The notes below the pieces were generated by a model. The model did not search any database, had not been told where the DNA came from, and saw only the letters and a list, made by a program, of their open reading frames with translations. Shown here piece after piece: positions 1 to 64,000 of a stretch of DNA of 64,000 nucleotides (position 1 is the first letter of the stretch; each line of letters opens with the position of its first letter). Position numbers and translations under genes: made by a program. Where the stretch lies: NCBI RefSeq assembly GCF_030142075.1, contig NZ_CP126241.1, positions 496,001 through 560,000 on the forward strand. Direction: 5' to 3'. The DNA comes from Arthrobacter sp. zg-Y20. Lineage in GTDB: Bacteria > Actinomycetota > Actinomycetes > Actinomycetales > Micrococcaceae.

Positions 1-318
1 CCACGGGGTGGCCTTCACCCTGCGCACCCGGGCGTCCACGGGATCTTCCGAGCGGACAGCTACGCCCTGAGCCACAAGCCGGTCCACCAGTCCGGACATG
101 GAGGCCATGGAAACGCCGAAGGATTGAGCCAAACCACTGCCCGTCGCACCCTCCTCGATGGTGACCAGCACCGTGAGGACCTTGAGCTGCCGAACAGTCA
201 GGTCCGTGGCGAGCAGCGGATCGAGGAACGAGGACAGGGCCGAGGACTGGAGTGAATCGGTGATGTCTTCCAGGGCGCGCAGGATCCGCGTCCGTTCCTG
301 CTGCTCCACCCCGGTCAT
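1..318 (-). CDS. MarR-family transcriptional regulator (3' end cut by window edge)
   Basis: Reading leftward from an ATG at 318, 106 codons are open to the window edge, so the C-terminus is missing. The protein shows the MarR winged-helix layout: an N-terminal helix, then a helix-turn-helix region in which SFGVSMASMSGLVDRL is the recognition helix, followed by the wing (AVRSEDPVDARVRRV) with the Asp-x-Arg typical of MarR. Such dimers usually repress a neighbouring gene or their own, with small phenolic or oxidising ligands as inducers. The target is unknown; the oxidoreductase at 547 is close but separated by a tRNA gene. TACGGT lies six bases before the ATG, so the mRNA may be leaderless. 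Confidence 0.85.
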   Translation of the reverse strand, partial: MTGVEQQERTRILRALEDITDSLQSSALSSFLDPLLATDLTVRQLKVLTVLVTIEEGATGSGLAQSFGVSMASMSGLVDRLVAQGVAVRSEDPVDARVRRVKATPW

Positions 319-324
319 GGGATC

Positions 325-330
325 ACCGTA
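325..330 (-). promoter_or_regulatory. -10 element of marR-like gene, leaderless type
   Basis: TACGGT on the minus strand ends six bases before the ATG at 318. This TANNNT-N6-ATG spacing places the transcription start at the start codon. No clear -35 was identified. Confidence 0.4.
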
Positions 331-356
331 GTGCCCCGGGAGGTGCCGGCAAAAGG

Positions 357-386
357 AAAAGCGGCCCCGTTACCGGGGCCGCTTTT
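357..386 (-). terminator. Intrinsic terminator of tRNA-Ser
   Basis: A perfect GC-rich hairpin (AAAAGCGGCCCCG and its complement around a four-base loop) followed on the minus strand by TTTTCCTTTT. It lies just beyond the 3' end of the tRNA and separates it from the MarR gene. The flanking A and T runs would let it work in both directions. Confidence 0.75.
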
Positions 387-398
387 CCGTGTCGACGC

Positions 399-485
399 GG
401 AAGGTAAGGGATTCGAACCCTTGGTACGGGGTTACCGCACACTGGTTTTCAAGACCAGCTCCATCGGCCGCTCGGACAACCTTCC
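399..485 (-). tRNA. tRNA-Ser (anticodon UGA)
   Basis: An 87-nt cloverleaf on the minus strand: acceptor arms GGAAGGT/ACCTTCC, a long variable arm typical of class II tRNAs, TTCGAATC in the T loop, and an anticodon stem CTGGT/ACCAG framing CT-TGA-AA. The anticodon UGA with the long variable arm gives serine. CCA is not encoded. Confidence 0.95.
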
Positions 486-546
486 TCACTAGTAGTCTGG
501 CAGAAGGGATGAATTCACCAAAATTCCCTGAACCAGGAAGGACAGC

Positions 547-1524
547 ATGAAAGCGATCGTTATTGGAACGCCCGGGGGACCGGAAGCGCTTGAACTCCAG
601 GACGTACCCACGCCCGCAGCCGGACCGGGAGAAGTGCTGATAGATGTCATTGCCGCCGGCATCAACCGCGCCGACGCGATGCAGCGCCAGGGACACTATC
701 CGGTGCCGGCCGGAGCCTCCGAATATCCGGGGCTGGAAGTTTCGGGCCGCATTGCCGCCCTCGGCGAAGGCGTGGACGGCCCGGCAGTGGGAACCGAAGT
801 GGTTGCACTGCTGTCCGGCGGCGGCTACGCCGAGCAGGTGGCCGTGCCCGCCGGCCAGGTCCTGCCCCTGCCGGACGGCTTCGACGCCGTCACCTCCGCC
901 TCCTTGCCGGAAACGGCAGCCACCGTTTTTTCCAACCTCTTTATGGCTGCCGCAGTCCAGGAGGGGGACTATGTCCTGATCCACGGGGCCACCGGCGGCA
1001 TCGGCACCATGGCCATCCAGATGGTCGCGGCCTTCGGCGCCGTTCCCATGGTGACCGCCGGGTCCGCGGAAAAGCTGGAACTGGCTCAGTCGCTGGGCGC
1101 CAAGGTGCTGATCAACTACAAGGAACAGGACTTCGTCGAAGCGGTGCGCGAAGCCACCGGAGGCCACGGGGCCGACGTCATCCTTGACGTGGTGGGCGCC
1201 AAGTACCTGCAGAAGAACCTGGATGCGCTCGCCGTCGCCGGCCGGCTGGTGATCATCGGGCTGCAGGGCGGTATCAAGGCCGAACTGGACCTGAACCAGC
1301 TGATGACCAAACGCGCCGCCGTCATGGGCACCACCCTCCGCGGACGGCCGGTGGAGGAAAAGAGTGCCATCATGGCCGCGGTGGGTGAGTATGTCTGGCC
1401 GCTGCTGGTCTCCGGGCAGATCCGGCCCCTGGTGGACCGCACCTTCCCGCTGGCCGAGGCGGCCGCCGCCCACGAGTACTTCGACTCCGGGCAGCACGCG
1501 GGCAAGATCCTGCTCACCCTCTAG
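547..1524 (+). CDS. NAD(P)H:quinone oxidoreductase, zinc-independent MDR family
   Basis: A 325-residue medium-chain dehydrogenase/reductase of the zeta-crystallin/quinone reductase type. The N-terminal GroES-like fold (LIDVIAAGINRADAMQRQG, about residues 31-50) is followed by a Rossmann domain with the nucleotide-binding motif HGATGGIG at 146-153. The cysteine and histidine ligands of zinc-dependent members are absent, as expected for this branch. It probably reduces quinones or enals with NADPH in the cytosol. AGGAAGG just upstream of the ATG is a good ribosome-binding site. It appears monocistronic and ends in a hairpin at 1549-1578. The substrate cannot be read from the sequence. Confidence 0.9.
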   Translation: MKAIVIGTPGGPEALELQDVPTPAAGPGEVLIDVIAAGINRADAMQRQGHYPVPAGASEYPGLEVSGRIAALGEGVDGPAVGTEVVALLSGGGYAEQVAVPAGQVLPLPDGFDAVTSASLPETAATVFSNLFMAAAVQEGDYVLIHGATGGIGTMAIQMVAAFGAVPMVTAGSAEKLELAQSLGAKVLINYKEQDFVEAVREATGGHGADVILDVVGAKYLQKNLDALAVAGRLVIIGLQGGIKAELDLNQLMTKRAAVMGTTLRGRPVEEKSAIMAAVGEYVWPLLVSGQIRPLVDRTFPLAEAAAAHEYFDSGQHAGKILLTL

Positions 1525-1548
1525 TTCCGGAGTCCCCAGGGGCACAAC

Positions 1549-1578
1549 GACGGCGGCTGCACTTGTGCGGCCGCCGTC
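1549..1578 (+). terminator. Hairpin after the quinone oxidoreductase
   Basis: GACGGCGGC pairs with GCCGCCGTC and an inner GCAC/GTGC extends the stem. There is no U-run afterwards, so it is a probable but not classical terminator. Confidence 0.5.
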
Positions 1579-1587
1579 ACGTGTATC

Positions 1588-1617
1588 TGTGACGTGCAAC
1601 TCACCCGCTGATAATCT
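1588..1617 (+). promoter_or_regulatory. Possible cstA promoter and operator region
   Basis: TAATCT (1612-1617), overlapping GATAAT (1610-1615), is a candidate -10 about 75 bases before cstA. TGTGA (1588-1592) and TCACC (1601-1605) form an inverted pair separated by eight bases. This resembles a CRP/GlxR site, but the family spacing is six, so the operator reading is weak. Confidence 0.3.
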
Positions 1618-1692
1618 CTAGGAGCAGGGTCACTCCCTGCCCATCGGTTGAAATGTCAACGCAGACAAGCCACCGCAGATAGAGGGATCATC

Positions 1693-3987
1693 ATGAGCGA
1701 GAACCATCGGCACCGGGCCGAAACTGAAGGAATACCGGACGGCGACGTCCTGGAACAGGACCCGGCACTGCCGCCGGTAGCCGTGGACCCGGAAATGCTG
1801 GCGGCGGAAGACCGCCGGTGGACGCCGGGAAAGATTGCCCTGTGGGCGGGCATCGCCCTGCTGGGCGGCCTGAGCTGGACCATGCTGGCCGTGGTCCGCG
1901 GCGAAACGGTCAACGCCATCTGGTTCGTGTTCGCCGCGGTGTGTACCTATTTCATTGGGTACCGCTTCTACTCCAAGCTCATTGAAGCCAAACTGCTGAA
2001 GCCCAATGACCGCCGTGCCACTCCCGCGGAGTACCTGGCGGACGGCAAGGACTTCGCCGCCACCGACCGGCGGGTGCTTTACGGCCACCACTTCGCCGCC
2101 ATTGCCGGCGCCGGCCCGCTCGTCGGCCCGGTCCTGGCCGCGCAGATGGGCTACCTGCCCGGAACCATCTGGATCATTGTGGGCGTGGTGCTGGCCGGCG
2201 CCGTCCAGGATTACCTTGTCCTGTTCTTCTCCATGCGCCGCGGCGGCCGCTCGCTGGGCCAGATGGCCCGCGACGAACTCGGGCTGATCGGCGGCACCGC
2301 AGCACTGATCGCCACCCTGGTCATCATGATCATCATCGTGGCCATCCTCGCCCTGGTGGTGGTGAACGCCCTGGCCGAAAGCCCGTGGGGCGTCTTCTCC
2401 GTCAGCATGACCATCCCCATCGCCTTGTTCATGGGCGTCTACCTGCGCTTCCTGCGGCCGGGCAAGGTCACCGAGGTGTCCATCATCGGCTTCGTCCTGC
2501 TGCTGGCCGCGATCATCGGCGGCGGCTGGGTTGCCGGCACCCCGCTGGGCGACGCCCTGACCCTGGAACCGACAACCATCGCCTGGGGCATCATCATCTA
2601 CGGCTTCATTGCCGCCGTCCTGCCGGTCTGGCTGCTGCTGGCCCCGCGCGACTACCTCTCCACCTTCATGAAGGTGGGCACCATCGTGATGCTCGCCGTC
2701 GCGATCATCATTGTCCGCCCGGAAATCTCCGTTCCCGCGGTCAGCGAATTCGCCGGCCAGGACAACGGCCCGGTGGTCGCCGGCCCGCTCTTCCCATTCC
2801 TGTTCGTCACCATCGCCTGCGGTGCATTGTCCGGCTTCCACGCCCTGATTTCCTCCGGCACCACCCCCAAGATGCTGGAGAAGGAACGCCAGACCCGGTT
2901 CATCGGCTACGGCGGCATGCTGATGGAATCCTTCGTGGCCATCATGGCGCTCGTCGCCGCCGTCTCGATTGACCGCGGCATCTACTTCGCCATGAACGCC
3001 TCCGCCGGCGCCACCGGCGGAACCGTGGAGGGCGCCGTCGCCTTCGTCAACAGCCTGGGCCTGACGGGGGTGAACCTCACCCCGGACATGCTTTCCGGCC
3101 TTGCCTCCAACGTGGGGGAGGAGTCCATTGTGTCGCGCACCGGCGGCGCGCCCACGCTCGCCGTCGGCCTGGCCACCATCATGCATTCCCTGATCGGCGG
3201 GCCGTCCATGATGGCTTTCTGGTACCACTTCGCGATTATGTTCGAGGCCCTGTTCATCCTCACCGCCGTAGACGCCGGCACCCGCGTGGCACGGTTCATG
3301 CTGCAGGACACCATCGGCAACGTCGCCCCGAAGTTCAAGGACATGTCCTGGCGGCCCGGCGCATGGATCAGCACCGCCATTATGGTGGCCGGCTGGGGGT
3401 CGATCCTGATCATGGGGGTCACGGACCCGCTGGGCGGGATCAACACCCTGTTCCCGCTCTTCGGCATCGCCAACCAGCTGCTCGCCGCCATTGCGCTGGC
3501 CGTCTGCATGGCCATCATCGCCCAAAAGAACGCGTTTCGGTGGCTGTGGATCGTGGCGCTGCCGCTGGCCTTCGCCGCGGTGGTGACCATTACGGCGTCG
3601 TTCTACAAGATCTTCTCGCCGGTTCCCGCCGTCGGCTACTGGGCCAACCATGAGGCCTTCTCCGCGGCCCTGGCCGAAGGGAAGACCAGCTTCGGCACGG
3701 CCAAGACCGTGGAAGCCATGGAAGCGGTGGTGCGCAACACCTTGATCCAGACCACGCTGTCCGTGGTGTTCGTGACGCTGGCAATCATCGTGATCATCAC
3801 GGCCATCATCGCCACCATCCGCTCCTACCGTTCCGGGGGCGCCCCCAGCGCTGAAGACCCGGCGATCCCGTCCCGGAAGTTCGCGCCTGCGGGGTTCCTG
3901 ACCACTCCGGCGGAAAAGGAGATCCTGGCCCAGTGGGATGCCCTGCCGGACGCCAAGCGGCCGGCGAAGAAAGCCGCGCACTCATGA
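1693..3987 (+). CDS. cstA: Carbon starvation protein CstA family transporter
   Basis: A 764-residue polytopic membrane protein with the long run of hydrophobic helices of the CstA family (family members import pyruvate or peptides in enterobacteria). Recognisable stretches include GAGPLVGPVLAAQMGYLPG, GALSGFHALISSGTTPKM and LFPLFGIANQLLAAIAL. The start chosen is the ATG at 1693, which has AGAGGGA eight bases upstream; a longer frame opens at 1648 but lacks a ribosome-binding site. Its stop overlaps the start of the YbdD-like gene (ATGA), the usual two-gene arrangement. Which substrate it carries in this organism is inference. Confidence 0.93.
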   Translation: MSENHRHRAETEGIPDGDVLEQDPALPPVAVDPEMLAAEDRRWTPGKIALWAGIALLGGLSWTMLAVVRGETVNAIWFVFAAVCTYFIGYRFYSKLIEAKLLKPNDRRATPAEYLADGKDFAATDRRVLYGHHFAAIAGAGPLVGPVLAAQMGYLPGTIWIIVGVVLAGAVQDYLVLFFSMRRGGRSLGQMARDELGLIGGTAALIATLVIMIIIVAILALVVVNALAESPWGVFSVSMTIPIALFMGVYLRFLRPGKVTEVSIIGFVLLLAAIIGGGWVAGTPLGDALTLEPTTIAWGIIIYGFIAAVLPVWLLLAPRDYLSTFMKVGTIVMLAVAIIIVRPEISVPAVSEFAGQDNGPVVAGPLFPFLFVTIACGALSGFHALISSGTTPKMLEKERQTRFIGYGGMLMESFVAIMALVAAVSIDRGIYFAMNASAGATGGTVEGAVAFVNSLGLTGVNLTPDMLSGLASNVGEESIVSRTGGAPTLAVGLATIMHSLIGGPSMMAFWYHFAIMFEALFILTAVDAGTRVARFMLQDTIGNVAPKFKDMSWRPGAWISTAIMVAGWGSILIMGVTDPLGGINTLFPLFGIANQLLAAIALAVCMAIIAQKNAFRWLWIVALPLAFAAVVTITASFYKIFSPVPAVGYWANHEAFSAALAEGKTSFGTAKTVEAMEAVVRNTLIQTTLSVVFVTLAIIVIITAIIATIRSYRSGGAPSAEDPAIPSRKFAPAGFLTTPAEKEILAQWDALPDAKRPAKKAAHS

Positions 3988-4184
3988 GTGCCGCCGTCGC
4001 CGTCGGGCAGGGGGTGCGCAGCCTCGTGCGGTTCTTCCGCGACGTGATGGGGGAAGACGCGTACCGCAAGTACGCGGACTTCCACGCGGCGTCGGGCTGT
4101 GCGTCCCCGCTGATGAGCGAGAAGGAGTTCTGGCGGGACAAGATGGACCGCCAGGATGCCAACCCGCAGGGCCGCTGCTGCTGA
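3984..4184 (+). CDS. YbdD/YjiX family small protein (DUF466)
   Basis: A 66-residue protein beginning MSAAVAVGQGVRSLVRF and containing GEDAYRKYADFHAASG and a C-terminal FWRDKMDRQ, matching the short YbdD/YjiX family always found behind cstA. In enterobacteria the partner is needed with BtsT/CstA-type pyruvate transport. The start codon overlaps the cstA stop (ATGA), so translation is coupled. The Cys-Cys C-terminus is a detail of this copy. The function of the small partner is known only through association. Confidence 0.88.
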   Translation: MSAAVAVGQGVRSLVRFFRDVMGEDAYRKYADFHAASGCASPLMSEKEFWRDKMDRQDANPQGRCC

Positions 4185-4212
4185 GCCTGCACACGCCAGA
4201 ACGGCACCACTA

Positions 4213-4252
4213 ACGACGGCGGCGCCGCACCTACCCGCGGCGCCGCCGTCGT
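4213..4252 (+). terminator. Strong hairpin after cstA-ybdD
   Basis: A perfect 16-bp GC-rich inverted repeat with an eight-base loop. It lies 28 bases after the ybdD stop and has no U-run. It separates the operon from bpa. Confidence 0.65.
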
Positions 4253-4351
4253 GCGTATATGCGTCGCTTTATTGCTGCCAATACGGCCGGGACGGCCGGA
4301 AAGCCGGCCGGACAGGAGGCAACCGTCACTAAGCGTGAGAGCATTAATGCC

Positions 4352-5026
4352 ATGACTGATCAGAACGGATCCTCCGACGGCCCCGGCGCGGCCCCGGACG
4401 CTCCTGCCCAGAAGTCACAGACCCCGGCCGAGGACGGTACTGCGCGTTCGGGCGCTGCGGGAACAGAAAGCGGCGCCGCCCCGGTGGCCCGGGCAGCGGA
4501 TGCCCCGCAGGACGGGCACGCCAAGGCCAAAAGCGGACCGGCCAAACTGAACGAGCTGGTGGACGAGCCGGCGAAGGTCATGCGCATCGGCACCATGATC
4601 AAGCAGCTGCTTGAAGAGGTGCGCAACGCGCCGCTGGACGACGCCGCACGCAACCGGTTGGCGGAGATCCACGCCCGCTCCATCGGCGAGCTTGAGGACG
4701 GGCTTGCACCCGAACTCGTGGACGAGCTGCACCGGATCAACCTGCCGTTCCTGGATGATTCAACCCCCACCGACGCGGAACTGCGGATTGCGCAGGCCCA
4801 GATGGTGGGCTGGCTGGAAGGTCTCTTCCGTGGTATCCAGACCGCCATTGCCGCGCAGCAGACGGCCAGCCAGGCGGCCGGGCGGCTTCAGTTGCGCCAG
4901 CTGCCGCCCGGGACCATGCTAGCCCCTGGAATTGTTGTTGGAGACGACGGGGAGCCGCGCCGTGCTTCCCAAGGGACGGGCAGCCCGCGGCAGGAACCGC
5001 ACGCGGGCCCCGGCCAGTACTTGTAA
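4352..5026 (+). CDS. bpa: Bacterial proteasome activator Bpa (PafE)
   Basis: A 224-residue protein whose central block PAKVMRIGTMIKQLLEEVR, ELEDGLAPEL and AELRIAQAQMVGWLEGLF is nearly the mycobacterial Bpa/PafE sequence as I remember it. It ends in GQYL, the C-terminal motif that docks in the pockets of the 20S proteasome alpha ring. Bpa forms a ring that opens the 20S gate without ATP for unfolded substrates. The acidic, Ala/Pro-rich N-terminal 65 residues are probably disordered. The ATG at 4352 is preferred over an upstream in-frame ATG at 4259, which sits against the previous terminator and adds an unconserved leader. No proteasome core genes are in the window. Confidence 0.9.
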   Translation: MTDQNGSSDGPGAAPDAPAQKSQTPAEDGTARSGAAGTESGAAPVARAADAPQDGHAKAKSGPAKLNELVDEPAKVMRIGTMIKQLLEEVRNAPLDDAARNRLAEIHARSIGELEDGLAPELVDELHRINLPFLDDSTPTDAELRIAQAQMVGWLEGLFRGIQTAIAAQQTASQAAGRLQLRQLPPGTMLAPGIVVGDDGEPRRASQGTGSPRQEPHAGPGQYL

Positions 5027-5034
5027 GGACGTAG

Positions 5035-5496
5035 ATGGCACTTTTTGCAGCCGCCCGGCAGGGGCGGAAGGATGACGCGGAACTGGGCAAGGGCGTGTGG
5101 CGCCGTGCCCATGACCGGTTTACCCGGGGCCTGGACCGGTATTACCAGATGCTCGAAGGCGTGGAAGACGACGCCGTCTACAACGAACTGGTCACCGTCG
5201 CCAACGAACTCGCTGCGCTGCTGCCGCGGATCCGCGAGGTCTGCGTCCGCGCCCAGCAGCAGCTGCCCAGCAGTGGGCAGAACATCCCCGGCGCCCTGAC
5301 GACCGTGCACCGGGCACTGTCGCGCAGCGGGAACTCGCTCGCCGCAGCGGCCGAAGCGGCCGCCATGTCCCGGCTGGAGTCAGAGCGCTGGGGAATCGCC
5401 TCGGCGGGTCTGGACAATGTGCGACGCCGCGCGGAGCTGGTGGCCGAAGACGTTACGGAAGCCGAGCGTGCGCTGGCAGCAGCCCCGCAATTGTAG
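5035..5496 (+). CDS. Conserved hypothetical protein downstream of bpa
   Basis: A 153-residue, soluble, largely alpha-helical protein without signal peptide or membrane segment. I do not recognise a named domain. It begins nine bases after the bpa stop behind AAGGACG, so the two are almost certainly co-transcribed. A work hypothesis is a function linked to bpa, but nothing in the sequence shows it. Codon usage is like its neighbours, so it is a real gene rather than a shadow. Confidence 0.75.
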   Translation: MALFAAARQGRKDDAELGKGVWRRAHDRFTRGLDRYYQMLEGVEDDAVYNELVTVANELAALLPRIREVCVRAQQQLPSSGQNIPGALTTVHRALSRSGNSLAAAAEAAAMSRLESERWGIASAGLDNVRRRAELVAEDVTEAERALAAAPQL

Positions 5497-5600
5497 TTAG
5501 CCGCCCAAAATACTTCGCGGAATCGGGAATAGGCTGCCGCCCGTTTTCGCGCAGAGCATATCGGCTTTGTCCTCGGCGCATTCCGGACAAGGATGAGACC

Positions 5601-6437
5601 ATGACTACATCACCGGTTGTGACTTTTAATGACGGCAATACCATTCCCCAGCTCGGCTACGGCGTGTGGCAGGTTGAGGACGAGGTTGCCGAAAAGGTAG
5701 TGGGACAGGCCTTCGAGGTTGGCTACCGCCACATCGATACGGCCAAGATCTACGGCAATGAGGCCGGTGTCGGCCGCGCCATTGCCGCCACGTCCGTCCC
5801 CCGCGAAGACATGTTCATCACCACGAAGGTGTGGAACGCGGACCAGGGCTACGAAGAAACCCTGAAGGCCTTTGACGCTTCCATGGAGCGCCTGGGCCTG
5901 GAAACCCTGGACCTGTACCTGATCCACTGGCTCCAGCCCAAGCAGAACAAGTACGTGGACACCTGGAAGGCGCTGGTTGAACTGCAGAAGCAGGGCCGCG
6001 TGAAGTCCATCGGCGTCTGCAACTTCACCAAGGAAGCCCTGCAGGAAATCATCGACGCCACCGGCGTTGTCCCGGTCCTGAACCAGGTGGAAACCCACCC
6101 GTACCTGAACCAGGCCGATCTGCGCGCCTTCGAGGCCGAGCACAACATCCTGCACGAGTCCTGGTCCCCGCTGGGCTCCGGCAAGGGCCTGCTCGAGGAC
6201 CCCAAGCTCGTGGAGATCGCTGCGAAGTACGACGGCGCCACCCCGGCCCAGGTGGTCATCGCCTGGCACCTGGCCCTGGGCAGCATTGTGATCCCCAAGT
6301 CCGTGACCGAGTCCCGGATTCGGGAAAACTGGGAGGCCCTGGACCTTCGGCTCAGCGCTGAGGACATCGAGGCCATCAACGCCCTGGACAACGGCACCCG
6401 TTACGGCGCCGATCCGGCAACGGCCGACTTCGCCTAA
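5601..6437 (+). CDS. Aldo/keto reductase
   Basis: A 278-residue TIM-barrel NADPH-dependent reductase of the 2,5-diketo-gluconate reductase type. The diagnostic motifs are present: GYRHIDTAKIYGNEAGVG with catalytic Asp and Tyr, LDLYLIHWL with the active-site His, and VIPKSVTESRIRENW for the cofactor phosphate. It would reduce small aldehydes or ketones in the cytosol. AAGGATGAG precedes the ATG. The gene stands alone and ends against a bidirectional terminator facing the flagellar locus. The substrate is not predictable from sequence. Confidence 0.93.
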   Translation: MTTSPVVTFNDGNTIPQLGYGVWQVEDEVAEKVVGQAFEVGYRHIDTAKIYGNEAGVGRAIAATSVPREDMFITTKVWNADQGYEETLKAFDASMERLGLETLDLYLIHWLQPKQNKYVDTWKALVELQKQGRVKSIGVCNFTKEALQEIIDATGVVPVLNQVETHPYLNQADLRAFEAEHNILHESWSPLGSGKGLLEDPKLVEIAAKYDGATPAQVVIAWHLALGSIVIPKSVTESRIRENWEALDLRLSAEDIEAINALDNGTRYGADPATADFA

Positions 6438-6460
6438 GCCTTAGCTTTTCCGCGAAACAT

Positions 6461-6494
6461 AAAAGGCGCACACCCCGCGGGGTGTGCGCCTTTT
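6461..6494. terminator. Bidirectional intrinsic terminator
   Basis: A perfect inverted repeat AAAAGGCGCACACCCC around GC, with A-run and T-run at its ends. It serves the aldo/keto reductase (+) and the flgN-flgK-flgL-fliW operon (-), whose stop codons converge on it. Confidence 0.9.
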
Positions 6495-6513
6495 GGTTTA
6501 TCAGTGCGTGCGT

Positions 6514-6900
6514 TCAGGCGGCTACCGGGTCCAATGGAGCACGGACCGGCCAGTCCTGGCCTTCGAGGATCACCTGCGCACAGCTGCCGGTGTTCAGATT
6601 GACCACAATCGGTGCCAGCAGGTTGACGGTGGTTCCGTCCAGGGCGGGGTTGGCAACCACCAGGACGGCGGCGTCGGCCGCGGTTTCCAGCTGCAGCTGG
6701 TGGCGCTGCTCATCGGTGATTTCCGGGTGGTAGTCCGGCAGGTACACGGAGGCGTCCAGCACGTAGAGCCGGGCGGTGCCCCCGTTGCCGGAGGTGCTCA
6801 GGGCGAACAGGCCGGCCGCGCCGTCGATCTCCTCGAGGTCGAAGTGGACCTCGGGAGCCAACCCGGGAGGGGGCGTCAGGAATGTGAGGCCGGTGCTCAT
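6514..6900 (-). CDS. fliW: Flagellar assembly factor FliW
   Basis: A 128-residue protein with the FliW signature regions (LTFLTPPPGL, LYVLDASVYLPDYHPEI, VNLLAPIVVNLNTGSCAQVIL). In Bacillus FliW binds either flagellin or CsrA; when cytoplasmic flagellin is low it is freed to bind CsrA and lift repression of flagellin translation. Here it is the last gene of flgN-flgK-flgL-fliW and its ATG overlaps the flgL stop by four bases. A csrA gene lies at the other end of the same locus (34706). The flagellin leader has two GGA sites, so the full circuit is present. Confidence 0.93.
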   Translation of the reverse strand: MSTGLTFLTPPPGLAPEVHFDLEEIDGAAGLFALSTSGNGGTARLYVLDASVYLPDYHPEITDEQRHQLQLETAADAAVLVVANPALDGTTVNLLAPIVVNLNTGSCAQVILEGQDWPVRAPLDPVAA

Positions 6901-7784
6901 CGCAGGAAGTCCATCAGTGTGGGCTGCAGTGCTTTCGCCGTGACCGCCAGAGCCGCCTGGTAGGCGACTTCCTGGAGCTTCATGTCCATGATGACTTTGG
7001 CAGTGTCCAGGTCCTCGATGCCGGAGCGCCGGGATTCGAGGCTGATCGACTGCTCCGCCAGGGTGTCCTTGGCCTTGATCGTGGCGGCATGGCGGACGCC
7101 AAGGGCGGAGTGCTCCATCCGAACCGTTTCCGCGGCGGAATCGATCTTGGTCAGGTATCCGCTGGCATCGTTATTTTCGTTCAGATCCTTTACCAGGTCA
7201 TCCACCAGGCGAAAGACTGATCCCTCTCCGCTGCCGAACACTGCTTCACCATCGGTATCAACGCGCATCAGGGTACTGCCGTCCAATCGGCGCGTAGTGG
7301 GGGTGCCGCTTCCGCTGTAGTTGTAGGAGCCCGCGTCTTCGGTGAAGGCCTTACCGGTGTCCGAGGTCCCGGCAAACACTGTCCGGCCCAGGTAGGTGGT
7401 ATTGGCTTCGCGCAGCAGGTCAGTCTTCAGGCCGGCAAGTTCCGTGGCAATTGCCTTGCGGTCGCTCGGTGACATAGTGCCGGTAGTGGCGCTGAGGGCA
7501 AGGTCCTTGACCCGGCCCAGGATCTTGGTGGTATTGCTCAATGCGCTGTCGGTAACGCTGAGCCAACCCTCCGCGTCGCTCTGGTTGGAGCCGTACTGAA
7601 CGTTCGCACGGATTTCGGACCGGACCTTGAGCGCATTGGCCGTGCCGGTCGGGTCATCCGAAGGGCGGCCAATGGTGGCGGAGGAGGTGACCTGTTCCTG
7701 CAGTTTGGCCATGCGGGACATGCTGGCCTGCAAGTTCTGCTGGGCCGTCCGGGCCATGGTCTGGTTGGTGGTGCGGCTGATCAC
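6897..7784 (-). CDS. flgL: Flagellar hook-associated protein 3 FlgL
   Basis: A 295-residue flagellin-like junction protein joining hook-filament cap proteins to the filament. The N-terminal D0 helix (VISRTTNQTMARTAQQNLQ) and the C-terminal helix (MKLQEVAYQAALAVTAKALQ) frame a central variable part. The GTG at 7784 is chosen because GGAAGG sits eight bases upstream and it begins just after the flgK stop; a longer frame starting at 7841 would overlap flgK by about 50 bases. It is exported by the flagellar type III apparatus, so no Sec signal is expected. Confidence 0.92.
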   Translation of the reverse strand: MISRTTNQTMARTAQQNLQASMSRMAKLQEQVTSSATIGRPSDDPTGTANALKVRSEIRANVQYGSNQSDAEGWLSVTDSALSNTTKILGRVKDLALSATTGTMSPSDRKAIATELAGLKTDLLREANTTYLGRTVFAGTSDTGKAFTEDAGSYNYSGSGTPTTRRLDGSTLMRVDTDGEAVFGSGEGSVFRLVDDLVKDLNENNDASGYLTKIDSAAETVRMEHSALGVRHAATIKAKDTLAEQSISLESRRSGIEDLDTAKVIMDMKLQEVAYQAALAVTAKALQPTLMDFLR

Positions 7785-7788
7785 GGGG

Positions 7789-9189
7789 TTACCTTCCGAC
7801 AATTCCGGTGCGGTTAATGAGGGTGTCGAGCATTTCGTCAATGGCGCTCATCACGCGGGAAGCACCCTGGTAAGCGTGCTGGTACATCAGCAGGTTCACG
7901 TTTTCCTCATCCAAGTCCACTGAGGCGTTGGACAGCTGCAGGTCGACAGCCGAGGAGGAAGCCACGCCGGCGAGCGTTGCCTGCTGCAGTTCGGACCGGC
8001 TGAGTGCACCGGTGGCTGTCACGAAGGTGCTCCACACTGCGTCAGCGGAGCCGGCCTTGGAACCCAGCTGGGAGATTTTGTCCGCCATGCTGCCGTCCAA
8101 AGTGCCTGCGCCGGGCGTTCCCGTGGCAATGCCGGAAGCGTCTGTGGGAATCGCTTTCAGCGTGGTGGCTGCGGGGCTGCCGACGGTGAAGAAGTTTAGC
8201 CCGGTGGCGCCGCCGGTGGTGGCGCCCTGGCTGTGCAGTTCGTTGACGGTGGCCGCCAAGGTGGCGGCAACCTCGTTGTAGGACGCGGCGGCGGTTGCGA
8301 AGATCCCCCCGGCTCCTGCCGGAGCCAGCAGTGAAACGGCGCCGGCAATTTCGCCGCGGCTGATCCCGGCGGAGCCGGCACGGTCCGTCCAGGAAACGGT
8401 GGGTGCCGCGGTGTCATCGATGGATGTTCCGCCGGTGACCTGCAGGGTCCGTACGTTTGTGCCCGTGACCAGCGCGTTGCCGTCGATGAGCACGTCCACC
8501 ATGCCGTCCGGAGTTTCCCGGACCGTGGCACCGCTCAGGGCAGCGATGGTGGTGGCCAACGAGTTGCGCTGGTCCACCAACTCGTTGGCGGATGCGCCGG
8601 AAGCAAGAGTGGACCGGATAGCTCCGTTGAGCGTGGCCAGCTGAGAGGCGCTGTCATTGAGTTCGCTGACCATGTCATTGAGCCCGCTGCGGGTGCTGTT
8701 CCACTGGTCGCGGACGTTGTTGTATCCGTCGGCAATCTGGCCTGCCACCGCTGCGGTGTCGCTCAGCAACACGGCAGCGGCGGTATTGTCGCCCGGCTTG
8801 TTGGCTACGCCCTGCCAAGCAGCGGAGAAATTCTGCAGTGCGGTGGAGAGCCCGTTTTTGCCCGGTTCGTTGAAGCTGTCCTCCAGGGCAATGAGGGCGT
8901 TGGCGCGGACGGCGGAGTAGCCGGCCACGGCGGCGGTGCTGCGCACCCGGGTATCCAGCTGAAGGCTGCCCAGCCGGGCAATGGAGTCCACGGATACGCC
9001 CTGGCCGACGCCGGTACCGGTGGAGAACCTGCCCATCGGGGCCAGCGAGGGGGCAGCGGAGGTGTTCAGGCGCTGGCGGGTGTAGCCGGCAACGTTGGCG
9101 TTGGCGATGTTCTGGCCCACCACGTCAATGCCCTTGCGGGCCGCGGAAAGGCCGGTGTATGCCGTGTTCAGGCCGCTGAAGGTGCTCAT
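7789..9189 (-). CDS. flgK: Flagellar hook-associated protein 1 FlgK
   Basis: A 466-residue hook-filament junction protein. The N-terminus STFSGLNTAYTGLSAARKGI plus VVGQNIANANVAGYTRQR is the axial-protein motif, and the C-terminal LLMYQHAYQGASRVMSAIDE is the helix that packs in the filament core. It is the second gene of the leftward operon, with FlgN, its presumed export chaperone, directly upstream. Length is shorter than enteric FlgK (about 550), the reduction being in the middle domains. Confidence 0.93.
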   Translation of the reverse strand: MSTFSGLNTAYTGLSAARKGIDVVGQNIANANVAGYTRQRLNTSAAPSLAPMGRFSTGTGVGQGVSVDSIARLGSLQLDTRVRSTAAVAGYSAVRANALIALEDSFNEPGKNGLSTALQNFSAAWQGVANKPGDNTAAAVLLSDTAAVAGQIADGYNNVRDQWNSTRSGLNDMVSELNDSASQLATLNGAIRSTLASGASANELVDQRNSLATTIAALSGATVRETPDGMVDVLIDGNALVTGTNVRTLQVTGGTSIDDTAAPTVSWTDRAGSAGISRGEIAGAVSLLAPAGAGGIFATAAASYNEVAATLAATVNELHSQGATTGGATGLNFFTVGSPAATTLKAIPTDASGIATGTPGAGTLDGSMADKISQLGSKAGSADAVWSTFVTATGALSRSELQQATLAGVASSSAVDLQLSNASVDLDEENVNLLMYQHAYQGASRVMSAIDEMLDTLINRTGIVGR

Positions 9190-9208
9190 TGTTTAGGAGT
9201 CCTTAACG

Positions 9209-9694
9209 TCAAATGTTCTGGTCAACCAGCCGGGCGGCTGAGGTGGGGGCGGCCGATGTGCCGGACGCTGTGTAGGTGTTGGCCTCGGGATTCATTCCCG
9301 CCAGTGTTTCCTGGGCCGACCTGGCTGCCGTGCGGAGGAACTGTTCGTTGATATCGCGCAGTTCGCGGATCTTCACGGTCAGTTCCGTCATGGCCTGGAG
9401 GTGGGCGTTGAAGATTTCCGTCCAGGGCCCGGGCGGCGCTGCCGCCACCAGTTCGCGGAGGGTGGCGTCCTCGGAAGTGCCCCATTCGCGGGCCAGGCCG
9501 GCTACTGCCACGGCCCGCCCCAGATCGGCCCCGCGGAGGCGTTCCAGGACCTGCTCCACCTCGCGGGTCGCGTGCGTCAGCCATTTGGTTTTTCCGGAGG
9601 TGAGCAGCAGTTGTTCTTCTTCGAGCTTGAACACAAGAAGTTCCAATAACTCACGCTCCTCCCAAAGAAGTGCGGAGAGTCTCTGAGTACCCAT
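9209..9694 (-). CDS. flgN: Flagellar export chaperone FlgN
   Basis: A 161-residue helical protein (LLWEERELLELLVFKLEEEQ, then LREDINEQ-like C-terminal helices) matching the FlgN family, which chaperones FlgK and FlgL to the export gate. The ATG at 9694 is chosen because AGGAGGTGAG precedes it at ideal distance; an upstream GTG at 9721 has no such site. It is the first gene of the flgN-flgK-flgL-fliW operon, driven by the sigma-28-type promoter at 9822-9848 through a leader of roughly 120 bases. Confidence 0.88.
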   Translation of the reverse strand: MGTQRLSALLWEERELLELLVFKLEEEQLLLTSGKTKWLTHATREVEQVLERLRGADLGRAVAVAGLAREWGTSEDATLRELVAAAPPGPWTEIFNAHLQAMTELTVKIRELRDINEQFLRTAARSAQETLAGMNPEANTYTASGTSAAPTSAARLVDQNI

Positions 9695-9803
9695 GCTTGG
9701 CTCACCTCCTAGGTAGTGCACTGAATGTCTCTATAACGAAAAGACGTCTGGTTCCAGGCCCCAACCTGCGGCAAAAGTCTTTGGATTGGCGGACGCATTG
9801 CAA

Positions 9804-9816
9804 TTTGTCCGTCAAA
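9804..9816 (-). promoter_or_regulatory. Possible GGA-loop hairpin at the 5' end of the flgN transcript
   Basis: On the minus strand UUUG and CAAA enclose the loop ACGGA, right at the expected transcript start. The stem is AU-rich and weak. It is listed because GGA in a hairpin loop is the CsrA target and two stronger examples occur in this locus. Confidence 0.3.
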
Positions 9817-9821
9817 AAGCA

Positions 9822-9849
9822 CTATCGGCCGGTTGATCCGGAATGTTAG
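9822..9849 (-). promoter_or_regulatory. Sigma-28-type promoter of flgN operon
   Basis: On the minus strand CTAAC (9845-9849), a 15-base spacer and GCCGATAG (9822-9829). This matches the flagellar sigma factor consensus (TAAA-N15-GCCGATAA) and is identical in both boxes and spacing to the flagellin promoter. It overlaps the region just upstream of the sigma gene. Confidence 0.8.
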
Positions 9850-9926
9850 TGGTATGTTTCAGCTAAAGCGCTCACGTGTGGATAGCACAGCGGACTCAGC
9901 CACTGACCATGGGCAGGCGCACAACT

Positions 9927-9968
9927 GGGGGATCAGTTGGGGACAGTTGGGGAACAAGGGCTTGGGGG
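9927..9968 (+). other. G-quadruplex-type motif before the sigma factor start
   Basis: Five G-runs (5, 4, 4, 3 and 5 G) separated by loops of 7, 6, 5 and 3 bases on the coding strand, satisfying the G3+N1-7 pattern. The last run lies eight bases before the TTG at 9977 and could also act as a GU-tolerant ribosome-binding site. Confidence 0.5.
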
Positions 9969-9976
9969 TCCAAAGA

Positions 9977-10858
9977 TTGAATCGTACCGAACGCAATGCG
10001 CTCGTGGTGGAAAACCTGCCGCTGGTTGGCTATCTCGTATCCGAAGTCTGCGCCAAGGCCACGCACCTTTCGCGTGATGACTTGGCCTCCGCCGGCTCCA
10101 TTGCCCTGATAACGTCGGCCGATTCCTTTGACCCGAATCTTGGGGTTCCTTTCGGTGCGTATGCCCGCCGCCGCATCGTCGGTGCTTTCGCTGATGAAAT
10201 GCGTTCCAGCGATTGGGCCACCCGATCCGCCCGGCGCCGGATCAAGGAAACACTGGCGGTCAAGGAAACCCTTACTGCAGCGCTTGGGCGCACGCCCAAT
10301 GTGGATGAAATTGCCTCGGCTCTGGGTGTGGACCGCACCGTCGCCGAAGACGCCCTTTCGGATGCTTCCCGCACGGTGTCCAGCTTGGACGAGTCGGTGA
10401 CCGACTTCCTGGTCGCTGACATGCCGTCGCCGGAGGGCTCCCTGCTGGCTACCGAACGGTTGAAGTACCTCAATGCAGCGGTCGCTGCCCTGCCGGAGAA
10501 GATGCGGTACATCGTGGAGGAAATCTACTTCCACGACCGTACGGTGAAGGAGATTGCCGAAGAACTCGGCAGCACGCACTCGGCTGTCTCACAGCAGCGT
10601 GCCGAAGCGGTCCGCCTGCTCCGCGACGGATTGGGCACGCATTACTCGGACGAGGGCAATGCCCCGCAGATTTCCTCCCGGATTGCCCCGGCCCGCCGCA
10701 ATGCCTACCTCACTTCTGTGGGGGACCGCACGGCCGGCGGGATTACCCGGCACCACCTGGCGCCGGTGCTTCCCGGGGCTGCGGGTCTTCCTGGATTTCC
10801 GGTGGGGCTTCCCGGCATTCCGGGGCGGCCGGCAGTATTTAATCCTGCCGCTTCCTAG
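9977..10858 (+). CDS. FliA/WhiG-type flagellar RNA polymerase sigma factor
   Basis: Sigma-70 family protein of about 293 residues. Region 2 (LPLVGYLVSEV...DLASAGSIALITSADSFDPNLG, FGAYARRRIVGAF), region 3 (TLTAALGRTPNVDEIASALG) and region 4 (VAALPEKMRYIVEEIYFHD, VKEIAEELGSTHSAVSQQR) are in order and resemble FliA/SigD. A Gly/Pro-rich tail of about 70 residues follows. The frame is open from 9833 and has an ATG at 9854, but codons before 9977 are unlike the neighbours (CTA, AGA, CAA), and family homology begins at NRTERN, so I favour the TTG at 9977. It is the likely reader of the five locus promoters. No FlgM anti-sigma is visible. Confidence 0.85.
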   Translation: MNRTERNALVVENLPLVGYLVSEVCAKATHLSRDDLASAGSIALITSADSFDPNLGVPFGAYARRRIVGAFADEMRSSDWATRSARRRIKETLAVKETLTAALGRTPNVDEIASALGVDRTVAEDALSDASRTVSSLDESVTDFLVADMPSPEGSLLATERLKYLNAAVAALPEKMRYIVEEIYFHDRTVKEIAEELGSTHSAVSQQRAEAVRLLRDGLGTHYSDEGNAPQISSRIAPARRNAYLTSVGDRTAGGITRHHLAPVLPGAAGLPGFPVGLPGIPGRPAVFNPAAS

Positions 10859-10906
10859 CGGCGTTCCTGGCAGACGGAAACGAATAAAAAATTCTTTTCC
10901 GAATCG

Positions 10907-10934
10907 CTAACACTCTTTGATGCTCCGCCGATAG
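10907..10934 (+). promoter_or_regulatory. Sigma-28-type promoter of flagellin
   Basis: CTAAC (10907-10911), a 15-base spacer and GCCGATAG (10927-10934). An A6 tract and T4 tract lie directly upstream (10886-10898) in the position of an UP element. The leader to the ATG would be about 53 bases. Confidence 0.85.
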
Positions 10935-10945
10935 CTATGGTTGCA

Positions 10946-10987
10946 GGCCCACGGACGGGCCGCTTAGTACAGCCCACTCACGGAGGA
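10946..10987 (+). promoter_or_regulatory. Predicted CsrA-binding leader of flagellin
   Basis: A five-base stem GGCCC/GGGCC (10946-10950 with 10957-10961) presents ACGGAC in the loop. A second GGA is part of the Shine-Dalgarno GGAGGA at 10982-10987, 29 bases on. This two-site plan (one hairpin site, one covering the ribosome-binding site) is the one established for CsrA on Bacillus subtilis hag. Binding itself is inferred. Confidence 0.65.
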
Positions 10988-10994
10988 ATACATC

Positions 10995-11831
10995 ATGGGT
11001 TTCACAATTAACACCAACGTTTCATCGCTCAACGCCATGCGTAACCTGACGCTCAACCAGAGCTCGCAGGCCAAGTCGGTCGAGCGCCTCTCCAGCGGCA
11101 TGCGCATCAACCGTGCAGCTGACGACGCCGCCGGCCTGGCGATCTCCGAAGGCCTGAAGAACCAGGTTTCCGGTCTCACCGTTGCCGGCCGCAACGCCCA
11201 GGACGGCATCAGCCTCATCCAGACCGCTGAAGGCGCCCTGACCGAGGTCCACAACATCCTCAACCGTATGCGTGACCTGACGGTTCAGGCTTCCAACGAT
11301 ACGAACAACACCGAATCCCGCACCGCTATCCAGACCGAAGTCACGGCCCTGACCTCGGAACTGGGACGGATCAAGGACACGACAAACTTCAACGGCATCC
11401 AGCTGCTGGACAATACCGTGACCTCCGGCGCTACTGCAGGCACGCTGAAGATCCAGGTTGGTGCTGATGCCAACGAGACCATCGACGTCACTCTGGCCAA
11501 CGTGGCCGCCACGCTCACCACGATGGGCGACCTGACCGTTGATTCCCAGGTAAACGCAGCCGCGTCGACCACCAAGCTGGATGCTGCCATCAAGTCCACT
11601 TCGGATCAGCGCGCAACCCTCGGTGCACAGCAGAACCGCCTGGAGTCCACCTCGCGCTCCATCGCGGTGTCCGTGGAGAACCTCTCCTCGGCCAACTCCC
11701 GTATCCGCGACACGGACATGGCAGCGGAAATGGGCAGCTTCACCAAGTCCCAGATCCTGTCCCAGGCCGCTACCGCCATGCTGGCCCAGGCCAACCAGAT
11801 GAACTCCGGCGTTATGTCGCTCCTGCAGTAG
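10995..11831 (+). CDS. fliC: Flagellin
   Basis: A 278-residue flagellin. The N-terminal D0/D1 (INTNVSSLNAMRNLTLNQ, VERLSSGMRINRAADDAAG, and GRNAQDGISLIQTAEGALTE) and C-terminal D1/D0 (VENLSSANSRIRDTDMAAEM, ILSQAATAMLAQANQMNSG, SLLQ at the end) are highly conserved. There is no surface domain to speak of, so the filament would be thin and of the minimal type, as in Bacillus Hag. It has its own promoter, a GGA-hairpin leader and a near-perfect GGAGGAA ribosome-binding site. The gene is called hag in Gram-positive bacteria. Confidence 0.97.
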   Translation: MGFTINTNVSSLNAMRNLTLNQSSQAKSVERLSSGMRINRAADDAAGLAISEGLKNQVSGLTVAGRNAQDGISLIQTAEGALTEVHNILNRMRDLTVQASNDTNNTESRTAIQTEVTALTSELGRIKDTTNFNGIQLLDNTVTSGATAGTLKIQVGADANETIDVTLANVAATLTTMGDLTVDSQVNAAASTTKLDAAIKSTSDQRATLGAQQNRLESTSRSIAVSVENLSSANSRIRDTDMAAEMGSFTKSQILSQAATAMLAQANQMNSGVMSLLQ

Positions 11832-11888
11832 CAGATCGGGCAGCACGGATTTATCAGCAGTGACCGTATGACCGGCAGGTGAATGGCC

Positions 11889-11937
11889 GCTGGCGGCGGG
11901 GAAACATGACTTGGACCTCACGCTTCCCGCCGCCAGC
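11889..11937 (+). terminator. Hairpin between flagellin and fliD
   Basis: A 12-bp perfect stem GCTGGCGGCGGG/CCCGCCGCCAGC with a 25-base loop, lying 57 bases after the flagellin stop. There is no U-run. It may end most flagellin transcripts or act as a stabiliser with partial read-through into fliD, which has no visible promoter of its own. Confidence 0.45.
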
Positions 11938-12015
11938 CCATTCCCTGCCTTCGCTTTTTCACCGCAAACCTTTTCGGCAGAACCTTTCCAGCAGGACTTC
12001 TCAAGGAGCATTTTC

Positions 12016-13350
12016 ATGGCGCTAGGCATTGACGGGCTGATCAGCGGCATCAAAACCACCGAGATGATCACCGAACTCATGAAGGTTGAAGCCCGTCCCC
12101 AGGCGCTGCTGAAGCAAAAGGTCGAGACCAATAAACTATTCGCTACCGCCCTGCAGAACCTGAATAGCAAGATCGCGTCACTGACCGAGGCGGCCGGGAA
12201 GATCGCCAAGCCGGCCGGCACGGAACGCTACACCGCAGTCTCCGGCTCGGACAGTATCAAGGCCACCGTCAAGACCGGTGCCGCCGCCGGGTCGCTGGAC
12301 CTCACGGTGAACAAGCTGGCCACCGCGCAGGTGTCCCTGTCCGGAGCCATGGCCGCCTGGCCCAACGGTGACGCGCTGTCGATTTCCGTCGACGGGGCCA
12401 TCACCGAGCTGGACACCGCGGGCAAGAGCATGGACGAAGTCATCAGCACGGTCAACAAGGCCAACCTGGGTGTCACGGCCGTCAAGATCGCCGCCGGCAG
12501 CGTGGACGGCGTGCAGCAGTACCGTATGCAGTTCACCGCCGCCGAAACCGGTGCAGCAGGAGCGTTCACCGTCTCGCAGAACGGCACCGATCTGGGTGCC
12601 ATCCGCGCGGGATCCGACGCCGAGGTCACGCTGTGGGCCGGAGTGCCCGGCGCGGAAACGAAAATTACCTCGGCCACCAACACCTTTGCCGATCTGATGC
12701 CCGGCGTGGACATCACGGTGTCTGCCGTCTCCGCCCAGCCAGTGACCGTGGCCGTGAGCCGGGACGCCAAGGCGATCTCCGACGTCGCGGCCTCGCTGGT
12801 CACCGGCCTCACCGACGTGTTCAATTACATCGACCGGAACTCCGCCGTATCAGTGAACACGTCCGACGGCGTCACCAAGACCACCGGCGGAGTATTTACC
12901 GGAGACTCGGCCACCCGCTCGCTGAAGCAGTCAATCATTGATGCCGCCACCGGTGCGCTGGACGGACGCTCGCCGTCGGAAATCGGTATCACCCTCACCA
13001 AATACGGCACGGTCGAGTTCGATGCCGAGAAGTTCAGCACCGCCCTGGCCGCGGACCCGGAAAAAACACAGGCCGCGCTTACGGCCATCGCCTCCCGGGT
13101 CGAAGCGGCCGGCAAGGCTGCCTCAGATAAGTACGACGGCTCCATAACCAAGCGCATCACCAGCCAGGAAACCGTGGTGAAGTCCCTCAACACGCAGGTT
13201 GAGGACTGGGACCGGCGCCTGGCTTCCCGCGAATCCACGCTGAAAATGATCTGGTCCAACCTGGAAGTTAAGCTCGGCACCCTGAACAGCCAGATGGACT
13301 GGCTCACCGGCCAGCTCGACTCCCTCTCCGCCTCCTCGAGTAAGAAGTGA
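12016..13350 (+). CDS. fliD: Filament cap protein FliD (HAP2)
   Basis: A 444-residue filament cap protein. N-terminal GIDGLISGIKTTEMITELM and KQKVETNKLFATALQNLNSK are the FliD N-terminal domain; the C-terminal coiled-coil SITKRITSQETVVKSLN plus LETLNSQMDWL-type helix closes it. The ATG at 12016 follows AAGGAGC at good distance; a frame from 11911 would run through the hairpin and is rejected. It caps the growing filament and is exported by the flagellar apparatus. It is followed by fliS with overlapping stop and start. Confidence 0.92.
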   Translation: MALGIDGLISGIKTTEMITELMKVEARPQALLKQKVETNKLFATALQNLNSKIASLTEAAGKIAKPAGTERYTAVSGSDSIKATVKTGAAAGSLDLTVNKLATAQVSLSGAMAAWPNGDALSISVDGAITELDTAGKSMDEVISTVNKANLGVTAVKIAAGSVDGVQQYRMQFTAAETGAAGAFTVSQNGTDLGAIRAGSDAEVTLWAGVPGAETKITSATNTFADLMPGVDITVSAVSAQPVTVAVSRDAKAISDVAASLVTGLTDVFNYIDRNSAVSVNTSDGVTKTTGGVFTGDSATRSLKQSIIDAATGALDGRSPSEIGITLTKYGTVEFDAEKFSTALAADPEKTQAALTAIASRVEAAGKAASDKYDGSITKRITSQETVVKSLNTQVEDWDRRLASRESTLKMIWSNLEVKLGTLNSQMDWLTGQLDSLSASSSKK

Positions 13351-13790
13351 CCGTGAACTACGGACTTGCCGCCAAGCGTGCCGAATACGCACGCAACGCA
13401 GTGCTCTCCGCCTCCCCGGCGCGCCTGCTGACCATGCTCTACGACCGGCTGCTGCTGGACCTGGCCCGTGCCGAAGAAGCCCAGACCACTGCCAACTGGC
13501 AAGTAGCCTCGGAAAACCTGCTCCACGCGCAGGCCATCATCACCGAACTGCTGGGCACGCTGAAAACGGACCTTTGGGAGGGCGGGGAAAACCTGCACGC
13601 CATTTACACGTACTCGCTGTCCACGCTGATGAACGCCAACATCGGCCGGGACGCGAAACTGACCCGCGAATGCATCGACCTGCTCGAACCAATCCGCGCC
13701 GCCTGGCACGAGGCCGCCGCGCAGCTTCCCGCCGCGGGTGTCGCGCCTGCTGCAGCCGGAACTCCCGGAGGAGTCCTCGGTGTCGGCTGA
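13347..13790 (+). CDS. fliS: Flagellin export chaperone FliS
   Basis: A 147-residue four-helix protein with the FliS hallmark regions AEYARNAVLSASPARLLTML, YDRLLLDL and NLHAIYTYSLSTLMNANI. FliS keeps flagellin monomeric before export and in Bacillus also promotes FliW-flagellin interactions. The GTG start overlaps the fliD stop (GTGA). The final 20 residues are Ala/Gly/Pro-rich and unconserved. Confidence 0.92.
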   Translation: MTVNYGLAAKRAEYARNAVLSASPARLLTMLYDRLLLDLARAEEAQTTANWQVASENLLHAQAIITELLGTLKTDLWEGGENLHAIYTYSLSTLMNANIGRDAKLTRECIDLLEPIRAAWHEAAAQLPAAGVAPAAAGTPGGVLGVG

Positions 13791-14124
13791 ATCGGCAGAG
13801 CCCTACCGCACCCCCGCGGAGCTGGAGAACTTCATGCTCTGGGAAACCGTGCTGACCCAGCTCGAAGACAACCTGGAGTCCTTCCTCGAAGGCCAGTCCC
13901 TCACCGAACAGGCCCGCGAAGCTGCCGCCGACTGGGAGCCGCCGGCCGAACTGGGCCCGCTGCCGGAAGCCCTCATCACCCGCGCACGGCTGCTGTCCAA
14001 GGCACAGTCACGCGCCTACGCCCAGTTGCGGAATGAGTCGCGTACCAACCGCAAGCAGAGCATGTTGATCCGCAGCGTTCCCGGCCCGACGTCGTCGGCC
14101 GTTTACCTCGAAGTCGACGGCTAA
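13780..14124 (+). CDS. FliT-position small helical protein
   Basis: A 114-residue acidic, helical protein in the place where fliT normally follows fliS. Its sequence (ENFMLWETVLTQLEDNLESF, ALITRARLLSKAQSRAYAQL) is compatible with the helical hairpin of FliT-like chaperones, but identity to FliT is not obvious, so the call rests mainly on position. The GTG at 13780 has GGAGGAG just upstream and overlaps the end of fliS by 11 bases; an earlier GTG at 13738 has no site. It presumably serves FliD export or regulation. Confidence 0.65.
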   Translation: MSAESAEPYRTPAELENFMLWETVLTQLEDNLESFLEGQSLTEQAREAAADWEPPAELGPLPEALITRARLLSKAQSRAYAQLRNESRTNRKQSMLIRSVPGPTSSAVYLEVDG

Positions 14125-14173
14125 TAAAGCACGGAATTAGACAGGGTACTTAGTGCCTATATACCCAGTACTC

Positions 14174-14190
14174 AAAAAAATCAAAAAATT
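14174..14190 (+). promoter_or_regulatory. Phased A-tracts upstream of the flgB promoter
   Basis: A7 (14174-14180) and A6 (14183-14188) with centres about one helical turn apart, 14-30 bases before the -35 box. In a GC-rich chromosome this is conspicuous and sits where an alpha-CTD UP element would. Confidence 0.5.
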
Positions 14191-14202
14191 ACCCGGTGAT
14201 TC

Positions 14203-14230
14203 CTTACGCGGTTTATTTAACTGCCGATAA
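14203..14230 (+). promoter_or_regulatory. Sigma-28-type promoter of the flgB operon
   Basis: CTTAC (14203-14207), a 15-base spacer and GCCGATAA (14223-14230), a perfect -10 consensus for flagellar sigma factors. It would give a leader of about 75 bases to the flgB GTG. Confidence 0.82.
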
Positions 14231-14240
14231 TCACCATTGA

Positions 14241-14278
14241 GAGCATGGATCGCTCGCGTAAAAGGCCACGGATCGGCC
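14241..14278 (+). promoter_or_regulatory. Twin GGA-loop hairpins in the flgB leader
   Basis: GAGC-ATGGATC-GCTC (14241-14255) and GGCC-ACGGATC-GGCC (14264-14278): two adjacent four-base-pair stems whose seven-base loops differ at one position, each presenting GGA. The two GGAs are 23 bases apart, within the range a CsrA dimer bridges. This looks like a CsrA-binding leader on the hook-basal-body operon; binding is inferred. Confidence 0.55.
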
Positions 14279-14311
14279 GCACCGTCCCTTTAGCGAGAAC
14301 TGGGTCCCACC

Positions 14312-14653
14312 GTGTTCGATTCCGTTTCCTCCATTGCGCTGCAAAGTGCCTTGGATGGCCTTGCCCTCCGTCAGCGGGCCATCGCGAACAACATCGCGAA
14401 TGTGAATACCCCCGGCTACAAGGCCCAGCGCGTCAGCTTCGAAGACGCCCTCGCTAAATCAGTGAAAGCCGGCAACGGAGCGGCCGCCGCCACCACCGCG
14501 CGCTCCCTGGAACCCACCCGCCTGGACGGCAGCAACGTCAACCTGGACACGGAAACCCTGTCCAACATTGACACTGTGCTGCGCTACCAGTTCGCCACCC
14601 AGGCTGTTGGCGGAGAAGCCAGCTCCCTCCGCACGGCCATGAGGACCAACTAA
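14312..14653 (+). CDS. flgB: Flagellar basal-body rod protein FlgB
   Basis: A 113-residue proximal rod protein with the axial motif ALRQRAIANNIANVNTPGYKA near its N-terminus (as LALRQRAIANNIANVNTPGY) and a short C-terminal helix with VLRYQFATQAV. First gene of a long operon in which almost all stops and starts overlap. GTG start; the ribosome-binding site is poor, which fits control through the structured leader just upstream. The stop and the flgC start share bases (TAATG). Confidence 0.92.
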   Translation: MFDSVSSIALQSALDGLALRQRAIANNIANVNTPGYKAQRVSFEDALAKSVKAGNGAAAATTARSLEPTRLDGSNVNLDTETLSNIDTVLRYQFATQAVGGEASSLRTAMRTN

Positions 14654-15045
14654 TGACTTTTGATGCCATCGGCATTGCCGCCACCGGACTGACCACACAC
14701 CGCAAATGGCTGGACGCAGTCTCCGACAACTTGGCCAACGCCAACAACGTCTCCAGCACCGACGGCGCGGCCTTCCAAGCCCGCTACGTTGTGGCGCAGG
14801 AAGGCGCGGAAGGCACCGGCGTCTACGTCTCCGGTGTCCAGTACGGCGACGCCGAAGGCCGGATGGTCTACCAGCCGGACCACGCCCTGGCCGACGCCGA
14901 AGGCTACGTCCGGTACCCCGATATCGACCTGTCGGAACAGATGGGCAACCTGATCCTTGCCCAACGCGGCTACGAAGCCAACGCCGCCGTGGTTGACCGT
15001 GCGAAGAGCACGTATGAAGCAGCACTGCAGATTGGACGCTCCTAA
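14653..15045 (+). CDS. flgC: Flagellar basal-body rod protein FlgC
   Basis: A 130-residue proximal rod protein. The N-terminal MTFDAIGIAATGLTTHRKWL and DAVSDNLANANNVSSTDGAA form the axial motif, and the C-terminal LSEQMGNLILAQRGYEANAA is the FlgC/FlgG C-terminal helix. It assembles on the MS ring with FlgB and FliE. Its start overlaps the flgB stop and its stop overlaps the fliE start. Confidence 0.94.
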   Translation: MTFDAIGIAATGLTTHRKWLDAVSDNLANANNVSSTDGAAFQARYVVAQEGAEGTGVYVSGVQYGDAEGRMVYQPDHALADAEGYVRYPDIDLSEQMGNLILAQRGYEANAAVVDRAKSTYEAALQIGRS

Positions 15046-15350
15046 TGCCCGTTCCCGCCATCGCCGCCGTCAGCGGCACCACGCCCACGGCGTACATTGA
15101 GGCGGCCACCCCGGCAGTCTCCACGGACGGCTCGGCCTTCGGCACGTCCCTCACCGGGGCCGTGGACAACGTCACCGAACTGCAGTCCACGTCCAAGACC
15201 CTGGCAGTACAGGCCGTGACCGGAGACCTGGATGACATCCACGCCGCCACCATCGCCTCCACCCGCGCCTCCCTCACGCTGGAACTTGTTGCCGCGGTAC
15301 GCAACAAGGGCGTTGACGCGTTCAACGAGATCATGCGGATGCAGGCCTGA
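15045..15350 (+). CDS. fliE: MS-ring/rod adaptor FliE
   Basis: A 101-residue protein whose C-terminal half (LQSTSKTLAVQAVTGDLDDI, LTLELVAAVRNKGVDAFNEI, MRMQA) is the conserved FliE domain connecting MS ring and rod. The N-terminal 35 residues are low-complexity. Position between flgC and fliF is the canonical one. Confidence 0.9.
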   Translation: MPVPAIAAVSGTTPTAYIEAATPAVSTDGSAFGTSLTGAVDNVTELQSTSKTLAVQAVTGDLDDIHAATIASTRASLTLELVAAVRNKGVDAFNEIMRMQA

Positions 15351-16939
15351 TGCCCCCGGCTATGAATGCGATGGCGGGCCGGATCGGCACCACCCTCCGC
15401 GAGTTCACCCTCGCCCAGAAAACCATTGCCATCATTGGGATTGCCGTATTGGCCCTCGGGATAGCCATGCTTGCCTCCTGGATGACCAAACCGTCCTACA
15501 CGCCCCTGTTCTCCGGGCTGCAAGCCGAAGACGCGAACAGCATTGTGGAGCAGCTCAAGACGGACGGTGTTCCGTATGAAGTAGCGGACGGCGGCGGCAC
15601 CATCATGGTTCCGGAAGAAAACGTCTACGACCAGCGGCTCAAGGCTGCCGGTGCAGGCCTGCCCTCCGAATCCACCGGCGGGTACTCCCTGCTGGATGAG
15701 ATGGGGGTCACCTCCTCCGAATTCCAGCAGTCCGTCACCTACAAACGGGCCCTGGAAGGCGAAATCGCCAAAACGGTGGGCGCCATCGACGGCGTGAAGA
15801 ACGCCTCCGTGCAGCTCGCCATCCCCGAAGACACCGTTTTTGTGTCGGAGAAATCCGACCCCACCGCCTCCGTTTTTGTGGAAACCGCCAAGGGCACCAC
15901 CCTCAGCGCAGACCAGGTCTCAGCCATTGTGCACCTGACCTCAGCCTCGGTTGACGGCATGCAGTCCACCGACGTTGCCGTAATCGACGCCAGCGGCACC
16001 GTGCTCTCCGCAGTTGGCGTGGGCGCCACCGGCTCCGCCGATAAACAGGCCACCGACTACGAAGAGCGTGTGACCTCCTCGGTGCAGACCATGCTGGACC
16101 GGGTAGTAGGCCCCGGCAACGCCACCGTGGCAGTGGCTGCGGACATGAACTACGAATCCGCCAACCGGGTGGAAGAGTCCTTCACCGCACCGCAGGACAC
16201 CCCGGCGCTGAATGAATCCACCAGCACCGAGGAATACACCGGCGCCAACGGCGGTACCGCCGCAGGGGTCCTGGGTCCGGACAACATCGCTGTGCCCAAC
16301 GGCACCAACGACGACGGATCCTTCAAATCCGAAACGAGCACCAAGAACAACGCCGTGAACAAGGTGACCGAAACCCGGGACATCCCGGCAGGGTCCCTGA
16401 ACCGGCAGACCGTCTCGGTGGCCCTGAATACCCAGGCCGCCGCCGGACTAAACGTTGCGGACCTGGAAGCCCTGGTTTCCACCGCCGCTGGCATCAACAC
16501 CGAACGCGGGGATGAAATCACGGTGGAAATGGTGTCCTTCAACGCTGACGGCGCCACGAGTGCCAAAGACGCACTGGCCGAAGCGGAAGCAGCCGACGAG
16601 GCTGAACGCCGCGCCGAAATGCTGCGGATGGGTATTATCGTGGCCGGCATCGTCCTGGTGATCATCCTGGCCCTGGTGGCCTACGCCATGCGCTCCCGCC
16701 GCCAGAACCGCGAAGCCGTGGACCTGGGCGAGCTGCCCGAACTGGATCCGCTGGCCCCGGCCACCAGCCTGGCCATGCTGGAACCGGAACCCCTTCCCAC
16801 GGACACCGCCTCCATGCAGATTGTTGCCGCAGCCGTTGGCCAGGACCGTAAGCGCGCCGAACTCGACGCCCTCGCCGCGCAGGATCCGGTACGCACCGCA
16901 GACTACCTGCGCAACCTCATGGAGGACAGCCGGTCATGA
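15350..16939 (+). CDS. fliF: MS-ring protein FliF
   Basis: A 529-residue inner-membrane ring protein. An N-terminal membrane helix (IAIIGIAVLALGIAMLASWM), ring-building motif domains (SGLQAEDANSIVEQLKTDGV, DEMGVTSSEFQQSVTYKRAL, EGEIAKTVGAIDGVKNASVQ), and a second helix near residues 420-445 (MGIIVAGIVLVIILALVAYAM) are in order, ending in a cytoplasmic tail that binds FliG. Length matches Gram-positive FliF. fliG starts inside its last codons (ATGA). Confidence 0.95.
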   Translation: MPPAMNAMAGRIGTTLREFTLAQKTIAIIGIAVLALGIAMLASWMTKPSYTPLFSGLQAEDANSIVEQLKTDGVPYEVADGGGTIMVPEENVYDQRLKAAGAGLPSESTGGYSLLDEMGVTSSEFQQSVTYKRALEGEIAKTVGAIDGVKNASVQLAIPEDTVFVSEKSDPTASVFVETAKGTTLSADQVSAIVHLTSASVDGMQSTDVAVIDASGTVLSAVGVGATGSADKQATDYEERVTSSVQTMLDRVVGPGNATVAVAADMNYESANRVEESFTAPQDTPALNESTSTEEYTGANGGTAAGVLGPDNIAVPNGTNDDGSFKSETSTKNNAVNKVTETRDIPAGSLNRQTVSVALNTQAAAGLNVADLEALVSTAAGINTERGDEITVEMVSFNADGATSAKDALAEAEAADEAERRAEMLRMGIIVAGIVLVIILALVAYAMRSRRQNREAVDLGELPELDPLAPATSLAMLEPEPLPTDTASMQIVAAAVGQDRKRAELDALAAQDPVRTADYLRNLMEDSRS

Positions 16940-18012
16940 CCGAACTAGCTACCGCCCCGGCCGGGCTGGGGCTCGGCCTGGCTGTCCCGGATGACGTACC
17001 GGCAAAGGGCGAACTGACCGGCACCCAGAAGGCCGCCATTGTCCTGATGCAGATGGAAACCTCGCGCGCCGCCGTCGTGATGCAGCAGTTCACCGAAGCC
17101 GAGGCCCAGTCCATTGCCGCGGAGATCGTCCGGCTCCGCCGGGTGGATGCGTCCGTGGCCGAAGACGCCATCAACGAGTTCTATGACATGACCGTTGAAG
17201 GCAGGCGCCGCGCCCACGGCGGCCGCGACGTCGCCATGGGCCTGCTGGAAGCCTCCTTCGGTGTCGAGCGTGCCTCCGGCGTCATGGAGCGCCTGGCCTC
17301 CTCCATGGCCGGCAAATCCTTCGAATTCCTGGAGAGCGCCGAACCGAACCAGGTGATCTCCCTCCTGGACGGTGAACTGCCGCAGACCATTGCCCTGGTC
17401 CTGGCGCACATGCGCCCCCAGCGTGCCTCGGCGGTCCTCACCGGATTGAACCAGGACCTGCGCACCGACGTGGCGCAGGCCATTGCCACCATGGCCCGGG
17501 CAACCCCCGAAGCCGTACGCGTGGTGGCCGAAACCCTGCGCGCCCGGGCCTCCGCCCTGGGCGCCGCCCGCGAAGCCACCGATGCGATCGGCGGCATCCA
17601 GCCGCTGGTGGACATCATCAACCGCTCCGACGCCGTCACCGAACGCGCGCTGCTCGAATCCCTCGAGGAACGTGATCCGGACTTGGCCGAGGAAGTACGC
17701 TCCCGCATGCTCACCTTCGCCGACCTGGTCAAGCTCGAGCGCCGCGACGTGCAGCTGGTGCTGCGCGGAATCGATGTGGGCACCCTGGCCCTGGCCATGA
17801 AGGGCGCCACCGAGCCGGTGCTGGATGCGATCCGCACCAACGTGTCCGAACGCAACCGGGAACTGCTCGACGACGAAATCAAGGTGTCCGGCCCCGCCCG
17901 CCTCTCGCAGGTGGAGGAGGCCCGCGCCAACATTGTCCGGGCCATCCGCGAAATGGAAGCCCAGGGCATCATCGAGGTACACCACGCGGACGAGGAAGAA
18001 TATGTCTACTGA
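16936..18012 (+). CDS. fliG: Flagellar motor switch protein FliG
   Basis: A 358-residue rotor protein linking FliF to FliM and carrying the torque helix. N-terminal KAAIVLMQMETSRAAVVMQQ, middle LAHMRPQRASAVLTGL (the EHPQ-region equivalent), and C-terminal FADLVKLERRDVQLVLRGID with VSGPARLSQVEEARANIV contain the charged residues that meet MotA. The FliH start overlaps its final eleven bases. Confidence 0.95.
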   Translation: MTELATAPAGLGLGLAVPDDVPAKGELTGTQKAAIVLMQMETSRAAVVMQQFTEAEAQSIAAEIVRLRRVDASVAEDAINEFYDMTVEGRRRAHGGRDVAMGLLEASFGVERASGVMERLASSMAGKSFEFLESAEPNQVISLLDGELPQTIALVLAHMRPQRASAVLTGLNQDLRTDVAQAIATMARATPEAVRVVAETLRARASALGAAREATDAIGGIQPLVDIINRSDAVTERALLESLEERDPDLAEEVRSRMLTFADLVKLERRDVQLVLRGIDVGTLALAMKGATEPVLDAIRTNVSERNRELLDDEIKVSGPARLSQVEEARANIVRAIREMEAQGIIEVHHADEEEYVY

Positions 18013-18607
18013 GACCTTCTCCCGCCTGGTCTACACCGCGCTGGGCGCCGCCGACGAAGCCCAGCTCAACGCCCAGGTGGAGGCACGCGGCCACGCTGCC
18101 GGTTACGCCGCAGGCCTGCGGGCGGCGGCCGCCGATACCGAACTGCTGCGCCGCACCCTGCAGGAGCAGTACGAGGATGAAATGCGCCACGGCCAGGAAC
18201 GCGTGAACCGCAGCCTCGCCGCGCTCAACGCCGCGGTATTCAGCCTCGAAGGCCGCACCGTGGCCCTGATGGCCGAGATGCAGGACACGCTGGCCGCTGC
18301 CGCGATGGACCTGGCTGAAGCCCTGCTGCGCCGGGAACTGGCCGACGACGACGCCTCCGCCCGGTCTGCCCTGGCCCGCGCCCTGGAAGGGGTGGACACC
18401 GACCTGGTGCAGCGGGTCCGGATGCACCCGGTGGACCTGGCGGCACTGGATGAAGACACCCTGCGCCGCGCCCGCGTCGACTTTGTGGGCGACCCAAGCC
18501 TGCCGCGCGGCGACGCGGTTACTGAATTCCCTGACGGCTATCTGGACGCTTCGCTGAGCAGCGCCGTCGAACGCGCCCGCGCCGCCCTGCTTGAGGACAG
18601 GTCATGA
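18002..18607 (+). CDS. fliH: FliH, export ATPase regulator
   Basis: A 201-residue protein starting MSTETFSRLVYTALG at an ATG inside the end of fliG. Its N-terminal half is a helical stalk (GHAAGYAAGLRAAAADTELL) and its C-terminal half resembles V-ATPase subunit E/FliH (MAEMQDTLAAAAMDLAEALL, VRMHPVDLAALDEDTLRRAR, DPSLPRGDAVTEF). FliH dimers hold and restrain the FliI ATPase. Sequence conservation in this family is low, so the call also uses position between fliG and fliI. Confidence 0.85.
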   Translation: MSTETFSRLVYTALGAADEAQLNAQVEARGHAAGYAAGLRAAAADTELLRRTLQEQYEDEMRHGQERVNRSLAALNAAVFSLEGRTVALMAEMQDTLAAAAMDLAEALLRRELADDDASARSALARALEGVDTDLVQRVRMHPVDLAALDEDTLRRARVDFVGDPSLPRGDAVTEFPDGYLDASLSSAVERARAALLEDRS

Positions 18608-19935
18608 CGGCCACCGCCTGGCGCCCGCGCCCCGCGGGGTTCGCCGCCGCCCTCCGCGAAGCCGCACCCCAGCGGGTGGGCCGGGTTTCCTCCGTGCTCG
18701 GCCTCAGCGTGGAAATTGCCGGCCTGGACTGCGGCGTGGGGGACCTGGTTTCCATCGGGCACCCCGGCGCTGCCATTGACGCGGAGGTAGTGGCTGCCAC
18801 CCGCGACGGCATCCGCTGCATGCCCTTTGGCCGGCTTACCGGCCTGACCGCCGGCACACCCGCCCGGTCCAAGGGCACGCCGCTGCTGGTACCCACCGGA
18901 GCCGGACTGTTCGGCCGCGTGCTGGACGGGCTGGGCCGGCCGATCGACGGCAAGGGACCGCTGGACATTGAGGCCCTGGTGCCGCTTGACCACGAAACCC
19001 CGTCCGCGATGCTGCGCACCCGCATTGACACTCCACTGCAGCTGGGCGTGCGTGCCCTGGATACCCTCACCACCGTGGGCCGCGGCCAGCGCATGGGCTT
19101 GTTCGCCGGTTCCGGTGTGGGCAAATCCTCGCTGCTGTCCATGATTGCCCGCGGCACCGACGCCGAAGTGTCCGTGATTGCCCTGGTGGGGGAGCGCGGC
19201 CGCGAAGTGCGCGAATTCCTCGAAGACGACCTGGGTGCTGAAGGCCTGGCCCGGTCCATCGTGGTGGTTTCGACGTCGGACGAGCCCGCCCTGATGAGGC
19301 TGCGCGCCGCCTTCGTGGCCACCCGAATTGCCGAGTCCTTCCGCGACCGCGGCGCCCACGTGATGCTGATGATGGATTCACTGACCCGGGTGGCCATGGC
19401 ACAGCGTGAAATTGGTTTGTCCGTAGGCGAACCGCCCGCCACCCGGGGTTACCCGCCCTCCACCTTCTCCCTGTTGGCACAGCTGCTTGAGCGGGCCGGC
19501 ACCGGCGAACACGGCTCGGTCACCGGCATGTACACGGTGCTGGTGGACGGCGACGACCACAACGAACCCATTGCCGACAGCGCCCGGTCCATCCTGGACG
19601 GCCACGTGGTGCTGGACCGCAAGCTGGCCGTATCCGGCCACTTCCCGTCCATCGACGCCCTGGCCTCGATTTCGCGGGTGGCCTCCCGGGTCAACCCGCG
19701 CGAACGCAGCGACGCCGCGTCCACGCTGCGCCGGGTAATGGCAGCCCGCCGGGCCGCCCAGGACCTGCTCGACGTCGGCGCCTACCAGCGCGGTTCCAAT
19801 CCGCTGGTGGACGCTGCCGTGACCAACGAAGACGCCATCAACGCCTTCCTGCAGCAGCGCATGGACGAGCAGACCCCGGCCGAAACCGCCTGGGCGCAGT
19901 TGAACAACCTGACCCGAATGCTGGGGGTGTCCTGA
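18604..19935 (+). CDS. fliI: Flagellar protein export ATPase FliI
   Basis: A 443-residue F1-beta-like ATPase. Walker A is GSGVGKSS at about 169-176, Walker B lies in VMLMMDSLTRVAMAQREIGL, and GEPPATRGYPPSTFSLLAQL is the type III ATPase signature. It energises delivery of rod, hook and filament subunits to FlhA/FlhB. Starts overlap fliH (ATGA) and its stop overlaps fliJ. Confidence 0.96.
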   Translation: MTATAWRPRPAGFAAALREAAPQRVGRVSSVLGLSVEIAGLDCGVGDLVSIGHPGAAIDAEVVAATRDGIRCMPFGRLTGLTAGTPARSKGTPLLVPTGAGLFGRVLDGLGRPIDGKGPLDIEALVPLDHETPSAMLRTRIDTPLQLGVRALDTLTTVGRGQRMGLFAGSGVGKSSLLSMIARGTDAEVSVIALVGERGREVREFLEDDLGAEGLARSIVVVSTSDEPALMRLRAAFVATRIAESFRDRGAHVMLMMDSLTRVAMAQREIGLSVGEPPATRGYPPSTFSLLAQLLERAGTGEHGSVTGMYTVLVDGDDHNEPIADSARSILDGHVVLDRKLAVSGHFPSIDALASISRVASRVNPRERSDAASTLRRVMAARRAAQDLLDVGAYQRGSNPLVDAAVTNEDAINAFLQQRMDEQTPAETAWAQLNNLTRMLGVS

Positions 19936-20366
19936 TGCCCCGCACCTTTCCCCTGGCCGGCCTGCTTCGCCTGCGCCAAATGCAGCAGGAACGCGCAGCC
20001 GGTGAACTGGCGGCCGCCAACGTCCGCGAGAAGGAAACGGTACAGGCCCGCACCGAGGCCTACAGTGCCCTGGAATCCAGCAACAGCCAGGCCATGGACT
20101 CAGCCACCCTCATCGCCATTGCCGCCGCCCGGGCCTCGTCCCGGAGTATGCTGGCGGACCTGAACGCGCTGGGCGCCCGTCGCACCGCGGAAGTGGAAGC
20201 GGCCCGCGCCGAATTCTCCGCCGCCCGGGCCCGCTCCGTGGGGCTGGAGAAGCTGGAAGGCAAGTACGCCGCGGCCGAAGCCGCCGAGGACCTGCGCACC
20301 GAACAAAACATCCTGGACGAACTTGCCGGCTCCGCCTGGCACCGCCGGCAGAAGGAAGCCAACTGA
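19935..20366 (+). CDS. fliJ: FliJ, export chaperone/stalk
   Basis: A 143-residue coiled-coil protein (LAGLLRLRQMQQERAAGELA, VGLEKLEGKYAAAEAAEDLR) directly after fliI, as expected for FliJ, the gamma-like stalk of the export ATPase. The conserved C-terminal LEKL and near-terminal WHRRQ support it. Family conservation is weak, so context contributes. Confidence 0.85.
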   Translation: MPRTFPLAGLLRLRQMQQERAAGELAAANVREKETVQARTEAYSALESSNSQAMDSATLIAIAAARASSRSMLADLNALGARRTAEVEAARAEFSAARARSVGLEKLEGKYAAAEAAEDLRTEQNILDELAGSAWHRRQKEAN

Positions 20367-21019
20367 TGAGCATGACCGACGCCCTGGGGCGGATCGATGA
20401 AATCCGGAGCACGCTGACCCAGCTCTCCGGCACCGCGGATGTGAAGAAGGCTGCCTCCGCTTCGGCTTCCTCCGTGGCAGGTTCCGGCGCGGAGTTCGCC
20501 TCTACGCTGTCCTCACTGACCGCCGCTGCCTCCACCGGAACCGGTGCGCCTGCCGACGGCAAGGTGCTCGACGCCGTCCAGAAGTACCTGGGCCTGCCCT
20601 ACGTCTGGGGCGGCAACGACCCGGCGCAGGGCCTGGACTGCTCGTCCTTTGTGCAGAACGTCTACAAGGACCTGGGCTACACCCTGCCGCGGGTGACCTG
20701 GGACCAGATGAGCTCCGGCACCGAGGTGGCGTCCCTGGCACAGGCACAGGCCGGGGACCTGCTCTTCAGCCACGACGGCGGCCACGTGGCCATCTATCTC
20801 GGCAACGGAAAGGCAGTGGACGCCCCGCAACCGGGCCAGACCATTGCCATCCGCGATGCGTGGGAAACCGACGCGAACCTGACCACCATCCGCCGCATCC
20901 TGCCCGCCGCGGCCGCCGGAACTTCGGGAACGGCCGGAGCCATGGACGCCTCGACAGTAACCGACCTGGTGGCCTCCGCCCGGGCCGCGCAGTCTGCCCT
21001 GATGGGATCCGCAGCATGA
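20366..21019 (+). CDS. NlpC/P60 (C40) cysteine peptidase in the flagellar operon
   Basis: A 217-residue protein. The N-terminal 65 residues are helical and Ser/Ala-rich; the NlpC/P60 domain follows with WGGNDPAQGLDCSSFVQNVY (catalytic Cys92) and DGGHVAIYLGNGKAVDAP (catalytic His140, then a polar third residue). Such enzymes cut gamma-D-Glu/diaminoacid bonds in peptidoglycan stem peptides. There is no Sec signal peptide, so if it works in the wall it would have to leave by the flagellar export gate, as FlgJ does. It sits between fliJ and fliK with overlapping ends, so it is a component of the operon. Role in opening the wall for the rod is inference. Confidence 0.88.
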   Translation: MSMTDALGRIDEIRSTLTQLSGTADVKKAASASASSVAGSGAEFASTLSSLTAAASTGTGAPADGKVLDAVQKYLGLPYVWGGNDPAQGLDCSSFVQNVYKDLGYTLPRVTWDQMSSGTEVASLAQAQAGDLLFSHDGGHVAIYLGNGKAVDAPQPGQTIAIRDAWETDANLTTIRRILPAAAAGTSGTAGAMDASTVTDLVASARAAQSALMGSAA

Positions 21020-22578
21020 GCGTGACCACCGGGATGCCGCGGCCCGCCGCCCCCGCACCCGCTACACGGACCGCTCCGTCCGGAGCGCCGCAGGCCGGTG
21101 CATCACGGCCCGACGCCGGTGCATCCTTTGGCTCCTCCCTGGAGGACGCCGTGGCGGCGTCGGCCCAGACGGCAGCGCCTGGTACCGCCCGGAAGAGCGC
21201 CCCGGCCGACCAGCCGGGAGCCCAGTTGGAAGCACAGTTGGAAGCCGCCCAGTTGGAAGCACAGCGGGGAACACAGGTAGAAACCGGAAACACAACGGGA
21301 GATACAACCTGGGCCCTGCCGGCCGAAAAGCCGGCAACCGGCGGCGACACCCCGGACACCCCTGTCCTCAATCCCGATTCGGCGGCGGCCACGGCAGGGA
21401 CTGCACCCCTGCCGGTCCCGGTTGCAGCTCCGGCTTCCCCGGCAGCAACCTTCGCAAATCTGGCCGGAACAACGCTTTCGGGCGGATCCGCAGCCGCCGG
21501 GAGCGCTTCCGGTGCAGCGATGCCGGCGTCAACCTCCGGCCCTGCCGGCGGCATCGGCAGTGCGGCAGCAGCAACTTCGGCACCGGCCGGGCCGGCGGCC
21601 GCAGCAGTTTCCCCCGGTGCAGCCCCCTCCGTTGCCGTGCCCGCAGCTGCTACAGCCATGCAGGCCTCCGTTGCCGGCGCTTTCCGCGGCGCGGCAGGCT
21701 CCGGCATGTCCGCTGCTCCCACGCAGGGCAGCCAGGCGTCCGCAACGGCAGCATCCGCGCACCCGGCGGCAGCAGGAGCCGCGGAAGGCGCCGCTGCCTC
21801 CGTTGCTGCGGAACCCGTTTCCGTTCCGCCCGTTTCCGGCACCTCCCTTTCCGGGATACCGGCGGCTGGGAGCCCGGCGGCTGCTCCGGCAGCAGGGCAG
21901 GCCCCGGCCGATACTGTTTCCGTCGCCGACGCGGCTGCTGGAACTGGGGCTCCGCTCCTGGCTGGCGCGGCTGCCGCGGCGGTTCCGGCCACCGGGACCG
22001 CAGACGCTGCGGCGGCCGTACCGGATACCGCGGCTCCCGCCGTGGGCCCGGTCGCTGCCCCCGCACTGCCGTCGCCGTCCGCTCCCATCGCCTCACTTCC
22101 GGTGCATGCATCCGCCGCGCCGCCCGCGCCCGCCGCAACCCCGCTGCTGACCCAGGTGGCCCAGCCGCTGTTCAGCTTGGCCGCGGCACCGCAGGGAGAA
22201 CACGTCATGACGCTCAGCGTCACGCCGGACAATTTGGGACCGGTCACGGTGCGTGCCCATGTGGGCGCGGACGGTGTCCGGATTGAACTTTTTGCCCCGT
22301 CGGAAGCCGGACGTGACGCGCTGCGGACCCTGATGACGGACCTGCGCCGGGACCTGGCCGGTTCGGGCATGAACGCCAACCTGTCCCTTTCCTCTTCCGG
22401 CACCCCGGGCGAGGGCGCAGGGGACGGAACTGCCGGCCGCCGCGACGGGGAAACCCAACCCGGAGCTTCCGCCGATGCCAACGCTGAAGCCCGGCGCCCT
22501 GCCGCGGATGACGCACGCCCACGCACTTACCGTCCCGGACTTCCCGGACCGGCCTCAACCATCGACTTCCTGGCCTAG
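21016..22578 (+). CDS. fliK: Hook-length control protein FliK
   Basis: A 520-residue protein: about 390 residues of Ala/Pro/Gly/Ser low complexity, then a C-terminal hook-length domain (LTQVAQPLFSLAAAPQGEHV, LSVTPDNLGPVTVRAHVGAD, DALRTLMTDLRRDLAGSGMN). FliK measures hook length and switches FlhB specificity. The ATG at 21016 overlaps the stop of the peptidase gene (ATGA); the frame is open upstream to 20860 only as a shadow. The disordered first part is expected for a molecular ruler. Confidence 0.88.
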   Translation: MSVTTGMPRPAAPAPATRTAPSGAPQAGASRPDAGASFGSSLEDAVAASAQTAAPGTARKSAPADQPGAQLEAQLEAAQLEAQRGTQVETGNTTGDTTWALPAEKPATGGDTPDTPVLNPDSAAATAGTAPLPVPVAAPASPAATFANLAGTTLSGGSAAAGSASGAAMPASTSGPAGGIGSAAAATSAPAGPAAAAVSPGAAPSVAVPAAATAMQASVAGAFRGAAGSGMSAAPTQGSQASATAASAHPAAAGAAEGAAASVAAEPVSVPPVSGTSLSGIPAAGSPAAAPAAGQAPADTVSVADAAAGTGAPLLAGAAAAAVPATGTADAAAAVPDTAAPAVGPVAAPALPSPSAPIASLPVHASAAPPAPAATPLLTQVAQPLFSLAAAPQGEHVMTLSVTPDNLGPVTVRAHVGADGVRIELFAPSEAGRDALRTLMTDLRRDLAGSGMNANLSLSSSGTPGEGAGDGTAGRRDGETQPGASADANAEARRPAADDARPRTYRPGLPGPASTIDFLA

Positions 22579-22592
22579 AAAAGGAGACCCCC

Positions 22593-23069
22593 GTGCCCAT
22601 CGAAGCAGTAGTGGCAACACGCGGTACTGATACCGCCGCCGAAGCCACCCGCGCACCCAAACAATCCATGGACAGCGAGGTCTTTATGCATCTGCTGGTG
22701 ACCCAGCTGCGCAACCAGGACCCCAGTTCACCCATGGACACCAACGAAATGATCGCCCAGACCACCCAGCTGGCCTCCATGGAACAGCTCACCTCCATGG
22801 CGAAGATGGATGAAGAGAACTTCTCCCTCCAGATGCGCATCGCGGCCGCCGCACTGATCGGCCAGACCGTCACCTACACCGACGACGCCGGCAAGCCCGT
22901 CACCGGAACAGCCAGCTCGGTTTCCTATGCGGCCGGCGTTCCGACCGTCAACATCAACGGCAAGGATGTCCTGCTCGACCGGATCTCCGGCGTCGTCTCC
23001 GCAACAGCGGCCGCACCGGATACCGCTGCGCCGGCTCCTGCTTCCGCAACAACACCAGTCTCTGCCTAA
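22593..23069 (+). CDS. flgD: Hook scaffold protein FlgD
   Basis: A 158-residue hook cap. FMHLLVTQLRNQDPSSPMDT and NEMIAQTTQLASMEQLTSMA are the FlgD signature; a short beta region (VTYTDDAGKPVTGTASSVSY) follows. GTG start with AAAGGAGA upstream. It is shorter than enteric FlgD (about 230), lacking most of the Ig-like part. It sits between fliK and flgE as usual. Confidence 0.92.
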   Translation: MPIEAVVATRGTDTAAEATRAPKQSMDSEVFMHLLVTQLRNQDPSSPMDTNEMIAQTTQLASMEQLTSMAKMDEENFSLQMRIAAAALIGQTVTYTDDAGKPVTGTASSVSYAAGVPTVNINGKDVLLDRISGVVSATAAAPDTAAPAPASATTPVSA

Positions 23070-23107
23070 CCTTCCCTCTGCATCACCCAAGCTGAAAGGC
23101 GCATGCC

Positions 23108-24310
23108 ATGCTTCGCTCTCTTTACTCCGGTATCTCCGGACTCCGTTCACACCAGACCATGCTCGACGTCACCGGCAACAACATTGCCAACGTCAACACC
23201 TCGGGCTACAAGGCCACGGCCGTCCAGTTCCAGGACACCCTCTCCCAGCTGACCCAGGGCGCCACAGCCCCGGGCGCCAACAACGGCGGCTCCAACCCGG
23301 CCCAGGTAGGCCTGGGCGTGCTGGTTTCAGGTATCACCACCAACTTCACCCAGGGCTCGGCCCAGTCCACCGGGCGTGCTACCGACCTGATGATTTCCGG
23401 CGACGGCTACTTCGTCACCAAGCAGGGCGACCAGACCACCTACACCCGCGCCGGCGCTTTCGACGTCGACGCCTCCGGCCGCCTGGTCACCACGGACGGC
23501 AAGATTGTCCAGGGCTGGACCGGTGTTGACGGAGTCATCAACACCGGCGGTGCGGTTGGCAACGTCACCCTGCCGGAAGGCGCCATTTCCCCCGCCAAGG
23601 CCACCGGGAACGTCACCATGGGCGGAAACCTTCCCTCTGAGACCACCGCCGGGGACGCAGCTGCTACGCCGCCGGTGCCGGCAGGCACGATCGTCCGCGA
23701 CATGACGGTGTACAACAACAACGGCGTCGCCAGCGTGATCCCGCTGACCTTCACCCGCACCGCCGGAGGCTGGTCCGTCTCCGCGCCGGGTTCAACCCCT
23801 GAATCAGCGAACCTGAACTTCACCGACGGCAAGCAGGTGGCCGGGAGCGCGGCCTCCATTACCGTGGGCGGCGCGACGGTGGACCTGACCGGCCTGTCCA
23901 GCTATGCCGGCGTCAGCACCGCGTCGGTCACCGGCCAGGACGGGCGCGCCGCCGGCACCCTGGAGTCCTTCTCCATCGCCAAGGACGGCACGCTGATCGG
24001 TTCCTTCACCAACGGGGCCAAGCAGGCACTGGCGCGTATTGCCGTTGCCACCTTCACCAACCCGGCTGGCCTGGAAAAGGCCGGCAACTCCGGTTTCACC
24101 GCCACGGTGAACTCGGGCAACCCCGTCCTGGGCGGCCCCGGCGACCCCGGCATGGGCAACGCGATTGCCGGTTCCCTGGAAATGTCCAACGTGGACCTCT
24201 CCCAGGAATTCACCAACCTGATCGTGGCCCAGCGCGGCTTCCAGGCCAACGCCCGCATCATCACCACCTCGGATGAAGTGCTGCAGGAACTGACCAACCT
24301 GAAGCGCTAA
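23108..24310 (+). CDS. flgE: Flagellar hook protein FlgE
   Basis: A 400-residue hook subunit. N-terminal MLRSLYSGISGLRSHQTML and TGNNIANVNTSGYKATAVQF are the axial motif; DLMISGDGYFVTKQGDQTTY is the FlgE/F/G domain; IAGSLEMSNVDLSQEFTNLI plus QRGFQANARIITTSDEVLQE closes. It is the last gene of the flgB operon and is followed by a strong terminator. No separate flgF or flgG is seen in the window. Confidence 0.94.
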   Translation: MLRSLYSGISGLRSHQTMLDVTGNNIANVNTSGYKATAVQFQDTLSQLTQGATAPGANNGGSNPAQVGLGVLVSGITTNFTQGSAQSTGRATDLMISGDGYFVTKQGDQTTYTRAGAFDVDASGRLVTTDGKIVQGWTGVDGVINTGGAVGNVTLPEGAISPAKATGNVTMGGNLPSETTAGDAAATPPVPAGTIVRDMTVYNNNGVASVIPLTFTRTAGGWSVSAPGSTPESANLNFTDGKQVAGSAASITVGGATVDLTGLSSYAGVSTASVTGQDGRAAGTLESFSIAKDGTLIGSFTNGAKQALARIAVATFTNPAGLEKAGNSGFTATVNSGNPVLGGPGDPGMGNAIAGSLEMSNVDLSQEFTNLIVAQRGFQANARIITTSDEVLQELTNLKR

Positions 24311-24322
24311 CCGAAGTTTCAC

Positions 24323-24366
24323 GCAGAACGGCCCCGCTGCACGGCAGCCGGGGCCGTTCTGCTTTT
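24323..24366 (+). terminator. Intrinsic terminator of the flgB-flgE operon
   Basis: GCAGAACGGCCCCG pairs perfectly with CGGGGCCGTTCTGC across a 12-base loop and is followed by TTTT. It lies 12 bases after the flgE stop. Confidence 0.9.
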
Positions 24367-24409
24367 AAGGCGCTGCGATCCGGGCGTGATGCGTGAAACA
24401 GCGGTCTTC

Positions 24410-24437
24410 CTTACAATCCGGGCGCACCGGCCGAAAG
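24410..24437 (+). promoter_or_regulatory. Sigma-28-type promoter of flbD-motA-motB
   Basis: CTTAC (24410-24414), a 15-base spacer and GCCGAAAG (24430-24437). The -10 has one change relative to the other locus promoters. Distance to the flbD ATG is 49 bases. Confidence 0.72.
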
Positions 24438-24486
24438 TAGGGGTGAGGGCTTATCGGAGTCCCGTGGAACGAACCAGGGCAGGGCA

Positions 24487-24798
24487 ATGATTGTACTCAC
24501 GCGTCTGAACGACGCCCAGTTTGCGATCAACCCTGATCTGATCGAGCGGATCCACGCCAACCCGGACACAACGCTGGTGATGGTGGACGGCTCGAAGTAC
24601 ATCGTGACCGAGAGCATGCAGGAAGTGATCGACCGGATCGCCGCCTACCGGGCCCTGGTGATTTCCATGGCGCGGGACACCCCTGCACCGGTCCGTGAAA
24701 GACCCGGGTTGGGGCTAGTGCCCGAAGTCTTTTCCGCGGAACCGTCCGGTGTCCCGACCCCCAGCAAGACCGTGCCCCTTCGCCCTAGGAACAACTAA
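24487..24798 (+). CDS. flbD: FlbD/SwrD family flagellar protein
   Basis: A 103-residue protein whose first 60 residues (MIVLTRLNDAQFAINPDLIE, HANPDTTLVMVDGSKYIVTE, SMQEVIDRIAAYR) match the small FlbD/SwrD family that in Bacillus raises stator force. The remaining 40 residues are Pro-rich and unconserved. It precedes motA with overlapping ends, which suits a stator-related role. SD is the weak CAGGGCAGGG. Confidence 0.88.
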   Translation: MIVLTRLNDAQFAINPDLIERIHANPDTTLVMVDGSKYIVTESMQEVIDRIAAYRALVISMARDTPAPVRERPGLGLVPEVFSAEPSGVPTPSKTVPLRPRNN

Positions 24799-25601
24799 TG
24801 GATCCAGCAACAATAATCGGCCTGGTGCTAGCCTTCGGCTCGCTCTACGCCATGATCACCCTCGAAGGCGCGCATGTTGGCGCGCTTCTGTTGCCGGCAC
24901 CAATGATCCTTGTCTTCGGCGCCACCATCGCCGTGGGCCTGGCGGGCGGAACGCTCAAGGACTTCCTCATTGCATTCAAGGCCCTGCCCCGGGCCTTCAT
25001 GGGCAAAACCCCGCAGCCGCAGGAAACCATTGACCGTGTGGTCCTGCTGGCCGAGAAGGCACGCAGTGAGGGCCTGCTGTCCCTGGAACAGGACGCTGCC
25101 GAAGTGGAGGACCCGTTCCTGCGCACCGCGCTGCAGAACATCGCCGACGGCACTGACGGCGACGAACTGCGGATGCTGCTCGAAGACGAAGTGGCCACCA
25201 AGACGGCCAGCGACAAGATCCCGGTCAAGTTCTTCAACAGCCTGGGCGGCTACGCGCCGACGGTGGGCATCATCGGCACAGTGGTGTCCCTGACCCACGT
25301 GCTGGAAAACCTCTCCACTCCGGACCACTTGGGCCCGATGATTGCCACGGCCTTTGTCGCGACCCTGTGGGGCCTGCTCTCGGCCAACTTCATTTGGCTG
25401 CCGATCAGCTCCCGGCTCAAGCGCCTCGCAGATCTTGAAGCCGAAGAAATGACCCTGCTGATGGAAGGTGTTCTGGCCCTCCAGGCCGGCAGCCAGCCCC
25501 GCCTGCTGGGCGAACGCCTGCGGGCCATGGTTCCCGCGCACGCGCTGGGCACCAAGGCCGACAAGGCGGAGAAGGCCGAGAAGGTCCAGGACGCAGCGTG
25601 A
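24798..25601 (+). CDS. motA: Stator subunit MotA
   Basis: A 267-residue membrane protein with four helices: two near the N-terminus (TIIGLVLAFGSLYAMITLEG and LLLPAPMILVFGATIAVGLA), and two in the C-terminal part (YAPTVGIIGTVVSLTHVL with the conserved Pro, and MIATAFVATLWGLLSANFIW). The cytoplasmic loop between helices two and three carries the charged region that meets FliG. It forms the proton-type stator with MotB. Start overlaps flbD, stop overlaps motB. Confidence 0.94.
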   Translation: MDPATIIGLVLAFGSLYAMITLEGAHVGALLLPAPMILVFGATIAVGLAGGTLKDFLIAFKALPRAFMGKTPQPQETIDRVVLLAEKARSEGLLSLEQDAAEVEDPFLRTALQNIADGTDGDELRMLLEDEVATKTASDKIPVKFFNSLGGYAPTVGIIGTVVSLTHVLENLSTPDHLGPMIATAFVATLWGLLSANFIWLPISSRLKRLADLEAEEMTLLMEGVLALQAGSQPRLLGERLRAMVPAHALGTKADKAEKAEKVQDAA

Positions 25602-26410
25602 GTGCCAGCAAGCGGCGCAAGCCGAAGGTCGAGGAGGAGAGCCACCCGGACGAACGCTGGATGGCCTCCTACATGGACATGGTCACCGTGCTGATGTGTA
25701 TGTTCATCGTCCTCTTTGCCATGTCCAGCGTGGACCAGGAGAAGTTCGATCAGCTCAAGGAATCCCTGGCCACCGGATTCGGTGCCACGGAAACCAATAC
25801 GGTGGACACCGCCGTCGGCATCATTGTGCCGCCGGACAAAGTGGACAATGAGGAAATCATTGAGCCCGACGCCGCCCTGGCCGCCAAGGAAGTGGACGAC
25901 CTCACGGCGCTGCAGGACGCCATCTATGCCGGGTTGCAGGAAAAAGGCCTCGAAGACGCCGTCCGGTTTGAAATGGATGAGCGGGGCCTGACCATCCGCC
26001 TGGTCAGCTCCGAAATGTTCTTCGCCCCGGATCTGGCGGACCTCACCGAAGCCGCCGCGCAGGTGCTGGACACCGTGGGCCCGGCGCTGGCACCCACCAC
26101 CTACCAGGTATCCGTTGAGGGGCACACCGCCCAGGTCCGGCAGTTCGCTTCCGACGCCCTGGACTGGGAACTGTCTTCCTCGCGCTCCGTCAACGTGCTC
26201 CGTTACCTCGTGGCCAAGGGCGGCGTGGTCCAGGGCCAGATCAAGGCCGTGGGCTACGGCGAATCCCGTCCTTTGACCCCGGGCACCACAACTGAGGAGC
26301 TGGCCCGCAACCGGCGGGTGGACATTGTGGTCCTGTCCGGACAGAGCGAGGACGTGAGATCGTTGATCCCCGGAATCGTGGCCGAACAGCAAGCTGCGGC
26401 GGGCAGCTGA
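25598..26410 (+). CDS. motB: Stator subunit MotB
   Basis: A 270-residue protein with one N-terminal membrane helix (YMDMVTVLMCMFIVLFAMSS) holding the proton-carrying Asp at residue 27, then an OmpA-like peptidoglycan-binding domain (VSVEGHTAQVRQFASDALDW, SSSRSVNVLRYLVAKGGV, ARNRRVDIVVL). GTG start overlapping motA. The helix sequence is of the H+-driven type rather than PomB-like, though ion choice is inference. Confidence 0.94.
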   Translation: MSASKRRKPKVEEESHPDERWMASYMDMVTVLMCMFIVLFAMSSVDQEKFDQLKESLATGFGATETNTVDTAVGIIVPPDKVDNEEIIEPDAALAAKEVDDLTALQDAIYAGLQEKGLEDAVRFEMDERGLTIRLVSSEMFFAPDLADLTEAAAQVLDTVGPALAPTTYQVSVEGHTAQVRQFASDALDWELSSSRSVNVLRYLVAKGGVVQGQIKAVGYGESRPLTPGTTTEELARNRRVDIVVLSGQSEDVRSLIPGIVAEQQAAAGS

Positions 26411-26418
26411 CCGCGTCC

Positions 26419-26446
26419 CTTACGCGCGGGCCTGCGCTGCCGATAG
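26419..26446 (+). promoter_or_regulatory. Sigma-28-type promoter of fliM operon
   Basis: CTTAC (26419-26423), a 15-base spacer and GCCGATAG (26439-26446). The -10 ends only eight bases before the GTG of fliM, so transcription would start at or very near the start codon. Confidence 0.78.
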
Positions 26447-26454
26447 TCCCGGAT

Positions 26455-27354
26455 GTGACGGTCCAAGAATCACCTCCTATAAGCACGCCCGCTAAAGCCA
26501 AACCGGTAGAGGTTTACGACTTCAGCAGGCCCACTACGTTGGCCCGCGAACATGCGCGGGTACTGGAAATGGCGTTCGATACGTTCGCCCGCCAGTGGGG
26601 AACCCAGCTCACTGCCAAGGTGCGGGTGCTCTCGCAGGTTACCTCCGAGCAGGTCCAGGTCCTCAGCTACGACGAATACGCCGCGTCCCTGCCGGACAAC
26701 ACCGGCATGGTGCTGTTCAACATGGCCGCTACCTCGGCCAAGGCCGTTATCCAGTTCCCCATGGACGCCGCACTGTCCTGGGTGGGGCACATGCTCGGCG
26801 GCACCGGGTTCCAGTCCGCACCCGAACGCAAGTTCACCCACATTGAACAGGCCCTGCTGGGCAAGATCATGGACGACGCCGTCGAGGACCTGCACTATTC
26901 CCTGGGCCACCTGCTTACGTCTCCGCTGACGCTGGCATCCGTGCAGTACAACTCCCAGTTCGCGCAGGCGGCCGCCTCCGGTGACCCGATGATCGTCGCG
27001 ACCTTCGAAATGGTGGTCGGCGAAACCACTGCGCCGGCTACCGTCGCCATACCGGCAGCGGCCCTGCTGCCCCAGCTGGATCCGCTGGGCGCCCAGTCCA
27101 CCCACGCCAGCCCCGCCGAACTTATCCAGCGGCAGCTGACGCACGTGCCGGTGAAGGTCTGCCTGCAGCTGGAACCCATCGTGGTGAAACCCGCCATGGT
27201 CCTTCGCCTGGCCGTGGGGGACGTCCTGAATCTTGGCCACCCCCGCCACCGTCCGCTGAACGTCACCGTTGACGGTCAGACCCTGGCCCAGGCCGCCGTA
27301 GGAGCCAGCGGGTCCCGCCTTGCCGGCAGCATCGTCAGTATCGAGGAGAAGTAG
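26455..27354 (+). CDS. fliM: Flagellar motor switch protein FliM
   Basis: A 299-residue C-ring protein. Short N-terminal segment (about 25 residues, reduced CheY-binding helix not obvious), a CheC-like middle domain (RVLEMAFDTFARQWGTQLTA, MDAALSWVGHMLGGTGFQSA, EQALLGKIMDDAVEDLHYSL), and a C-terminal SpoA domain (LTHVPVKVCLQLEPIVVKPA, LRLAVGDVLNLGHPRHRPLN). First gene of the export-gate operon. GTG start with no ribosome-binding site; promoter position suggests a leaderless transcript. Confidence 0.92.
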   Translation: MTVQESPPISTPAKAKPVEVYDFSRPTTLAREHARVLEMAFDTFARQWGTQLTAKVRVLSQVTSEQVQVLSYDEYAASLPDNTGMVLFNMAATSAKAVIQFPMDAALSWVGHMLGGTGFQSAPERKFTHIEQALLGKIMDDAVEDLHYSLGHLLTSPLTLASVQYNSQFAQAAASGDPMIVATFEMVVGETTAPATVAIPAAALLPQLDPLGAQSTHASPAELIQRQLTHVPVKVCLQLEPIVVKPAMVLRLAVGDVLNLGHPRHRPLNVTVDGQTLAQAAVGASGSRLAGSIVSIEEK

Positions 27355-27356
27355 TT

Positions 27357-28058
27357 ATGACCAGCCCCCACAGCCTGCACGCGGACGCCGTTTCCGCCCT
27401 GGTGCGCGGCCTGCCCACCCCGCTTGTCCTGGAACCTATTGCCCACAACGGTGCGGGGGTGCCGGCGTCGGAAACCGCTGCCGCGGTAACCGCCTCCTTC
27501 GTGGGCGCCGAATCCGCCGACCTGGCAGTGGTCCTGGCGAGCTCATCGCCGCTGTCCGCCATCGCCGGCACCGACTCGCCGCTGGTATCCGCCGCGGACG
27601 TCCTGCGCCCGTCGCTCGAAGCCGCCAGCGCCACCCTCGGCGTCGGCGTCCTGGGCGAGGCCCGCACCGAAGACGCGTCCGCACTGTTCGCCGATCCCGC
27701 CAGCGTGGTGTTCGAGCTCCGTTCCGCTGAAGGCACGGCCGGCTGGTTTGCCATCAGGCTGCGGGACACCCCGTCTGTGCACGGCGGTTCCGCGGACGAT
27801 TCGATCGTCGGCAAAATGGGCCGCATCAACAACATCGAGATGGCGCTGACCGTGGAGATCGGACACACGCGTATGTCCGTCCGCGACGTGCTGAACCTCG
27901 AACCCGGCCGCGTGGTGGAACTGGACCGTTCCGCAGGAGCGCCCGCTGACATCCTGCTCAACGGACGGCTCATTGCCAACGGTGAAGTGGTGGTTATCGA
28001 CCAGGACTACGCCGTGCGCATCACCAAGATCCTGGACGTGGTTGAGGGGCTTAATTAG
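27357..28058 (+). CDS. fliN: Motor switch protein FliN, long form
   Basis: A 233-residue protein. The C-terminal 75 residues are a SpoA domain (NNIEMALTVEIGHTRMSVRD, LEPGRVVELDRSAGAPADIL, VNGRLIANGEVVV-like end, DQDYAVRITKILDVVEGL) as in FliN. The N-terminal 150 residues, Ala-rich with an alpha/beta pattern, are absent from the 137-residue enteric FliN and may be a remnant of the CheC-like domain of FliY. Its ATG is three bases after the fliM stop. Confidence 0.9.
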   Translation: MTSPHSLHADAVSALVRGLPTPLVLEPIAHNGAGVPASETAAAVTASFVGAESADLAVVLASSSPLSAIAGTDSPLVSAADVLRPSLEAASATLGVGVLGEARTEDASALFADPASVVFELRSAEGTAGWFAIRLRDTPSVHGGSADDSIVGKMGRINNIEMALTVEIGHTRMSVRDVLNLEPGRVVELDRSAGAPADILLNGRLIANGEVVVIDQDYAVRITKILDVVEGLN

Positions 28059-28546
28059 TGGACACCCTGTTTCTGGGACTGCGTGTCCTGGTTTCGCTCG
28101 GCGCCGTGCTGGGCCTGCTGTGGTGGCTGCAGCGGCGTTTCAGCAAGGTCGCCGGCACTGACCGCGGCGAGCAGGTCCCGATCCGGGTGGTCAGCCGGCA
28201 GCCCATAACTCCCAAGGCCTCCGTGGTTGTGGTGGAAACCGGCGGGCAGCGTTTCCTCCTGGGAGTCACCGAAGGTGCGGTCAATGTGCTGCACACCTCG
28301 GACCTTCCGCCTGAACCGGAAACAGCGGACGCCGCGCCGGACGCCGAGTTTGCAGCTTCCCTGCAGGCCGCAGGGGACGGCACCGCGGACGCCGCTGCGG
28401 CGCCCACCCGGCGCGCGCACCGCGCAGCCCACGCCCTGCCCCTGACCGAACCGGTGCCGGCCAAGTCCGTCCTGGGCGGTTCCATCCTGTCGCCGGAGAC
28501 CTGGCGCCAGACCGGAAACTTCCTGCGCCAGGGGCGCAAAGGATGA
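28058..28546 (+). CDS. fliO: Flagellar biosynthetic protein FliO
   Basis: A 162-residue protein with one N-terminal membrane helix (FLGLRVLVSLGAVLGLLWWL) and a small cytoplasmic beta domain (IRVVSRQPITPKASVVVVET, GQRFLLGVTEGAVNVLHTSD), the FliO pattern. FliO helps assemble the FliP ring. A Pro/Ala-rich tail follows. GTG start overlapping fliN, stop overlapping fliP. Confidence 0.88.
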   Translation: MDTLFLGLRVLVSLGAVLGLLWWLQRRFSKVAGTDRGEQVPIRVVSRQPITPKASVVVVETGGQRFLLGVTEGAVNVLHTSDLPPEPETADAAPDAEFAASLQAAGDGTADAAAAPTRRAHRAAHALPLTEPVPAKSVLGGSILSPETWRQTGNFLRQGRKG

Positions 28547-29394
28547 GCACCGCCGTCGCCGTGCGCCGCACCCGCAATGCCCTGGGCCTGGCCGCCGCAC
28601 TCCTTTTGGCCGTGGCTGCCCTGCTGCTGCTCAGCGCTGCCGCCGGCCACGCGACCACCTTTGACCCGGTGCCGCCCGTGGCGCCCACGGCTCCGGGGGC
28701 TCCCGCCGAGCCCGACGACGGCGGCGGGCTGAGCATCGACATCAACGGCCAGGACGGCGCGCCCTCCACGGCCGTGACCACGCTGATCGGCATCACGCTG
28801 CTCTCCGTGGCACCGTCGCTGCTGCTGATGCTTACGTCCTTCACCAAGATCTTCGTGGTGCTGGCGATGACGCGCAACGCCCTGTCACTGCCGTCAATCC
28901 CGCCCAACCAGGTGCTCGCCGGGCTGGCCCTGTTCCTGTCGCTGTTCATCATGGCCCCGGTCATCAGCGAGATCAACACGATTGCCGTCCAGCCCTATTT
29001 GGACGGCTCCATCAACTTCGACACCGCCATCGACACCGGTTCCGGGCCGCTGCAGCAGTTCATGCTCGCGCACACGCGCGAAGAGGACATTGCCCTGATG
29101 ACCCGCGCCGCGGGGCAGGAAAACCCCGAGAGCCCCGAATCCGTGCCGCTGACTACCCTGATTCCGGCGTTTATGATCTCGGAGCTGCGGGCTGCGTTCA
29201 TCATCGGTTTCGTGATCTTCGTGCCGTTCCTGGTCATTGACCTGGTGGTCTCCGCCGCGCTGATGTCCATGGGCATGATGATGCTTCCCCCCGTGATGAT
29301 TTCCCTGCCGTTCAAGATCCTGCTGTTCATCCTCGTGGACGGCTGGGGCCTGATCATTACCTCCCTGATCAACAGTTACCAGGGCGGCACCTAG
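28543..29394 (+). CDS. fliP: Flagellar export gate protein FliP
   Basis: A 283-residue membrane protein beginning with a cleavable-type signal (ALGLAAALLLAVAALLLLSAAAGHA), as FliP proteins have, then a Pro-rich spacer. The family core is clear: LLMLTSFTKIFVVLAMTRNA, LALFLSLFIMAPVISEINTI, LIPAFMISELRAAFIIGFVI and MGMMMLPPVMISLPFKILLF. It forms the pentameric core of the export gate with FliQ and FliR. Confidence 0.96.
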   Translation: MSTAVAVRRTRNALGLAAALLLAVAALLLLSAAAGHATTFDPVPPVAPTAPGAPAEPDDGGGLSIDINGQDGAPSTAVTTLIGITLLSVAPSLLLMLTSFTKIFVVLAMTRNALSLPSIPPNQVLAGLALFLSLFIMAPVISEINTIAVQPYLDGSINFDTAIDTGSGPLQQFMLAHTREEDIALMTRAAGQENPESPESVPLTTLIPAFMISELRAAFIIGFVIFVPFLVIDLVVSAALMSMGMMMLPPVMISLPFKILLFILVDGWGLIITSLINSYQGGT

Positions 29395-29669
29395 TGGATA
29401 CAAATGCCGTCCTGGACATCGCCATGCAGGGCCTCTGGGTGGCGGCCAAGCTGTCCGCACCGGTGCTGATCACGGCGCTGGTGGTCGGTTTCGCGATTTC
29501 GCTGCTGCAGTCCATTACCCAGATCCAGGAAGTGACGCTTTCCTTCGTGCCCAAGGCCATCGCCGTGGCCATAGCCCTGCTGGTCTGTGGACACTGGATG
29601 ATCTCCGAAATAGTGGCCTTCACGCACGAAATGTTTTCAAGGATTCCGTCCCTTCTCGGCGGCGGCTAG
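29394..29669 (+). CDS. fliQ: Flagellar export gate protein FliQ
   Basis: A 91-residue protein of two membrane helices (AAKLSAPVLITALVVGFAIS and AIAVAIALLVCGHWMISEIV) joined by LLQSITQIQEVTLSFVPKA, the FliQ signature. GTG start overlapping the fliP stop. Confidence 0.95.
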   Translation: MDTNAVLDIAMQGLWVAAKLSAPVLITALVVGFAISLLQSITQIQEVTLSFVPKAIAVAIALLVCGHWMISEIVAFTHEMFSRIPSLLGGG

Positions 29670-30428
29670 ATGAACATTCCCCTTGACCAGGACTGGATCG
29701 AGGCGTTCCTGCTGGCCTCGGTCCGGATGGTGGCCTTCCTGGTCATCGCTCCGCCGTTTTCCTACAACGCCTTCCCCGCACGCGTGAAGGCCATGATCGG
29801 CCTGGGCCTGGCCTTGGCCGTGGCCCCGCAGCTCAGCCAGGGGTACAGCGCGCTGGACACCGGAGCGTTTTTCATGGCGCTGGTGCTGGAACTGCTGGTG
29901 GGGGCGCTGCTGGGCTTCCTGGTCATGGTGGTGTTTTCCGCCGTGCAGTCCGCCGGCAACCTGATCGACACCTTCGGCGGTTTCCAGCTGGCCCAGGCCT
30001 TTGACCCGCAATCCATGGTCAACGGTGCCCAATTCACCCGCATTTTCCAGATCACCGCCCTGGCGCTGCTGTTCGCCTCTGACGGCTACCAGCTGATCAT
30101 CGGCGGGCTGCTGCGCAGTTTCACCGCCCTGCCGCTGGCCGGGGGAGTGGACCTGGCCGAGCCGGTCTCTGCCCTGGCCACGTCCGTGTCCCAGATGTTC
30201 CTTGCTTCGGTGCAGATCGCCGGGCCGCTGCTGGTGGTGCTGTTCCTGGCCGACGCCGGGCTTGGCCTGCTCACCCGCGTGGCCCCGGCGCTGAACGCGT
30301 TCGCCCTGGGCTTCCCGCTGAAGATCCTGCTGACGCTGACCCTGGCCTCGATGGTTTTCCTGGCCCTGCCGCGCATTGTTTCCTCAATGGTGTCCACCAT
30401 TGTGCGTGCCGTGACGGGGGTGGGATAA
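29670..30428 (+). CDS. fliR: Flagellar export gate protein FliR
   Basis: A 252-residue polytopic membrane protein with six or so helices (LLASVRMVAFLVIAPPFSYN, ARVKAMIGLGLALAVAPQL, NLIDTFGGFQLAQAFDPQSM and GLLTRVAPALNAFALGFPLK, the last being the FliR signature). The ATG follows the fliQ stop directly. It completes the FliPQR gate. Confidence 0.95.
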   Translation: MNIPLDQDWIEAFLLASVRMVAFLVIAPPFSYNAFPARVKAMIGLGLALAVAPQLSQGYSALDTGAFFMALVLELLVGALLGFLVMVVFSAVQSAGNLIDTFGGFQLAQAFDPQSMVNGAQFTRIFQITALALLFASDGYQLIIGGLLRSFTALPLAGGVDLAEPVSALATSVSQMFLASVQIAGPLLVVLFLADAGLGLLTRVAPALNAFALGFPLKILLTLTLASMVFLALPRIVSSMVSTIVRAVTGVG

Positions 30429-31556
30429 ATGCCGGAACAGCCCACAGGCGAACGGACCGAACAGGCCACCGAGAAACGGATGAAGGAAGTCCGGTCCAAG
30501 GGCCAGCTCTCCAAATCCGAAGACCTCACCGCATGGGTGGGGGTAGGCATGGCGGCCCTGATGATGCCGTTCACCATTTCCCGCGGCTCCGAGGCAGCCG
30601 GGGAGGTGCTGACCGGCGTCTCCACCATCATCGCGAACCCGGATCCCCAGGTGGCCGTGACCCTGATGAATGACGGGCTCGGCAGCATGGCCTATATCCT
30701 CGGCCCGTTGCTGGGGGTAGTGGCCGGGGCGGTACTGCTCACCGCCGCCATGCAGGGCGGCATCCATATCAAGAAGTTCAAGGGCAAATTCGAACAGTTC
30801 AATGTGCTTGCCGGGGTCAAACGCGTTTTCGGCACCCAGGCGCTCTGGAACGGCGTGAAGTCGCTTGCGAAAACAGCGGTGGTGGGCCTGGTCCTGTATG
30901 CGGTAATCCAGCAGATGATGCCGGTGCTGATGTCGGCCGGCGGGCTGCCCGTGTCCGCCGTCCTGGAAGCAGCCGGCGGCGGCACCGCCCTGCTGCTGCA
31001 GGCGGCGGTGGCCGCGGGCCTGATCCTCGCCGCGGCGGACATCTTCGTGGTGATGAAGCGCAACCGGAAACGCACCCGCATGACCAAGAAGGAAGTCAAG
31101 GACGAGAACAAGAACAGCGAAGGTGACCCGCTGGTCAAGTCCCAGCGCCGTTCCCGGCAGCTGGCCATGAGCAGGAACCGCATGATGGCTGCCGTGGGGG
31201 ACGCCGACGTCGTCCTGGTGAACCCCACGCACGTGGCCGTGGCCCTGAAATACGAGCCGGGCAAATCCGCGCCCCGGGTCGTGGCCAAGGGCGCCGGTGT
31301 GATTGCCGCCCGGATCCGTGAGGAAGCCGAAAAAAAGGGCGTCCCCATGGTGTCCGACATTCCGCTGGCGCGTGCCCTGCACAGCGCGTGCGAACTGAAC
31401 GCCGAAATCCCGGCGGAACTCTACAACGCCGTCGCCCGCGTGCTGGCCTTCGTTATGTCCCTGAAGCGGCGCGGATCCGCTGCCGGAATGCACACCATGG
31501 CGGCCGTGCCGCCCCTACCCGTGACCACCCCACAACACCGTAAGGCCGCGCAGTGA
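30429..31556 (+). CDS. flhB: Export switch protein FlhB
   Basis: A 375-residue protein: N-terminal GERTEQATEKRMKEVRSKGQ, four membrane helices, then a cytoplasmic domain with the autocleavage motif NPTH (residues 265-268) in DVVLVNPTHVAVALKYEPG and the conserved VPMVSDIPLARALHSACELN. It switches specificity from rod/hook to filament substrates with FliK. The basic C-terminal tail is longer than usual. Starts right after fliR; flhA overlaps its end. Confidence 0.96.
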   Translation: MPEQPTGERTEQATEKRMKEVRSKGQLSKSEDLTAWVGVGMAALMMPFTISRGSEAAGEVLTGVSTIIANPDPQVAVTLMNDGLGSMAYILGPLLGVVAGAVLLTAAMQGGIHIKKFKGKFEQFNVLAGVKRVFGTQALWNGVKSLAKTAVVGLVLYAVIQQMMPVLMSAGGLPVSAVLEAAGGGTALLLQAAVAAGLILAAADIFVVMKRNRKRTRMTKKEVKDENKNSEGDPLVKSQRRSRQLAMSRNRMMAAVGDADVVLVNPTHVAVALKYEPGKSAPRVVAKGAGVIAARIREEAEKKGVPMVSDIPLARALHSACELNAEIPAELYNAVARVLAFVMSLKRRGSAAGMHTMAAVPPLPVTTPQHRKAAQ

Positions 31557-33610
31557 AACGCAACCGCAACCTCTTGAAACTCGCCGTCCCCGTAGGCGTC
31601 ATCGGCATCATCCTGCTGCTGGTGGTCCCCATCCCTGCGGCGCTGCTGGACGTGCTGATCATCATCAACATCCTGCTGGCCCTGGTGATCCTGCTGACCA
31701 CCATGTTCGTGCGCAAGCCGCTGGACTTCTCGGTGTTCCCGTCCCTGCTGCTGGTTGCCACGCTGTTCCGGCTGGGACTGAACGTGGCCTCCACGCGCCT
31801 GGTGCTGGGCGAGGGATATGCCGGGCAGGTCATTGAAGCCTTCGGGCACGTGGCAGTGAACGGGTCCTTGATCATCGGCGCGGTGATCTTCCTGATCCTG
31901 GTGGTCATCCAGTTCGTGGTGGTCACCAAGGGTGCCGAGCGCGTGGCCGAGGTAGGGGCGCGGTTCACCCTCGATGCCATGCCCGGCAAGCAGATGGCCA
32001 TTGACGCGGACCTGAATGCCGGCCTGATCACCGACACCCAGGCACGGGAACGCCGTGCCGAGGTATCCGCCGAAGCCGACTTCTACGGCGCCATGGACGG
32101 TGCCTCCAAGTTCGTCAAGGGCGACGCCATTGCCGGCCTGATCATCATCATCATCAACATCATCGGCGGCATCGCCATCGGGATGCTCCAGCGCAGTATG
32201 TCCGTTGGCGAAGCCGTCAACACCTACAGCCTGCTGACCATCGGCGACGGGCTGGTCACCCAGATCCCCGCGCTGCTGATGGCCGTCTCCACCGGCATGA
32301 TCGTGACCCGCTCCAATGCCGAAGCCGATATGGGCAGCACCGCGGGGGCGCAGCTGAGCCAGTCCCGGAACGCCCTGATGGTCGCAGGCGGCGCGGCCAT
32401 TGTGATGGCCTTGATCCCGGGCATGCCCAAGATGCCGTTTATTGTCATCGGCGCGCTGCTGATCTTCGCGTCGCAGCGGATCAAGAAACAGGAAGCGGCG
32501 GCGGAGGCGGAGAAGGCCAGCACCCAGGCCGCCCTGGATGCACCGGCCGCCTCGGAGACCACCGAAGACCTGATTGAGCAGATGCGGGTGCACGCCCTGG
32601 AGATCATGCTCGCTCCGGACCTGGTGGACATTGTCACCGGCGGCTCCGATGACCTGCTGGCCCGGGTCCGGGCGCTGCGCCGCAAGATCGCCATGGACCT
32701 GGGCATTGTGGTGCCGCCGGTCCGCACCCGCGACAGCGTGGACCTGCCGCTGTCCACCTACGTCATCCGGATTGCCGGAGTGGAAGCAGGCCGCGGGGAG
32801 GCGCCCTCCGGCAAGATCCTGGCCTTGGGCGACTACCTGGACGGGCTGCCCGGCACCGCCACCGTGGAACCCGTGTTCGGGCTGGCCGGAAAGTGGGTTC
32901 CCGCGGAAATGCAGCATGCCGCGGAAATGGCCGGTGCCACTGTTATCGACCGGGTATCCGTGCTTGTGACGCACCTCTCCGCGGTGATCACCGCCAACGC
33001 CGCCCGGCTGCTGACCCGCGAGGACGTGCGGGTGCTGACCGAAGGGGTGAAACAGGTGAACCCCTCGGCCGTGGATGAACTGGTGCCCGGGGTGCTGTCC
33101 CTGGCGGAAGTGCAGCGGGTGCTCCAGGGCCTGCTGGCCGAGCAAATCCCCATCAATGACCTGCCCCGGATCTATGAGTCCCTGCTGCTGCGCGCGAAGG
33201 TCTCCTCGGACCCGGAGGGCCTGATCGAAACGGCCCGCACGGCACTGGGCCCGGCCCTGGCCGCCCAGTATGTTGCCGACAACGTCCTGCGGGTCATCAT
33301 GATTGACCCGTCTCTGGAACAGTCCATGCTCGAAGCGCTGCGTCCCTCGGACCAGGGCAGCCAGATCCTGCTCGACCCCGCCCGGATCGAAACCGTGCTG
33401 GCCTCGCTGCGGAACGCCGTCGCCGGAGCCGAAAATGCCGGCTTCAATGCGGTGCTGGTCTGCGCCCCGGCACTGCGCCCCGCTATCCGCCGGCTGGTGT
33501 CGGCGCAGGCGGGCGGACTGCCGGTACTGTCCTACCAGGAAGCGACAGCGGGTAATGTCAGTATCGAGACTGTAGGGGTGGTGCGTGGAACCGAGACGAT
33601 TTCAGCTTGA
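31553..33610 (+). CDS. flhA: Export gate protein FlhA
   Basis: A 685-residue protein: eight N-terminal membrane helices with the FHIPEP region (RKPLDFSVFPSLLLVATLFR, ARFTLDAMPGKQMAIDADLN, EADFYGAMDGASKFVKGDAI), then the ring-forming cytoplasmic domain ending in AQAGGLPVLSYQEATAGNVS. It docks chaperone-substrate pairs. GTG start overlapping flhB. Length and motifs are those of a complete FlhA. Confidence 0.96.
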   Translation: MKRNRNLLKLAVPVGVIGIILLLVVPIPAALLDVLIIINILLALVILLTTMFVRKPLDFSVFPSLLLVATLFRLGLNVASTRLVLGEGYAGQVIEAFGHVAVNGSLIIGAVIFLILVVIQFVVVTKGAERVAEVGARFTLDAMPGKQMAIDADLNAGLITDTQARERRAEVSAEADFYGAMDGASKFVKGDAIAGLIIIIINIIGGIAIGMLQRSMSVGEAVNTYSLLTIGDGLVTQIPALLMAVSTGMIVTRSNAEADMGSTAGAQLSQSRNALMVAGGAAIVMALIPGMPKMPFIVIGALLIFASQRIKKQEAAAEAEKASTQAALDAPAASETTEDLIEQMRVHALEIMLAPDLVDIVTGGSDDLLARVRALRRKIAMDLGIVVPPVRTRDSVDLPLSTYVIRIAGVEAGRGEAPSGKILALGDYLDGLPGTATVEPVFGLAGKWVPAEMQHAAEMAGATVIDRVSVLVTHLSAVITANAARLLTREDVRVLTEGVKQVNPSAVDELVPGVLSLAEVQRVLQGLLAEQIPINDLPRIYESLLLRAKVSSDPEGLIETARTALGPALAAQYVADNVLRVIMIDPSLEQSMLEALRPSDQGSQILLDPARIETVLASLRNAVAGAENAGFNAVLVCAPALRPAIRRLVSAQAGGLPVLSYQEATAGNVSIETVGVVRGTETISA

Positions 33611-34604
33611 AGGGACGTCGCTTGACGCCCTGAAAGCCCAGGTGTTTGCCGAGCATGGGCCGCGGGCGAGGATTATCGCCGCCGAGAAGGTCACCGTGGG
33701 CGGGATCGGCGGGTTCCTCTCCCGCCAGCACTATGAGGTGACGGTGGAGCTGCCGCCCAGCGGCAGGCGCCGCGCCGCCGTCGAGCCGGACCTGCCCAGC
33801 CGTGCGTCGTCGGAACGCGCCGGCCTTTCGGCGCTGCTCGAAGAAGCGGACCGGGCCGAATCCACCCTGCACCCGGCCGCACCCGCTGCTCCGTCCGTTT
33901 CCACCGGATCGCATGCCTTCGCCGAGCTGATGGACACCCTTGCCGCCAGCACCGGGGCCCCGGTGCAGGCACCTGCCGCATTCGCCCCGGCCCAGCCGCC
34001 GGCTCCCGTACCCCTGAACCGGATCCAGCTGAACCAGCTGCAGGCCGGCCAGCTCCAGGGGAACCAGCAGCCGGGCATGGCGCTGGAACCGGTCCAGCGC
34101 ACCTCACTGCCCCCGGCGCCGCTCGGCGGCGCCGGGGACCTTGTCATGGTGGTCGGCCTGGGCGATGAAGCCCTGGAGGTCTGCCGGTCAATGGCGGATC
34201 TGGCCGGCAGCGGAGCGGCTGCGGTCCGGGTAGCCGGTGTGCTGGAGACGGACGGGGTGGGCCGGGCGGCGGACCGCCGGGCGGTAGCCACGGCGAGGGC
34301 CGCCGGTGTCATGGCCGGGCACGCCATTTTCCTCGCCTACGGGCTGGGTCGCTCCGGAACCGAGATGGGCCGGCACTCCACGCTGATTTCCGCTCTCGCC
34401 GCTGACCAGGTTTGGGTGGCCGTGGACGCCGGCCGCAAGCCCGAAGACACCGCCGCCTGGGTGGGCGCGGTGCGCTCCGCGGTGGTGGTGGACGCCGCCG
34501 CCGTCGAGGGCATCGACACCACCGGGACTCCCCAGTCCGTCAACTCGCTGGGCCTGCCTATCGGCTGGCTCGACGGCGGGCCGTCGCCCACGCCGGTCCT
34601 CTAG
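33585..34604 (+). CDS. FlhF-like protein with degenerate GTPase domain
   Basis: A 339-residue protein. Its N-terminus (RRFQLEGTSLDALKAQVFAE, RARIIAAEKVTVGGIGGFLS, RQHYEVTVEL) matches the start of FlhF; a long Pro/Gln/Ala linker follows; the C-terminal 150 residues follow the FlhF G-domain outline, ending in SLGLPIGWLDGG, the counterpart of the family's GLPIAYLT. But where FlhF has GPTGVGKTT this protein has VVGLGDEALE (190-198), so GTP binding of the SRP type is unlikely. It follows flhA with a 26-base overlap, the normal flhF position. FlhF governs flagellar placement in polar flagellates; here it may be a structural remnant. Confidence 0.75.
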   Translation: MEPRRFQLEGTSLDALKAQVFAEHGPRARIIAAEKVTVGGIGGFLSRQHYEVTVELPPSGRRRAAVEPDLPSRASSERAGLSALLEEADRAESTLHPAAPAAPSVSTGSHAFAELMDTLAASTGAPVQAPAAFAPAQPPAPVPLNRIQLNQLQAGQLQGNQQPGMALEPVQRTSLPPAPLGGAGDLVMVVGLGDEALEVCRSMADLAGSGAAAVRVAGVLETDGVGRAADRRAVATARAAGVMAGHAIFLAYGLGRSGTEMGRHSTLISALAADQVWVAVDAGRKPEDTAAWVGAVRSAVVVDAAAVEGIDTTGTPQSVNSLGLPIGWLDGGPSPTPVL

Positions 34605-34693
34605 CCCGCCGCCGGGCCTCGCCGCAGGGCCGGGCCGCGAAGCCCGGAGAACCTGCCGTCCCGCGCTTCGGCGGACAGCGCCCCCGATTGCGG

Positions 34694-34699
34694 TAGAGT
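34694..34699 (+). promoter_or_regulatory. -10 element of csrA, leaderless type
   Basis: TAGAGT ends six bases before the csrA ATG. csrA thus seems to be transcribed separately by the housekeeping polymerase as a leaderless mRNA, not from a sigma-28 promoter. Confidence 0.5.
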
Positions 34700-34705
34700 G
34701 AGCGG

Positions 34706-34957
34706 ATGCTGGTGCTAACACGCAGGTCCGGAGAGCAGATCCTGATCGGGGATGACATTGTTATTACCGTTCTGGACTCACGCGGCGACGGCGTGCGCAT
34801 CGGCATCGATGCTCCCCGCGGCGTGAAGATCCAGCGCAACGAGGTTGTGCGTGCGGTGGAAGAAGCCAACGTGGCCGCCACCGAAACCCTTCCGGGCGCC
34901 GAAGAGCGGATCAAGGCCCTGCTGGCCGGGCGGATTCCCCCGGCACCTGCTGACTGA
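34706..34957 (+). CDS. csrA: Carbon storage regulator CsrA
   Basis: An 83-residue RNA-binding protein. MLVLTRRSGEQILIGDDIVI and VRIGIDAPRGVKIQRNEVVR are the canonical CsrA strands, including the RNA-contacting Arg in strand one and the GIDAP(R)GV loop. It represses translation by binding GGA in hairpin loops; FliW antagonises it in Gram-positive bacteria. It closes the flagellar locus, as in Bacillus where fliW and csrA also lie near hag. The C-terminal 20 residues beyond the core are longer than in E. coli (61 residues total), as in FliW-responsive CsrA proteins. Confidence 0.96.
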   Translation: MLVLTRRSGEQILIGDDIVITVLDSRGDGVRIGIDAPRGVKIQRNEVVRAVEEANVAATETLPGAEERIKALLAGRIPPAPAD

Positions 34958-34994
34958 CCGGCCTTCCGACTGACCGGCCTGCCGACTGACCGGC
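34952..34994 (+). repeat. Three copies of a 16-bp direct repeat at the csrA stop
   Basis: GACTGACCGGC occurs at 34952, 34968 and 34984 with exact 16-base period; spacers are similar. The first copy includes the csrA stop codon. Confidence 0.8.
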
Positions 34995-35115
34995 AAACCG
35001 GTTTTCGCTGCCGGCACCCTTTGGACAGCAGAAACCCCCACCGTTTCTTGGGGAAAACAGCGGGGGCTCCTGGTCAGTTGCCCGGGGACGGCCGGGCATA
35101 TCAAGGGTCCGGAGG

Positions 35116-35451
35116 CTAGGCGACGCCGCGCGCTGCGCGTTTGGTGCCCAGCCCCAGGAACCGGCTGCCGGCTTTGGAACGCCGGGCAGACCCTGCGGAC
35201 TCGCTCCTCGCCGTCAGGCCCGCGGTCGGGTCCTGCTGCGGGAGTCCGAAGTATTCGGGCAGGACACGGCGCTCATGGTTGCTGCAGCGGACGCCGGGGT
35301 ACTGGAACCCGTTGATAATCCAACGGCCCCGGTCCTCGATCCACCTGGGCACCATGCGGCGGTTGCACTCGGTGCATACCGGTCCTACGAAGGCATCCCG
35401 CTGGACGCGCGTGTAGCGGCGGATGGTGTGGCCGCTCATTGCTGTGTCCAT
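35116..35451 (-). CDS. Small hypothetical protein with Cys motif
   Basis: A 111-residue basic protein. Residues 26-31 hold VCTECN and later VRCSNHE, so CxxC plus Cys-x-x-His could form one zinc site (C27, C30, C58, H61 approximately). The C-terminal 35 residues are Ser/Arg/Gly-rich. The ATG at 35451 follows AGAGGGA. It faces csrA convergently. I do not recognise the family; a nucleic-acid-binding role is only a guess from the metal site and charge. Confidence 0.65.
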   Translation of the reverse strand: MDTAMSGHTIRRYTRVQRDAFVGPVCTECNRRMVPRWIEDRGRWIINGFQYPGVRCSNHERRVLPEYFGLPQQDPTAGLTARSESAGSARRSKAGSRFLGLGTKRAARGVA

Positions 35452-35599
35452 GCGAATTCCCTCTTTCCTCCGGCGATGGGCCGCCGGTTGTTATCCTCCC
35501 TGTGAGGCTAGGCCCGCTTCCGGCAGGAAACGGTCAAGCCCGGCACAAGGGCGGCCCAATTTATGCACAGTGTTTCCGCAAGGGACTGGGGGAGCGGGC

Positions 35600-36415
35600 T
35601 CAGCTGCGCCGTGCCGCGCGCCGCTTGCCGGCAGCAGCCGCACCTGCCGCCCCGGCAGCCAGGGCGGCGGCCAGGGCGGCGGCCAGGCCGGCCGCGCCCA
35701 ACGCCGCCCCGGCGCCCGGCGCGGTGTATGCAGCGGCACCTTGGGCCGCCGTATCCACCTCCACCCCGGCGGCCGCTCCGCCGCGCGGCATACCGTCCAG
35801 CTGGGAGGGCATCAGCACGCCGCAGGCTGCCGGCAGGGTTGCCGCCAGCGGAAGCGAAGGATCTTCCGGACTGGTTTTTTGCTGTGCCGCTGCCGGCAGG
35901 AGTGCCGGATCCACGCCGTGCATTTCCACGGCCGCGGTTCCGGCCTGCAGGGCTGCCATGGTTTCCGGATCCAGCATGACGGTCCGCTCGTAGCTGTAAC
36001 TTCCGCCGCCCGGGAACCGGTCGACGGCGACGGCGGACGCCGGGCTGGTGTCTCCGGAGATGGTCAGGGACGTGCTGATGTGCCCGGTCAGGGGAGCGCC
36101 TTCGGGCGAGCTGACGACGCCGTCGCCGTCGGAATCCGATTCCGGACCGGCACACACGCCCTGCCCGCCGACATGGATGTGCTGGGTGTGCGGGAAGGGT
36201 GCGCCGCGCCAGGTTTCGGCGGCGCCGGTGACGGACATGTGCACCGTGGCCTCGCTGCCGTGGACCTCGACCATCACGCTGCCGCTGGTGCCGCTGTTGT
36301 TGGCCGGTGCCAGTTCCGCCTGCCAGGTGCCGTCTTCGGCGGCCGCAGGGCCGGCAGCGACAACAAGGGCGCCGAGCACGGCCGCCGGAACGAGGAATAG
36401 TTTTCGGGTTTTCAT
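35600..36415 (-). CDS. Secreted CHRD-like domain protein
   Basis: A 271-residue protein with a Sec signal peptide (VPAAVLGALVVAAGPAAAED, cleavage near residue 26), a beta-rich domain resembling CHRD repeats (WQAELAPANNSGTSGSVMVE, HIHVGGQGVCAGPESDSDGD, LTGHISTSLTISGD) and a C-terminal Ala/Gly-rich membrane segment followed by Arg/Lys, so it is probably anchored outside the cell. GDGVVSSPEGAPLTGHI is characteristic of actinobacterial CHRD proteins. Function is unknown. AGAGG lies upstream of the ATG. Confidence 0.72.
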   Translation of the reverse strand: MKTRKLFLVPAAVLGALVVAAGPAAAEDGTWQAELAPANNSGTSGSVMVEVHGSEATVHMSVTGAAETWRGAPFPHTQHIHVGGQGVCAGPESDSDGDGVVSSPEGAPLTGHISTSLTISGDTSPASAVAVDRFPGGGSYSYERTVMLDPETMAALQAGTAAVEMHGVDPALLPAAAQQKTSPEDPSLPLAATLPAACGVLMPSQLDGMPRGGAAAGVEVDTAAQGAAAYTAPGAGAALGAAGLAAALAAALAAGAAGAAAAGKRRAARRS

Positions 36416-36619
36416 GGGAGGGACCTCTCGCCAAATGGGTGATTTCGCTTGTTACCCCCGGGCAGAAACTGTAAAGCGCTGCCCCTTCGGCGAGGAACAT
36501 GCACGGGGGCCGACGGCAGCCCCGGGAGCGAAATGGTTCGGCGCCGGAACCGATCATGCGCCCGCCCCGCGGATAGGCGGCGGACTGCTTGTTCCGCTGC
36601 GGGTTTTATGCAGGCACGC

Positions 36620-36654
36620 AAAAGCCCCCGGCACCAACAGGTGCCGGGGGCTTA
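36620..36654 (-). terminator. Intrinsic terminator of tRNA-Thr
   Basis: A 14-bp perfect stem (AAGCCCCCGGCACC and complement, loop of four) followed on the minus strand by TTTT, just past the tRNA 3' end. Confidence 0.88.
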
Positions 36655-36658
36655 GTGG

Positions 36659-36731
36659 AGCCTCCTGCCAGAATCGAACTGGCGACCTTCTCATTACGAG
36701 TGAGACGCTCTACCAACTGAGCTAAGGAGGC
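36659..36731 (-). tRNA. tRNA-Thr (anticodon CGU)
   Basis: A 73-nt cloverleaf: acceptor GCCTCCT/AGGAGGC, D arm AGCTCAGTTGGTAGAGC, anticodon stem TCTCA/TGAGA around CT-CGT-AA, T loop TTCGATT. Anticodon CGU decodes ACG threonine. CCA is not encoded. Confidence 0.95.
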
Positions 36732-36773
36732 GGGCTTCAGCTGTCCGTTGCCGGGCAGAATCCACAAGGAACT

Positions 36774-36802
36774 ACTTTATACGCACCTTCGGTGCGGGTC
36801 AA
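36774..36802 (-). promoter_or_regulatory. Promoter of tRNA-Thr with palindromic spacer
   Basis: On the minus strand TTGACC (36797-36802), a 17-base spacer and TAAAGT (36774-36779), giving a pre-tRNA leader of about 36 bases. The spacer is almost entirely the hairpin CGCACC-GAA-GGTGCG (36782-36796), which could equally be the end of the hydrolase transcript coming from the right. Confidence 0.55.
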
Positions 36803-36840
36803 AATGGCTGCCTGCCGCGCTCCGGAACCCGGGCACGGGA

Positions 36841-38418
36841 TCAGCTGCAAACCAGGTCCTCCTCGGGCACCGTGCCGTCCACAAAGTAGTCATCCACCAC
36901 GTCTTCCACGCACTGGCTGCCCCGCCCGTAAGCCGTGTGGCCTTCACCTTCCCAGGTCACCAGCACGGCGGAGTCCATCTGCGCAGCCAGTGCCTGCGCC
37001 CATTCGTACGGGGTGGCCGGGTCGCCGGTGGTGCCGATCACCAGGAGGTCCGCGGCACCGGCGGCCTTGATCGGATGCGGCTCGTTGACCGGTGCATGCG
37101 GCCACACCTCGCAGGTGATGCCGCCGTAGGCAAGGTACTTGCCAATGGTGGGGGAGGCTGCCTCAAGGTCCCGGGCGTCCGCGGCCATCTGCGCGTCGTC
37201 GCTGACCATGGGGTAGTCCAGGCAGTTGACTGCGCTGAAGGCCACGGTGCTGTTGGACTTGTAGTGCCCGTCCTCGTCCCGGTCTGCGCTGATGTCCGCA
37301 AGCCGGAGCATCATGGTGGGATCGCCGTCCTTGAGCGCACCCTCCAGTGCCTGGGACAGCACCGGCCAGTTGGCGTCGTCGTAGAGGGGAAGGATGAAGC
37401 CGCTGACGAACGTGGAGACGGTGACTACGCGGCCGTCCGCCGCCGTCATCGGGCTGGCTTCAACCGAGGCCAGCAGCTCCTGGATGGTCTGGACCGCCTG
37501 GTCGGGGGTGCCTTCAAGCGGACAGTTCCGGCCGGTCAGGCAGTCCTGAACATACGCGCGGATGGCCTTCTCGAACGCGGCCGCCTGGCCCAGGGTCACT
37601 TCCTCGTTGCTGGAGGACGGGTCCAGGGCGCCGTCGAGCACCAGCCGCCCCACGTTCCCGGGGAACAACTCGGCGTAGGTGGCGCCGAGGAAGGTGCCGT
37701 AGGAGAACCCCAGATAGTTCAGCTTTTGATCGCCGACGACGGCGCGCAGCACGTCCATGTCGCGGGCGGCGCTGGCGGTGTCCACAAAGCCGAGCAGATC
37801 GCCGGTTTCGGCAGCGCAGGCATCCGCCAAGGCCTTGGCGCTCAGCCGTGCCTCTTCCAGTCCCTCCGGGGTGCCGGGGTCGACGTACTCGGCGCGTGCC
37901 GCGTCCATTTCCTCATCATCCAGGCACTTCACGGGCGAGGAGCGGCCAACGCCGCGGGGATCGAAGCCCAGCACGTTGTAGTTCTCCCGCAGCCGGTCGC
38001 TGGCCACCTGGTCCAGGGACTGGCGGACAAAGTCGTATCCGGAACCGCCGGGACCACCCGGGTTGATGAGAATGGTGCCCTCGGCCTCCCCGTCGGCGCT
38101 GGCCATGATGGTGGACAGCTCCAACGTGCCGGCACCGGGATCTTCATAGTCCATTGGCACCGTGACGGTTGCGCAGCGGAAGTCCCCTTCGCACTCCTCC
38201 CAGGCCACTTCCTGGCTGTAGAACTCCTGCAGCTCTTCGGGCACATCGCCGATGATGTCCGCTGACGCCGTCGTCGCCGATTCCGCGGGCCCGGGCTCCG
38301 CCGCCCCGGGGTCCGTCCCGTCTCCGGGAGTGCAGGCGGTGGCAGCAGCCAGCAGCAGCGCCGAGACGGCCGCGGCGGCCATCCGCGGAAAGCGGCGGCG
38401 GGCAGTGGCGGTAGTCAT
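36841..38418 (-). CDS. TAP-type alpha/beta hydrolase lipoprotein (tripeptidyl aminopeptidase-like)
   Basis: A 525-residue exported hydrolase. The N-terminus is a lipoprotein signal with lipobox AATAC (Cys29). RCATVTVPMDYEDPGAGTLE and INPGGPGGSGYDF are typical of the secreted tripeptidyl aminopeptidases of actinobacteria; the nucleophile elbow is GFSYG (Ser239), Asp is in TTGDPATPYEWAQ and His in GEGHTAYGRG, so the triad is complete. The C-terminal part is the TAP-like domain, with a Cys near the end (DLVCS). It likely trims peptides outside the membrane. GGAGTAAG precedes the ATG. Confidence 0.9.
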   Translation of the reverse strand: MTTATARRRFPRMAAAAVSALLLAAATACTPGDGTDPGAAEPGPAESATTASADIIGDVPEELQEFYSQEVAWEECEGDFRCATVTVPMDYEDPGAGTLELSTIMASADGEAEGTILINPGGPGGSGYDFVRQSLDQVASDRLRENYNVLGFDPRGVGRSSPVKCLDDEEMDAARAEYVDPGTPEGLEEARLSAKALADACAAETGDLLGFVDTASAARDMDVLRAVVGDQKLNYLGFSYGTFLGATYAELFPGNVGRLVLDGALDPSSSNEEVTLGQAAAFEKAIRAYVQDCLTGRNCPLEGTPDQAVQTIQELLASVEASPMTAADGRVVTVSTFVSGFILPLYDDANWPVLSQALEGALKDGDPTMMLRLADISADRDEDGHYKSNSTVAFSAVNCLDYPMVSDDAQMAADARDLEAASPTIGKYLAYGGITCEVWPHAPVNEPHPIKAAGAADLLVIGTTGDPATPYEWAQALAAQMDSAVLVTWEGEGHTAYGRGSQCVEDVVDDYFVDGTVPEEDLVCS

Positions 38419-38494
38419 TTCTTACTCCTGGTGCGGCTCGGCCTGCGGCGTCCGAAGGCTGGCGGAAGAGGGCGGGAAGGTCCTGCTGTGGACA

Positions 38495-39637
38495 TTACAG
38501 CAGGCTCACGGTCATCGCCTCGATGGCCAGCAGCGGCGCCACATTGGTGGTCACCAGGCGGCGGCGGACGGTGTTGATCTCTTCCATCCGCATCAAGGTC
38601 TGCTCCGGGGACCCGTAGGCGGCGAACTCGTCCAGCTCGCGGCGCATCGCCTCGTTCACCAGCGGTCCGCGGCTGCCGATCTGGATCATCAGCACATCGC
38701 GGTAGAAGGACAGCAGGTCCGTCAGCGCCCGGTCGAAGTAGTCGTTCTTGGACCGTTTCGCGCGGCGCACCTGGTCCTCTTCCAGCCGCTTCACCTGGCT
38801 GCGCAGCGACGGCGGCAGGGTCCCGCCCTCGGGTGCGCCCAGGGAGGCAAGCAGGGCCTGCTTCTCTGCAGCGTCACGTTCTTCGAAGGAACTGGCGGCT
38901 TCCGCCTCGGCCAGGGACACCAGGTCAGCGGCCGCCTTCATGGCTCCGGAGACATTCCGCAGCGACAGCGGCAGCCGCACAATGCTCTCCCGGCGGCTGC
39001 GCGCACCTTCGTCCGTGGCCAGGCGCTTGGCCACACCGACATGGCTCTGCGCGGCGCGGGCGGCGTTCATAGCGACCTCCGGGGCGATCCCGTCGCGGCG
39101 GATCAGCAGCTGCGCGACATCTTCCACCGGGGGCAGCCGCAGGCCCACCGGGCGGCACCGGGAGCGGATGGTCACCAGGACGTCTCCGGGGCTGGGGGCG
39201 CACAGCAGCCAGATGGTGCGCGGCGGCGGCTCCTCGATGGCTTTGAGCAGCACGTTGGTGCTGCGTTCCTGCATCCGGTCCGCGTCTTCCACGATGATGA
39301 CCCGCCAGCGGCCGGTGGACGGCTTGTCCTGGGCCTTGCGCACCAGGTCACGCGCCTCGTCAATGCTGATGGTGACTTTCTCCGTGGTCACGGACGTGAC
39401 GTCGGCATGGGACCCGGCCAGTACGGTCACGCATGCCTTGCACTTTCCGCATCCGCGCAGGGAAAGGTCTTCCTGCTCGCAGACCAGGGCGGCGGCGAAG
39501 GCGCGGGCGGCATTGGAGCGGCCGGAACCGGGCGGGCCGGTGAACAGCCAGGCGTGGTTCGGGCGGGGTTCGGCGGCGCCTCGGCGCAGCTGCTCCACCA
39601 CCGGGTCCTGCCCCTGCAGGTCATCCCACACACTCAC
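38495..39637 (-). CDS. holB: DNA polymerase III delta' subunit
   Basis: A 380-residue AAA+ clamp-loader subunit. The Walker A region is GPPGSGRS (34-41), with Arg replacing Lys, consistent with a delta' that does not hydrolyse ATP. A zinc module (CGKCKAC) follows, then DARDLVRKAQDKPS and EEPPPRTIWLLCAPSP, the SRC motif (TIRSRCRPVGL) and a C-terminal helical domain. The GTG start overlaps the tmk stop, so tmk-holB is one operon, the usual order. Confidence 0.93.
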   Translation of the reverse strand: MSVWDDLQGQDPVVEQLRRGAAEPRPNHAWLFTGPPGSGRSNAARAFAAALVCEQEDLSLRGCGKCKACVTVLAGSHADVTSVTTEKVTISIDEARDLVRKAQDKPSTGRWRVIIVEDADRMQERSTNVLLKAIEEPPPRTIWLLCAPSPGDVLVTIRSRCRPVGLRLPPVEDVAQLLIRRDGIAPEVAMNAARAAQSHVGVAKRLATDEGARSRRESIVRLPLSLRNVSGAMKAAADLVSLAEAEAASSFEERDAAEKQALLASLGAPEGGTLPPSLRSQVKRLEEDQVRRAKRSKNDYFDRALTDLLSFYRDVLMIQIGSRGPLVNEAMRRELDEFAAYGSPEQTLMRMEEINTVRRRLVTTNVAPLLAIEAMTVSLL

Positions 39638-40281
39638 GGCAGCAGCTTTTCCACGCGGCGGAGTATGGCCTCGGCCAGTTCGTCCCTGGGGCGGCCCGCG
39701 TCGAGCACCAGGTACCGGCCCGGCTCGGCCTGCGCGGTTTCCAGGAAGGCGCGGCGGATCTGCAGGTGGAAGGCGTCCGGCTCGGACTCGAGCCGGTCTT
39801 CGGTGCCCTGCCCCGCCGTCCGCCGGTCCCGCCCGCGTTCGGGTTCGACGTCGAGCAGGACGGTCAGGTCCGGTTCCAGCCCGCCGGTGGCCCAGTTGTT
39901 CAGGCTGCGCACGGTGTCGGTGCCCAGCCCCCGGCCGGCGCCCTGGTAGGCCACCGAGCTGTCAATGTACCGGTCGCACACCACCACGGTTCCGGCGGCC
40001 AGCGCGGGGGCAATCACCTGCTGCACATGGGCGGCCCGGGAGGCGGCGAAGATGAGCGCTTCGGTTCGGGCGTCGATTTCTCCGTTGCCGTGCTCCAGGA
40101 CCAGTGTGCGCAACGCCTCGCCCACCGGGGTGCCGCCGGGTTCGCGGGTGCGTAGGACGCAGTGCCCGGCGCGTTCCAGGGCCTCGGTCAGCCGCTGCGC
40201 CTGCGTGGACTTCCCGGCGCCGTCTCCGCCCTCCATGGCAATGAACAGGCCGCGGGTTTCGGGGAGATTAGAATTGCTCAC
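39634..40281 (-). CDS. tmk: Thymidylate kinase
   Basis: A 215-residue kinase making dTDP from dTMP. P-loop GGDGAGKS (18-25), DR(Y/H) motif in VVCDRYIDSSVAYQGAGRGL, and the LID region with DRRTAGQGTEDRLE. The GTG at 40281 lies six bases after TAGGCT, suggesting a leaderless mRNA. Transcribed divergently from the trans-sulfuration enzyme gene. Confidence 0.95.
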   Translation of the reverse strand: MSNSNLPETRGLFIAMEGGDGAGKSTQAQRLTEALERAGHCVLRTREPGGTPVGEALRTLVLEHGNGEIDARTEALIFAASRAAHVQQVIAPALAAGTVVVCDRYIDSSVAYQGAGRGLGTDTVRSLNNWATGGLEPDLTVLLDVEPERGRDRRTAGQGTEDRLESEPDAFHLQIRRAFLETAQAEPGRYLVLDAGRPRDELAEAILRRVEKLLP

Positions 40282-40287
40282 CCGCCT

Positions 40288-40293
40288 AGCCTA
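40288..40293 (-). promoter_or_regulatory. -10 element of tmk-holB, leaderless type
   Basis: TAGGCT on the minus strand, six bases before the tmk GTG. Confidence 0.5.
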
Positions 40294-40365
40294 CCTAGTC
40301 CGGCTGGGAGCCCATGCAGCACTTTCGCACCGCATCCGGTAGGCGGAGGGGACGCTCCGCCGGAC

Positions 40366-40371
40366 TAGGCT
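40366..40371 (+). promoter_or_regulatory. -10 element of the trans-sulfuration gene, leaderless type
   Basis: TAGGCT, seven bases before the ATG at 40379; no ribosome-binding site lies between. Confidence 0.5.
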
Positions 40372-40378
40372 GATCCCT

Positions 40379-41524
40379 ATGAGCCCCTCTTCCCCGCACG
40401 GACCAGCTGTTTCCCCCGATACCCTCGTTGTCTCGGCCGGCCGGCCGGTGCGCGAGCACGATGCGCCGGTGAACCCGCCCATAGTGCTCTCCTCCACCTA
40501 CTTCGGCACCGGCAGCCCCGTTGCGGGCGAGCGCGGGTACGGCCGGTATTCCAACCCGACCTGGGACCCGTTCGAAGAGGCGCTGGGCGAACTGGAGGGT
40601 GCCGCCCTGCCCGCCCTGGTCTACGGGTCCGGCCTGGCTGCGGTGATGGCCGCCCTGTCCCTGGTTCCGGCAGGCGGGGTGGTGGTGATGCCCCGGCACA
40701 GCTACCAGGGTTCGCTGCTGCTGGCAGCCGAGGAAGCCGCGAACGGCCGCTTCTCGGTGCGGACCGTGGACATCGCCGACACCCGGGAGGTGATTGCGCA
40801 GCTCGACGGCGCCGCCATGCTGTGGATCGAAAGCCCCACCAACCCCATGCTCGAAGTCGCCGACATTCCGGTGCTGGCCGCAGCGGCCCGCGACGCCGGG
40901 GCGCTGGTGGTTGCCGACAACACCTTCGCCACGCCCCTGGTGACCCGCCCGCTCCTGCTGGGCGCCGACGTCGTGGTCCACTCCGTGACCAAGTACCTGG
41001 CCGGGCACTCCGACGTGGTCCTGGGCGCTGCGGCCACCTCCGATCCCGGGCTCCGGGACCAGCTGCTTCGATACCGGTCCCTGCACGGCGCCGTCGCCGG
41101 ACCGTTCGAAGTGTGGCTGGCCCTGCGCGGGCTGCGCACGCTGGCACTGCGGATCGAGCGCTCGCAGGCCACCGCCATGGAACTGGCCCGGCGGCTGCGG
41201 GAGGCGCCGCAGGTGGAGACGGTCCGCTACCCGGGACTGCCGGAAGACCCGGGGTACGCCCGGGCCCAGGCGCAGATGAACGGATTCGGCTCCGTGCTGT
41301 GCATCGAGGTGGCCGGCGGCGCGGCAGCCGCGGAAAAGGTGACCGAATCGGTACGGCTGTGGCTGCCGGCCACGTCCCTGGGCGGGGTCGAGTCGCTGAT
41401 CGAACGGCGGCGCCGCCAGCCCGGGGAGCCGCACACCGTTCCCGAAGGCCTGCTGCGGCTTTCCACCGGCATCGAAAACCCCGGGGACCTCTGGAACGAC
41501 CTGCAACAGGCACTTACGCGGTAG
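40379..41524 (+). CDS. PLP-dependent trans-sulfuration enzyme (cystathionine gamma-synthase/lyase family)
   Basis: A 381-residue fold-type I PLP enzyme of the Cys/Met metabolism family. Landmarks: RYSNPTWDPFEEALGELEGA, YGSGLAAVMAALSLVPAGGV (cofactor phosphate), LVVADNTFATPLVTRPL (Asp for the PLP nitrogen) and the Schiff-base lysine K205 in HSVTKYLAGHSDVVLGA. The C-terminal SLGGVESLIERRRR and GLLRLSTGIENPGDLWNDL are family motifs. Whether it acts as gamma-synthase, beta- or gamma-lyase cannot be settled from sequence; no other sulfur genes are nearby. Confidence 0.9.
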   Translation: MSPSSPHGPAVSPDTLVVSAGRPVREHDAPVNPPIVLSSTYFGTGSPVAGERGYGRYSNPTWDPFEEALGELEGAALPALVYGSGLAAVMAALSLVPAGGVVVMPRHSYQGSLLLAAEEAANGRFSVRTVDIADTREVIAQLDGAAMLWIESPTNPMLEVADIPVLAAAARDAGALVVADNTFATPLVTRPLLLGADVVVHSVTKYLAGHSDVVLGAAATSDPGLRDQLLRYRSLHGAVAGPFEVWLALRGLRTLALRIERSQATAMELARRLREAPQVETVRYPGLPEDPGYARAQAQMNGFGSVLCIEVAGGAAAAEKVTESVRLWLPATSLGGVESLIERRRRQPGEPHTVPEGLLRLSTGIENPGDLWNDLQQALTR

Positions 41525-41527
41525 GCT
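41522..41527 (+). promoter_or_regulatory. -10 element of DUF2516 gene, leaderless type
   Basis: TAGGCT, six bases before the GTG at 41534. Its first three bases are the stop codon of the upstream gene. Confidence 0.45.
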
Positions 41528-41533
41528 AGCGCT

Positions 41534-41863
41534 GTGGCCCTCATGTACATGATCCAGTACTACCTCTACCTCGCGCTCGGCGTAGTCGCGCTCGCCATTG
41601 AGCTGTGGGCGCTCCTGGACTGCGTCCGGCGCAAGCCCGCAGACTTTGAACGGGCTTACAAGCGCACCAAGGGGTTCTGGCTTGGCCTGACCGGCGGAGC
41701 CAGTGCCGTGGGGGTCCTCGCGGTTGCCGTGCCGTCCCTGAGCCTGCTGCTGTTCCAGCTGGCCGCGGTTATTGCCGCTTCCGTGTACCTGGCCGACGTG
41801 AAGCCCGCCATTGGCAGCTCCCGCGGCAGGGGAGGCAACCAGGGCCCCTACGGCCCCTGGTAA
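41534..41863 (+). CDS. DUF2516 family membrane protein
   Basis: A 109-residue protein with two or three hydrophobic helices (YYLYLALGVVALAIELWALL and GASAVGVLAVAVPSLSLLLF plus LAAVIAASVYLADVKPAI) separated by a basic stretch (CVRRKPADFERAYKRTKGFW). This arrangement and the VYLADVKPA end are characteristic of the actinobacterial DUF2516 family, of unknown role. A Gly/Arg-rich tail of 20 residues follows. Confidence 0.85.
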   Translation: MALMYMIQYYLYLALGVVALAIELWALLDCVRRKPADFERAYKRTKGFWLGLTGGASAVGVLAVAVPSLSLLLFQLAAVIAASVYLADVKPAIGSSRGRGGNQGPYGPW

Positions 41864-41867
41864 ACAA

Positions 41868-41902
41868 CCGGCCCGGGCAACACCGGGCACTAAGCGGGCC
41901 GG
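41868..41902. terminator. Convergent hairpin between DUF2516 and methyltransferase genes
   Basis: CCGGCCCG and CGGGCCGG pair across a 19-base loop. The methyltransferase stop codon is inside, so for that gene the element works only in the opposite direction. No U-run. Confidence 0.35.
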
Positions 41903-42681
41903 ACGGCGTCCCACGCCACAGTGATCTCGCCCAACCGCCACCGGGACGGACCGGTCAGCAGCGGCGCGCCGCCGGCCTTCAACGCTGCGCACATGCTGAG
42001 CCAGCGCTGCCGGTTCCCGTAGGACGCCATGGGTGCGGCTTCCTCCCATGCCCGGTCCATTGACTGCAGGAAAGCATGGATCCGTTCACCGGGAACGTTG
42101 CGGTGAATCAGTGCCTTGGGCAGGCGCTCAGCCACGTCGGAGGGCCGCTCGAAGGCGCCGAACCGCAGCGAAATGCTCAGCGAAACCGGCCCCCCGGCAT
42201 CAAGTTCCACCCAGGTGGCCCGGCGGCCTATCTCGTCGCAGGTGCCGTCAATGAAAATGCCGCCGGGCGCCAGGCGGGAGCACACCATGTCCCAGTACTG
42301 CGCATAGTCCTCTTCCGCATACTGGCGCAGCACGTTGAACGCCCGGACCATCACCGGCCGGCGTCCGTCCACGGGCAGCTCGAACCCGCCCTGCCGGAAG
42401 CTCAGCCCCTCCCGTTCCAGCGGTTTGGCGGCCAGCACGCGGGCAGGATCGATTTCGATGCCCATCACCTCGACGTCGGCACGGATGCGGCCGAGCCGGC
42501 CATGCAGCTCGACGGCGGTGGTGGGTGCGGCACCGTATCCCAGATCCACGATCAGGGGGTCCGCGGCCTGGCGCAGCCGCCACTTGGCAGGCCCCGCAAG
42601 CCACCGGTCCACCCGCCTGAGCCGGTTGGGGTTTGTAGTGCCCCTGGTCACATTTCCCACGGGTTTTTGGGCTTTTTGCAC
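41890..42681 (-). CDS. Class I SAM-dependent methyltransferase
   Basis: A 263-residue protein with SAM-binding motif [10 protein letters not shown] (about 45-53), an acidic residue after strand two in [11 protein letters not shown], and motif [20 protein letters not shown] before a [20 protein letters not shown] strand, all as in class I Rossmann methyltransferases. The substrate is unknown. Start GTG at 42681 preceded by TAGCAT at six bases. It is divergent from gpmA. Confidence 0.82.
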
Positions 42682-42687
42682 CAGATA

Positions 42688-42693
42688 ATGCTA
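42688..42693 (-). promoter_or_regulatory. -10 element of methyltransferase gene, leaderless type
   Basis: TAGCAT on the minus strand, six bases before the GTG at 42681. Confidence 0.45.
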
Positions 42694-42808
42694 GCCCTAC
42701 TGCGGGTGCGTCCTGGACGCGGTTGCGGGCGGCAGGGGCGGCTCGGAATCCTCGGGGCAGCGTGGGGTCCGTGCAGGTGCCGCCCTCCCTGACAGGTGTG
42801 CTCTCCGA

Positions 42809-42814
42809 TACCAT
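42809..42814 (+). promoter_or_regulatory. -10 element of gpmA, leaderless type
   Basis: TACCAT, seven bases before the ATG at 42822. This favours that ATG over the one at 42813. Confidence 0.35.
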
Positions 42815-42821
42815 GGCTTAT

Positions 42822-43574
42822 ATGACCTACAAACTGATCCTTCTGCGCCACGGGCAGAGTGAATGGAATGAAAAAAACCTCTTCACGGGCTGGGTGGACG
42901 TGGATCTGACGGACCTCGGCCGCGCAGAGGCCATCCGCGGCGGTGAGCTGCTGGTTGAGAACAACATCCTCCCGGACATCCTCTACACGTCCCGGCTCCA
43001 GCGGGCCATCAACACCGCCAACCTGGCCCTTGGCACCGCCGACCGCATCTGGATCGACGTCAAGCGCAGCTGGCGCCTGAACGAACGCCACTACGGTGCG
43101 CTGCAGGGCAAGGACAAGGCCCAGACCCTGGCCGAATACGGCGAGGAGCAGTTCATGCTCTGGCGCCGTTCCTACGACACGCCCCCGCCGCCCCTGCCGG
43201 ACGACAGCGAATTCTCCCAGGCCCACGATCCGCGCTACGCGGACCTGAGTTCGGACGTGCTGCCCCGCACCGAGTGCCTCAAGGACGTGCTGGACCGCTT
43301 CCTTCCGTACTGGGAGTCGGACATCTCCAAGGACATCCGCACGGGCAAGACCGTGATGATCGCCGCACACGGCAACTCGCTGCGGGCCCTGGTCAAGCAC
43401 CTGGACGGCATCAGCGACGCCGATATTGCCGCGGTGAACATTCCCACCGGCATCCCGCTGGTGTACGAACTGGATGAAAACCTCAAGCCGGTGAAGGCCG
43501 GCGGCACCTACCTCGACCCCGAGGCCGCCGCCGAGTCCATCAAGGCCGTGGCCAACCAGGGCAAAAAGAAGTAG
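42822..43574 (+). CDS. gpmA: 2,3-bisphosphoglycerate-dependent phosphoglycerate mutase
   Basis: A 250-residue glycolytic enzyme interconverting 3- and 2-phosphoglycerate. [20 protein letters not shown] contains the phospho-acceptor His10; [32 protein letters not shown] and the second catalytic histidine in [15 protein letters not shown] are all present. An ATG nine bases earlier (42813) is possible; the promoter spacing favours 42822. A hairpin follows and phoU converges from the right. Confidence 0.95.
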
Positions 43575-43625
43575 GACTTTCGCAGGTATTGCCCGGCAGC
43601 GCTCGGGCAGTGCCGGCAAACAAAC

Positions 43626-43659
43626 AGCAAGGGCGGTCCCGCGCGGGGCCGCCCTTGCT
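43626..43659. terminator. Convergent hairpin between gpmA and phoU
   Basis: A 15-bp stem (AGCAAGGGCGGTCCC with one GU pair) and a GCGC loop, midway between the converging stop codons. Confidence 0.65.
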
Positions 43660-43682
43660 GTGTCCGGGGCCTGCCGCCGGTG

Positions 43683-44345
43683 CTAGACGCCGCTTTCGGA
43701 CAGCGGCTGCCATTCTCCCGTCACCAGGTAGTTGACCTTGCGGGTCACCGAGACGCCGTGGTCGGCAAACCGTTCAAAGTAGCGGCTGGCCAGGGTGAGG
43801 TCCACCGTGCTGACCGCGGGTACATTCCAGTCGGCGGAGGCGATGGACTTGAAGACCCCTGCATGCAGCTCGTTGATCCGCGTGTTGGCGGCGTAGATGT
43901 CCTTGCTCAGTTCCAAGTTGCGGGTTTCCAGCAAATCGGTGAGCCGTTCGGAAATGCGGATGTCCAGCCGGGCCATTTCCCGGAACGTTTCCACCATCGC
44001 CTCCGGCACCACGTTGGCCGGGTAGCGCAGCCGGGCCAGCTGGGCCACGTGCCGTGCAAGGTCGCCCATCCGCTCCAGCGACGCACTCATACGCAGCGAG
44101 CCCACAATCATCCGCAGGTCACTGGCAACGGGACCCTGCAGGGCCAGGACGTCGATGGCCCGCTCGTCCAGGTCGTTCTGCAGGAAATCGATGCGTGCGT
44201 CGGCGGCAATGACATCCTGCGCCAGTTCAATATCGGCGCCCTCGAAGGCAAGGGTGGCTTTCTGCATCGCCTCCGTCACAAGCTGCGATATCTGGGTCAG
44301 TTCTTCACCGATCTGGTGAAGTTCGGCCTGGAAAACCTTGCGCAC
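43683..44345 (-). CDS. phoU: Phosphate signalling protein PhoU
   Basis: A 220-residue protein of two three-helix PhoU repeats (about 8-105 and 115-210), with the acidic metal-binding motifs in DVIAADARIDFLQNDLDERA and RISERLTDLLETRN. PhoU links the Pst transporter to the phosphate two-component system. It is divergent from senX3-regX3, an arrangement known in mycobacteria and relatives. GTG start behind AGAGGA. Confidence 0.95.
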   Translation of the reverse strand: MRKVFQAELHQIGEELTQISQLVTEAMQKATLAFEGADIELAQDVIAADARIDFLQNDLDERAIDVLALQGPVASDLRMIVGSLRMSASLERMGDLARHVAQLARLRYPANVVPEAMVETFREMARLDIRISERLTDLLETRNLELSKDIYAANTRINELHAGVFKSIASADWNVPAVSTVDLTLASRYFERFADHGVSVTRKVNYLVTGEWQPLSESGV

Positions 44346-44460
44346 TGAAGCGTCCTCTCGAAAGCGGTGGTTTCTGCGAAAAAATGCGGGGGCGGTACGG
44401 CCACGCCGCTCCTGCAGGATGTCAGCCCGGGGTTAACCGCACGGACCCCTTAGATGAACG

Positions 44461-44473
44461 TTAGTTTAACTAA
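44461..44473. promoter_or_regulatory. Palindrome TTAGTTTAACTAA between phoU and senX3
   Basis: Six-base arms around a single T, in an AT-rich island of an otherwise GC-rich intergenic region. A candidate operator for a divergent pair; it does not obviously match a known RegX3 repeat. Confidence 0.4.
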
Positions 44474-44518
44474 TCGGCCAAAGCCATCAGGAATCGTTCC
44501 GGCCGGGAATCGCGTGCC

Positions 44519-44524
44519 TAAGCT
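44519..44524 (+). promoter_or_regulatory. -10 element of senX3-regX3, leaderless type
   Basis: TAAGCT, six bases before the GTG at 44531; TTCCGG (44497-44502) 16 bases upstream is a weak -35. The intervening AGGAAG is adjacent to the GTG and too close to act as a ribosome-binding site. Confidence 0.45.
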
Positions 44525-44530
44525 AGGAAG

Positions 44531-45691
44531 GTGAATCCTGTACTGCTGGCGCTGCTGGCCGGAGCGCTCGGCCTGGCCGTTGGTGCCTTCGGTGTCCTCG
44601 CCTACGAAGTGAGCCAGCGCAAGCGCCGGGAATTGGCCGACGTTTCGGAACCCACGGTGCCCGAGGGCGCGGCGGAGGTCCTGGGCGTCATCGGACGTGC
44701 CTATATCGTGGCCGACGCCGTCGACGGTGTGGTCCGGGCCAGTCCCGGTGCGTACGCTTTCGGCCTGGTGCGCGGGCACACCATGGTCAACGACAGCCTG
44801 CTGGCCATGTGCGCCCGGGTTCGGCGTGACGGCGTCATCGAGGAGGCGCGGCTGGAACTGCCCCGCGGCCCGCTGGGGGAAGGGGCGCTGATCCTGCAGG
44901 TGCGCGTTGCCACTGTGGGGGAGGAATATGTCCTGATCCTCGCTGACGACCGCACCGAAATCACCCGCACGGAGGAAGTGCGCAATGATTTCGTCGCCAA
45001 CGTCTCGCACGAGTTGAAGACCCCGGTGGGTGCCATCTCGCTGCTGTCTGAAGCGCTCGACGACGCCGCGGGAGACGAGGAAGCGGTCCGCCGGTTCGCG
45101 GGGCGGATGCACCGCGAGTCCAGCCGCCTGACCGCCCTGGTGCAGGACATCATTGAGTTGTCCCGGCTGCAGAGCACCGACATTGTGGACCGGGCGAAAC
45201 CGGTGGACGTGAACCGCGTCCTGGAAGACGCCGTCGAAGCGAACCGGTCCAACGCGGAGAACAAGAACATTGAGGTGGTCCTGGGCGGGAAGTCCGACGC
45301 CGCCGTTTTCGGCGATGCCCAAATGCTCACCACTGCGTTCCGGAACCTGATCGACAACGCCATACGGTATTCTCCCGAGGGCAGCCGGGTGGGAATAGGT
45401 CTGCAGTCCCGGGCCGGGATGGCCCAAGTGGCGGTCACCGACCAGGGTGCCGGTATTGCTCCGGAGGAACAGGAACGGATATTCGAACGGTTCTACCGCA
45501 TTGACGCCGCACGTTCCCGCCATACCGGCGGCACCGGGCTCGGCCTGAGCATCGTCAAGCACGTGGTGGCCAACCACGGCGGCGAGGTGGACCTGTGGTC
45601 CAGGCTCGGGCACGGATCAACCTTTACCGTGCGGCTTCCGGAAATGGACATAGCCGATACAAATGAATCGAAGCAGGGAGCAACCGCTTGA
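44531..45691 (+). CDS. senX3: Sensor histidine kinase, SenX3-like
   Basis: A 386-residue kinase with one N-terminal membrane helix (LLALLAGALGLAVGAFGVLA), a PAS-like region (about 50-140), the H-box FVANVSHELKTPVGAIS with His160, N-box FRNLIDNAIRYSP, and G-boxes DQGAGIAPEEQERIFERFYR and GTGLGLSIVKHVV. SenX3 lacks a large extracellular sensor, as here, and responds to phosphate through PhoU/Pst. The stop overlaps regX3 by three bases. Confidence 0.92.
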   Translation: MNPVLLALLAGALGLAVGAFGVLAYEVSQRKRRELADVSEPTVPEGAAEVLGVIGRAYIVADAVDGVVRASPGAYAFGLVRGHTMVNDSLLAMCARVRRDGVIEEARLELPRGPLGEGALILQVRVATVGEEYVLILADDRTEITRTEEVRNDFVANVSHELKTPVGAISLLSEALDDAAGDEEAVRRFAGRMHRESSRLTALVQDIIELSRLQSTDIVDRAKPVDVNRVLEDAVEANRSNAENKNIEVVLGGKSDAAVFGDAQMLTTAFRNLIDNAIRYSPEGSRVGIGLQSRAGMAQVAVTDQGAGIAPEEQERIFERFYRIDAARSRHTGGTGLGLSIVKHVVANHGGEVDLWSRLGHGSTFTVRLPEMDIADTNESKQGATA

Positions 45692-46368
45692 CCCGGATCT
45701 TGATTGTCGAAGACGAGGAGTCCTTCAGCGACCCCCTCTCCTATCTGCTGAAGCGGGAGGGATTCGACGTTGATGTGGTGGACAACGGGACGGACGCCAT
45801 CGCCGTCTATGAACAGTCCGGCGCGGACCTGCTCCTGCTGGACCTGATGCTGCCGGGGCTTTCCGGCACCGAGGTCTGCCGCCGGATCCGCCAGCGTTCC
45901 GACGTGCCGGTGATTATGCTGACCGCCCGTGATTCGGAGATTGACAAGGTGGTGGGACTTGAGATCGGTGCGGATGACTACGTAACCAAGCCTTATTCCT
46001 CCCGTGAACTGCTGGCCCGGGTTCGGGCCGTCCTGCGCCGGCGCGGTGAGGCTGCCGATTCCGGCGGGGCCGCACTGGAGGCAGGACCGGTTCGGATGGA
46101 TATTGACCGGCACGTGGTGCAGGTCAACGGTGCCGGCGTGCAGCTGCCGCTGAAGGAGTTCGAGCTGTTGGAGTTGCTGCTGCGAAACTCCGGCAGGGTG
46201 CTGACCCGAGGGCAGCTGATCGAGCGGGTTTGGGGAGCCGATTACGTGGGCGACACCAAAACCCTGGACGTACATGTGAAGAGGCTGCGAGCCAAGATCG
46301 AGGATGACTCCTCGGCGCCGCGGCACCTGGTTACCGTCCGCGGGCTGGGCTACAAGTTCGAGGCCTGA
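45688..46368 (+). CDS. regX3: Response regulator, RegX3-like (OmpR/PhoB family)
   Basis: A 226-residue regulator. Receiver domain with phospho-acceptor Asp52 in LLLLDLMLPGLSG, acidic pair in VEDEE, and Lys101 in DDYVTKPYSS; then a winged-helix DNA-binding domain (LPLKEFELLELLLRNSGRVL, WGADYVGDTKTLDVHVKRLR, VRGLGYKFEA). It would activate phosphate-starvation genes. TTG start inside the kinase stop (TTGA). Confidence 0.94.
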   Translation: MTRILIVEDEESFSDPLSYLLKREGFDVDVVDNGTDAIAVYEQSGADLLLLDLMLPGLSGTEVCRRIRQRSDVPVIMLTARDSEIDKVVGLEIGADDYVTKPYSSRELLARVRAVLRRRGEAADSGGAALEAGPVRMDIDRHVVQVNGAGVQLPLKEFELLELLLRNSGRVLTRGQLIERVWGADYVGDTKTLDVHVKRLRAKIEDDSSAPRHLVTVRGLGYKFEA

Positions 46369-46404
46369 ACCCAGGGGTCGAACCGGCTCCGACGCGGGAA
46401 ATGA

Positions 46405-46440
46405 CGAAGGGGGCCGGTGCCGAAGCACCGGCCCCCTTCG
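46405..46440. terminator. Intrinsic-type terminator after regX3
   Basis: A perfect 16-bp GC-rich stem with CGAA loop, between regX3 and the converging lipoprotein gene. U-run absent on either side. Confidence 0.75.
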
Positions 46441-46454
46441 GGGAATGGAATGTC

Positions 46455-47039
46455 CTAGCCGTTGGAGGGGCTGGTCGGTGCCGTTCCCGTCTCGCTGTTG
46501 GTGTCTGTGTCTGCGTCGGTGGCCTCGTCCGAGGGGACTTCGGAGGGGGACTCCGACGGCGTGGGGGAGGGCAGGTACTGCTGGTAGAACGGCTGGTCGC
46601 CGTTGACCACGGGAATGTTCAGGCCGGTCTTCTCAGCGCCCATCTGCAGTTGGGCGTCGATGCCGTCGCCGGCGGGAACTTCGACGGCACTGACCATGAC
46701 CCGTTCGGGGGATTCCTTCTCGAAAACGACCTTGTCTCCGGCTGGAAGGTTCCACGTCAGCGTGGAGCCGCCCACGGCAAGCGTGAAGGACTGGGAGTTC
46801 GAGGAATCGTTCAGGACGGTGCCGATCAGCCGGCCCGGGTCACCGTTGCCGTTGCTGACCACCAAAAGGTTGCGCAGCTGCAGGTCGCCCACGTTCTCTA
46901 CGATGCCGTCCGAGGGGGAGTACTCGCGGGTGGTCGCCTGTTCGTTCACAGCGCTGCAACCTGCCGTGCCCAGCATGCCCAGCGCGATGACGCCGGCCGC
47001 AGCGGCGCGGCGGACCCGGTTCTTGGGTGTGAATCTCAC
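46455..47039 (-). CDS. Predicted lipoprotein of unknown function
   Basis: A 194-residue exported protein with lipobox LGTAGC (Cys28) after AAAAGVIALGM. The middle resembles the copper-chaperone/DUF461-like beta domain seen next to carD in other actinobacteria (VENVGDLQLRNLLVVSNGNG, LIGTVLNDSSNSQSFTLAVG), followed by a Ser/Thr/Pro/acidic tail (QYLPSPTPSESPSEVP) likely to be disordered at the cell surface. GTG start with GGAG upstream. Function not known. Confidence 0.78.
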   Translation of the reverse strand: MRFTPKNRVRRAAAAGVIALGMLGTAGCSAVNEQATTREYSPSDGIVENVGDLQLRNLLVVSNGNGDPGRLIGTVLNDSSNSQSFTLAVGGSTLTWNLPAGDKVVFEKESPERVMVSAVEVPAGDGIDAQLQMGAEKTGLNIPVVNGDQPFYQQYLPSPTPSESPSEVPSDEATDADTDTNSETGTAPTSPSNG

Positions 47040-47252
47040 AGCACAAACTCCTGAAGTATTACGGTCTACGGACCTGAGGCTATCTTTGGTGCCTAGCCTA
47101 TCGGCTAAACGGGGAAAAACTGGATTCCTTGGTCGGTTCCGGAGGGTGCGGCAGGCGCATCAAACTACCTGCAAGAGGCGGAATACTACCCACCCGGGAC
47201 GCCAAGAGGTACCTGACCTGCGAAAACTCTACTCGGCGTGTCGCATCTCTGG

Positions 47253-47258
47253 TAAACT
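47253..47258 (+). promoter_or_regulatory. -10 element of carD
   Basis: TAAACT, 27 bases before the carD ATG, within GTAAACTGA; the same string lies before rlmB (50655-50663). A -35 is not clear. Confidence 0.45.
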
Positions 47259-47284
47259 GAGGGCCGGGAAAGGGGAAAGACCAC

Positions 47285-47767
47285 ATGGTTTTTGAGGTTG
47301 GCGAAACAGTTGTTTACCCTCACCACGGTGCCGCGAAGATCGAAGAGATCAAGATGCGAACCATCAAGGGCGAAGAGAAAATGTATCTCAAGCTTAAGGT
47401 GGCCCAGGGTGATCTGACCATTGAAGTACCGGCTGAGAACGTCGACCTCGTTGGGGTGCGCGATGTAGTGGGCAAGGAAGGCTTGGAGCACGTCTTTGAC
47501 GTACTGCGGGCCGAGCTCACTGAAGAGCCCACTAACTGGTCGCGCCGGTACAAGGCAAACCTGGAAAAGCTCGCGTCAGGTGATGTTGTCAAGGTAGCGG
47601 AGGTCGTCCGCGATCTCTGGCGCCGGGACCATGACCGCGGGCTGTCTGCAGGCGAGAAGCGAATGCTCGCCAAGGCACGCCAGATTCTTATTTCGGAACT
47701 GGCACTTGCTGAAAAAACGGATGAAGACCAGGCGGCAGTTGTGCTTGACGAGGTACTCGCAAGCTAG
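47285..47767 (+). CDS. carD: RNA polymerase-binding regulator CarD
   Basis: A 160-residue CarD/CdnL protein. The N-terminal RNAP-interaction domain ([40 protein letters not shown]) and C-terminal helical DNA-binding domain ([40 protein letters not shown] with the open-complex Trp) are complete. It stabilises open complexes at rRNA and housekeeping promoters and is normally essential. Followed by a strong terminator. Confidence 0.96.
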
Positions 47768-47787
47768 GCTACCGATTCATTTTCCTG

Positions 47788-47824
47788 CAATTGCCGGTCC
47801 TTCGGGGCCGGCAATTGTTGTTTT
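47788..47824 (+). terminator. Intrinsic terminator of carD
   Basis: A 13-bp stem beginning CAATTGCCGG, four-base loop, then TTGTTTT. It stands 20 bases after the carD stop. Confidence 0.88.
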
Positions 47825-47842
47825 CCGGCCGTTTTCCGCCGC

Positions 47843-47848
47843 TAAGGT
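47843..47848 (+). promoter_or_regulatory. -10 element of ispD-ispF, leaderless type
   Basis: TAAGGT, six bases before the GTG at 47855. Confidence 0.45.
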
Positions 47849-47854
47849 GGAACG

Positions 47855-48631
47855 GTGTCCCCATCATTTTCCTCCCCACGGCGCATCGGCGTTGTTGTTG
47901 TAGCCGGCGGTTCCGGCCAGCGCCTGGGCTACGGCATCCCCAAGGCAGCTGTTCCGCTCGCCGGTGAGCCGATGCTCGCCCACACCCTGCGTGCGGTATC
48001 TGCCGCAGGCATCGCCTCCGCGGTTGTGGTTGCCGTGCCTGCCGGCGACACCGTGATGCGCGGCATCTGCGCCGCCCCCGAGTTCACCGCCCCCGGATGC
48101 CCGGACCTCCGGGCCGTCGACGGCGGAGCCAGCCGGCCCGAATCGGTGCGTGCCGCGCTGGCCGTGCTGCCGCAGGACCTAGACGCCGTCCTGGTCCACG
48201 ATGCCGCCCGGGCGCTGACACCTCCGGAGGTTTTCCTGCGGGTAGTTGCCGCACTGGCGGACGGCGCGCAGGCAGTCATCCCCGCTGTGCCCGTGGTGGA
48301 CACCATCAAGGACACCGAGCCCGTCCAACCGGCTGCCGGCGCGGGGGCCGCCCGCCGCGTCACCGGTACCCCGGACCGCTCCCGGCTGCGCGCCGTCCAG
48401 ACACCGCAGGGTTTCGAGGCCGCCCTGCTCCGCAGGGCCCACGACGCCGCACTGTCCTTCGACGAGGCGCAGGCTGCCTCCGTGACGGACGACGCCATGC
48501 TGGCCGAATCCCTGGGTGTCGAGGTCTACGTGGTCGAAGGCTCCCAACTGTCCCTGAAAATCACCACCCCGCTGGACATGGTGCTCGCAGAAGCGATCCT
48601 TTCCGGCGGCTACCGGCATCCGGAGAACTGA
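47855..48631 (+). CDS. ispD: 2-C-methyl-D-erythritol 4-phosphate cytidylyltransferase
   Basis: A 258-residue enzyme of the MEP isoprenoid pathway. [20 protein letters not shown] is the CTP-binding loop; [20 protein letters not shown] and AIRPTIP-like [15 protein letters not shown], plus [16 protein letters not shown], are family motifs. It converts MEP and CTP to CDP-ME. It precedes ispF, the next-but-one enzyme, with only one base between stop and start. Confidence 0.94.
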
Positions 48632-48632
48632 C

Positions 48633-49121
48633 ATGAGCATGCCCCGCACCGGAATTGGCGTGGATGTCCACGCCTTCACCCCCGAATCCGCGCCCCGGCC
48701 GCTGTGGGTTGCGGGCCTGCACTGGGAGGATGAACGCGGCCTGGCCGGCCACTCCGACGGCGATCCGGTGGCGCACGCCGCAGCGGACGCGCTGTTCTCC
48801 GCTGCCGGCCTGGGTGACCTGGGCACGCATTTCGGCACCGATCGCCCCGAATATGCCGGCGCCGCGGGTGTGGTGCTGCTCCGCGATGCGGCGCGGATCG
48901 TGCGCGAGGCCGGGTTCGAGATCGGCAACATCGCCGTGCAGTTGATCGGCAACCGCCCCAAGTTCAGCCCCCGCAGGGCCGAAGCCGAAGCGGTCCTCAG
49001 TACGGCGGCCGGTGCACCCGTCAGCGTCTCCGCCACCACCACCGACGGACTGGGTTTCACCGGCCGGGGCGAGGGAATCGCCGCCGTGGCCACCGCCGTC
49101 GTCGCCTCCGCAACCCGCTGA
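48633..49121 (+). CDS. ispF: 2-C-methyl-D-erythritol 2,4-cyclodiphosphate synthase
   Basis: A 162-residue trimeric enzyme. [20 protein letters not shown] holds the metal-binding Dx[21 protein letters not shown] the second His, and [19 protein letters not shown] the CMP site. It forms MEcPP from CDP-MEP. Co-transcribed with ispD, as commonly found. Confidence 0.95.
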
Positions 49122-49161
49122 CCCCCAGCCAATCCGGGAACCGGGCACGGGCGGTTTCGGC

Positions 49162-49167
49162 TAGCCT
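49162..49167 (+). promoter_or_regulatory. -10 element of cysS, leaderless type
   Basis: TAGCCT, six bases before the GTG at 49174. Confidence 0.5.
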
Positions 49168-49173
49168 AGAGCA

Positions 49174-50604
49174 GTGAGCTTGAGATTCTATGACACGGCG
49201 ACAGCGCAGGTCCGGGACTTCGTTCCCCTGGTGGAGGGAAAGGCCAGCCTCTACTACTGCGGTGCCACCGTGCAGGGACTCCCGCACGTAGGGCACATCC
49301 GTTCCGCCATCGCCTTTGACCAGCTCACCCGCTGGCTGCGGTACCGCGGCCTGCAGGTCACCGTGGTGCGCAATGTGACGGATATTGACGACAAGATCCT
49401 GGCCAAGGCCGCCGATTCCGTCGGCGCGGACCCGGCCCCCGGCGTGGTGCCGGACGAGCCGTGGTGGGCGCTGGCGTACCGCTTCGAGCAGGAATTCGCC
49501 CGGGCCTATGACACCCTCGGCGTGCAGCGGCCCACCTATGAACCGCGCGCCACCGGGCACATCCCGGAAATGCACGCCCTGATCGCCACGCTGATCGAGC
49601 GCGGCCACGCCTACCCGGCACTGGATGACTCCGGCGACGTGTACTTCGACGTGCGCTCCTGGGAAAAATACGGGTCCCTGACCCACCAGAGCATCGAGGA
49701 CATGCAGGCCGCGCCCGACGCCGGACCCCGCGGCAAGCGCGACCCCCGGGACTTCGCGCTGTGGAAGGGGCATAAAGAGGGTGAGCCGGACACGGCCGCA
49801 TGGGACAGCCCGTGGGGCCGCGGCCGGCCCGGCTGGCACCTGGAGTGCTCTGCCATGGTCACCAAATACCTCGGCACCGAGTTCGACATCCACGGCGGCG
49901 GACTGGACCTGCGGTTCCCGCACCACGAAAACGAGATGGCCCAGTCCCAGGCCGCGGGCCACGGCTTCGCCAACTTCTGGATGCACAACGGCATGGTCAC
50001 CTTCGAGGGCGAAAAGATGTCCAAATCCATCGGCAACACCGTCAGCCCGGCTCAAATGCTGGAGGCGGCCAGCCCGCGGGTGGTCCGCTACTACCTCGGC
50101 CAGGCCCACTACCGTTCCGTGCTGGACTACCGGCCCACCTCCCTGCAGGAGGCCGCTGCCGCCGTCGAGCGCATCGACGGGTTTATCGCCAAGGCATCCG
50201 CCAAGGCATCCGCGGCTGATGCCGGGCCACAGGCCGTTCCCGAGGCGTTCGCTGCGGCAATGGATGATGACTTGAACGTGCCGCAGGCCCTGGCCGTGCT
50301 GCATGAGACAGTGCGTGCCGGGAACACGGCGCTGGCCGAAAACGACGCCGACGCTGCCGGGCAGGCGCTCCGCGCCGTCCTGGCGATGACGTCCGTCCTG
50401 GGACTGGACGATGCCCGTGAGGCCGAGTCGTCGTCGCCCGCCGACGCCGCCCTGGACGCCCTGGTGCAGGACCGCCTGGCCGAGCGGCGGCAGGCCCGGG
50501 CGGAGAAGGACTGGGCCCGCGCCGACGCGATCCGTGACGCGCTGGCCGCGGTGGGCATCACTGTGGAGGACACTGCCGACGGCGCGTCCTGGAGCTTCGC
50601 CTGA
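49174..50604 (+). CDS. cysS: Cysteine--tRNA ligase
   Basis: A 476-residue class I synthetase. The zinc Cys29 and HIGH-like PHVGHIR (37-43) start the catalytic fold; [14 protein letters not shown] and [16 protein letters not shown] follow, with KMSKS at 281-285. The C-terminal DALR domain ends near 476. Upstream ispDF and downstream rlmB is the standard actinobacterial order. Confidence 0.97.
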
Positions 50605-50654
50605 GCCAAACCCCGGACCCGGGAGCGGGTGTCCTGCAGCCCGGCCGGACACTG

Positions 50655-50663
50655 CGTAAACTG
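50655..50663 (+). promoter_or_regulatory. Possible rlmB promoter -10 (TAAACT)
   Basis: GTAAACTGA, the string also seen before carD, lies 36-44 bases before the rlmB ATG. A -35 was not recognised. Confidence 0.35.
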
Positions 50664-50698
50664 AAAGGGAATGCTTTCTTCTAGTAAAGGTGTAACCG

Positions 50699-51688
50699 AT
50701 GGCCAACAATGGACGTCCCGGCGCAATGCGCAAAGCCAAGAAGGGCCCCAGCGGCGGTACCGGCGGGCTCGGCCGCAAGGCCCTCGAGGGCAAGGGCCCC
50801 ACACCCAAGGCTGAAGACCGCCCCTACCACAAGGCGTTCAAGAACAAGCAGCTCTCCGAGCGCTCCGCTGCCAAGCGCGGCGACTCCCGCGCCGGCGGCC
50901 GCAGCGGCACCAACGTCCGCGGCAAGGTCGCCGAAGAGGTCGTCACCGGCCGCAACTCCGTGGTGGAAGCCCTGCGTGCCGGCATCCCCGCCAAGGCCCT
51001 CCACGTTGCCGTCCGCATCGACATGGACGACCGTGTCCGCGAATCCCTGAAAATGGCCGCCGAACGCGGCCTGCCGGTGATGGAAACGCACAAGCCGGAA
51101 CTGGACCGCATGACCAACGAGGCCGTGCACCAGGGCCTGGTCCTGCAGATCCCGCCGTACGAATACGCTGATCCCACGGACCTTGCCTCCGAAACCATCG
51201 AGGCTTGGAAGAAGGGGCACATCCGCAACGCGCCGCTCTTCGTGGCCCTGGACGGAATCACGGATCCCCGCAACCTCGGCGCGATCATCCGCTCCGCTTC
51301 CGCCTTCAGCGCGCACGGCGTGATCGTGCCCGAGCGGCGTGCCGTTGGCGTCACCGCGTCGGCCTGGAAGACCAGTGCCGGTGCTGCCGTCCGCGTTCCC
51401 GTGGCCCGCGCAGGCAACCTGAACAACACCCTGAAGACGTTCAAGAAGATGGGCATCTTTGTCCTCGGGCTGGACGGCGACGGCGACGTGTCACTGCCGT
51501 CGATCGTGCTGGCCAAGGAACCGATCTGCATTGTGGTCGGCTCCGAGGGCAAGGGCCTGTCCCGCCTGGTCCGCGAGAACTGCGACCAGATTGTATCCAT
51601 TCCGATCGATTCCGCCATGGAGTCGCTCAACGCCTCCATGGCTGTTGGCATTACTCTGTACGAAATTTCCCGGCAGCGCTCCGCCTAG
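50699..51688 (+). CDS. rlmB: 23S rRNA (guanosine-2251-2'-O)-methyltransferase RlmB family
   Basis: A 329-residue SpoU-type methyltransferase. A basic, Gly/Lys-rich N-terminus of about 75 residues is followed by the substrate-binding domain (VTGRNSVVEALRAGIPAKAL) and the knotted SPOUT domain: NLGAIIRSASAFSAHGVIVP, VVGSEGKGLSRLVRENCD and IPIDSAMESLNASMAVGITL. AAAGGTG precedes the ATG. Confidence 0.93.
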   Translation: MANNGRPGAMRKAKKGPSGGTGGLGRKALEGKGPTPKAEDRPYHKAFKNKQLSERSAAKRGDSRAGGRSGTNVRGKVAEEVVTGRNSVVEALRAGIPAKALHVAVRIDMDDRVRESLKMAAERGLPVMETHKPELDRMTNEAVHQGLVLQIPPYEYADPTDLASETIEAWKKGHIRNAPLFVALDGITDPRNLGAIIRSASAFSAHGVIVPERRAVGVTASAWKTSAGAAVRVPVARAGNLNNTLKTFKKMGIFVLGLDGDGDVSLPSIVLAKEPICIVVGSEGKGLSRLVRENCDQIVSIPIDSAMESLNASMAVGITLYEISRQRSA

Positions 51689-51722
51689 TCCTCAGGTTCC
51701 GCCTCCGGCAGCAAAGGGCACC

Positions 51723-53873
51723 ATGGCACACGTGATTACTGGTACCACCGCGGGCAGCGCACCGAAGCGGGACTCGCGGCCCCTTCCGCTGGGCGTCCGG
51801 CACGCGGTGCCCGGTGTGCCGGAGGTGCCCGGAGCCGTAAACGTGTCCGTTTACGCTCCGGGCGTGCCCGCGCTGGACATCCACTACGAGACAGCGCCGG
51901 GCAGTTGGACATCGGCGCGGCTCACGGACACGGTGCTGGGTATCCACCACGGCCGGGTCTTCGGGCTCCGGCACGGCAGCCGGTACGGGTTCTGGCCGCG
52001 GAGCACGGAGCTCCCCGCGGAACCGGGAGGCTTCCAGCTGCTGCTGGATCCCTACGGCCGCGGCATAGAGGAAGCAGACGGTGGCTCCGAACCCGTCTAT
52101 TTCTCCGTTTACACGGGCTCGGCTTTCGACTGGGGCGATTCAACGCGGCCGCATACCCCGTGGCGGGACACGGTCATATACGAGGCCCATGTCCGCGGCC
52201 AGACCATGCTGCATCCCGGAATCCCCGAAGAGCTCCGCGGAACCTACGCCGGCATGGGGCACCCGGTGATGATCCAGTACCTCCAGGACTTGGGCATCAC
52301 CGCCGTGGAACTGCTGCCGGTGCACTTCCACGCAGATGAACTGCACCTGCAGGAGCTGGGCCTGACCAACTACTGGGGGTACAACACTCTCGGGTTCTTC
52401 GCCCCGCATGCCGGGTACGCCACGGAGGCGGCCCGCCGGGCCGGTGCCCAGGCCGTGCAGGACGAGGTCAAGGCAATGGTCAAGGCCCTGCACGAAGCCG
52501 GCATCGAGGTCCTGCTGGACGTGGTCTACAACCACACCGCCGAGGGCAAGGCCGAACGGCCGGCCTTGAGCTGGCGGGGCCTGGGGGATGAAACCTACTA
52601 CCGGCACGGTCCCGACGGCGGGTACGTGGACACCACCGGCTGCGGCAACACCCTGGATTTCAGCGAGCCCCGTGTGGTCCAGCTGGCCCTGGATTCGCTG
52701 CGCCACTGGGTGCAGGAGTACCGGGTGGACGGTTTCCGCTTCGACTTGGCACCGACGCTGTGCCGTGACGGTGACGGAAAGTTCAACCCGCGGCACCCCT
52801 TCCTGGTGGCGGTGGCGGCGGATGCCGTGCTGCAGGACGTAAAACTTATTTCCGAACCGTGGGACGTGGGCCCGGACGGGTGGCAGACCGGCCGCTTCCC
52901 GCAGGGCTGGGCGGATTGGAACGACCATTTTCGTGACATCGCCCGGGATTTCTGGCTCCGGGACCAGGCCGCACTGGCTGCCGGCGGTGAAGGCGGTTCC
53001 ATGGGTCGGCTGGCCGGGGCGCTGGCCGGCTCGTCCGAACTGTTTGCCGGGTCCGGCCGCACCCCGCTGGCCTCCATCAACTTCGTCACCGCCCACGACG
53101 GCTTCACGCTTGCAGACCTAACCATGTTCGAGCGCAAGCACAATGAGGCCAACGGGGAAGAAAACCGGGACGGGACCGGAGAGAACCGCAGCTACAACCA
53201 CGGCGTCGAAGGGCCCACCGATGACGAGCGGGTCAACGCCGGCCGCGCCCGGACCGCCCGGAACCTGATGGCCACGCTGACCCTGTCACTGGGCGTTCCC
53301 ATGCTGGCCGCCGGGGACGAGACCGGACGCAGCCAGCGGGGCAACAACAACGCCTACTGCCAGGACAGTGAGCTCTCATGGCTGCACTGGGACTTCGACG
53401 ACGCCGCCCGGCAGATGCTCTCGACCACCCGCACGCTCCTGCGCCTGCGCCGCGAATACCTGGCCAGGCAGCCGTACCATTTCCCGGCCGACCCGCGGCA
53501 GTCCTTCCTGCTCTGGTTCGACCAGGACGGCTTACCCATGACCCCCGAACGCTGGAACGATCCGCACACCCGGCTGGTGCAGGTCTTGATCGGATCCGGC
53601 GACGGGGCGCTGAACGGGTCGGTGGTGCTCAACGGCGGGCTGCACGACGTCGGGATCCGGCTGCCGGACGCCGAAGCCCTGTCAGCGGCGCGCCGGGACG
53701 CCGGCATCCGCCAGGACGCGGGAGCCGGACCCGACGGTACGGACCTGGGGTACGAACTGGTGTTTTCCACCGCCGATGTACCGGGCGAGGCAAACCGGCA
53801 CGGTGTCCGGCTGCCTGCCGGGGAGACGGACACCGCGCCGGCGAATTCCATCAGCCTCTACCGCGCCGCCTAG
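51723..53873 (+). CDS. glgX: Glycogen debranching enzyme GlgX
   Basis: A 716-residue GH13 isoamylase-type enzyme: an N-terminal carbohydrate-binding module (VNVSVYAPGVPALDIHYETA), then the catalytic barrel with VLLDVVYNHTAEGK, the nucleophile in YRVDGFRFDLAPTL, acid/base Glu in LISEPWDVGPDGWQTG and FVTAHDGFTLADLTMF. It cleaves alpha-1,6 branches of limit dextrin left by phosphorylase. The ATG at 51723 is the first credible start; a frame opening at 51459 overlaps rlmB. It converges with glgP, its partner. Confidence 0.93.
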   Translation: MAHVITGTTAGSAPKRDSRPLPLGVRHAVPGVPEVPGAVNVSVYAPGVPALDIHYETAPGSWTSARLTDTVLGIHHGRVFGLRHGSRYGFWPRSTELPAEPGGFQLLLDPYGRGIEEADGGSEPVYFSVYTGSAFDWGDSTRPHTPWRDTVIYEAHVRGQTMLHPGIPEELRGTYAGMGHPVMIQYLQDLGITAVELLPVHFHADELHLQELGLTNYWGYNTLGFFAPHAGYATEAARRAGAQAVQDEVKAMVKALHEAGIEVLLDVVYNHTAEGKAERPALSWRGLGDETYYRHGPDGGYVDTTGCGNTLDFSEPRVVQLALDSLRHWVQEYRVDGFRFDLAPTLCRDGDGKFNPRHPFLVAVAADAVLQDVKLISEPWDVGPDGWQTGRFPQGWADWNDHFRDIARDFWLRDQAALAAGGEGGSMGRLAGALAGSSELFAGSGRTPLASINFVTAHDGFTLADLTMFERKHNEANGEENRDGTGENRSYNHGVEGPTDDERVNAGRARTARNLMATLTLSLGVPMLAAGDETGRSQRGNNNAYCQDSELSWLHWDFDDAARQMLSTTRTLLRLRREYLARQPYHFPADPRQSFLLWFDQDGLPMTPERWNDPHTRLVQVLIGSGDGALNGSVVLNGGLHDVGIRLPDAEALSAARRDAGIRQDAGAGPDGTDLGYELVFSTADVPGEANRHGVRLPAGETDTAPANSISLYRAA

Positions 53874-53878
53874 CCGGT

Positions 53879-53914
53879 CACGGACGGGCCCCGCCGGTAG
53901 GGTGCCCGTCCGTG
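53879..53914. terminator. Convergent hairpin between glgX and glgP
   Basis: CACGGACGGGC pairs perfectly with GCCCGTCCGTG across 14 bases. No U-run in either direction. Confidence 0.6.
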
Positions 53915-53921
53915 CAACACC

Positions 53922-53949
53922 GTCTAGGAGGCGTTGTCTAGGAGGCGTT
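53922..53949. repeat. Tandem 14-bp duplication at the glgP stop codon
   Basis: GTCTAGGAGGCGTT occurs twice back to back; the second copy contains the glgP stop codon. A recent tandem duplication is the simplest explanation. Confidence 0.85.
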
Positions 53950-56565
53950 GGCCACCAGCCCCAGCTCCGCCTTGGATGCCAGGCCTGAGTGGGTCGGGAG
54001 CACCCGGACGGTGTAGCCGAACGGTCCTGCCTGCTCAATCCGGATGGTTCCCTGGAACAGGTGCCGTCCCGAGCCCAGGTCCTCCTCCGGAGACAGTTCC
54101 TGAAGCCGGTGTCCGCTCAGGCGGTCATTTTCGGTGACCATCCCGTAGGCCACTTCCACGCTGACATCCTCGGGCCGGAGCGAACCCAGGGAAACGTAGG
54201 CCTGTACGGTCAGGCTGTCGCCGATCTGCGGGTTCTCACTGACACCCACCGAATCCACGCGCTCCACCTGCACGGTGGACCAGCCGTCCCTGACCCGGAT
54301 GATCCACAGGGCCAGTTCCTTGGCGGCGGAGAATCCGTCCGCCGCCATGGCCCGGCCCGATGAGCTTGCCGGCCGGTACAGCCGGTTCACATAGTCCTTA
54401 AGCATCCGCGAGGCGGAGACGTTCGGGCCCAGGTCCGCGAGGGTGTGCTTGACCATTTCCAGCCACTCGTGCGGCAGCGAATCGGCGGGCGGTTCGGAAG
54501 GGCCGGCCGCGCCCGCATCTGCGGGGGGCTCGGCACCGTAGAACATGGGTGCCACCGAGTTCTCCAGGAGGTCATACAGTGCTGCCGCCTCGATGTCGTC
54601 GCGCTGGTCCGCGCTGTACACCTCCCGGGTGCGGGTGCCCTTGCTGGGGTTGGCGGAGGGAATGGCCCAGCCGTTGTTGCCGTCGTACATTTCATCCCAC
54701 CAGCCATCAAGGATGGACAGGTTCAGGCCGCCGTTGATGGCCGACTTCATGCCGGACGTTCCCGATGCCTCCAGCGGCCGCAGCGGGTTGTTCAGCCACA
54801 CGTCGCAGCCGGGGAACAGGGTCCTTGCCATGGCAATGTCGTAATTGGGCAGGAACACAATCCGGTGACGCACCGCCGGGTCGTCCGTGAAACGCACCAG
54901 GTCCTGGATCATCTTTTTGCCCTGCTCATCGGCGGGATGGGATTTGCCCGCCACCACCACCTGGATGGGCCTGGTCGGATGCAGCAGCAGTGCCTTCAGC
55001 CGGTCCGGATCCCGCAGCATCAGGGTCAGCCGCTTATAGGTGGGCACGCGCCGCGCAAAGCCGATGGTCAGCACGCCCGGGTCCAGGACGTGCTCGCTCC
55101 AGGCCAGTTCCGCGTCCGAAGCCCCCCGCTTGCGCCAGGCGTTCTTGACCCGCTGCCGCACGTCCTGCACCAGGTTGCTGCGCAGTCTCCGCCGCAGGTC
55201 CCACAGGTCCTTGTCATCGATCTCGTATGCCCGGCCCCAGTCGCGGTCGTGGACGGTGGCCACACCGAACTTTTCGCTGGCCAGGGCCGTCACCTCCGGG
55301 TCAATCCAGGTGGGGACGTGCACGCCGTTGGTGACCGAGGTGATGGGCACCTCGGAGACGTCGAAGCCGGGCCAGAGGCCGGAGAACATCTCCCGGGACA
55401 CTTCTCCGTGCAGTTTCGCCACGCCGTTGGCCCGCTGCGCCAGCCGCAGGCCCATCACGGCCATGTTGAACTTGGACGGGTCGCCGCCCTCATAGTTCTC
55501 CGCGCCGAGGGCCAGGATCCGGTCTGTGGGGACCGACTGAGCCAGCCCGGCACTGAAGAAATGGCGGATCTGGGCCTGCTCGAACCGGTCAATGCCAGCC
55601 GGCACCGGGGTGTGGGTCGTGAAGACCGTGGAAGCGCGGGCAACGGTCAGTGCTTCCTCCCAGGTCATGCCCTCATCCATCAGCTCCCGGATCCGTTCCA
55701 CGCCCTGGAACCCGGCGTGCCCCTCGTTGCTGTGGAAGACCTCAGCCGCGGGAGCATGGGTCAGCCGCTGGAACACCCGCAGTGCCTTGGCCCCGCCCAT
55801 GCCCAGCAGCAGTTCCTGCTGCAGGCGGTGGTCTCCGCCGCCGCCGTAGAGCCGGTCCGTGATGCCGCGGGCGGCGTCGTCGTTGCCGATGACGTCGGAG
55901 TCCAGCAGCAGCAGCGGCACCCGCCCGACGTCGGCACGCCAGATCTGTGCCGTCAGCTGGCGGTTGTCCGGCAGGGGAAGGGTGATTTTGGCCGGGCTGC
56001 CGTCCTCCTCCCGCAGCAGGGTCAGCGGCAGGCCGTTGGGATCCAGCACGGGGTAGGTTTCGAGCTGCCAGCCGTCCCGGGACAGCGCCTGCTTGAAGTA
56101 GCCGGCCTTGTAGAGCAGCCCTACGGCCACCAGCGGCACGCCCAGGTCCGAGGCGGCCTTCAGGTGATCGCCGGCCAGGATGCCCAAGCCGCCGGAATAC
56201 TGCGGCAGCACGGCGCTGATGCCGTACTCGGGGGAGAAGTAGGCAATGGACTGCGGAGCGTCCTCGCCCAGTCCCTGGTACCAGCGTGGTTCATGGAGGT
56301 ATTTGTCGAGGTCTTTGCCCAGGTCCTGGATGACGGAGACCAGATGCTCATCCTGGGCAATGCGCTCAAGCTTGTCCCGGCTTACGGTGCCCAGCAGCTT
56401 CACCGGATCGCCGCCGCTGGTACGCCAGGCTTCGGGGTCCAGGCTCTCGAACAGCCGGAGCGTGGGCTGGTGCCAGGACCAACGCAAATTCCAGGCCAGC
56501 CGCCCGAGGGGCTCAATGCTGGGAGGTAGGACAGTGCGGACGGTAAATCTGCGGATTGCCTTCAC
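53938..56565 (-). CDS. glgP: Alpha-glucan phosphorylase GlgP
   Basis: An 875-residue phosphorylase of the short actinobacterial branch (GT35). N-terminal LGRLAWNLRWSWHQPTLRLF and AYFSPEYGISAVLPQYSGGL; FHSNEGHAGFQGVERIRELM; and the PLP/glucan site region ASGTSGMKSAINGGLNLSIL with its lysine. It releases glucose-1-phosphate from alpha-1,4 chains. The GTG at 56565 is preceded at seven bases by TAGCCT, giving a leaderless start; the frame upstream to 58815 is a shadow of glgE. Confidence 0.93.
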   Translation of the reverse strand: MKAIRRFTVRTVLPPSIEPLGRLAWNLRWSWHQPTLRLFESLDPEAWRTSGGDPVKLLGTVSRDKLERIAQDEHLVSVIQDLGKDLDKYLHEPRWYQGLGEDAPQSIAYFSPEYGISAVLPQYSGGLGILAGDHLKAASDLGVPLVAVGLLYKAGYFKQALSRDGWQLETYPVLDPNGLPLTLLREEDGSPAKITLPLPDNRQLTAQIWRADVGRVPLLLLDSDVIGNDDAARGITDRLYGGGGDHRLQQELLLGMGGAKALRVFQRLTHAPAAEVFHSNEGHAGFQGVERIRELMDEGMTWEEALTVARASTVFTTHTPVPAGIDRFEQAQIRHFFSAGLAQSVPTDRILALGAENYEGGDPSKFNMAVMGLRLAQRANGVAKLHGEVSREMFSGLWPGFDVSEVPITSVTNGVHVPTWIDPEVTALASEKFGVATVHDRDWGRAYEIDDKDLWDLRRRLRSNLVQDVRQRVKNAWRKRGASDAELAWSEHVLDPGVLTIGFARRVPTYKRLTLMLRDPDRLKALLLHPTRPIQVVVAGKSHPADEQGKKMIQDLVRFTDDPAVRHRIVFLPNYDIAMARTLFPGCDVWLNNPLRPLEASGTSGMKSAINGGLNLSILDGWWDEMYDGNNGWAIPSANPSKGTRTREVYSADQRDDIEAAALYDLLENSVAPMFYGAEPPADAGAAGPSEPPADSLPHEWLEMVKHTLADLGPNVSASRMLKDYVNRLYRPASSSGRAMAADGFSAAKELALWIIRVRDGWSTVQVERVDSVGVSENPQIGDSLTVQAYVSLGSLRPEDVSVEVAYGMVTENDRLSGHRLQELSPEEDLGSGRHLFQGTIRIEQAGPFGYTVRVLPTHSGLASKAELGLVANAS

Positions 56566-56572
56566 CCCGGTT

Positions 56573-56578
56573 AGGCTA
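56573..56578 (-). promoter_or_regulatory. -10 element of glgP, leaderless type
   Basis: TAGCCT on the minus strand, seven bases before the GTG at 56565. Confidence 0.45.
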
Positions 56579-56723
56579 GCGCACTTCGCGGCGGCATAAA
56601 CCGGAATAACTGACAAAAGCAACGGAATTTCCCGCAGGCCTTGAAAAGCAGGTGAAACCCGGGCCCACCTGCGGCGATTCCCGCAAAAAGTACGTTGCCT
56701 TAGCATTCTGCCCAAAATCTCGC

Positions 56724-56729
56724 TAACGT
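56724..56729 (+). promoter_or_regulatory. Possible -10 element of glgE operon, leaderless type
   Basis: TAACGT, seven bases before the GTG at 56737. The 170-base gap to glgP holds both divergent promoters. Confidence 0.35.
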
Positions 56730-56736
56730 CTAGTCT

Positions 56737-58787
<2,051 letters not shown>

Positions 58788-58788
<1 letters not shown>

Positions 58789-60557
58789 TGCCCAACCCGT
58801 TTCAACTGCACGCACCCGGCTTGACCAATGATCCGCATTGGTACCGCAAGGCCGTTTTTTATGAAGTACTTGTCCGCGGCTTCGCGGATGCCAACGGGGA
58901 CGGATCAGGTGACTTCAGCGGCCTGATCGAAAAACTCGACTACCTGCAGTGGCTGGGCATCGACTGCCTCTGGCTGCCGCCGTTCTTCAAGTCGCCCCTG
59001 CGCGACGGCGGCTATGACATCTCCGATTACTACGACGTCCTGGACGAGTTCGGCACCATCAGCGATTTCAAGCGCCTGGTGGCCGAAGCGCATGCGCGCG
59101 GACTCCGCGTCATCATCGACCTCCCGCTGAACCACACCTCCGACAAGCACCCCTGGTTCGAGGAGTCCCGCAATGATCCGGACGGCCCCTACGGGGACTT
59201 CTACGTCTGGTCGGACACGGATGAGAAGTACGAAGACGCCCGGATCATCTTCGTGGACACCGAGGAATCGAACTGGACCTTCGACCCGGTCCGCCGGCAG
59301 TTCTTCTGGCACCGGTTCTTCAGCCACCAGCCGGACCTGAACTTCGAGAACCCCAAGGTTGTCGAGGCGATCTTCGACGTCGTCCGGTTCTGGCTGGACC
59401 AGGGCATCGACGGGTTCCGTGCGGATGCCATCCCGTACCTGTTCGAAGAAGACGGTACGAACTGCGAGAACCTGCCCGCCACGCACCGGTTCCTCAAGGA
59501 CCTGCGGACCATGGTGGATGAAAACTATCCGGGCCGGGTCATCATCGCCGAAGCCAACCAGATGCCGCACGAAGTGGTGGAGTACTTCGGCGACGAGACC
59601 GGCGACGAATGCCACATGTGCTTCCACTTCCCGATCATGCCGCGGCTGTTCTACGCGCTGCGGGACCAGAAGGCAGCCCCCATCATCCAGACCATGGAGG
59701 AAACCCCGGCCATCCCGCCGGGCGCACAGTGGGGGACCTTCCTGCGCAACCATGACGAGCTGACCCTGGAAATGGTGACCAATGAGGAACGCCAGGCCAT
59801 GCTCGGCTGGTACGCCCCGGATTCGCGGATGCGGGCCAACATCGGCATCCGGCGCCGGCTGGCTCCGCTGCTGGACAACTCCCGTTCCGAAATCGAACTG
59901 ATCCACGCGATGCTGCTGGCCCTGCCGGGCAGCCCGTTCCTGTACTACGGGGACGAGCTGGGCATGGGCGACAACATCTGGCTCGAAGACCGGGACTCCT
60001 CGCGCACGCCCATGCAGTGGAACCCGGACCGCAACGCCGGGTTCTCCACGGCTGATCCGGGAAAGCTGTACCTGCCCGTGGTCCAGTCGCTGGTCTACCA
60101 CTACAACCACGTCAACGTGGAGGCGCAGCTGGCCAGCTCCAGCTCCCTGCTGCACTGGATCCGGCAGATGATCATGGTCCGCCGGGCCCACCCTGCCTTC
60201 GGGCTGGGATCCTACCGGAACGTGCCCACGGACGCAGAGGCAGCCCTGGCCTTCGTGCGTGAGCTTCCGGACAACAACCCGGAAGGAGAGCCGGGGGAGA
60301 CGATGCTGTGCATCTTCAACCTGTCCCAGCACCCTATTTCCGCGTCCATGAAGCTGCCTGAATTTGCCAACCGCGGCCTGCGCGATGCCTTCGGCGGCAC
60401 TCTCTTCCCCACCATTGGGGATGACGGGGCGCTGACCCTGACCCTGGGCAGCCATGACTTCTACTGGCTGCGCCTGCGGTCGGTGAAATCCGACACCTCT
60501 TCGCCGCAGACCGAAGCTATTCCCATGATTCCAATCTCGGAGGCCGCACGGCGATGA
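58788..60557 (+). CDS. treS: Maltose/trehalose synthase TreS
   Basis: A 589-residue GH13_16 isomerase interconverting trehalose and maltose. [40 protein letters not shown], nucleophile Asp in [20 protein letters not shown], Glu in [17 protein letters not shown], and [19 protein letters not shown] are signatures. It supplies maltose to the maltokinase encoded next. The GTG shares the last base of the glgE stop; the next gene begins inside the treS stop (ATGA). Confidence 0.96.
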
Positions 60558-63500
60558 CCCAGCTGAACCCGTCCCTGCCCGAAATCCTGACGTCCTGGCT
60601 GCCCGGCCAGCGATGGTTCCCGGCCAAGGGCCGGGATGTGCTGCTGGAACGGGTCGGCGGCATCCGCCTCGAGGATCCCGACGGCGAGGTGGGCATGGAA
60701 GTGCACCTCATCGCCGTCGTCTCCGGCGACCGCCGGGATGTGATCAGCGTGCCGGTGAGCTACCGGTCAAACGCTGCGCCCGAACTCGAAGCGTCCCTGC
60801 TGGGACGGGCGCACCACGAGGAACTGGGGGAGCGGTGGCTGTACGACGCCACCGCCGACCCGGTGTTCGTCACAGCCTGGCTTGAACTCATGCGGGCCCA
60901 GGCATCATCCCTGGACGGCCACACCCACGGTTTTGCCCAGGACGGCTTCGAGGACTGGGAGCCGTTTGTGGAACCGCTGCCCACCAAGCTGCTTAAGGGT
61001 GAACAGTCCAACACCTCGGTGGTCGTACAGGCTCCCGAGGCACCGTTGATCGTCAAGTTCTACCGCGTTGTGGCCGCCGGCGTCAGCCCCGACGTCGAGG
61101 TCAGCGCCCGGTTGACCGAGGTCGGCTCGGTGGATGTGCCGGCAACGTACGGGTGGGTCACGGGCACCTGGAAGGATATTGCGGACGAAACGGGGGAAAC
61201 CCTGCTGACCGGACACCTGTCGGTCCTGCGCGAATTCTTCCCCGGCAGCCAGGACGCCTGGCGGATCGCCTCCGCGGCAGCCCTTGAGGGCAGGGACTTC
61301 TCGGCAGAGGCCGAAGAGCTGGGGGCTGCCACCGGCCGGATCCACCAGCAGCTCGCGGCAGCTTTCGGCAGCCGTCCGCCGTCGGCGATTGAACGCGCAG
61401 AGTTCCTGTCCGCGCTCAGCGCCCGGATCCGGTGGGCTTGGAAAGAAGCCGGCGAAACAGTGGGTCCCTTCGCGGACGCCGTGGAGTACCTGCTGGAGCA
61501 GCTCGGAAACCTCCAGACCCTGCCCAACCTGCAGCGGATCCATGCCGATTACCACCTCGGCCAGGTGCTGCGCGCACCTGAGCGCGGCTGGATCGTCCTG
61601 GATTTCGAAGGGGAGCCGCTGCGGCCTGCCGCGGAACGAAGCGTTCCGGATGCCCCGCTGCGCGACGTCGTCGGAATGCTGCGCTCCATTGACTACGCAG
61701 CCGGCGTCGCCCTGATCGACGGCGCTGCCGGCGAAGATGCTGCCGGCGAAGAGTATGGAGCTGACGCCGTGCAGCGCAACGAGGCCGCCTACCGCTGGGC
61801 TGCGGCCGCCTCGGATGCGTTCCTGCGCGGTTACGAGAAGGAAACCGGCACCGCCATCAACCGCAGCGACCCGCTGTTCCTGGCCCTGTGGCTGGACAAG
61901 GCGCTGTACGAAGTTGTGTACGAGATTCGAAACCGTCCCCGCTGGGTCAGTGTGCCGGCTAAAGCCGTTCGGCAGATTCTGGCCCAGGCCGAGAACGCCA
62001 TGCGTGCGGACGACGACAGCCAGGAAGAGAGCACCATGAATAAGCCCCGCAAGCCGCGGTCCGCAGCAGCCACCGCCGAACCCGAGGCTCCCGATGTTCC
62101 GGCTGCCGGCAACCCGGACACAGCAGCACCGGCCCCGGCGCCCGTACCCGTGACCGAAGACGTGCTGCAGGCCGTATCCGAAGGCCGCTATTACCAGCCG
62201 CACGCCGTTCTCGGTGCCCACGCAAACGAGTCCGGAACGGTGACCATCCGGACGCTGCGCCCGCTGGCGCAGGAAGTCGTTGCCGTGACGCCCGACGGGC
62301 GGCTGCCGCTTCGGCACGAGTACAACGGCATCTGGGTAGGCGCGCTTCAGGCAGGGACCCCCGGTACTGTGCCCGACTACCGGGTAGAGGTGACCTACGA
62401 CGGCGGCGAACCCCAGATGTTCGACGATCCCTACCGCTTCCTGCCCTCACTGGGGGATATGGACCTGCACCTGATTGGCGAAGGCCGGCACGAAAACCTG
62501 TGGACCGTGCTCGGGGCCAACCTGCACCACTACAACTCAGTGCTCGGCGACATCCACGGCGTGAGCTTCGCCGTCTGGGCGCCCAATGCACAGGCAGTGC
62601 GCGTCAAGGGCGATTTCAACGGCTGGAACGGTGCCATTAATGCCATGCGCTCCCTCGGCGGATCCGGCGTCTGGGAGCTTTTCCTTCCCGGCGTCGAACC
62701 CGGTGCCCGCTACAAGTACGAAATCCTGGGCAGCGACGGCGTGTGGCGGGAAAAGGCCGACCCCATGGCCAAGGGCACCGAGGTGCCGCCCCTGACCGGA
62801 TCCCGCGTGGTCGAGTCCACCTACACGTTTGAGGACGCCGAGTGGATGGAAGCGCGTGCAGCACGCGATCCGCACAACTCGCCCATGAGTGTGTACGAAG
62901 TGCACCTGGGCTCCTGGCGCCTGGGCCTGAACTACCGCGAGATGGCCGACCAGCTCGCGGAGTACGTGGCATGGCAGGGCTTCACCCACGTGGAATTCAT
63001 GCCCGTGGCCGAACACCCGTTCGGCGGCTCCTGGGGCTACCAGGTCACCTCGTACTTTGCCCCCACCGCCCGTTTCGGGCATCCGGATGAGTTCCGCTAC
63101 CTGGTGGACCGGCTCCACCAGGCCGGTATCGGCGTCATCCTGGACTGGGTGCCGGCACACTTCCCCAAGGACTCCTGGGCGCTGGCCAAGTTCGACGGCC
63201 AGACCCTCTACGAGCACGGCGATCCGCTGCGCGGCGAGCAGCCCGACTGGGGCACGCTGATCTTCGATTACGGACGCCGCGAAGTGCGCAACTTCTTGGT
63301 GGCCAATGCGCTTTACTGGCTCGAGGAGTTCCACATTGACGGCCTGCGCGTGGATGCCGTTGCATCCATGCTCTACCTCGACTATTCCCGGCCTGCGGAC
63401 CAGTGGCGTCCCAACGCGTTCGGCGGACGCGAAAACCTGGAAGCGATCTCCTTCCTGCAGGAGGTCAATGCAACCGCTTACAAGCGGGTTCCGGGCATCG

Positions 63501-64000
63501 TGATGATCGCCGAAGAGTCCACGGCTTTCCCCGGTGTCACCCGCCCCACGAGCACGGGGGGTCTCGGGTTTGGGCTGAAATGGAACATGGGCTGGATGCA
63601 CGACACCCTCGAGTACATGGCCGAAGACCCGATCAACCGCGTCTACCACCATGCCAAGCTCACGTTCTCGCTGGTTTACGCGTATACCGAGAACTTCCTG
63701 CTGCCCATCAGCCATGACGAAGTAGTGCACGGCAAGGGTTCGCTGCTGCGCAAGATGCCCGGTGACCGCTGGCAGCAGCTGGCCAACCTGCGCGCCTACC
63801 TGGCCTTCCAGTGGGCGCACCCCGGCAAGCAGTTGATCTTCATGGGCACGGAGTTCGGCCAGGAAGCGGAATGGTCCGAGCAGTACGGGCTGGACTGGTA
63901 CCTGACGGATACCCCGCAGCACAAGGGCATCCAGCTGATGGTGAAGCAGCTCAACGAGATTTACCGCAACACCCCTGCCCTGTCCGACCGGGACAACGAG
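60554..64000 (+). CDS. Maltokinase-GlgB fused reading frame (continues past window edge)
   Basis: One open frame of 1149 codons with no stop before the edge. Residues 1-480 are maltokinase (Pep2/Mak): N-terminal [20 protein letters not shown], kinase core with [10 protein letters not shown] (330-339) and DFEGEP (350-355). A Pro/Ala-rich linker (about 500-535) joins it to branching enzyme GlgB from residue 540: CBM48 ([20 protein letters not shown]), barrel with nucleophile in [19 protein letters not shown] (Asp934), Glu in [11 protein letters not shown] (Glu987) and [11 protein letters not shown]. Mak makes maltose-1-phosphate for GlgE; GlgB adds branches. An ATG at 62036 with AGGAAGAGAG upstream could also yield GlgB alone. 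Confidence 0.88.
62022..62038 (+). promoter_or_regulatory. Internal ribosome-binding site and start inside mak-glgB
   Basis: AGGAAGAGAG (62022-62031) followed by ATG at 62036, in the same frame as the maltokinase. Either a relic of two separate genes or a functional second start producing free GlgB. Confidence 0.5.

Follow-up and report, generated by a model that had tools for sequence, protein, structure and literature searches.

In Arthrobacter sp. zg-Y20 the fliC mRNA appears to begin with a two-site operator for CsrA that would stand under feedback by FliW and flagellin, a reading to which we give a probability of about 0.87. The window, by which the whole stretch of 64,000 nucleotides analysed is meant, carries the following features.

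6514–6900, minus strand: fliW, the expected flagellin- and CsrA-binding protein (PF02623, 5.4e-20; PDB 5dmb_A, 5.8e-08).
6897–7841: a FlgL-like gene between flgK and fliW, the only other Flagellin_N match of the genome besides fliC.
9833–10858, plus strand: sigma-70 family sigma factor, probably FliA (Sigma70_r2, r3, r4), its true start likely downstream of 9833.
10908–10934, plus strand: sigma-28-type promoter, TAAC at 10908–10911, 15 bases, then GCCGATAG at 10927–10934.
10946–10961, plus strand: predicted CsrA site 1, a GGCCC-ACGGAC-GGGCC hairpin with GGA in its hexaloop, supported by conservation and two-sided compensatory changes.
10971–11001, plus strand: probable second stem-loop, a predicted fold of AGCCCA (10971–10976) with UGGGUU (10996–11001) and the Shine-Dalgarno in its 19-nt loop.
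10980–10987, plus strand: predicted CsrA site 2, ACGGAGGA over the Shine-Dalgarno, in conserved A-N-GGA context.
10995–11831, plus strand: fliC, flagellin of 278 aa (Flagellin_N PF00669, 4e-46; PF00700, 5.7e-24), with ATG at 10995.
13347–13790, plus strand: fliS, flagellin chaperone (PF02561, 1.4e-29).
34706–34957, plus strand: csrA, RNA-binding repressor of 83 aa (PF02599, 1.9e-23; PDB 5dmb_D, 5.4e-13).

The host genome thus holds csrA, fliW and flagellin; csrA and fliW have one match each in its entire 3.53 Mb. By flagellin similarity, the closest named relatives among the best 80 of 446 are Arthrobacter, at 92% identity or less. For a 339-aa open reading frame between flhA and csrA (33585–34604), a Pfam search with an E limit of 0.001 returned no family.

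A sequence-only reading of this DNA had described a hairpin in the flagellin leader, a second GGA in the Shine-Dalgarno and the flanking of the locus by fliW and csrA. The hairpin (GGCCC at 10946–10950, loop ACGGAC at 10951–10956 with its GGA at 10953–10955, GGGCC at 10957–10961) and the Shine-Dalgarno GGAGGA at 10982–10987, whose GGA lies 29 bases downstream of the loop GGA, were read exactly as claimed, and the coordinates and families of both flanking genes were borne out. The promoter, the second stem and the commonness of the fliW/csrA bracketing are additions to that first observation.

Folding energy was not significant either for the hairpin (z −1.40; 20 of 200 shuffles as low) or for the inferred transcript (z −1.61; 10 of 200), and was dropped as evidence. 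Energy on a single sequence is unconvincing, and the question was settled by comparison across leaders. The 205 leaders collected comprise that of the window, those of 80 named loci, which were the best 80 among 446 relatives in a single scan, and another 124 taken from genomes elsewhere in the host's order. Of the 127 strong flagellin matches that the order-wide search gave (E no worse than 1.4e-38), one is the window's own and two, both in genome G030, were fetched later; both G030 leaders also keep the core hairpin. Removal of one leader that was too short (L078) and of 20 duplicates, present because the named-locus and order collections share genomes, left 184. Outside the set stand six Flagellin_N genomes with weak matches only (G060, G144, G153, G215, G304, G364) and a match in G328 (2.1e-29).

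The hairpin loop of the window carries A-N-GGA within CANGGANG, the recognition core described for CsrA/RsmE in the available text of PMC6692469. The core CAHGGANG, which falls within CANGGANG, was found 25 nt or more upstream of the start codon in 177 of the 184 distinct flagellin leaders. Four of the other seven carry a variant (L037, L071, L083, G280), and the hairpin core is absent from three (L075, L077 and L084, sequences of Chloroflexota, Acidimicrobiales and Frankiaceae). Among leaders from genomes of the order it was present in 122 of 124, the exceptions being G280 and G010, whose leader is the same as that of L037. Of the 184 distinct leaders, 158 had an ANGGAN hexaloop closed by an uninterrupted stem of at least 4 bp, compared with 45 of 3680 dinucleotide shuffles; in three of the 158 the scored site is the Shine-Dalgarno itself. 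In ten genomes where several flagellin genes matched strongly, every copy keeps the core (35/35). A search of 10700–11100 against Rfam gave no family match at E up to 1. As separate observations, the third stem pair is a recurrent A-A or A-G mismatch in 14 of 177 leaders (e.g. L053, L070, G158, G165), and one flagellin leader (L095, from G001) bears two tandem CCACGGACGG hairpins.

Covariation was scored on a structure-blind alignment of 111 leaders, reduced from 113 by dropping L095 and L169, in which the chosen copy was doubtful; a second alignment took 69 of these. Where a leader had two cores, as a few did, the better-paired one was used. The six-pair stem was 89.6% paired over 666 cells, and its covariation score was 0.555 as against 0.138 ± 0.016 in shuffled alignments, none of 500 shuffles being as high; relatedness of the sequences inflates this score, as it does the co-occurrence counts given below. 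When the partner strand was slid along as a control, the score fell to 0.112 or less. Two-sided compensatory change was seen in five of the six stem pairs tested, and RNAalifold recovered the same stem independently. The invariance of the loop and closing pair is partly due to selection, because the sequences were picked for having the core.

The second predicted site lies over the Shine-Dalgarno at a bridging distance, 29 nt in the window. In the 158 hairpin-bearing leaders the Shine-Dalgarno context was CACGGA in 93, CAAGGA in 38, CATGGA in 6 and others in 21, and the spacing from GGA to GGA was 25–34 nt in 133. As evidence, site 2 counts for less than site 1, because a purine-rich Shine-Dalgarno yields GGA for free. 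ACGGAGG occurred at fliC alone in the contexts of 27 genes and ORF starts in the window, which says little because the fliC Shine-Dalgarno is also the strongest. The two-site CsrA target proposed earlier thus holds at the level of sequence, with a conserved, covarying site 1 and a conserved A-N-GGA at the Shine-Dalgarno.

The arrangement TAAC, 15 bases and GCCGATAG fits the sigma-28 promoter consensus, and a sigma-70-family gene lies directly upstream of it. A looser pattern (T[ATC]A-N15-18-NCGAN) precedes 163 of the 177 core leaders, as against 563 of 8850 shuffled upstreams (6.4%). The closing C of the loop fell 14–18 nt past the −10-like element in 153 of 177 core leaders, compared with 57 of 8850 shuffles (0.6%). 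From the position of the element, fliC transcription would start at about 10941, giving a leader of about 54 nt, and the hairpin would therefore be the first structure of the fliC mRNA. In Lysinibacillus and related leaders the hairpin seems, as judged by eye, to lie farther from the promoter. Six arrays of four to six flagellin genes (L176–L181) have a hairpin leader for each gene, with a promoter-like element at 24 of the 26 genes.

A hairpin placed so regularly at the inferred 5′ end is what a protective 5′ stem would look like, and site 1 could be a CsrA site that acts mainly on mRNA stability, by protection or decay of the 5′ end, instead of by blocking the ribosome. We consider this unlikely, as most leaders keep A-N-GGA at the Shine-Dalgarno and the prevailing GGA spacing suits a dimer that reaches across to the ribosome site. 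Less likely still is that the inverted repeat, a conserved palindrome near the promoter and directly downstream of the −10-like element, is the DNA operator of a transcription regulator: the conserved A-N-GGA loop is asymmetric and matches CsrA, csrA co-occurs with flagellin, and G-U accounts for 29 of the 86 non-Watson-Crick cells at pairs 2–5, about a third, where about a sixth would be expected if G-U were indifferent. That a chance hairpin sits beside an ordinary Shine-Dalgarno, with csrA and fliW mere passengers of the flagellar cluster, would suit the unremarkable folding energy and is the least credible of all, being contradicted by the core in 177 of 184 leaders, by the conserved, covarying stem of the 111 non-redundant ones and by the rarity of the hairpin in shuffled sequence.

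Under the preferred reading of a two-site CsrA operator, a second stem probably forms around the Shine-Dalgarno and the start codon. In the inferred transcript it is predicted to pair part of the fliC start codon. The structure-blind alignment gave a weak signal (56.6% paired, 55.4% in shuffled alignments; 6 of 500 shuffles as high). In a register-free test, a helix of at least 4 bp was found in 167 of 177 leaders as against 81% of shuffled upstreams, and one of at least 5 bp in 119 of 177 as against 40%. The base facing the wobble position of codon 2 associated with the wobble base (Fisher p 1.6e-4 and 0.02, kinship ignored), and matching changes were seen in relatives (TCCCA with codon 2 GGA, GAGCC with GCT, GACTCA with AGT); such compensatory changes are limited to some lineages. 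No helix was found in six of the eight leaders whose second codon is GCG, GCA, GCC or AGC. As the alignment, register-free and wobble tests are mixed, the second stem is graded as probable, and it is less universal than site 1.

Co-occurrence of the three genes was examined in 396 genomes of the order, in which csrA was found in 106, Flagellin_N in 107 and fliW in 107. All three were present in 103 genomes and none in 287, with six mixed. For csrA and Flagellin_N, both occurred in 104 genomes, csrA alone in two, Flagellin_N alone in three and neither in 287; for csrA and fliW the numbers were 105, one (csrA alone), two (fliW alone) and 288. Since Flagellin_N also matches FlgL, a match to it points to a flagellar genome and not specifically to flagellin. 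Among the mixed genomes, G167 and G379 have csrA and fliW with no Flagellin_N match, G030 and G125 have flagellin and the hairpin with no csrA match in drafts of 1060 and 580 contigs, and G304 has a single sub-cutoff Flagellin_N match only. G168 has csrA and a hairpin-bearing fliC, but its genome gave no match to FliW, and control by FliW is therefore not shared by all. In G168 (L206, G168:C3:229000-237000) an ORF with an HDOD domain lies beyond flgL, in the place that fliW takes in the window. In G379 (L207, G379:C1:118000-137000) fliW and csrA are 2.7 kb apart on opposite strands, and the flagellar cluster between them has apparently been deleted.

Where both genes were present (105 genomes; the first fliW was used where a genome has two), fliW and csrA lay within 1 kb in 19, farther apart on the same contig in 69, of which 66 had them on opposite strands, and on separate contigs in 17. 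The distance was 25–50 kb in 57 and 50–100 kb in eight. The bracketing seen in the window is thus a common arrangement in the order.

The CsrA protein keeps L2, L4, R6, A36, I42, R44, E46 and N55, the last of which we take to be relevant to the circuit as well. The other seven are the positions at which changes impaired RNA regulation most strongly in C. jejuni CsrA, as described in the available part of PMC6692469. FliW contacts the extended C-terminus of CsrA (PMC7652899, available text). Such a C-terminus is present here, the alignment to 5dmb_D reaching residue 70. For both CsrA and FliW the best solved relative is PDB 5dmb, of which chains D and A are two partners within one solved entry. 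By homology to 5dmb_A, FliW would bind CsrA and flagellin and relieve repression. The earlier proposal that the same circuit works in this host is well supported in its sequence-level parts, namely the two conserved sites of the leader, the near-perfect co-occurrence of csrA, fliW and flagellin, the CsrA residues and the 5dmb matches.

Specificity was assessed with a two-site model. In the host genome the fliC leader scored 49.8 bits, and the next matches 23.7, 21.5 and 19.7 bits (27 matches up to E 10, the best 14 of them read); the full element was absent from these three. The 23.7-bit match lies inside a dehydrogenase-like frame with the loop GCGGAC, which has no leading A, and the other two lie within open frames and match mostly the Shine-Dalgarno part; all three were rejected as CsrA targets. 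With a hairpin-only model, of whose ranked matches four were read, fliC was again on top, narrowly (25.2 versus 22.4 bits), which means that site 1 by itself is not unique in the genome.

In 81 sources (1.02 Mb), all 89 matches of at least 19.8 bits were followed by a flagellin N-terminal motif. A two-site match was present in 77 of the sources, the remaining four being L075, L077, L084 and L078, the last with an incomplete leader. In 40 whole genomes, all 17 with strong flagellin matches scored 31.6–55.3 bits at the flagellin leader, the leaders of 11 of them standing in the model's own alignment, while 20 genomes of the same family without Flagellin_N scored 24.0 bits at most. The remaining three gave 28.2 bits (G379), 20.9 bits (G167) and nothing at E 0.01 (G304). 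Other matches in flagellated genomes reached 29.9 bits (G030, contig C138), with further ones at 20–27 bits. The G379 match has no GGA in its loop and precedes a gene that reads, from its translation only, as a transporter permease; it was taken as background.

From Bacillus and Campylobacter we infer CsrA binding, repression, FliW antagonism and titration, so that a circuit of the Bacillus type may act in this host; most likely the conserved fliC operator works as it does in those organisms. A sigma-28-type polymerase would start at about 10941, and the site-1 hairpin would emerge first. One pocket of a CsrA dimer would take the ACGGAC loop and the other ACGGAGGA at the Shine-Dalgarno 29 bases on, which the stem pairing the start codon would probably present, and the bridged dimer would block the ribosome. 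Binding of FliW to CsrA would release repression, and unexported flagellin, by binding FliW, would bring it back when export stalls.

As is predicted here, the flagellin leader of B. subtilis hag has two CsrA sites, one of them over the Shine-Dalgarno, and FliW is the CsrA antagonist (PMC7652899, PMC6070490; available text of both). In B. subtilis fliW and csrA are adjacent (PMC6529632, available text), whereas here they stand on opposite strands, separated by about 28 kb that includes flagellar genes, and the circuit is a predicted one. The C. jejuni flaA leader, as given in the available part of PMC4894983, is 45 nt long and folds into two stem-loops that both carry ANGGA, the second of them covering the ribosome site; it shows compensatory changes, and fliW lies apart from csrA. 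The present leader, about 54 nt if transcription starts at 10941, would be laid out like it, and the second stem resembles its second stem-loop. C. jejuni belongs to another phylum, however, and the probable second stem of the fliC leader takes in part of the start codon and does not occur in every leader.

Regulation of flagellin by CsrA was proposed in 2008 for Kineococcus radiotolerans (Krad1626), on the basis of agreement with hag site BS2 at 9 of 12 positions, and csrA was noted together with flagellar genes in three other actinobacteria; the available text of that report mentions neither a leader hairpin site nor FliW (PMC2587704). That Actinobacteria use FliW was suggested because the gene occurs in them (PMC4682653, available text), and in a survey of actinobacterial flagella CsrA and FliW figure only as search queries, once each in the main text (PMC10746217). 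In the available portions of the open-licence literature, outside which most subscription journals fall, neither a conserved hairpin nor an experiment is reported for Actinobacteria. CsrA control of actinobacterial flagellin has thus already been proposed, and what is added is the conserved, covarying hairpin leader, as read from aligned leaders.

Flagellin feedback control in actinobacteria, previously proposed for one genome, gains an element that is supported by covariation and present in almost every leader examined. Only tentatively can it be suggested that CsrA in this order is a dedicated regulator of one transcript and not a global one, acting on a minimal two-hairpin leader at the mRNA start, with csrA and fliW kept only alongside flagellin and FliW occasionally lacking, as in G168. 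The two-site model finds the predicted target, and a single mRNA may be the main target of CsrA in this small system, which suits it well to the question of what CsrA did ancestrally.
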